Source of the DNA: a virus
Length of the DNA stretch: 21,714 nt
IMG/VR virus record: IMGVR_UViG_3300047375_000132
Coordinates: 1 to 21,714 of that record
Strand: one strand, 5' to 3'
Shown here piece after piece: positions 1 through 21,714 of the stretch. Position 1 is the first letter of the stretch. Each line of letters opens with the position of its first letter. Made by a program: the position numbers and the translations under genes. The notes under the pieces are model-generated. The model worked only from the letters and a program-made list of their open reading frames with translations, was not told the DNA's origin and made no database searches.

Positions 1-344
1 TTATCAGTTTGTCTATCATTGTGTAATCCTATAAAGTATTCAGCGTCCACCAAAGCCAACGGCTTAGTTCTGTTTCTCTTTATTATAACCAAAGGTTCGT
101 AACCTTTACAGTTTTCTTGCGATTGTTGGTATGCTTTCCACACGTTTACCGCTTCTTGGTTCTTACACTCTATAGAATATGGAAACTGTCTTCGGGATAG
201 AACTCCCATGATGACATCTTCTCCATTAGATCCCATTGGCCTGGATTCAAGATCTTCTGGATCAAAGCCTAATAGTTCAATGAGTTTATCTACAACCCAT
301 TGTTGTAAAGCTCTGCCTTTTGCCTTTGCAGACGATGGCCTCAC
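1..344 (-). CDS. PD-(D/E)XK nuclease, partial (3' end outside window)
   Basis: This gene reads off the left edge; 114 codons are visible. It starts at a GTG whose last two bases form the TGA of the preceding gene (GTGA overlap), the same junction seen one gene upstream. The protein shows a PD-(D/E)XK core: a glycine-rich loop with Asp43 (NGEDV) followed by Glu59-Cys-Lys61 (SIECKN), then an Asn-Gln-Glu helix. This spacing fits small phage nucleases of the Holliday-resolvase/VRR-NUC type. The likely role is DNA processing during recombination, replication clean-up or packaging. It ends an operon behind terminase and portal, which suggests work on packaged or branched DNA. The fold class is fairly sure; the substrate is inferred. 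Confidence 0.72.
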   Translation of the reverse strand, partial: MRPSSAKAKGRALQQWVVDKLIELLGFDPEDLESRPMGSNGEDVIMGVLSRRQFPYSIECKNQEAVNVWKAYQQSQENCKGYEPLVIIKRNRTKPLALVDAEYFIGLHNDRQTD

Positions 345-547
345 TTTTTCTTTTTCTTGTACGTTACTTTTTTACCAGCTTTTTTAGCTGCTGCTTTGGC
401 TGCTTTCATACCCTTTGATGTGTATGAGAATTTTTTATTTCCTACTTTTGGCATTTTTTCTCCTTGTGATTTTAAGAACTGTTTATTTGCTTGTCTTTGT
501 AAAGATCTTTCTAAAAGTTTATCTATTAATTTGGCTATTTGCTTCAC
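341..547 (-). CDS. Small lysine-rich phage protein
   Basis: A 68-residue basic protein. The GTG start at 547 overlaps the TGA of the upstream gene as GTGA, which favours this start; an in-frame ATG at residue 32 (MPKVG) is the alternative. The N-terminal half is a predicted charged helix. The C-terminal half (from PKVGNKKF) is Lys/Ala-rich with KAAKAAAKKAGKK and ends in five lysines. I recall short phage proteins beginning MPKVG with a similar Lys-rich body, of unknown role. The charge suggests nucleic-acid or capsid-interior binding, but that is inference. It sits in a run of three basic small genes between the portal and a nuclease gene. Confidence 0.68.
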   Translation of the reverse strand: MKQIAKLIDKLLERSLQRQANKQFLKSQGEKMPKVGNKKFSYTSKGMKAAKAAAKKAGKKVTYKKKKK

Positions 548-705
548 TTGCCCTTTTTCATCTTATTACTTATCCACATGTTTTTAACAAGTGATGGTTT
601 TTTACCAAACTTTTTATCTGCTTGTGATTTTGCAGAAGAGTAACCTTTCTTGCCTTTTAAGGTTGTCTTCTTGCCTTTGTATTTCATATCCCATACGTCT
701 ACCAT
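544..705 (-). CDS. Small basic protein, 53 aa
   Basis: ATG at 705 opens a 53-residue frame ending in TGA at 544-546. The protein begins MVDVWDMKYKGKK and is very rich in lysine and glycine, with aromatic residues only near both ends. The start lies inside the last codons of the gene upstream (7-bp overlap), and its stop forms a GTGA junction with the next gene, so it fits the overlapping chain exactly. I do not recognise a family. The high positive charge and the neighbours suggest a DNA-binding or minor virion protein. Absence of recognisable domains keeps confidence moderate. Confidence 0.6.
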   Translation of the reverse strand: MVDVWDMKYKGKKTTLKGKKGYSSAKSQADKKFGKKPSLVKNMWISNKMKKGK

Positions 706-950
706 TTTTTACAACTCCAATATCTTGCGGTTAATTTACTAGGTGGATTAGTATCACATTTATGCCTAGCGCGAAAAGACTTACGCCTTTTTGGTTGGTC
801 TTTTTTTATGGTCATTTTAGGATCTCCAAATCTTATCAGTCTAATCTTTTCACCAACTTTTGCTAGCACAGCAAATTTCTTAGACTTTCCTGGTGTCCTT
901 TTTGGTTTGTTATAACCAGCGAATCGTTCGCCTCTATATGTTAATGCCAT
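699..950 (-). CDS. Conserved phage protein with RFGDP / RRKSFRARH / RYWSC motifs
   Basis: An 83-residue protein starting MALTYRGERF. The ATG at 950 is preferred over a possible start at 1019 because it falls one base after the stop of the preceding gene, whereas the longer frame would overlap it. The C-terminal half carries a run that I recognise from many aquatic phage genomes: RFGDP, then M-x-I-K-K, then RRKSFRARHxCD, then ARYWSCxxW. Such proteins are usually annotated as hypothetical. The spaced Cys and His residues (RHKCD ... YWSC) could hold a metal, which is a guess. The protein is strongly basic. Its place right behind the portal cluster argues for a virion or packaging-associated role. 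Confidence 0.78.
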   Translation of the reverse strand: MALTYRGERFAGYNKPKRTPGKSKKFAVLAKVGEKIRLIRFGDPKMTIKKDQPKRRKSFRARHKCDTNPPSKLTARYWSCKKW

Positions 951-951
951 T

Positions 952-1587
952 TTAACTTTTATCCCTATACAATAATTCTGTTTCTTTAATTTTTTTAGGA
1001 TTACCTTTTCTAATTTCAAAAGTATAACCAGATAACTGGTGTGGTTTTAAACCTTTTATCTCATTAATAGCTTGTTCAACATTGTCAAATTTTTTACCAA
1101 CCTGATATGACTTATAAGTATCAGGATAAAAAAGAAAATATGGAGCTTGTTTATAACCTTTTGGTTTTATAGCTATTTCTGAAAACCCTTCGTAAATTCC
1201 TTTTTTCTTTATAAATTCTGCACCACTCCATTTAGACTTATCTTTAAAAGATTTAACAAACTCTGTTTTACCTTTTTCTGTAAATTTATTTTGATTAAAC
1301 TTTTTTAATATTTCTTTTGCTACAGGTTGCGTTCCTTTAACGGCAGGAATCATAGATAAAGTTTCGATGGGAGTTTCTGGTATTAACAGTCCTTTTATGC
1401 CACGACCTAATTTTTGAAATTTACTTATAACAGGATCAGGGCTTGTTTGTTGTCTGTTTAATTGCATTAATTCGTAAGCAGATAATGGCTCAACAATACC
1501 AGTGCGGTTTTGAGGTTTAGAGAAAGGTGTTTGAACTGGAGAATCCAGGAGTTGCCTTAATTTATCTTGTGAGTTGTTGTATTTCAA
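952..1587 (-). CDS. Hypothetical protein in portal operon, 211 aa
   Basis: A 211-residue protein whose ATG at 1587 overlaps the stop of the gene upstream (ATGA junction). The first 75 residues are polar and proline-rich, likely disordered. Residues from about 115 on form a denser domain with alternating basic and aromatic residues (KGIYEGFSEIAIKPKGYKQ, FLFYPDTYKSYQVGKKFDN) and end in a charged tail. I recognise no catalytic motif, membrane segment or signal peptide. Its position between portal and a row of basic small proteins suggests a minor virion or head-assembly role. The domain could also be a small binding or antitoxin-like fold; nothing in the sequence decides this. Confidence 0.7.
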   Translation of the reverse strand: MKYNNSQDKLRQLLDSPVQTPFSKPQNRTGIVEPLSAYELMQLNRQQTSPDPVISKFQKLGRGIKGLLIPETPIETLSMIPAVKGTQPVAKEILKKFNQNKFTEKGKTEFVKSFKDKSKWSGAEFIKKKGIYEGFSEIAIKPKGYKQAPYFLFYPDTYKSYQVGKKFDNVEQAINEIKGLKPHQLSGYTFEIRKGNPKKIKETELLYRDKS

Positions 1588-1760
1588 TGTATTGCTCTTT
1601 CTTCAAAATATATTATTTCTGCATCTTGAGTTACCTCGCCTCCAGACATAAGGGACATTATCTTTAATGCTCCTGCTCTGTCTTTTGCTCGTATCTCTTT
1701 ACCCACATAAACCATGTCGTCAACAATTACCTCAATATCAAAAATTTTGTGGTGGGACAT
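1584..1760 (-). CDS. Small acidic protein overlapping portal gene end
   Basis: The ATG at 1760 (MSHHKIFDIEV) gives 58 residues and a 23-bp overlap with the portal gene. A GTG at 1796 would add 12 residues and lengthen the overlap to 59 bp, so the shorter form is chosen, though its AGGA is unusually close to the ATG. The protein looks like a compact alpha/beta fold: strand (IFDIEVIVDDMVYVGKEI), helix (DRAGALKIMSLM), strand (DAEIIYFEE). It resembles small phage proteins with an xVxVGxxxVxAxDRxxAL pattern. I know no function. The stop overlaps the next start as ATGA, which supports it as a real, translationally coupled gene. Confidence 0.66.
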   Translation of the reverse strand: MSHHKIFDIEVIVDDMVYVGKEIRAKDRAGALKIMSLMSGGEVTQDAEIIYFEERAIH

Positions 1761-3861
1761 TTCCTGTAAATAATCCTTGAGCTTGATCTTTTGCACTTTG
1801 CCTCATGTTTTCTCTGTCTCTTTCCATAATAGCATTTATTTCTGCAACATTGATCTGTGCGCCGTATTTAGCTTGCATTTCCACAACCTTAACTTTAAGT
1901 TGCGCCTCTTCAATATCTCTTTGTCTGTCATCGTCCATGATAATCTTCATTCTATCTGTTTCAGCGTCAATCATAGCCTTCTGAGCAGTAACCTGTGCCT
2001 TCTGCATCTCTGCTTGAGCGAGCATTTCCTCTGGTGAGGGCTTACTATCTTCTTGTTGTTGCGGTGGCATAGGCGGAACTTCTGTATTTATGAAAGATGA
2101 TGAGTCTTTAAAGCCAGCCATTTCTATCATTTTGGTCAAAGTGTTAGCATATTGCTGTAATGATACCAATGGGTTTTGAGGCCCTAGTAATTGCATGATT
2201 TGCTCTTGTTTTTGCGCTACATTTTGTAGAACTGAAAACTTTTCTTGGTCAGAAGACTTAGATATAGCTACATTTACTACGATATCCTTGTCATTATCCC
2301 AGTATCTTGGGTCTACTGGCACGAATTTATTGTTTAACCTGTACACATCTTGCGCATTTTGGTGTTTTATCACCAGGTTATTAACAATTTTAAACATGTC
2401 TTTGAGTCCACCCTCTGCAAAATGTCTGCAAATAAGTTCTACTCTTCCTTGTGCGCCACTCATAGTAGCCGATACAGCTTGTGAGGTGCTAGATTGTAGA
2501 GCGTCTGCGTTAAGGCCAGCTGATGCTTTAGATACGCCAGTTCTATTTTCCTTGGCTTCGTCCAAATATCCTAATACTGGGAACGCTTCTTTACCCACAA
2601 ACGGCACAGCAAATGGTTGTACCATTCCTGGCGCACGCATCCTAATAGGTTGCCCTATGTCGGTGTTTAGTACATCATCTATGTTTACTTGTCCTTCAAC
2701 AATACCCATGCGTGGGAAGATTGAATGACCTAGCGAGTCTAACGTATCACGCATGATTTGTGACTTAGCTGCCTGTATTGGTTTTAGGTAATCAGCAGGA
2801 CATGATCCTATTGCTGTGTGTGGTTCTGGATCTGGACAGAACATACATATCGGTAGTTCGTCCCAAGGCTCTACGTTTACAACATGTATGCCGTTGCCAA
2901 TGGTACATACCCTAACTCTTTCGTCTATGCCGTCTCCGTCATAATCATAGAATAAGTAATGCTCTACATATAAAACATCTTTCCCGCCTGAATCCCCGCG
3001 GTTTGGATATACCATATTGTCAAATGGGTTTCTTGCTTCTATCTCTTCGTATGCTTCTGGATCTACCGCGCTTCCGCCGTAGCCAGCATGCTGTTCTACT
3101 TCGTCTTGGTCGTAACCCATTGCAACTAAATCAGATACAGACTTAATCATTCTGTGAGCAACATAAGAAGAGGAGTCAAGATCGCGCGCGTGCCTGGAAA
3201 GCAACACCTCTTCTGGTGGTATAGCCTCTATACATACCTGGTTCTTTTCTTTCAGTCTTCTGATGGTAAGATCATAACTTGCTGGTATTTCCTGGGTGAC
3301 TTCCTCACCGCTCATAGGATCTATCACAGTCATGCTTTCCATTGTGACTGACTCTTCTACAATTTCCACGTCTTTGTCTATGATTAATGCCTGGTAAGAT
3401 TGCGGATCTAAATTTGTATATTCGTGAGTGGTAGCAACAATGCTGTCATCCCAGAATACTTTTACAAAACCAGTCTTTCTAACCAGCGCATCTTTAAACG
3501 CATCATACAAAACTTGAAAACCGTTATTTTTTTGTTGGATAATATAGTTAATATAATCAGTTTGCTGTTCGGCAAGTTGGATATCTTCTGGACCTTTAGG
3601 TACAAACTCTACAACTTTTTTAGTGCCAAAGAAGGTACGCATGATAGACGGCAACATAAACAATATGCTCTCTCTAACATCGGTAGATATGAACTCTGAC
3701 TGTAACGAGCTAGTTCCCTCTGGCGAATCACCTAAATAATATTCTGTTGATTCAGCTCTTTCCGCGCCAACCATGTGTATAAAATCACTAGCATCGTCCA
3801 TCTCTGATTTAAGAACGCCTGCTAGGGTTTCTATGTTATTGTCATCTATATCTTTTGCCAT
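1738..3861 (-). CDS. P22-like portal protein
   Basis: A 707-residue protein close to the length of the P22 portal (about 725). The portal forms the dodecameric ring at the special vertex, through which DNA is packed and ejected and on which terminase docks. The N-terminal part has the typical helical start with E-Y-Y-x-G (about 40-44) and DVRESILFMLPSIMRTFFG (about 61-80), a signature I associate with the P22/podovirus portal family. The middle holds the core with repeated aspartates (YDYDGDGIDERVRV) and the helical wing with the SKASAGLNADALQSSTSQAV segment. The C-terminus is a long Gln/Lys/Asp-rich coiled-coil (about 610-690), comparable to the P22 barrel. It lies 3 bp after the large terminase gene, the normal phage order. 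Confidence 0.93.
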   Translation of the reverse strand: MAKDIDDNNIETLAGVLKSEMDDASDFIHMVGAERAESTEYYLGDSPEGTSSLQSEFISTDVRESILFMLPSIMRTFFGTKKVVEFVPKGPEDIQLAEQQTDYINYIIQQKNNGFQVLYDAFKDALVRKTGFVKVFWDDSIVATTHEYTNLDPQSYQALIIDKDVEIVEESVTMESMTVIDPMSGEEVTQEIPASYDLTIRRLKEKNQVCIEAIPPEEVLLSRHARDLDSSSYVAHRMIKSVSDLVAMGYDQDEVEQHAGYGGSAVDPEAYEEIEARNPFDNMVYPNRGDSGGKDVLYVEHYLFYDYDGDGIDERVRVCTIGNGIHVVNVEPWDELPICMFCPDPEPHTAIGSCPADYLKPIQAAKSQIMRDTLDSLGHSIFPRMGIVEGQVNIDDVLNTDIGQPIRMRAPGMVQPFAVPFVGKEAFPVLGYLDEAKENRTGVSKASAGLNADALQSSTSQAVSATMSGAQGRVELICRHFAEGGLKDMFKIVNNLVIKHQNAQDVYRLNNKFVPVDPRYWDNDKDIVVNVAISKSSDQEKFSVLQNVAQKQEQIMQLLGPQNPLVSLQQYANTLTKMIEMAGFKDSSSFINTEVPPMPPQQQEDSKPSPEEMLAQAEMQKAQVTAQKAMIDAETDRMKIIMDDDRQRDIEEAQLKVKVVEMQAKYGAQINVAEINAIMERDRENMRQSAKDQAQGLFTGNVPPQNF

Positions 3862-3864
3862 AAA

Positions 3865-5397
3865 TTATCCTATTCTGATTATCCTAGACTTCAGTGGTTT
3901 TTTGAAATTATAACCTAAAAAGTTAACGCTTCCACCAAAACTTGCAGCGGAGGATGCCATGGTCAATGCAAGTGCATCTGCCTTGTCTGGCGATTTAATC
4001 CCGCGCTTGCGCATTTCGTCTTTGGATTCTATTTTTATTTTACCAGTAGAAGTGTATTTATAAAGCGGTGCAGCTAGTTCTGCGACTAGCTCGTCATCGT
4101 GTGGCAATCTGCAATCACGTTGCGTTAGCCAGTCTTTAATAGCAAACCATAATTCCGCGCGCAAGTTTAAATAATTTTTTTTGCTAGAGGGCGCTTCGGC
4201 GACATTGACTCCGCGCACGGGTAAATTTTGTTCAGCCAATCTATCCACCACGCCTGCGCCCAAGCCGATTACATCTACCAATATTTCTTGTGGTCTTTCA
4301 ATGGCGGTACATTCATCAAATTTATTTTTTATCACTCCACACAATTGCATAAGATCCATAGACTTAAATGACTTGATACTCATTACATGGTTTCCCTGGC
4401 GGATACACAGCGCAGAGTTATCACCGCCGAATCGCGCTACATCTAGTCCCCAGATAATCGGTGCGTTAGCAGTTAGCGAGACATCCCTATCAATCGCTGA
4501 CTTAACCAATCCCATTGGTATTACAGTATCATCATCCGCGGATGGAAACTCGCCCATCACCTCCACGCGCGCGACGGTGGAATCTTCGCCGTACTGCTCA
4601 ATCATGGTTTGGAAAAGCTTTTGGTCTGTGCCTTCTACAGTTCGCGAGTCTATCTGTTCGTTTTTCCAGAAGGATTGCTTGGAGTTAAAGCTGTCGTAGA
4701 ATGGCCCAGTGTTTCGGCGCGGGTTGGAGAAAGTAAACCAGTACCTATCGCGCGTGGGTTCGGAGAAGAAACCCTCGGAGACGGAGTAGATGGGCGCGGG
4801 GATACCCGAAGCTTCATCCATGATTAAGCAAACTCCGTATGATGAGTGGATGCCTGCAAACGCATCTGGGTTTTCCTCGCTCCATAACTGTGCTTGCGCG
4901 TAGTAATAACCAGTATCTATCTTAAGGTCATTAATCAGCGCATCTTCAAACCATTGTGCGGGTTTAATCGTGGTGGCAGTCTTGGTAAACCAATGAGAGT
5001 TTATAGACAGCGTGAGCCATTTGCCAAGTTCCGCCCATGTTCTTGAGCGGAGCTGTTGTTCGGTGTTAGCGGTAACGATAATGGTTGACCCCAGGCGCGT
5101 GGAGAGCATCCATAGAATGATCCATGCGACTAATGCAGATTTACCAATACCACGACCTGATGCTACGGCTAGTCTAAACATCTCTGGTAAATCTAATACG
5201 TTGTTACGCTCAATGTGTATTGCCATTTCTCGCAAAATTTTCTCTTGCCACTTTCTTGGTCCTTTGAAGTCTTCAAGGGGGGTGTCTTTCTGTCCCCATG
5301 GGAAGACATACTTAACAAAGTTTACTGGGTTGTCTTTGATTGGTCCTGACCATAGTTCGGTCATGAGTTCTTTTTCTAGTTTTACGCCGTATTTCAT
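3865..5397 (-). CDS. terL: Terminase large subunit (packaging ATPase/nuclease)
   Basis: A 510-residue motor protein that cuts concatemeric DNA and pumps it into the prohead through the portal. ATPase domain: Walker A ASGRGIGKS at 79-87, Walker B with catalytic Glu LIMDEA at 191-196, and a coupling-motif-like FSNP at 223-226. Nuclease domain (RNase H fold): acidic residues in GLDVARFG (Asp319), LVDVIGLG (Asp375) and SPDKADALAL (Asp471/Asp474). Length and order match family norms. The ATG at 5397 has no Shine-Dalgarno; upstream is a long A/T tract. It lies between the small terminase (148-bp gap) and portal. The coding DNA is richer in GCG and CGC codons than the ejection genes. Confidence 0.96.
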   Translation of the reverse strand: MKYGVKLEKELMTELWSGPIKDNPVNFVKYVFPWGQKDTPLEDFKGPRKWQEKILREMAIHIERNNVLDLPEMFRLAVASGRGIGKSALVAWIILWMLSTRLGSTIIVTANTEQQLRSRTWAELGKWLTLSINSHWFTKTATTIKPAQWFEDALINDLKIDTGYYYAQAQLWSEENPDAFAGIHSSYGVCLIMDEASGIPAPIYSVSEGFFSEPTRDRYWFTFSNPRRNTGPFYDSFNSKQSFWKNEQIDSRTVEGTDQKLFQTMIEQYGEDSTVARVEVMGEFPSADDDTVIPMGLVKSAIDRDVSLTANAPIIWGLDVARFGGDNSALCIRQGNHVMSIKSFKSMDLMQLCGVIKNKFDECTAIERPQEILVDVIGLGAGVVDRLAEQNLPVRGVNVAEAPSSKKNYLNLRAELWFAIKDWLTQRDCRLPHDDELVAELAAPLYKYTSTGKIKIESKDEMRKRGIKSPDKADALALTMASSAASFGGSVNFLGYNFKKPLKSRIIRIG

Positions 5398-5545
5398 ATA
5401 TTAAAAAAAATTAAAAAATTTTAGTTGAGTAGTTATACATATATCACCACCGCCACACAAACAAAGGGGGGGTCAAATGCGATATTTTAAGAGCTTGCAT
5501 TAGTTAAAAAGGGAGTCTAAAAAACTATGCCCGCATCTAACCCCG
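5398..5545. other. Non-coding gap between terminase genes
   Basis: No frame longer than about ten codons is present on either strand. In minus-strand reading order the gap holds a run of seven C (5466-5472), a GT-rich stretch (TTTGTTTGTGTGGCGGTGG), and then 25 bases of almost pure A/T directly before the large terminase ATG. No Shine-Dalgarno is visible. Such a gap inside an otherwise tightly packed operon is unusual and could hold a promoter, an RNA element or a packaging signal. Confidence 0.5.
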
Positions 5546-6007
5546 TTATTCATTCGCGCCCTCGCCCTCGCCCTTGGCGCTAGCGCTAACTGTAGGCGCT
5601 TGAGTGCGCTCTGGGAGCGCTTGCGCTGGCGCGTGTTCAATGATTCTTTCGCGCGCTTGCGTGAGTACATCACCAAGATTAAGTTGATGATCTACAACCT
5701 GGCGATCGCTCCAATCCTCTGGCGCGCGGTTGCGGAGGTAGAAAGAGATCGCGTTGAAGTTCTTGTCTTCTATTGTTTCCATGAGTTTTGAAGTTACAAA
5801 TGCCAGGCCTTTGCTTTTCCCACGATCTAGAGCGTCCGCAATTCCCGTACTTTTCTTTTCTCTATGTCTGTTAAATACATCCCAACCAACGCCCAGACTT
5901 CTGCAAATGTCCATGATTCCTAGACCTTGTGACGCTAGATGTTCAACCCTTTCCGCATCTATTACAACTGGTTTACGTCCTCTCTTTTTAGGTGTTTTTG
6001 TTTCCAT
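5546..6007 (-). CDS. terS: Terminase small subunit
   Basis: A 153-residue DNA-recognition subunit of the packaging motor. It begins with a basic KTPKKRGRKP tail, then a helix-turn-helix (about 15-50: ERVEHLASQGLGIMDICRSLGVGWDVFNRHR), then a helical oligomerisation region, with the SFYLRNRAPEDWSDRQ motif (about 88-103) that is characteristic of phage TerS-like proteins. The last 30 residues are Ala/Pro/Gly/Glu-rich and probably disordered, usually the part that meets the large subunit. The gene leads the minus-strand packaging operon, immediately upstream of terL. Start ATG at 6007 follows CGGA at short spacing. The 3' end of its DNA is strikingly GCGC-rich (see repeat entry). Confidence 0.87.
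   Translation of the reverse strand: METKTPKKRGRKPVVIDAERVEHLASQGLGIMDICRSLGVGWDVFNRHREKKSTGIADALDRGKSKGLAFVTSKLMETIEDKNFNAISFYLRNRAPEDWSDRQVVDHQLNLGDVLTQARERIIEHAPAQALPERTQAPTVSASAKGEGEGANE
5577..5627. repeat. Six GCGCT repeats in the terS 3' end; candidate pac site
   Basis: Six copies of GCGCT on the plus strand begin at 5577, 5583, 5596, 5606, 5617 and 5623. Three successive copies are spaced 10 and 11 bp, about one helical turn. They lie within the small terminase coding region for its disordered tail. In phage P22 the packaging start (pac) lies inside the small terminase gene (established), so these could be recognition sites. They may instead be a by-product of Ala/Ser codons (GCG, AGC GCT) in a low-complexity tail. 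Confidence 0.4.
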
Positions 6008-6065
6008 ATTCCGTTTAATTGTACTCTATAAACCCTTTATTTATCGGATTTAAGCAATTAATTAC

Positions 6066-6106
6066 ACATTTATGCATATAAAGTGTTGCATTTAGTGTGT
6101 AAATGT
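6066..6106. promoter_or_regulatory. 7-bp inverted repeat, possible operator between divergent operons
   Basis: ACATTTA at 6066-6072 is mirrored by TAAATGT at 6100-6106, with the candidate plus-strand -35 box inside the loop and the -10 just beyond. The gap of 152 bp (6008-6159) separates the divergent terminase and early operons and contains no gene. A repressor dimer binding here could control the early promoter. On the minus strand TTTACA-17-TATATG within the same stretch could drive the terminase operon, but this is weak. Confidence 0.35.
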
Positions 6107-6113
6107 AGATAAT
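6086..6113 (+). promoter_or_regulatory. Candidate sigma-70-type early promoter
   Basis: TTGCAT (6086-6091), a 16-bp spacer and GATAAT (6108-6113) make a good sigma-70-like promoter. Transcription would begin near 6120, about 40 bases before the first early gene, whose ATG at 6160 follows a strong GGAGAAG ribosome-binding site (6148-6154). The assignment rests on sequence similarity only. Confidence 0.55.
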
Positions 6114-6159
6114 GGGTATTGTAAGGCAATAAAGTTTTACATACTTTGGAGAAGTAATT

Positions 6160-6501
6160 ATGAACGGATACACAGAAAACCTAGAAGAGTTCGGAACAAG
6201 AGAACTCAAAGAAGCAGGTAAATTATTAACAGCTATCGGTAATGGTTTACCAGATGATTTTTATAACCAAGGAATAAAAGTTGGTTTTAATATGAACTCT
6301 GGTTATGTCTTTTTGACTAATGCCGATTACCAGGTGGCTATGTATGATGACGAAAGCGAAGAACTATACAGCTTTTACACAACACCATACGAAGGCAGAG
6401 AGGGTTGTTATGAAGAACTATTGCAAGAATATGACGACATGCACCCAGAAGATCAAGAGTTTATGGATGACATCAAACAATATAATAGAAAGGTGGCATA
6501 A
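6160..6501 (+). CDS. Conserved acidic phage/plasmid protein, first early gene
   Basis: A 113-residue protein with about 25 acidic against 8 basic residues. It shows the pattern of a widespread family of unknown function that I recall from phages and plasmids: Y-T-x-N-L-x-E-F-G-x-R-E at the start, DDFYNQGIKVGFNMNSGYVFLTNADYQVAM in the middle (split here as NMNSGYVFLTN then ADYQVAM), then YSFYTTPYEGREG and a C-terminal EYDDMHPEDQEFM. No catalytic motif or membrane segment is visible. It has the best promoter and ribosome-binding site of the block, so it should be strongly and early expressed. The family's frequent presence on mobile elements is compatible with a host-interaction role, which is inference. 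Confidence 0.82.
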   Translation: MNGYTENLEEFGTRELKEAGKLLTAIGNGLPDDFYNQGIKVGFNMNSGYVFLTNADYQVAMYDDESEELYSFYTTPYEGREGCYEELLQEYDDMHPEDQEFMDDIKQYNRKVA

Positions 6502-6768
6502 ATGAGAATAGGAAACCTAAAGACATCTATAGAACTTAAAAAAGAAGAGGGCAAAAGAACTGCTTTATACAATGGAAATGAAATACACCTAGACAATCAA
6601 ACGATAGTTATCGTTGATTATGAGCAAGGCTACTACCCATTAAAAGCAAATAATGGTTTTGATTATCACGATATGACACAAGAAGAGATAAACCAATTTA
6701 ACAAAGAGCAAGGCTTAAGCAATGAAGCTATAGAACTAATGCTCAACAACAGCATGAGAGGGGCATAA
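6502..6768 (+). CDS. Early small protein, 88 aa
   Basis: Starts directly after the stop of the previous gene (TAA then ATG) with GAAAGGTGG upstream, so it is surely co-translated. The first half looks like a small beta-rich unit (ELKKEEGKRTALYNGNEIHLDNQTIVIVDYEQGYYPLKAN). The second half is a charged helix (MTQEEINQFNKEQGLSNEAIELMLNNSM). I know no family for it. The basic-to-acidic balance is near neutral to mildly acidic. Being second in the early operon suggests an immediate-early factor acting on the host. Confidence 0.74.
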   Translation: MRIGNLKTSIELKKEEGKRTALYNGNEIHLDNQTIVIVDYEQGYYPLKANNGFDYHDMTQEEINQFNKEQGLSNEAIELMLNNSMRGA

Positions 6769-6769
6769 C

Positions 6770-6868
6770 ATGACATTTAAACAACTAATAACCAAACTAA
6801 TAGAGAAGCCACGAAATAGAAAAGCGTGGCACGGCTCATATTTAATTAACCATTTTTTAAAAAACTAG
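6770..6868 (+). CDS. Tiny early protein, 32 aa
   Basis: ATG at 6770 begins one base after the previous stop and is preceded by GAGAGGGG, one of the strongest ribosome-binding sites in the window. The frame ends TAG at 6866-6868. The product MTFKQLITKLIEKPRNRKAW... is basic with an amphipathic N-terminal helix and a hydrophobic/aromatic C-terminus (HGSYLINHFLKN). Too short for homology inference, but position, spacing and ribosome-binding site support a true gene. Confidence 0.5.
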   Translation: MTFKQLITKLIEKPRNRKAWHGSYLINHFLKN

Positions 6869-6876
6869 GAGCAATT

Positions 6877-7155
6877 ATGAAAGAAAAAGACTATGGAAAC
6901 GGATATAACAGCAATAACTCAATCGCTATTATTTGGGCAATAGATGATGTTAAAGACCAACTAGAAATACTAAACGAGGATATGCCCGAAAAGGTTGACC
7001 TAGAATTAACTGATGATGACTGTATGGAAGTTTTAGGTTTTGTAGAATCTAATCATGACGCGTGTTTTGGTATAAGTTGGGAAAACCTATATCAAGGTAT
7101 TCAGTATTGTTTTGAAGATAAAATAAACGAACTACAGGAGCAGGACAATGAGTAA
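6877..7155 (+). CDS. Strongly acidic early protein, 92 aa
   Basis: Ribosome-binding site AGGAGC lies seven bases before the ATG. The 92 residues hold about 24 Asp/Glu and only 5 Lys, a net charge near -19, with an Asp cluster at LELTDDDCMEVLG. Alternating helices (WAIDDVKDQLEILNEDM; ENLYQGIQYCFEDKINELQEQ) are predicted. Phages commonly encode small acidic proteins that mimic DNA and inhibit restriction or nucleases (for example T7 Ocr, established). This protein's charge and early position fit that class, but I see no sequence similarity. Three cysteines are present without a metal pattern. It overlaps the next gene by 8 bp. Confidence 0.75.
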   Translation: MKEKDYGNGYNSNNSIAIIWAIDDVKDQLEILNEDMPEKVDLELTDDDCMEVLGFVESNHDACFGISWENLYQGIQYCFEDKINELQEQDNE

Positions 7156-7399
7156 AAACGAAGCAACACAATGGCTAGGCAATAGAGGGCAAATGATGGA
7201 TGTATCAGAGATTATCAAATGCAAAAAAGTCGGTAAATATTTATTTATACTTTTTAATGACAACCCAAATGAAGTTATCCAATATAACCTATATGACACT
7301 TTTGGAGAATGTCAAGAGGGTTATTGTCTAGAAGACTTTAAATGGACTAAAAACCATATCAGAACAAGATTAACAGGTGAATTTTATGAAAATAGATAG
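7148..7399 (+). CDS. Early small protein, 83 aa
   Basis: The ATG lies inside the last codons of the preceding gene, behind CAGGAGCAGG. The product starts MSKNEATQWLGNRGQMMDV and contains a beta-strand-like pattern (KVGKYLFILFND, EVIQYNLYD), a Cys pair (GECQEGYCL) and a basic C-terminus (KNHIRTRLTG). Unlike its neighbours it is close to neutral. No recognised domain. It overlaps the next tiny gene by 14 bp, an arrangement typical of compressed phage early regions. Confidence 0.68.
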   Translation: MSKNEATQWLGNRGQMMDVSEIIKCKKVGKYLFILFNDNPNEVIQYNLYDTFGECQEGYCLEDFKWTKNHIRTRLTGEFYENR

Positions 7400-7481
7400 A
7401 AGGCGAATACCAAAGCACTTAAGAGGTCTAAGAGATGACCAATTGCATTTATTAATATTACTATTCACGGCGAAACAATGA
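7386..7481 (+). CDS. Tiny basic protein, 31 aa
   Basis: ATG at 7386 is internal to the previous gene in another frame; the stop TGA (7479-7481) overlaps the next ATG at 7478 as ATGA. The product MKIDRRRIPKHLRGLRDDQ... is arginine-rich and then turns hydrophobic (LHLLILLFTAKQ). The exact coupling at its 3' end makes it likely real despite its size, although a chance frame cannot be excluded. No ribosome-binding site better than AGGTGAA is visible. Confidence 0.42.
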   Translation: MKIDRRRIPKHLRGLRDDQLHLLILLFTAKQ

Positions 7482-7660
7482 CATTTGACCAAGCATTAGG
7501 AAAGTACACGGCACACATGCGCGACAATGGAGTTACTGGCGAATTACCATTCGCAACAACAGAACAGTCTAAAACGAACACAGAAGGCGCGTGGTTGCTT
7601 AAAGACAAAGATGGTGACAACATAGCCTTTGTAGACAACCACGGCGTTGAGAGGCTTTAG
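7478..7660 (+). CDS. Early small protein, 60 aa
   Basis: A 60-residue protein coupled by an ATGA overlap to the tiny frame before it. It reads MTFDQALGKYTAHMRDNG at the start and ends AWLLKDKDGDNIAFVDNHGVERL, a beta-hairpin-like pattern with a DKDGD turn. Neutral overall charge. Nothing in it is recognised. Its base composition is richer in GC (GCGCG stretches) than the genes just upstream, as are the two following frames. Confidence 0.64.
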   Translation: MTFDQALGKYTAHMRDNGVTGELPFATTEQSKTNTEGAWLLKDKDGDNIAFVDNHGVERL

Positions 7661-7662
7661 AA

Positions 7663-7842
7663 ATGACCACAGAGCAAATAATGAAACAAATGCGCGATAA
7701 ATACGGCTTAAGTCAAAGCGGTGGATGGAAAAATGGCCTGACCCCAGAGAAACTGCTGCGGATCTTATCTAAAGATGACCGCGCGAAACTAACAAAAGCG
7801 TTTGCAAAAGATAAACGATACAAGCACATCAACGAGAGGTAG
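7663..7842 (+). CDS. Small basic protein, 59 aa
   Basis: ATG at 7663 follows the previous stop by two bases, behind GAGAGG; the frame ends TAG at 7840-7842. The product begins MTTEQIMKQMRDKYGLSQSGGW and ends in a basic helical stretch (KDDRAKLTKAFAKDKRYKH). Predicted all-helical, positive charge, consistent with nucleic-acid or RNA polymerase binding as in other early phage proteins, but with no specific homology that I can name. The spacing with both neighbours supports it. Confidence 0.6.
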   Translation: MTTEQIMKQMRDKYGLSQSGGWKNGLTPEKLLRILSKDDRAKLTKAFAKDKRYKHINER

Positions 7843-7844
7843 CC

Positions 7845-8030
7845 ATGAGCGTAATACACAACGAGCAACAACTAGAAAATATATATGATGAGGTTGTTGA
7901 AATGGATAACAAAGGATTATTAGAAATAGAAATAACAGATATGGTCATTAACTACTGCTTACATGCAGATGATGACCGCGATGAGATATTACAGCTCATT
8001 GCTGAATCAATTTTAAACAACCAGGAGTAA
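7845..8030 (+). CDS. Very acidic early protein, 61 aa
   Basis: Ribosome-binding site AGAGGT precedes the ATG. Of 61 residues 16 are Asp/Glu and just two are Lys/Arg (net near -14), including LHADDDRDEIL. The pattern is all-helical: EQQLENIYDEVVEMD, EIEITDMVINYCL, RDEILQLIAESILN. It resembles in charge and size DNA-mimicking or polymerase-binding inhibitors. The alternating acidic and hydrophobic residues would give an acidic-faced helical bundle. No homologue recognised. It starts two bases after the preceding stop and ends three bases before the next start. Confidence 0.64.
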   Translation: MSVIHNEQQLENIYDEVVEMDNKGLLEIEITDMVINYCLHADDDRDEILQLIAESILNNQE

Positions 8031-8033
8031 ACC

Positions 8034-8159
8034 ATGAACGGGAAAGGCAGCACACCAAGACCAATACCAGACCGCAAGAAATACGAATCAGAATTTGATC
8101 GCATCTTCGGCAAGCGCGAAAAGAAAAAACCAACCAAAGAGAAAAAAGACAAGAAATGA
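8034..8159 (+). CDS. Small conserved phage protein, KGS..RPIPxRKxYExxFDxIFGK type
   Basis: A 41-residue protein, ATG at 8034 behind a clear CCAGGAGTAA ribosome-binding site, stop TGA at 8157-8159. It reads MNGKGSTPRPIP, then RKKYESEFDRIFGKR, then a lysine-only tail. This pattern belongs to a very common but uncharacterised family of tiny phage proteins with a KGSxPRP start and a WDxIFGK-like core. It is the last gene of the early operon, just before the structured convergent region. Function unknown. Confidence 0.75.
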   Translation: MNGKGSTPRPIPDRKKYESEFDRIFGKREKKKPTKEKKDKK

Positions 8160-8171
8160 TATAATAAGTTT

Positions 8172-8236
8172 GAACTAGCGGAGGCCAATTATCTTCTCCA
8201 AAGATAAACTCCCCCTAAAAGCGCTTTCGCTAGTTC
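8172..8236. other. Nested stem-loops between convergent operons
   Basis: An outer perfect 9-bp inverted repeat (GAACTAGCG at 8172-8180, CGCTAGTTC at 8228-8236) encloses a perfect 7-bp hairpin (TTATCTT 8189-8195, loop CTCCA, AAGATAA 8201-8207) and a 10-bp palindrome AAAGCGCTTT (8218-8227). The region 8160-8267 has no gene and separates two operons that face each other. It could be a terminator in both directions, but no U-tract follows; a structured small RNA or processing site is the alternative. Confidence 0.5.
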
Positions 8237-8267
8237 CTCGCACGCCTCCCCACGCCCACCGAACGAA

Positions 8268-8699
8268 TCACAGAAGATCCACCAAACCAACCAACAAAAA
8301 ATGCTTCTTACCACCAGGCTGAGACTTCCGCAAGCGCTTCTGCTCACCCTCTAGCACACACCAAATAATTTCTTTCTCAATTAACTCAGTCATAGCGCGC
8401 CCAGATGTCTTTCTATTCAAACCAGTCATCTTTGCATAATAACTAATCGCATCATGCGAAGACCAGGTTTCATACCTCCACCGCTCGCACACCGCCCACA
8501 TGGTAAGTTTCGCGCTAGGCGATAAATCAGTGCTTCCACACTCGCGCCTAAACCATGCCCACACTATCCCGCGCACTCGCCCAAAGTCTGATTCCTTCCG
8601 CGCAAGCGCTAAAGGTATAAACACTCCCGCTTTGTCGCTTGGGTTCTCATGGGTTGTGATCCACCAATGATTCTTGTCTATCGTTTTAAATCTTTTCAT
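8268..8699 (-). CDS. Winged-helix replication/regulatory protein
   Basis: A 143-residue protein starting MKRFKTIDKNHWW at the ATG at 8699; a TTG at 8741 would extend it into a strong hairpin and is less likely. Residues about 57-110 form a winged-helix domain: LSPSAKLTMWAVCERW, then HDAISYYAKMTGLNRKTSGRAMTELIEKEII, the layout of HTH replication-initiation proteins and of phage replication proteins that bind an origin. A basic stretch follows (KRLRKSQPGGKKH). It is the last gene of the replication operon, directly behind the iteron-like repeats, so an origin-binding or autoregulatory role is a reasonable inference. Its DNA is GC-rich with GCGCG patches relative to its neighbours. Confidence 0.66.
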   Translation of the reverse strand: MKRFKTIDKNHWWITTHENPSDKAGVFIPLALARKESDFGRVRGIVWAWFRRECGSTDLSPSAKLTMWAVCERWRYETWSSHDAISYYAKMTGLNRKTSGRAMTELIEKEIIWCVLEGEQKRLRKSQPGGKKHFLLVGLVDLL

Positions 8700-8722
8700 C
8701 TCTTTGCTTCTCTCTTTTCTCT

Positions 8723-8754
8723 GGAAGCTGAACCCCCTCAAGGGGTTCGCTTCC
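8723..8754. other. Strong 13-bp hairpin
   Basis: GGAAGC (8723-8728) pairs with GCTTCC (8749-8754); after one bulged T, GAACCCC (8730-8736) pairs with GGGGTTC (8742-8748), leaving a five-base loop. There is no U-tract, so a simple intrinsic terminator is unlikely. It sits in the leader of the winged-helix gene. Confidence 0.6.
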
Positions 8755-8755
8755 T

Positions 8756-8773
8756 ATACCATGTTAATGGTAT
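8756..8773. other. Second hairpin, 7-bp stem
   Basis: ATACCAT (8756-8762), loop GTTA, ATGGTAT (8767-8773). It lies between the 13-bp hairpin and the tandem repeats, two bases from the former. Confidence 0.55.
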
Positions 8774-8778
8774 GGATA

Positions 8779-8867
8779 TATGGGAGTGTCTTACTAGAGT
8801 TATGTCCCTATCTTACTAGAGTTATGTCCCTAACACTCCCATAGTATGTCCCTAACACTCCCTATGG
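8779..8867. repeat. 22-bp-period iteron-like repeats, candidate origin
   Basis: Two perfect 22-bp tandem copies occupy 8789-8810 and 8811-8832. A third period (8833-8854) and a partial fourth (8855-8867) share only half of the unit. In minus-strand reading TAGGGACATA occurs three times at exactly 22-bp steps, separated by 12-bp spacers of two types, one ACTCTAGTAAGA, the other CTATGGGAGTGT. An 11-bp inverted repeat (8779-8789, 8833-8843) brackets the two perfect copies. The block fills the gap between the primase-helicase and winged-helix genes. Iterons next to a replication operon are a known form of replication origin; an operator array is the alternative. Confidence 0.62.
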
Positions 8868-8871
8868 TTAT

Positions 8872-10701
8872 TTAAAAATTATCATATAAATTGATTGGAT
8901 TTTGCACTTCCTCTAACAATTCAAGCACTCCATCCTTTCTAAATAATGTTTTGGTATCGTAGTCAACATTACCAGAATTAGATTTTACTAATGCTGCTTT
9001 TACTACGGCCATGCGGTCATACTTCACGTGCATTTCCTCACAGATTCTTTCGCAATCCTCCGCGCTCGCCAACCATAAACTTAATGCAAATCTTACTGAG
9101 TCTGTAATTGAACTCGCACCTCTGATCTCAGCTCTATGGCTCATGGCATCATCTGAATCATTGGTTAATGCACCTTTGTTTAAATGATGAATGGTTAATG
9201 TGGTACAACCTAACCGCGCTGATATGTTTGCGCAGTAAGATCCCCACAATTGGCCTGCCTCATTACTGCTTGATACATTACCAGTTGTAAATGCTTGTAA
9301 CGGGTCAAAGCAAACCAACTTTAAATTTGGTATGGCTTGCAACTCTTCCACTAGCTCTTGCGCGATAGGTGTAACCCCTTCTTCTCGCATCAAGATCATG
9401 GGTTCTTTTTGCTCTGGGACTGGAAACACATAAACGTCAAACGAGGAGTTAAAACGTCTGCCTTTGGGGTCAAGCAGATCTAAACGCCTATGTATTTCCA
9501 TTAAATCATCTTCAGCACAAAAAATTACAGCATTACCATGTTCTTTAACATCCTTCCCCCACCACCGCGCGCCTGGACAAGATATTGCCAACGCTAGCTG
9601 AATAATACTTAATGACTTACCCACACCACCAACGGCTGCTAAAATGCCTGGCTTGGCTATAGGTATTAATCCATCTACTAAAAATTTTTGTGGCTCTGGT
9701 GTGCCTACTAGGTTTCTGATCGCGTACTTTTGTATACCAAGCTTGTGTTCCATCAACTCAGCTTTCACTTTATCTAAACCATGCTTTAAATATAAGTCGT
9801 TGTAGTCTCCGCGCTCGCTCGGTAAGCGCACTGCACAATTAAGCACGGCACTTGCACACTCTTGCGCTTTCTTCTCACCCACGCCGTTCTCATCATTATC
9901 TAGGGCTAGAATAAATCTAGCACCCGTTAGCTTACGCAATTTAGAGACTGCATCCAACGTAAAGTTGGCACTAAATACGCAAGCCACGGGAATCTGGGTA
10001 GCTTCATAAACTGAAGCAGCAGTTGAGTAGCCTTCAACTATAATTAATTTTTCTATATCTTTTAGATCTAAAAAGGTAGTACCAATTAAAAATACATTAC
10101 CTTTTATTTCTGATGCAGATTTGAATCTTTTGTTGCCTTTTTTATCTATAGACTGTAGAGAACGAATCTCGCCTGTAGTAGAATAGACAGGAACAATTAA
10201 GTTACCATTTAATTGCTTCAACCCATAGCTTTTAACTTTTTTATTCGTGAGATATTCATGTTCAGTAGCCTCGTGGCATATATTCATTCTTTCCTGTGCC
10301 TCTACAGCAACCTCATCTTGTCTCAGTTTCCTCTGCTCTTTCGCTTGAGCAGATGCCTGTTCCATTTGTTTATGTAGTGCTTGCTTGTCAACCACACTTA
10401 GGGTATTGGTATCTATAGAAGACCATTTGCCTTCAAATCCAGTCTTCCAATTACCATAAGTGCAGAACATGTGTTCACCCACCAGGTTTACTACATAGTA
10501 TCCACTACGCTGGCCATTTGTATCTGGTTTACTGTTTATTGCTTGTACTGGCACTCTGATTATCTCACCAGTAATTTCTAAGAAGTCTACAAGCAATCCT
10601 TGTGCTTGCATCTCGTTTATTAAATCGTGTGTACTCTTTCCTGTACTAAATCCTAAATCGTTATAGAGTACGTCCCTCTTTAGGTACTTTGTTAAATCCA
10701 T
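8872..10701 (-). CDS. Primase-helicase: TOPRIM domain fused to RepA-like ATPase
   Basis: About 609 residues; the positions below count from the ATG at 10719 used by a longer form, which overlaps the previous gene by 59 bp. The ATG at 10701 is preferred for its AGAGAG ribosome-binding site. The N-terminal domain carries a divergent primase region; TOPRIM follows with LIIVEGY (225-231, catalytic Glu) and LALDNDENG (271-279, DxD). The C-terminal domain is a RepA/RecA-like hexameric helicase: Walker A GGVGKS (364-369), FCAEDD (400-405), Walker B LVCFDPLQ (468-475), HHLNKG (511-516). Together it should prime and unwind DNA at the replication fork, as T7 gp4 does. No N-terminal zinc finger is present; a separate zinc-finger protein lies just upstream. 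Confidence 0.9.
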   Translation of the reverse strand: MDLTKYLKRDVLYNDLGFSTGKSTHDLINEMQAQGLLVDFLEITGEIIRVPVQAINSKPDTNGQRSGYYVVNLVGEHMFCTYGNWKTGFEGKWSSIDTNTLSVVDKQALHKQMEQASAQAKEQRKLRQDEVAVEAQERMNICHEATEHEYLTNKKVKSYGLKQLNGNLIVPVYSTTGEIRSLQSIDKKGNKRFKSASEIKGNVFLIGTTFLDLKDIEKLIIVEGYSTAASVYEATQIPVACVFSANFTLDAVSKLRKLTGARFILALDNDENGVGEKKAQECASAVLNCAVRLPSERGDYNDLYLKHGLDKVKAELMEHKLGIQKYAIRNLVGTPEPQKFLVDGLIPIAKPGILAAVGGVGKSLSIIQLALAISCPGARWWGKDVKEHGNAVIFCAEDDLMEIHRRLDLLDPKGRRFNSSFDVYVFPVPEQKEPMILMREEGVTPIAQELVEELQAIPNLKLVCFDPLQAFTTGNVSSSNEAGQLWGSYCANISARLGCTTLTIHHLNKGALTNDSDDAMSHRAEIRGASSITDSVRFALSLWLASAEDCERICEEMHVKYDRMAVVKAALVKSNSGNVDYDTKTLFRKDGVLELLEEVQNPINLYDNF

Positions 10702-11065
10702 TTGCAGCTCTCTGGTCATCTAACTCGGCTTGCACGTTCGCCCAGTTTAGATATTCTCTAACAATAGAAGTAAATACTTTTTTACGATTCTCCCTATCCC
10801 ATTTATGCAATGGTTTGTCTTCTTCTTCTAATGTTAAATCTAAATATAAATTCTTGGTTTGCGCTATTGAGTATTCAACTCCATCATCATTTAATTGTGC
10901 TTTGTTTGGCAGTCTCAAACCTTCACCAATCTTTTTTAAATGATCCATACAGCACGCTCCAAGCCAATGTTCTCCGTCTTGTTTTAAAAACGGGCCTGCT
11001 GGACGCTTACAATAAGCGCATAAAGCAGGCCTTCTATTACCATCAAAATTAAAAGGGTGCTTCAT
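10661..11065 (-). CDS. Zinc-finger protein upstream of primase-helicase
   Basis: A 134-residue protein with an N-terminal metal-binding pattern: CAYC (residues about 16-19) and, after 19 residues, CCMDH (about 39-43), a C2-x-CH or C4-type finger. The rest is charged, with an acidic patch (LTLEEEDKPLHKW) and helices (VREYLNWANVQAELDDQRAANG). Its 3' end overlaps the primase-helicase start, and its 5' end overlaps the SSB-like gene by 17 bp, so the three are translated together. Primases of the T7/DnaG type have a zinc finger at their N-terminus (established), which is missing from the neighbour, so this could be the detached finger. The alternative is a general DNA-binding replication factor. 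Confidence 0.65.
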   Translation of the reverse strand: MKHPFNFDGNRRPALCAYCKRPAGPFLKQDGEHWLGACCMDHLKKIGEGLRLPNKAQLNDDGVEYSIAQTKNLYLDLTLEEEDKPLHKWDRENRKKVFTSIVREYLNWANVQAELDDQRAANGFNKVPKEGRTL

Positions 11066-11537
11066 CGTCAGCTGTAGATCCTACTGCTGCTAAGTCTGCC
11101 TCTGATGGGCCAGCTTGTATTGGCTTTTCACTAACAACCTTTGGCTTTGCATTAGTTGACTGCCAAGTCTTACCCCAATCCTCATTAATTTTTAGATATC
11201 CGTTCTCATCTTTTACAAGTTCAGCAGATACACTTTTACCCATAAATGCAGTAGATGTATCTTTTGGTGGCTCTTTAACACCCATAGCTTGCGCCATAAG
11301 TAAAATAGATTTAACACCACTATCCACATACTTAGGATTGTCATGTCCAACTGTAAAGGTATGGTTAATTCTTATACCAGAATCACCTACCTCAAAATAC
11401 ATCTTGCACCCGCGCCATCCGTTTCTACCTTCCACTAACGCTTCTTCTTCGCCTTGCCAATGCAGAACATGTCTACCTGGCTCTATTTGTCCTCTGCCTT
11501 CACCGACAGAATCAACATTAAAATTACTTAGATCCAT
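11049..11537 (-). CDS. SSB-like protein, DUF669-type, with acidic PF tip
   Basis: A 162-residue protein with a very good ribosome-binding site (AAGGAG, 8 bases before the ATG). The N-terminal 110 residues form a beta-rich body (VLHWQGEEEALVEGRNGWRGCKMYFEV, then helix GVKSILLMAQAMGVK) of the kind I associate with DUF669 phage proteins. From about 125 it becomes polar and disordered and ends DDEAPF, very close to the DDDIPF tip with which single-stranded DNA-binding proteins recruit partners. It lies beside a Sak4-like ATPase and primase-helicase, supporting a role in covering single-stranded DNA. An OB fold cannot be confirmed by eye. Confidence 0.7.
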   Translation of the reverse strand: MDLSNFNVDSVGEGRGQIEPGRHVLHWQGEEEALVEGRNGWRGCKMYFEVGDSGIRINHTFTVGHDNPKYVDSGVKSILLMAQAMGVKEPPKDTSTAFMGKSVSAELVKDENGYLKINEDWGKTWQSTNAKPKVVSEKPIQAGPSEADLAAVGSTADDEAPF

Positions 11538-11552
11538 TATTTACTCCTTTTT

Positions 11553-11681
11553 TTAAATCCAACATTTATATTCAACGCAATCATCCTCTTCAGACCCACA
11601 GTAGTTACAATAACCATCTGTAAACTGTGGATCTTCGCCAGGATCATACTCGTTGTACTCTAATAGCAATATCTCATTCAT
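11553..11681 (-). CDS. Tiny zinc-ribbon-like protein, 42 aa
   Basis: ATG at 11681 overlaps the stop of the ATPase gene (ATGA), stop TAA at 11553-11555. The product MNEILLLEYNEYDPG... is acidic and contains CNYC followed by C and C near the end (YCNYCGSEEDDCVEYKCW), four cysteines arranged as a possible zinc knuckle. It could be a structural adapter of the recombination or replication proteins around it. Size precludes a firm family call; the coupling and four cysteines support a real gene. Confidence 0.55.
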   Translation of the reverse strand: MNEILLLEYNEYDPGEDPQFTDGYCNYCGSEEDDCVEYKCWI

Positions 11682-12406
11682 CTCAGCATCTGCTCTCTGA
11701 TTTCTTTCCAATCAAAAGGCATCTCGTTATCCAGACCAAACCTGTTCTTAGCTTGGAAGCCTGGTGTTTCTTGAGTGAAGATAGTTCTATCGCCTTGTTT
11801 TAGTTTGGTAGTCATACCACCGCCTTTGCCTTTTACTTGGATAGTACCTATTTTGTAATTAGCAAATAAAACAGCGTCACTATGCTCAATGATTAGATCA
11901 GCCGCTTTTCTATGCAACTTGATCTGATGTCTATCATGTGGCTCGCTTGATGGGTCTTCATACCTTTTAACTTCATTATGTGCAATTTGTAGGATAGTGA
12001 ATCCATTTGCTCGTAACTCGTTTAATAAACCTAAGTATTCTTTCCATGTCTCAAGACAAGCTGCATAGCCCTTACCATAGGCAGGTGCGCTTATGTCTGG
12101 CCATCCATTTTTCTCACAAACATATTCTTGCATCAAAGTTTCTAGCCAATCTAAACTATCTATTACAACAGTTTTGTATTCAGACTTATCATTGATTAAT
12201 GCTTTTAAGTTTGCAACAAACTCATTGTAAGATTTAGCCACAGGAAAATGTGGACACTCTATCTTACCGATACCATCTTCAGCTTGCACTATGATTGGTT
12301 TATTCATAGTTGCGCCAAAGGTTGTCTTACCAATACCACCAGGTCCATAGATAACCATGATTGGTGGTTTTAGTTTTGCCTTCTGTCTTATATTAGCTAA
12401 CGACAT
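11678..12406 (-). CDS. Sak4-like AAA/RecA-type ATPase
   Basis: A 242-residue P-loop ATPase. Walker A GPGGIGKT at 21-28 directly follows the first strand, Walker B is VVIDSLD at 80-86, and a QIAHNEVKRYEDP segment (about 144-156) fits the sensor motif. Size and order match AAA_24-type phage ATPases, which include Sak4-type single-strand annealing/recombination proteins. It is bracketed by an SSB-like gene, a Cas4-like nuclease and small partners, the usual phage recombination set. Likely role: ATP-dependent loading or annealing on single-stranded DNA during replication-linked recombination. The fold is sure; the Sak4 role is inferred from size and neighbours. The start overlaps the preceding stop by one base. 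Confidence 0.83.
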   Translation of the reverse strand: MSLANIRQKAKLKPPIMVIYGPGGIGKTTFGATMNKPIIVQAEDGIGKIECPHFPVAKSYNEFVANLKALINDKSEYKTVVIDSLDWLETLMQEYVCEKNGWPDISAPAYGKGYAACLETWKEYLGLLNELRANGFTILQIAHNEVKRYEDPSSEPHDRHQIKLHRKAADLIIEHSDAVLFANYKIGTIQVKGKGGGMTTKLKQGDRTIFTQETPGFQAKNRFGLDNEMPFDWKEIREQMLR

Positions 12407-12651
12407 TAAGAAGTCTCTATAACAGATTCAGACTCTACTGCATCTTGTAATCTTTTGCTGTATTCAGCTCTCAAGATATCAAGCTTTTCTAATTCAAAAT
12501 TTGCATTGCCAACTAATTCATTTTTCTGTCTCTCAACATTAGCTAATTTGTTGTAATGTATTTTATTCTCTTCAGTAAGATCGTCATACGCATACTCAGT
12601 TCCGCCTTCTTCAAAGCTAAACTTAATAGGTTCTTGTTGTACTTCAGTCAT
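12406..12651 (-). CDS. Small coiled-coil protein, DUF6447-like
   Basis: 81 residues from ATG at 12651, behind AAGGAGAATAG. A longer frame to 12753 lies within the neighbouring nuclease gene and has no such site. It reads FEEGGTEYAYDDLTEENKIHYNKLANVERQKNELVGNANFELEKLD and so on: a short beta hairpin, then a long amphipathic coiled-coil with heptad-like spacing. This resembles short phage proteins called DUF6447 in my recollection. It may link the recombination nuclease and ATPase, both of which it touches. Function unproven. Confidence 0.72.
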   Translation of the reverse strand: MTEVQQEPIKFSFEEGGTEYAYDDLTEENKIHYNKLANVERQKNELVGNANFELEKLDILRAEYSKRLQDAVESESVIETS

Positions 12652-12652
12652 T

Positions 12653-13387
12653 CTATTCTCCTTTTTTATTATGTTTATATGTATCACATATATCTTTAGC
12701 ATTACACCAACGGCATCCGTCTTTACTATAGTTATATGTGGGTATTTCTTCATAGCAAGCCTCGGCTGCTGGCTTTAAAGTTTCATAAGCCCATTCAACT
12801 AAGTTAATAGCTGATATGGAATATGATCTGATAGGACCATCTTTATGCCAACCTCTTGGCTGTACAATAGTCATTTGAACTGTGCAATCGTCTCCGTATC
12901 TTGATAATGCTCCTAGTGCATAGATACGCATTTGTGGGTTATCTGCCTCAACCGCCCACTTACCAGATTTTAAATCTATTACTTCTATCATGTCTTTGCC
13001 AATGAGAATAGCATCTGCTGTTCCCCATAGATCTACATGTATTTCTGGCATGTTTACTTTCTCTTCAATTAAAGGTCTTTTTATATCTAACTCTTGTATT
13101 CTTTGATCTATGTAATCTACATATATATTTGCGCAGTCAATCATCTCTTGGTCAACTGTAATGTCAAAGTCTTCTACATGGTGTGTTGTATCTAAGTAGT
13201 ATTCTTCTAATGTGAGATTGTTTAACCTACCCTTGAGTAGTGTCTCTACCATTTCGTGAATCAGCGTACCAGTAGCAGCGGGTATACCTACTTTGTATTC
13301 TACGTTTGCGCTTGCAAGTAATTGTGGCATACCTGGACATGCCATCCATATCTTTGCAGATGACGGACTTAACTTAGCGTGTGCCAT
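12653..13387 (-). CDS. DUF2800/Cas4-like PD-(D/E)XK nuclease with FeS cysteines
   Basis: A 244-residue RecB-family nuclease. Active site: His44 in GTLIHE, Asp125 in GTADAIL, Asp138 and Lys140 in VIDLKSGK. Iron-sulfur-type cysteines: Cys17 near the N-terminus and CRWCNAKDIC (225, 228, 234) near the C-terminus, as in Cas4, AddB and the phage DUF2800 family. The likely job is 5'-3' or end-resecting exonuclease activity, giving single strands for the SSB-like and Sak4-like proteins downstream. Every key residue is present, so an active enzyme is expected. The start overlaps the HTH regulator by 14 bp; the gene is second in its operon. Confidence 0.88.
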   Translation of the reverse strand: MAHAKLSPSSAKIWMACPGMPQLLASANVEYKVGIPAATGTLIHEMVETLLKGRLNNLTLEEYYLDTTHHVEDFDITVDQEMIDCANIYVDYIDQRIQELDIKRPLIEEKVNMPEIHVDLWGTADAILIGKDMIEVIDLKSGKWAVEADNPQMRIYALGALSRYGDDCTVQMTIVQPRGWHKDGPIRSYSISAINLVEWAYETLKPAAEACYEEIPTYNYSKDGCRWCNAKDICDTYKHNKKGE

Positions 13388-13589
13388 TTACAGAAATATA
13401 AGAGTCTTGTTCCATTCTTTTCACATCATCAAGATCGTATTTAATCTTGCCACCAATTTTAAAATAGCTTGGGCCTTGGCCTCTATACCTTCTATTGTCA
13501 ATTGTTTTCTTGCTGACTCCCCATCTATCTGCTAGTTCGTCAACCTCTATGGTGTTTGATATGTCAAAATTCTTTTCTAATATTTCCAT
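13374..13589 (-). CDS. HTH_17/excisionase-like DNA-binding regulator
   Basis: A 71-residue protein. The HTH_17/MerR-like unit is clear: IEVDELADRWGVSKKTIDNRRYRGQGPSYFKIGGKIKYDLDDVKRM written in pieces as VDELADRWGVSKKTIDN, RRYRGQGPSYFKI, GGKIKYDLDDV. Such winged helices bind DNA as excisionases or as small regulators. No integrase is in sight, so a transcriptional or replication-control role seems more likely. It is the first gene of the minus-strand operon and sits next to an inverted repeat, which suggests it could regulate its own divergent promoter pair. The ATG at 13589 follows AAAGGGAAATTT. Confidence 0.78.
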   Translation of the reverse strand: MEILEKNFDISNTIEVDELADRWGVSKKTIDNRRYRGQGPSYFKIGGKIKYDLDDVKRMEQDSYISVNGTR

Positions 13590-13598
13590 AAATTTCCC

Positions 13599-13663
13599 TT
13601 TTATTAATATTTTTGTTTATAATAAACCAATATTACTAATTTACAAGTGATATATTAATAAAA
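13599..13663. promoter_or_regulatory. 12-bp inverted repeat plus palindrome, divergent operator region
   Basis: TTTTATTAATAT (13599-13610) is mirrored perfectly by ATATTAATAAAA (13652-13663). Between them lies the palindrome GTTTAT-A-ATAAAC (13615-13627). The arrangement spans the whole gap between the divergent HTH gene and DUF3310 gene. It is pure A/T in the arms, so chance is not negligible, but a 12-bp mirror framing a promoter suggests an operator. Confidence 0.45.
13619..13646 (-). promoter_or_regulatory. Candidate promoter of replication operon
   Basis: In minus-strand reading, TTGTAA (13646-13641), a 16-bp spacer and TATTAT (13624-13619) form a good sigma-70-like promoter for the HTH gene at 13589. 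The -10 box lies in the GTTTATAATAAAC palindrome, so a bound protein could block it. Confidence 0.5.
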
Positions 13664-13678
13664 AAGTGGAGAAATTTT

Positions 13679-14011
13679 ATGAATAAAACTATATATGCAC
13701 ATACAGATATAGGCGATGAGAAGGAATGGGATCAAGCAATAGACAAGCTTGCAACCAATAACCAAGTAGCTGGAACACACTACAAGCAATCTAGAATACA
13801 GCCGATAGACTATATATACGCTAATAATTTGTCATATAACCTTGGTAGTTGTCTGAAGTACATAACCAGAAGTAAAGGCGAGAAGAGTGATAGAGTGACT
13901 GACTTATTAAAAGCCAAACACTTTATAGATCTTGAGTTACAAATGGTACATGGTGTAGACGCAAAGGGTAATGACATTGGTAAATATTCTGTAGAAGTTT
14001 CTCTTGATTAA
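13679..14011 (+). CDS. DUF3310 family protein
   Basis: A 110-residue protein with the typical core of DUF3310 (a family of phage proteins; the T7 member gp1.7 is a nucleotide kinase in established work): VAGTHYKQSRIQPIDYI (about 30-46), then LSYNLGSCLKYITRSKGEK (about 51-69), then DLLKAKHFIDLELQM. The role in nucleotide metabolism is inferred from relatives. The gene is the first of a two-gene plus-strand pair, divergent from the HTH regulator and preceded by GTGGAG at good spacing. Transfer of this island is possible since it interrupts minus-strand modules. Confidence 0.85.
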   Translation: MNKTIYAHTDIGDEKEWDQAIDKLATNNQVAGTHYKQSRIQPIDYIYANNLSYNLGSCLKYITRSKGEKSDRVTDLLKAKHFIDLELQMVHGVDAKGNDIGKYSVEVSLD

Positions 14012-14021
14012 TGAGGTAACT

Positions 14022-14237
14022 ATGAACTTATATGAGTTTGACGATCCAATTCTTAAAGAAAGAAACGGAAGAAAACCAATATATGTAAACAAACATCTTG
14101 CTAAAAAGTTTAAGGATTTTTGTGAGAGCGAGCAGAAAGAACCACATAAGGTGGCTGAGTATCTAATATCTTTAGGTATGAACTCTGTTGAGCATTACGA
14201 AGATCCTATGGTGTCTGTTGACATTGAAGCTCTTTAA
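14022..14237 (+). CDS. Small protein, possibly ribbon-helix-helix
   Basis: 71 residues from the ATG at 14022, behind ATGAGGTAAC; a TTG frame from 14004 would overlap the previous stop. After an acidic N-terminus, KPIYVNKHLAKKFKDFCESEQ and PHKVAEYLISLGM show a short strand and two helices, the outline of a ribbon-helix-helix (Arc/MetJ-like) DNA binder. The tail (MNSVEHYEDPMVSVDIEAL) is acidic. The fold call is tentative. It overlaps the convergent nuclease gene by 32 bp at its 3' end. Confidence 0.6.
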   Translation: MNLYEFDDPILKERNGRKPIYVNKHLAKKFKDFCESEQKEPHKVAEYLISLGMNSVEHYEDPMVSVDIEAL

Positions 14238-14619
14238 ATAGATCTTCTGTATTTTGCAACGAATCTGTTGCTTGGATATCTTTGTCTTCAACGGTTATCT
14301 GTCCTTTACCACAAGGGAAAGCAAATAAAACCTTCTGACAATTTAATGCTACCAAAGCATACACATCTATATCACCTTTCTTATAAAACCTATTTCTAGA
14401 ATGAGAACCACAACGCAAATCAAACCGCCAGTTCTTTCTGGCTTTCTCTATTTGTTTTTGTGTTTTAACTTGGCACTTGTAAAGAGTGTGGCCAACCTCA
14501 AAGATGATATCGGCTTTAGATCCGTGTGGCATCACGGTAACGGTGTCCGAAAAAGCAGAAAGCACCGAGGCTACTAAATACTCTCCAGATCGGCCAACTC
14601 TTTCTGATTGGCGGGACAT
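14206..14619 (-). CDS. PD-(D/E)XK endonuclease-like protein (PDDEXK_5 type)
   Basis: A 137-residue protein with an archetypal small-nuclease pattern: Glu13 in GRSGEYLV, Asp37 in KADIIF, then CQVKTQ (Gln50, Lys52), a Q-x-K variant of the E-x-K motif seen in group I intron endonuclease and PDDEXK_5 families, and GDIDVYALVAL later. The likely action is cutting of branched or specific DNA, or host DNA breakdown. The last gene after the tail/ejection block on the minus strand, five bases after the ejection gene stop, with no good ribosome-binding site. It ends inside the convergent ribbon-helix-helix gene. Nuclease fold fairly sure. Confidence 0.75.
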   Translation of the reverse strand: MSRQSERVGRSGEYLVASVLSAFSDTVTVMPHGSKADIIFEVGHTLYKCQVKTQKQIEKARKNWRFDLRCGSHSRNRFYKKGDIDVYALVALNCQKVLFAFPCGKGQITVEDKDIQATDSLQNTEDLFKELQCQQTP

Positions 14620-14623
14620 GTGG

Positions 14624-17600
14624 TTATTGGGTTTGTCCCAACTCTTTCATTAGTTCTTGCATTTGCTTGTCTAAAATTTCTGGATTTTTAATCACGGTCA
14701 TTTCTCTGGCTGTTTTTTGATCTTGTGCAAGAATTCTTTTTATAACCTCAGTCTTAACCATTGGTAAGAGGCCATCATAACCAGGGCTTTCAATAAAATC
14801 TTTAATTCTATTTTTAGTATTTAAAGATAGCATTTCTTTTAACAAGCTTTCATATTGTTTTGAATCTATATCAACTCCACTTATTTGTCTTTTAGGTTTT
14901 ACAGGTATTATTTTTAATTTTGCTAATTCCTCAAAAACTACATCATTTTTAATTGTAGATTTTGCAACTGGGGAAAAAGTTTCTCCGATACCGCCCATCC
15001 ATTTAGGGGCTGCTCCCTTTGTAAAGGTTCTTACTTCTCCAAACACATTTCTTTTTGCTGGCAATTCCGTAGATAGTCCTGGTATTCTATTAAGATATTG
15101 ATCTGTTAAGTTTTGCGCATCTCTCATAATAGGATCTTCAGCTTTTCTTACATAATAAGATGCGGTTGGAACAAAGCTTCCCATAAACCTTTGTATAGAT
15201 CGCTCTCCATATCTGTCTGGATTAAACATAACATTAATAAAATCACTTACGCCAGTCAAAAATGTTTTGTTAGTAATGTTTTCTGTGAATGATGCTCCCA
15301 GCATTGCAGCTAACTTGCCAAGCTCTGGGCCATTCTCTTCAGTAAAAGATTTGTTAGTGTATTTATAAATATCAGCCCAGTCAGCTGCTAGTCCAAACAA
15401 TATACCCACAGGTTCAAATCTATTATAAGCATAATATGTATCTCCCACCCTAATTGAATATGGTTGCCATCCTGTCTCTCTTAAAACATTGTTTTCCCTA
15501 TAATCGGCTGGACCTCTTCCTGTTATAAGACCATCATTTGCTAACATGGCAACACTAGCCATAGCAGTTGACCCGACAGCAACTCTTGCCTTGGCTATGT
15601 CTGCTTCAGCTCCACCTTTTTTTATAGCATCTTTATAAGACCTAGCAAAAATTCCAAAAGGAGTTCTTTGTCCAGCATATTTAACTATATTTATTGGAGT
15701 TCTAACAAAAGGAGCTATATATCTAAGAGATGGAACTTTACTAATTGCTTTTTGTGGAAGCTGTCCAAGTTCCCCAAGAGGGCTTGTAAATGTTTGATAC
15801 CTTGCTGTCTCCTGGGCTTTTAAGTGTATGTCTGGAAAGTTTTTGGCTGGATCATCCATGATCTCGTAAGCTCTTTTAATTCCCTCGCCTTCAGCTTTTG
15901 CTTTTCTTAAGGCTTGCCCCCATAGCTCTTGTCTATAACCAACAGATTTAAACAGCTGGTCTTCGGCGGTTAGGAATCTTCCAGGTAGTCTTATTATTTC
16001 TCCCTTTATTCCAGATATAGAATTTTGTCTTTGTAGTTCTAATTTTGTTAATGGATCGTCTACTGATTTTGGATCAATCAAAGCACCTTTAAATGCTCTT
16101 AAGCCATCAAGAAGGCCATACATGCTACCATAAATTCTACCTCCAACTTCGGTAAAAGATATTTTGTCTGATCCTTTTCTTGCAGCACCAAATAAAGCCC
16201 CCACAGCATACTCAGGCATACGAGTAGCTGCAACAATACCATTAGAAACTACGTTTACAATATGAGTTGATGGAGACGATAGAAGCGCATTAATCCAAGC
16301 TTCTTGTAATTTGTCTTTAAACTTTGGTTTAAGTGCATCTTTGCTAAATTTTGCAATTTGTTCAGGAGTGTCAAGGTTGCTAATTAATACAGCCATTTCC
16401 TCTATATTTCCTGCGCCTTTTGCTTGCACATATTCACCAATAGCTTTTGCTTGTATAGCTTCCTCGGATCTAGCTGTTTCCCTGAATTGTCTTAAAGCTC
16501 TTCCAGCCTCTGCTGTTATACCTGCTAATTGCTCTTGTATAGCAACATGTTTGGTGAGTGCTTTCTCGAAATTATAAAAATCATTAGGGCTTGCGTTATT
16601 ACCTTGCGCTTTTTTTGCAAGCTTAACAAGATCAGTTGCGGACTCTTGGTTTATAAGACGAGCAGCATAAGCGGTTTCTGCATTAAATGCAGAGCCTTTT
16701 TTTCTACTTATTAATTGATCTTCAGTCAAACCAGTCTCTTCTGCTAACGCTCGCAACTCTGCTCCGTCCGATCCGAATTTAACAACCCCCCTTCTTGCTT
16801 CCATAAAGGCATCTTCATTTTCTGCAATAGCATTTATAGCGTTTTTTATTTCATCTGGAGAATCAATTTTGTTTAAATTAATATTCCCAGCAAAATCTGG
16901 TGGAGTTTCATTTACCTTGTTAATAAAATTAGAAGGCATCCTTGGTTCTACTATTAAAGCATCATCTTCATAAAAACCAACGGGTATTTCTTCAACCGTT
17001 CTACCAAAGCTACGAGGCACTGGTACTCCAAGCACGTCTTCATATTCAGATATAGTTCCTATGATTTCTCCAACCTCTTCATTTGTTTTTCCTTTTAAGG
17101 AGTTTGGATCTATGTCTGCTCTTTCTAAGGCGCTTGTATATGATTCATATTGATTTAACTTTTCTAAGTATTCGTCATTTTTTGCAGCATATTCTGGTAG
17201 AGGTGGATTTTTTTCTAATATTTCTAAAGCGTCTGCTTGTCCAAAATCATTAATACCCCTTTCATCTATAAATCCTCTTTTGCCAACAAGAGGTGCCATT
17301 TGAAGTTCATTTAATTTTTCTGTGAAAATTTCAAGAGCATCTGATCTAACTTTAACTTCTCCAGTAGCAGAAACACTTTCTGGAGCTTTCTTTGTTTTGT
17401 AGTAACTTGATAATTTTTTGGGACTAGTTCCCATAGCTCTTGCTATCTCTTCTATTTGAGGATCGTTTCTAGGTATAGATCCCTGCAATAAAGAACTTAC
17501 TTTTTTTATACCTTTTGGTTGTTTTGGCTTTACCAATACTTCTGGCATTTTATTTGCGCGTGGTCTTTTTTTAGGCGCTTCTATTTTTGGTTCAACAATT

Positions 17601-18322
17601 GGAGACTCAACCACAGCTCCTGGTCGCGGGCCTATGAATGGATCTGGTTTAGGGCCTACAAACGGCTGTTCTGCTTTTGGTCTGCTAGGTATTTTAATCT
17701 TAGATACTTGCCTTAATAAATAATCAAAAGGCACTCCTATTGCAGCTCCTTCTACAGCCATTTTAAATCTAGCTACTGCTTCATTGTCTTCTGGATCTGC
17801 TTGTAGAAATTCAGTTACAGGATTTTGTAAAGCTGGGTATTGTTGAACTAAATTAGATACTCTTTGCTCGTAAGGACTAAAAGCAAATTGCTCTGCTAAG
17901 CCTCCAATACCAGCACCTTTTGCTAATTGTTGTTTTGTGGTTAGACCAGTTAAAGGGCCAGCTCGTGTTGATATGCCAGCAAAGGGTATTGCAAATCCAG
18001 CAAGATCTCTGGCGATACTGCCACCTGGATATGTAGGTTCAGGAACTGCAGGAACGCTTTTTATTGCTTGCTCCAACACGCTTGGATCTGTGGCCATCTC
18101 TTCTAAAGTCTTGCCCTCTCTTATGCCTTTAGCAACGTTTAATGGGCCGAACCTATCTTTTGGTAAAAGCAATTCAGCAGTTGCCACGCCTACATCCCTT
18201 GTAGCTCCACCAAGAGTTCTATATAAATTTTGACCAAAGCCAACCCCCTCTTGTTTAGTTTTTGCAAATGGATCTTTAGGTTTTGCAAATGGATCCCTTT
18301 TTTTGAATGGATCTGTAGACAT
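14624..18322 (-). CDS. Giant internal virion / DNA-ejection protein, 1232 aa
   Basis: The largest gene of the window. It starts with three DPF repeats (DPFKKR, DPFAKPK, DPFAKTK, a 21-bp DNA repeat), then a Gly/Ala-rich amphipathic or membrane-active part (about 95-160), a Pro/Lys-rich linker (about 205-270), and a long helical middle. From about 620 come elements I recall in other aquatic-phage giant proteins: TAEAGRALRQF, WINALLSSPSTHIVNVVSN (about 675-695), RFLTAEDQLFKSVGYRQELWG, and GWQPYSIRVGD...YNRFEPVGI (about 950-975). No lysozyme motif is seen. Position after two putative ejection proteins and the tail genes fits a P22/T7-like internal core protein that enters the host and helps DNA transfer. 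Function is inferred. Confidence 0.72.
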   Translation of the reverse strand: MSTDPFKKRDPFAKPKDPFAKTKQEGVGFGQNLYRTLGGATRDVGVATAELLLPKDRFGPLNVAKGIREGKTLEEMATDPSVLEQAIKSVPAVPEPTYPGGSIARDLAGFAIPFAGISTRAGPLTGLTTKQQLAKGAGIGGLAEQFAFSPYEQRVSNLVQQYPALQNPVTEFLQADPEDNEAVARFKMAVEGAAIGVPFDYLLRQVSKIKIPSRPKAEQPFVGPKPDPFIGPRPGAVVESPIVEPKIEAPKKRPRANKMPEVLVKPKQPKGIKKVSSLLQGSIPRNDPQIEEIARAMGTSPKKLSSYYKTKKAPESVSATGEVKVRSDALEIFTEKLNELQMAPLVGKRGFIDERGINDFGQADALEILEKNPPLPEYAAKNDEYLEKLNQYESYTSALERADIDPNSLKGKTNEEVGEIIGTISEYEDVLGVPVPRSFGRTVEEIPVGFYEDDALIVEPRMPSNFINKVNETPPDFAGNINLNKIDSPDEIKNAINAIAENEDAFMEARRGVVKFGSDGAELRALAEETGLTEDQLISRKKGSAFNAETAYAARLINQESATDLVKLAKKAQGNNASPNDFYNFEKALTKHVAIQEQLAGITAEAGRALRQFRETARSEEAIQAKAIGEYVQAKGAGNIEEMAVLISNLDTPEQIAKFSKDALKPKFKDKLQEAWINALLSSPSTHIVNVVSNGIVAATRMPEYAVGALFGAARKGSDKISFTEVGGRIYGSMYGLLDGLRAFKGALIDPKSVDDPLTKLELQRQNSISGIKGEIIRLPGRFLTAEDQLFKSVGYRQELWGQALRKAKAEGEGIKRAYEIMDDPAKNFPDIHLKAQETARYQTFTSPLGELGQLPQKAISKVPSLRYIAPFVRTPINIVKYAGQRTPFGIFARSYKDAIKKGGAEADIAKARVAVGSTAMASVAMLANDGLITGRGPADYRENNVLRETGWQPYSIRVGDTYYAYNRFEPVGILFGLAADWADIYKYTNKSFTEENGPELGKLAAMLGASFTENITNKTFLTGVSDFINVMFNPDRYGERSIQRFMGSFVPTASYYVRKAEDPIMRDAQNLTDQYLNRIPGLSTELPAKRNVFGEVRTFTKGAAPKWMGGIGETFSPVAKSTIKNDVVFEELAKLKIIPVKPKRQISGVDIDSKQYESLLKEMLSLNTKNRIKDFIESPGYDGLLPMVKTEVIKRILAQDQKTAREMTVIKNPEILDKQMQELMKELGQTQ

Positions 18323-19083
18323 TATTGATTCTTATAATATATTGTTTCGTCGCCCTCTATCTTAAAAGGATCTCCATCTTTTAAATTTGCATATTTTTGG
18401 TCTTGACCATCTTTTACTAATACAGGAGTTTCCGTGTTTACTTCTGGAACTTGCGTGTTTACATATCCCATTTGTAAATTTCTAATTAGTTGCTTCATAG
18501 GATCTGTATTGGATATAGTGTCTAAGACTTGTAGATCTTGTGGGGTTAATTTATATTTTGGATTTTGATCAGTTGGAACATGACTTCTAATTTTAGTTAA
18601 TATATCTACAACAAAATCGCTTTTATTAACCTTTGAAGGTTTATCTTCACTCAATCCAGCAAAAGATCCAATTAGTTCCTTTGAATTATTTTGCGCCTTA
18701 TTGATTTCTTCTTGGTCATAAGCAGATATAGATCTTATTGGCTTGCCGGTTTCTCTGTCATATACAGTATATCTTTGTGTACCTTTCTTTTCTTGAGTTG
18801 GATAAAGCTTTGACTTTATGTATGATTCTGGTAATCCCATTTTTTGCATATTATATATTTGTCTTTGCTCTGGAGTCATAGAAGCTAACATCCTTTGCTC
18901 TTGTGCTTCTTGCTCAGCCTGTTGCGCTTGCTGTTCAAACTGTTGTTGCAATCCCAAAGTTCTGCCAACAGGATCTCCGCCTTTTAAGGTTTCTGACAAT
19001 GCAGATAAACCTACTCCAAGGTTTTGCCTTCTTTGTAATTGCTCCTCTGGTGTTAAAGGTGTTCTAGGTTTTCCAAATGCCAT
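18322..19083 (-). CDS. Putative ejection/internal virion protein, 253 aa
   Basis: A 253-residue protein with a Gln/Glu-rich helical region (about 45-80: LQQQFEQQAQQAEQEAQEQRML) that may form a coiled coil, then MTPEQRQIYNMQKMGLPESY, then a polar middle and a beta-rich C-terminus (VLVKDGQDQKYANLKDGDPFKIEGDETIYYKN). No catalytic residue recognised. It lies between the Gly/Gln-rich protein and the giant protein and is translationally coupled to the latter (TAATG), so the three probably form the set of internal proteins leaving the capsid before the DNA, as in P22 gp7, gp20 and gp16 or the T7 core. This is by context. Confidence 0.65.
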   Translation of the reverse strand: MAFGKPRTPLTPEEQLQRRQNLGVGLSALSETLKGGDPVGRTLGLQQQFEQQAQQAEQEAQEQRMLASMTPEQRQIYNMQKMGLPESYIKSKLYPTQEKKGTQRYTVYDRETGKPIRSISAYDQEEINKAQNNSKELIGSFAGLSEDKPSKVNKSDFVVDILTKIRSHVPTDQNPKYKLTPQDLQVLDTISNTDPMKQLIRNLQMGYVNTQVPEVNTETPVLVKDGQDQKYANLKDGDPFKIEGDETIYYKNQ

Positions 19084-19085
19084 AA

Positions 19086-20150
19086 TTAAGTTCCGAATAA
19101 GCTTGGTGGTAAATTAACTTGACCAGATTGATAGCCTGATCCAACCATTCCGCCTGGATTAAAATTAAAATTTTGCATAGGTGGAACAACGCTACCACCC
19201 GCAAATGTTTGCGCGCCCCCGCCCCCAAATAAACCTTTAAGGCCACTAAAAGGATTTATACCTCCTAACGCTAATGAGCTACCAAGTCCCGCTATACCGC
19301 CTAGCACACCCATAGGGCCAGCTGTTGATTCGGATGTGGTTGTCTGACCAACCAATGATGGCATACCTTGTACGCCTTGACCAAACAGTCCTAATTGGTA
19401 GGCTGGATATTGTAATTCTCTTCCAAACTCGCTGAAGTCAAAGTCTCTTTGTGCTTGTCCTAATCCTCTAGATAAACCACCGTAACCACCAAGTAATCCT
19501 AGTGCTTGTTGTTGTCCGCCTAATAAACCACCCAGGAGTCCAGCTTGTTGTTGTCTGCCCCTAAGTTCTAATTCTGGTGAAAGCATAGCCATCTGTTGTT
19601 TTCTTGCTATGTCAGACTCCGCCGCGCCCAGCGCCTGCCCGTATCCTCTGTCTCTTATGTCGGCAAGAGTTCTAGCCTCTTGTTCTTGTAAAGGTCTTAA
19701 TGCTTCTTGCTCGTATATAGTTCCTCTTGAGCCACCAAACGCACCAGATCGCATTGCTACATCTTGCGCTTGCTGTTGTTGTAAATCTCTACGTCTAGCA
19801 AAGTCTTGCTCTGTTAGGTCTATAACTCGTTGCTGATAAGGTGATTCGTATGCACTAATATCCATATCTAATAAAGATGGAACATCTCCTAACTGTGGAG
19901 ATTGTTGACTAGCTAACTGTTGTAGCATCCCAGTTGGATCAAGTCCACCAAAGGCACTACCATACAGACCTTGTATGCCTGCGCCCATTTGCATCTCTTC
20001 TGGAGATAAACCTGCTATTCTATCGCCAGTATATTCCTGAAATGGTATGTCAGCAGCTTCTTGCGCTCTATTTAAATAGTCTTGATAGGCCTGTTTCTGC
20101 CAATCTGGTAGCGTTGCTTCTTGTGTAGTTGTTGTTTTTCCTTTACTCAT
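19086..20150 (-). CDS. Gly/Gln-rich putative ejection or tail protein, 354 aa
   Basis: A 354-residue protein beginning MSKGKTTTTQEATLPDWQKQ, followed by EYTGDRIAGLSPEEM, ISAYESPYQQRVIDLTEQDFARRRD and MRSGAFGGSRGTIYEQEALRP, a set of motifs I recall in many podovirus-like and uncultured aquatic phage genomes, where it is called an internal virion/ejection or tail protein. Then come Gly/Leu/Gln repeats (GLLGGLLGGQQQALGLLGGYGG) and a glycine-rich C-terminus (GGIAGLGSSLALGGINP), a possible membrane-inserting or disordered stretch. The start is coupled to the GNAT gene by ATGA. Role inferred from family memory and order. Confidence 0.72.
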   Translation of the reverse strand: MSKGKTTTTQEATLPDWQKQAYQDYLNRAQEAADIPFQEYTGDRIAGLSPEEMQMGAGIQGLYGSAFGGLDPTGMLQQLASQQSPQLGDVPSLLDMDISAYESPYQQRVIDLTEQDFARRRDLQQQQAQDVAMRSGAFGGSRGTIYEQEALRPLQEQEARTLADIRDRGYGQALGAAESDIARKQQMAMLSPELELRGRQQQAGLLGGLLGGQQQALGLLGGYGGLSRGLGQAQRDFDFSEFGRELQYPAYQLGLFGQGVQGMPSLVGQTTTSESTAGPMGVLGGIAGLGSSLALGGINPFSGLKGLFGGGGAQTFAGGSVVPPMQNFNFNPGGMVGSGYQSGQVNLPPSLFGT

Positions 20151-20524
20151 AAATCTTTTCTAATTAAATGTTCTGTTACAAATCCAAGATGTTTAAGCTT
20201 TCTTGTCCATCCTTTTCTGCCACCACCGTAGAGTCTTTTCACTCCACATTTCTTTGCGTACTCTTCTATGTGTGGCAACATCGCCTCTAATTCTTTATAG
20301 TCACCACCACAAAAGAGTAAGTTCATTGCGGTGTGCTGTGGAAATACTACAAACTCTGTTACAAATGCTGCATTATTGCTAGCCCAAAGTAGGAATATTC
20401 CTTCTCTTATTTTATCTTCTATGTCATCAATTGTATAGGCATCTTGATGTTTAACCGCTTTTGCTATAAGAGGTTTGGTTCTTATCCATTCCTCTTGCCA
20501 GCTTTCTTTAATCGCCTTTTGCAT
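20147..20524 (-). CDS. GNAT-like acetyltransferase-fold phage protein
   Basis: A 125-residue protein. After a helical start, REGIFLLWASNNAAFVTEFVVFPQ gives the beta strands and HTAMNLLFCGGDYKELEAMLPHIEEYAKKCGVKRLYGGGRKGWTRKLKHLGFV the helix-strand-helix of a GNAT fold, here written in parts; GRKGWTRKLKHLGF is the usual C-terminal stamp of phage GNAT-like virion proteins next to tail genes. Known podoviruses keep such genes beside internal core proteins (for example T7-like gp13-type). A real acetyl-CoA site is not demonstrable. It overlaps both neighbours (17 bp and 4 bp), so the operon is tightly coupled. Confidence 0.74.
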   Translation of the reverse strand: MQKAIKESWQEEWIRTKPLIAKAVKHQDAYTIDDIEDKIREGIFLLWASNNAAFVTEFVVFPQHTAMNLLFCGGDYKELEAMLPHIEEYAKKCGVKRLYGGGRKGWTRKLKHLGFVTEHLIRKDL

Positions 20525-20873
20525 ACTCTACTAGGCTTGCAATGACATTAATGTTTGCATGGCTTACTTGTATTTTTAGGACCTGTCCAGCCGTTAAAAC
20601 TAAATCATTTTGTAATAATTCGTCAGTTGCGTGTGCTGTTATATTGTGTTGTTTAAAAATGTAAAAGTTAGATGCACCAGTAGTTATTGATATATCTATG
20701 TTTGTTTGTTGGTTGCCGTGGTCACATACTAAAATAGACTCTACAATGGCAAAATCAAAATCCGTACCAGTCGGTGCTGTATATATTGTTTCTAAAGACG
20801 TTGTTCCAGATACAGTCAGTTTAGAATTAGTTACTCTTTGTATATATTGGGCTTTACTTTCTGGTGATATCAT
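20508..20873 (-). CDS. Small virion/tail protein, beta-rich, 121 aa
   Basis: A 121-residue beta-sandwich-like protein: TVSGTTSLETIYTAPTGTD, AIVESILVCDHGNQQTNIDISITTG, FYIFKQHNITAHATDELLQNDLVLTAGQVLKIQVSHANINVIASLVEY, each broken into strands. Similar small beta-rich proteins accompany tail genes in cyanophages and other aquatic phages; the YTAPxGTxF and HNxxxxxTxxxLxxxLVLxxGQxL patterns are typical. Function is probably tail or head-tail accessory. It overlaps the P22 gp10-like gene (ATGA) on one side and the GNAT gene on the other. Confidence 0.66.
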   Translation of the reverse strand: MISPESKAQYIQRVTNSKLTVSGTTSLETIYTAPTGTDFDFAIVESILVCDHGNQQTNIDISITTGASNFYIFKQHNITAHATDELLQNDLVLTAGQVLKIQVSHANINVIASLVEYAKGD

Positions 20874-21714
20874 CTTCTACCTCTTGGTTTACCATCAACT
20901 CTTATAACTCCGACTTGGAAGTCTTCTGTTAAAGATCCTGTAATTTTCATTTGTACCTGTCTTGCGCTAAACCTTGCATCAGTATATCCGTCTGTTTGGA
21001 AGGTAAAGTTACCGAAATCTGTTTGAGATCCTAGAGGTGTAAAGCCACCAGTAAATCCTACAGTTATGCCTGGCAAGTTTGCAGACTCTTCGTCTGGAAT
21101 AATTTGGTTTACCTGTATAACTCTGTCACCGTTGCCTATCTCTATAGGTGCGCTAGTACAAAATGGCACTTGATTGCCTATGCCTGGTGAGTCAAACAAT
21201 GGTCTTTTATCATGCTCGTATACATTACCGTTTGAGTCGCATGCTATTGGATTAGCAAACACTCCCTGGTCAATCCAACATGTTCTATTCATAGATCCTA
21301 TAGACCATACATTGTCTAAGTAGTTCCAGATAACATATTTGTTTGGTGTTGGTTGGTAGTCATCCCCGACTGGGAAAAACCACCATATCTCATTAAAGTC
21401 TACGTTATGTGTACCAAAAGTATTTTCTTGTGTACCAGATTGTATGTTATCAAAAATGAAATCATGCACATTTGATTTTAGTTCTTTTACAGTACCTGAG
21501 TATGTGAAAAATGAGTTCTCGCCAATCCATGATATGAAGTCACCAGAAGCAACTATGCCTCTAGGACAGATAGCCTTGCAGTTAACTCCAGCGTCTTGTA
21601 TTCCATATACAAATGGAGAACCAGCATAATACATTTTATTAATACCAATATCGGTAAATATAATAACGCTGTTCTGCCACTTAACTGCATACAAGGCTCT
21701 ACCACCAGTAGGTA
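20870..21714 (-). CDS. Tail hub / DNA-stabilisation protein, P22 gp10-like, partial
   Basis: The 5' end lies beyond the right edge: the frame stays open to base 21714 with residues PTGGRALYAVKWQ at the cut, so no start is visible. The 281 residues visible are rich in Trp, Gly, Asn and aromatic strands (IIFTDIGINKMYYAGSPFVYGIQ, ICPRGIVASGDFISWIGENSFFTYSG, NEIWWFFPVGDD), the beta-propeller-like pattern of P22 gp10 and related tail/packaged-DNA-stabilisation proteins. The C-terminus FSARQVQMKITGSLTEDFQVGVIRVDGKPRGR is also typical of this family. Such proteins close the portal channel and join it to tail parts. The stop overlaps the next ATG (ATGA). Confidence 0.76.
   Translation of the reverse strand, partial: PTGGRALYAVKWQNSVIIFTDIGINKMYYAGSPFVYGIQDAGVNCKAICPRGIVASGDFISWIGENSFFTYSGTVKELKSNVHDFIFDNIQSGTQENTFGTHNVDFNEIWWFFPVGDDYQPTPNKYVIWNYLDNVWSIGSMNRTCWIDQGVFANPIACDSNGNVYEHDKRPLFDSPGIGNQVPFCTSAPIEIGNGDRVIQVNQIIPDEESANLPGITVGFTGGFTPLGSQTDFGNFTFQTDGYTDARFSARQVQMKITGSLTEDFQVGVIRVDGKPRGRR

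What the first reader, a model, noticed from the sequence alone, without database searches (positions are those of the whole stretch)
6160..8159. Ten-gene block of tiny proteins, probable early/host-takeover locus
Seen: ten small genes in 2.0 kb, mostly with spacing of 0-3 bp or overlaps, each with its own reasonable ribosome-binding site, and a good promoter at the front. Two are tiny frames (32 and 31 aa) easily missed. Known: phage early blocks of this shape carry inhibitors of host polymerase, restriction or defence systems. Inference: some of these ten are anti-defence proteins. Only two families (6160-6501, 8034-8159) look familiar.
Basis: partly seen in the sequence, partly recalled or inferred. 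Interest (0 to 1): 0.6.

Follow-up and report, generated by a model that had tools for sequence, protein, structure and literature searches.

The report
Shuffled array of tiny phage genes
A marine virus of bacteria carries ten tiny genes in one run behind a single, structurally conserved start signal, and relatives swap such genes in and out between short shared sequences at gene ends; the genes probably adapt the virus to its host, but none has been shown to disable a bacterial defence.

Summary
The block is real. All ten ORFs (6160-8159, + strand), including the 32- and 31-aa frames, are under purifying selection and have viral relatives. It is the main plus-strand block of an uncultured marine podovirus-like phage fragment, between TerS and an HTH gene.

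Comparison with 44 homologous loci shows a hypervariable cassette locus: 462 small genes in 145 families, median 60 aa. The window's block is a patchwork whose DNA matches to relatives stop near gene junctions. A conserved leader precedes it: promoter, a hairpin with compensatory changes, then a Shine-Dalgarno sequence in a second hairpin loop. In relatives the same leader precedes 27 first-gene families. Unrelated genes share short end sequences that hold the next gene's ribosome-binding site; these are plausible crossover points.

'Early' and 'anti-defence' remain inference. No member matches a known inhibitor; gene 1 has a confident fold without a PDB match. In four of 40 other gene-1-bearing records, Mom or anti-restriction genes lie 1.3-4.1 kb upstream.

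Observation confirmed, interpretation partly supported. It resembles T4 PeSLs and lambdoid boundary sequences, as a new variant.

The parts
6086..6113 (+). Promoter TTGCAT-16-GATAAT in front of the block
   Evidence: Homologous hexamer pairs at the same distance from the leader core in nearly all TerS-linked relatives; not found by the consensus scan
6120..6141 (+). Leader hairpin 1 (TGTAAGGC/GTTTTACA), starting at the predicted transcript 5' end
   Evidence: 24 of 25 distinct segments form the stem against 11% of shuffles; 19 distinct stems with paired changes. The transcript start is inferred from the -10 position
6142..6156 (+). Leader hairpin 2 TACTT-TGGAG-AAGTA with the Shine-Dalgarno sequence in the loop
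   Evidence: Conserved core; pairing read from the sequence, no covariation test possible
6160..6501 (+). g1, 113 aa, acidic (net -17), virus-wide family
   Evidence: predicted fold pLDDT 92.7 without PDB match
6502..6768 (+). g2, 88 aa
6770..6868 (+). g3, 32 aa, conserved C-terminus KAWHGSYLINHFLKN, recurrent anchor of the locus
6877..7155 (+). g4, 92 aa, acidic (net -19), related to phrog_10258 of unknown function
7148..7399 (+). g5, 83 aa
7386..7481 (+). g6, 31 aa, first gene of the conserved 3' core
7478..7660 (+). g7, 60 aa, overlaps g6 by 4 bp, no clear ribosome-binding site
7663..7842 (+). g8, 59 aa
7845..8030 (+). g9, 61 aa, acidic (net -14), predicted three helices; present or absent in the 3' core
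8034..8159 (+). g10, 41 aa, basic, GKGSxPRP start
6487..6504 (+). Junction g1/g2: AGAAAGGTGGCATAA|ATG, an EVA/KVA-type shared gene end
6754..6772 (+). Junction g2/g3: TGAGAGGGGCATAAC|ATG, a variant of the same type
5546..6007 (-). TerS, left flank of the locus, divergent from the block
   Evidence: Position next to TerL, HTH_29 match; syntenic in relatives
8268..8741 (-). HTH_36-like protein, right flank, convergent with the block

Best explanation
The block is a host-adaptation cassette array of a marine podovirus-like phage, probably expressed early. Inferred mode of action: host RNA polymerase starts at the conserved promoter (6086-6113); the transcript begins with a 5' hairpin that would shield it from decay, followed by a second hairpin that shows the Shine-Dalgarno sequence in its loop, so whatever gene is in first place is translated strongly; the ten short cistrons follow by overlap and translational coupling. 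Shown by comparison: the leader, g3 and a 3' core (g6-g7-g8-[g9]-g10) recur across relatives, while the genes between are exchanged between phages, with DNA similarity breaking near gene junctions. Inferred: exchange is by homologous recombination at the leader and at short shared gene-end sequences that carry the next gene's ribosome-binding site, so an exchanged gene is expressed at once. Inferred with less confidence: most cargo proteins bind host factors, and at least one of the ten counters a host defence such as restriction (g1 and g4, both strongly acidic, are the first candidates; I put this last step alone at about 0.45).
For: Coding and selection. Hypervariable orthologous locus with fixed flanks: 44 loci, 462 proteins counting the window's ten, 145 families, median 60 aa; TerS-to-g3 slot 145-3245 bp, g3-to-g6 slot 9-1774 bp. 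Patchwork: separate DNA matches for g1, g2-g3, g3, g4, g5-g6, g6-g8, g6-g10 and g10 in different relatives; 66% of collapsed match ends lie within 20 bp of a junction against 20% expected, 0 of 2000 simulations as high. g2, g3 and g5 are 97-98% identical in phages whose TerL is 85% identical, which points to horizontal exchange. Leader: 66 first genes of 27 families behind it, second copy behind a terminator-like hairpin in 11 loci; hairpin 1 with 19 distinct stems. Shared gene ends. No structural match among those shown. Host-interaction hints: Mom or anti-restriction genes in four of 40 g1-bearing records and 0 of 40 comparison records; DNA methyltransferase, HNH and 5'-3' deoxyribonucleotidase families among orthologous cargo.
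Against: No expression data; early timing rests on layout and promoter type. None of the ten proteins matches a known inhibitor. Part of the gene-end similarity could be convergent selection for a good Shine-Dalgarno site and start overlap, although the column-shuffled control keeps the base preference of each position. The control gene set for gene ends is small (30 families). The Mom and anti-restriction counts are small, and the comparison records are fragments of other viruses.
Confidence: 0.7

Rival explanations
1. The block is an accessory to DNA packaging or virion assembly, lying next to the terminase genes and expressed late.
For: It adjoins TerS (5546-6007), and its position next to TerS is kept in relatives.
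Against: It runs in the opposite direction from its own promoter. No match to structural or packaging families for the ten genes, nor among the matches shown for 135 orthologous cargo families. Gene content turns over while TerL stays up to 92-100% identical, which is not expected of assembly proteins.
Confidence: 0.07
2. The block is a replication and nucleotide-metabolism accessory module (middle genes) that helps phage DNA synthesis and is not aimed at host defences.
For: It ends next to the replication genes; orthologous loci carry a 5'-3' deoxyribonucleotidase, HNH and exonuclease-like families; g9 and g10 relatives occur in the replication region of other relatives.
Against: The replication genes are on the other strand and far better conserved; most cargo is tiny and without any family; such turnover is unusual for replication accessories.
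Confidence: 0.2
3. The cargo is largely neutral or weakly selected filler: short genes that come and go by recombination because the locus tolerates insertions.
For: 74 of 145 families are singletons; a long ORFan region can be lost from a marine cyanophage with gain of fitness in the laboratory (PMC4503421).
Against: All ten genes show purifying selection; the expression signals are conserved, with base-pair compensation; relatives are recovered across many samples.
Confidence: 0.12
4. The shared gene ends come only from convergent selection for strong ribosome-binding sites and overlapping starts, not from recombination.
For: The shared bases include GGAGG and the start overlap.
Against: Discrete types share 13-15 of 15 bases, including positions outside the Shine-Dalgarno core; a column-shuffled control gives 0.15 pairs at 13 or more against 25 observed.
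Confidence: 0.25

Closest known systems
PeSLs (composite promoter-terminator motifs) of T4-like myoviruses (Arbiol 2010; Comeau 2014; known here through PMC4503421, PMC5931544 and PMC4177764, the originals are not held)
   Same: A regulatory element with an early-type promoter and a stem-loop sits next to small genes in a hypervariable region and is credited with modular shuffling.
   Different: Here, in podovirus-like phages, the element is a fixed leader with the Shine-Dalgarno sequence in a hairpin loop; a second copy follows a terminator-like hairpin with no promoter seen between; the further gene-end motifs are ribosome-binding junctions without promoters.
Short conserved boundary sequences of phage mosaicism (discussed in PMC3029335)
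   Same: Homologous recombination at short sequences between genes is proposed to join modules.
   Different: [quoted passage not shown] here they are frequent, of several types, and coincide with the next gene's Shine-Dalgarno sequence and start codon.
Regulatory-sequence-marked anti-defence genes of archaeal viruses (PMC11065993)
   Same: A conserved regulatory sequence precedes small, divergent, early genes, some of them shown to be anti-defence genes.
   Different: There most early genes have their own copy of the regulatory sequence and function was tested; here one leader fronts an operon and no function has been tested.
ORFanage region of cyanophage S-PM2 (PMC4503421)
   Same: A marine phage with a contiguous run of ORFans.
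   Different: S-PM2 has few stem-loop elements in the region; here the leader and gene-end motifs are regular and the orthologous locus could be compared across dozens of contigs.

Membership tests
T4-type PeSL shuffling region | Repeated early-promoter plus stem-loop cassettes between small genes | tested here: inconclusive
   Promoter plus hairpin leader found once in the window; second copies in 11 relatives lack an evident promoter
T4-type PeSL shuffling region | T4-like myovirus genome | tested here: not met
   SU10-type portal and a TerL with relatives such as epsilon15
Boundary-sequence mosaicism | Short sequences shared at boundaries of otherwise unrelated genes | tested here: met
Boundary-sequence mosaicism | Crossovers located inside these sequences | tested here: inconclusive
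   Match ends cluster within 20 bp of junctions; exact crossovers were not mapped
Phage early host-takeover block | Transcription right after infection by host RNA polymerase | not testable with these tools
   Only a conserved sigma-70-like promoter is seen
Phage early host-takeover block | Compact run of small, poorly conserved, non-structural genes | tested here: met
Anti-defence island (acr/aca type) | A known inhibitor in the block | tested here: not met
   No accepted match for the ten genes
Anti-defence island (acr/aca type) | An Aca-type HTH regulator with the block | not tested
   An HTH_36-like gene lies downstream on the other strand at 8268-8741; not compared with Aca families

The most novel reading that the evidence does not exclude
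This phage group has a plug-in system for host-adaptation genes: a structured leader and a small set of ribosome-binding junction sequences serve both as expression signals and as recombination targets, so genes, including anti-defence genes, can be swapped in and work at once. The leader would then be a bait for finding new anti-defence families in marine viruses.
Probability: 0.3. Interest if true: 0.75.

Novelty: new variant of a known kind. Interest (0 to 1): 0.52.

Why it matters
Short boundary sequences have long been proposed to drive phage mosaicism but are seldom seen at mosaic joints (PMC3029335). Here they are frequent, coincide with translation signals and can be compared across dozens of related loci, so the idea can be tested directly. 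The leader also gives a sequence handle for collecting unknown small genes from uncultured marine phages, as a conserved regulatory sequence did for anti-defence genes of archaeal viruses (PMC11065993); 27 first-gene families are already linked to it.

Tried and rejected
1) Chance ORFs: rejected by conservation and pN/pS. 2) Plasmid or well-known phage: no near match in either collection. 3) Known functions for the ten: Pfam, PHROGs, NCBIfam and PADLOC give only weak or short matches, e.g. PtuB at 3e-4 over 48 residues of g2, CdiI at 0.18 for the g1 profile; not accepted. 4) g1 fold against the PDB: no match at E <= 0.001 (best is ArdB at E 2.3, TM 0.24, meaningless); in BFVD only relatives such as the Methanobacterium virus Drs3 protein. 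5) Rfam: no match at 5900-8900. 6) g3 as an RNA element instead of a gene (it holds an inverted repeat): set aside because the changes are mainly synonymous and the frame is kept. 7) tblastn of g3, g4, g6 and g9 against cultured phages: no match. 8) The g9 model (pLDDT 80, three helices) was not searched, as matches of a short helical bundle would mean little.

Full report
What was checked. The window is a whole IMG/VR virus record of 21,714 bases, from its content a fragment. It is podovirus-like: SU10-type portal at 1738-3861, a terminase large subunit at 3865-5397 with relatives such as Salmonella phage epsilon15, and a primase/helicase (Toprim plus AAA_25) and an AAA_24 protein on the minus strand. 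No close relative is in the phage or plasmid collections. The ten-gene block 6160-8159 is on the plus strand, between TerS (5546-6007, minus) and an HTH_36-like gene (8268-8741, minus).

The ten genes are real. A gene-calling script run across 6008-8268 without the coordinates returned exactly these ten. Every gene has viral relatives, and pooled pN/pS is 0.33-0.60; the values are not corrected for multiple hits, so saturation at synonymous sites makes them too high rather than too low. The 32-aa g3 and 31-aa g6 are among the most conserved: 27 and 30 distinct ORFs, g3 with the nearly constant C-terminus KAWHGSYLINHFLKN.

The locus is hypervariable. In 44 non-redundant loci with TerS upstream on the other strand, the plus-strand stretch holds 2-19 small genes. 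With the window's ten this gives 462 proteins in 145 families, 74 of them singletons, median length 60 aa, 87% under 100 aa. Recurrent parts are g3 and the 3' core g6-g7-g8-(g9)-g10; the slot from TerS to g3 varies from 145 to 3245 bp and that from g3 to g6 from 9 to 1774 bp. The window's own block is a patchwork: g1 matches one set of relatives, g2-g3 another, g4 a third, g5(-g6) a fourth, g6-g8 or g6-g10 a fifth. g2, g3 and g5 are 97-98% identical in phages whose TerL is only 85% identical, which points to horizontal exchange. Ends of DNA matches lie near gene junctions: after collapsing, 66% within 20 bp against 20% by chance, none of 2000 simulations as high.

The leader. Upstream of g1 lie TTGCAT-16-GATAAT (6086-6113), a hairpin (6120-6141) and TACTT-TGGAG-AAGTA (6142-6156) with the Shine-Dalgarno sequence in the loop. 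A simple promoter scan misses it, but the same arrangement recurs at the same place in relatives. A scan of IMG/VR for the core plus a start codon found 81 stretches. Among those linked to a TerS, 66 first genes fall into 27 families: the leader stays while the gene behind it changes. Hairpin 1 is supported by structure-preserving change: 24 of 25 distinct segments form a stem of score 5 or more, against 11% of shuffles, with 19 distinct stems (for example CAAGGC/GCCTTG and CAAAGC/GCTTTG). The 25th can form a 6-bp stem with a longer loop than the script allowed (my reading of its sequence). For hairpin 2 the sequence is constant, partly because it was the search pattern, so its pairing is inferred only. 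In 11 loci a second leader copy follows a terminator-like hairpin (AAGCCCGC-ttat-GTGGGCTTTTT) about 265-345 bp further on, with no promoter evident between. More distant relatives (TerL about 82%) have a related form, TACTTTAGGAGGTA, some behind the same terminator-like hairpin. No Rfam family matches.

Gene ends. Many unrelated cargo proteins end in the same few residues (EVA in 13 families, then QTQ, VQQ, TND and others), because the last 15 bases plus stop and next start form a few discrete sequences, for example AAGGAGGTAGCGTAATG and GAGGAGGTGCAAGGATGA. Pairs of families alike at 12 or more of 15 positions number 48.8 against 1.75 after shuffling each column, and at 14 or more 12 against 0. 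At other distances from the stop the count is 0.6-2.1. With every pair showing BLAST similarity (E <= 1) removed, 59 pairs share 13 or more bases, and in 44 of them the downstream genes differ. Genes of the neighbouring minus-strand region show none, but there are only 30 such families. In the window, the g1 and g2 ends are of this kind. I infer that these are crossover points which preserve translation of the next gene; convergent selection for ribosome-binding sites can explain part of the signal.

What the proteins may do. No function is found for the ten. g1 is a virus-wide family: at least 91 IMG/VR loci, two genomes in a pattern-based scan of about 85,000 prokaryote species, and cultured viruses of Pelagibacter, Burkholderia and Methanobacterium. 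In the annotated phages it lies among small hypothetical genes. Its predicted fold is confident (pLDDT 92.7) and has no PDB match. Its neighbours in other viruses include Mom-like DNA modification and an anti-restriction family, among many unknowns and some structural or replication genes. Mapped to records, Mom occurs in two and the anti-restriction family in two of 40, and in 0 of 40 comparison records; from the coordinates they lie about 1.3-4.1 kb upstream of g1 on the same strand. This is suggestive, not proof. Orthologous cargo of the window's group includes DNA methyltransferase, HNH and deoxyribonucleotidase families, and no PADLOC hit.

Conclusion. The added finding is the leader and junction system, closest to T4 PeSLs and to short boundary sequences but different in phage group and design.

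Noticed in passing
window 6809-6831 (inside g3): An inverted repeat GCCACG...CGTGGC lies inside the g3 frame and is partly kept in L206 (1279-1301); it may be an RNA feature overlapping the gene.
   Followed up: partly
L206 823-890 and the other two-copy loci: A terminator-like hairpin directly followed by a second leader copy without a visible promoter; possibly an attenuator or a processing site.
   Followed up: partly
L011 5112-5288; L004, L006, L009: A g9 relative lies on the minus strand behind the AAA_24 gene in L011, and g10 relatives lie between the HTH and primase genes in L004, L006 and L009: block genes also sit in the replication region.
   Followed up: no
L081 5560-5865 and 6001-6303: Two adjacent copies of the g1 family in one contig.
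   Followed up: no
window 13679-14011, + strand: A 110-aa ORF containing VAGTHYKQSRIQPIDYIYAN, which resembles DUF3310 from memory; a plus-strand gene inside the minus-strand replication region.
   Followed up: no
L063 and L064, about 3.0-3.9 kb in locus coordinates: Anti-restriction family phrog_7245 (E about 1e-64) upstream of a g1 relative on the same strand.
   Followed up: partly
L083 6001-6282 and 6503-6667: Relatives of g1 and g4 lie side by side in a contig with no other matching gene, so the two families travel together at least once outside the window's group.
   Followed up: no
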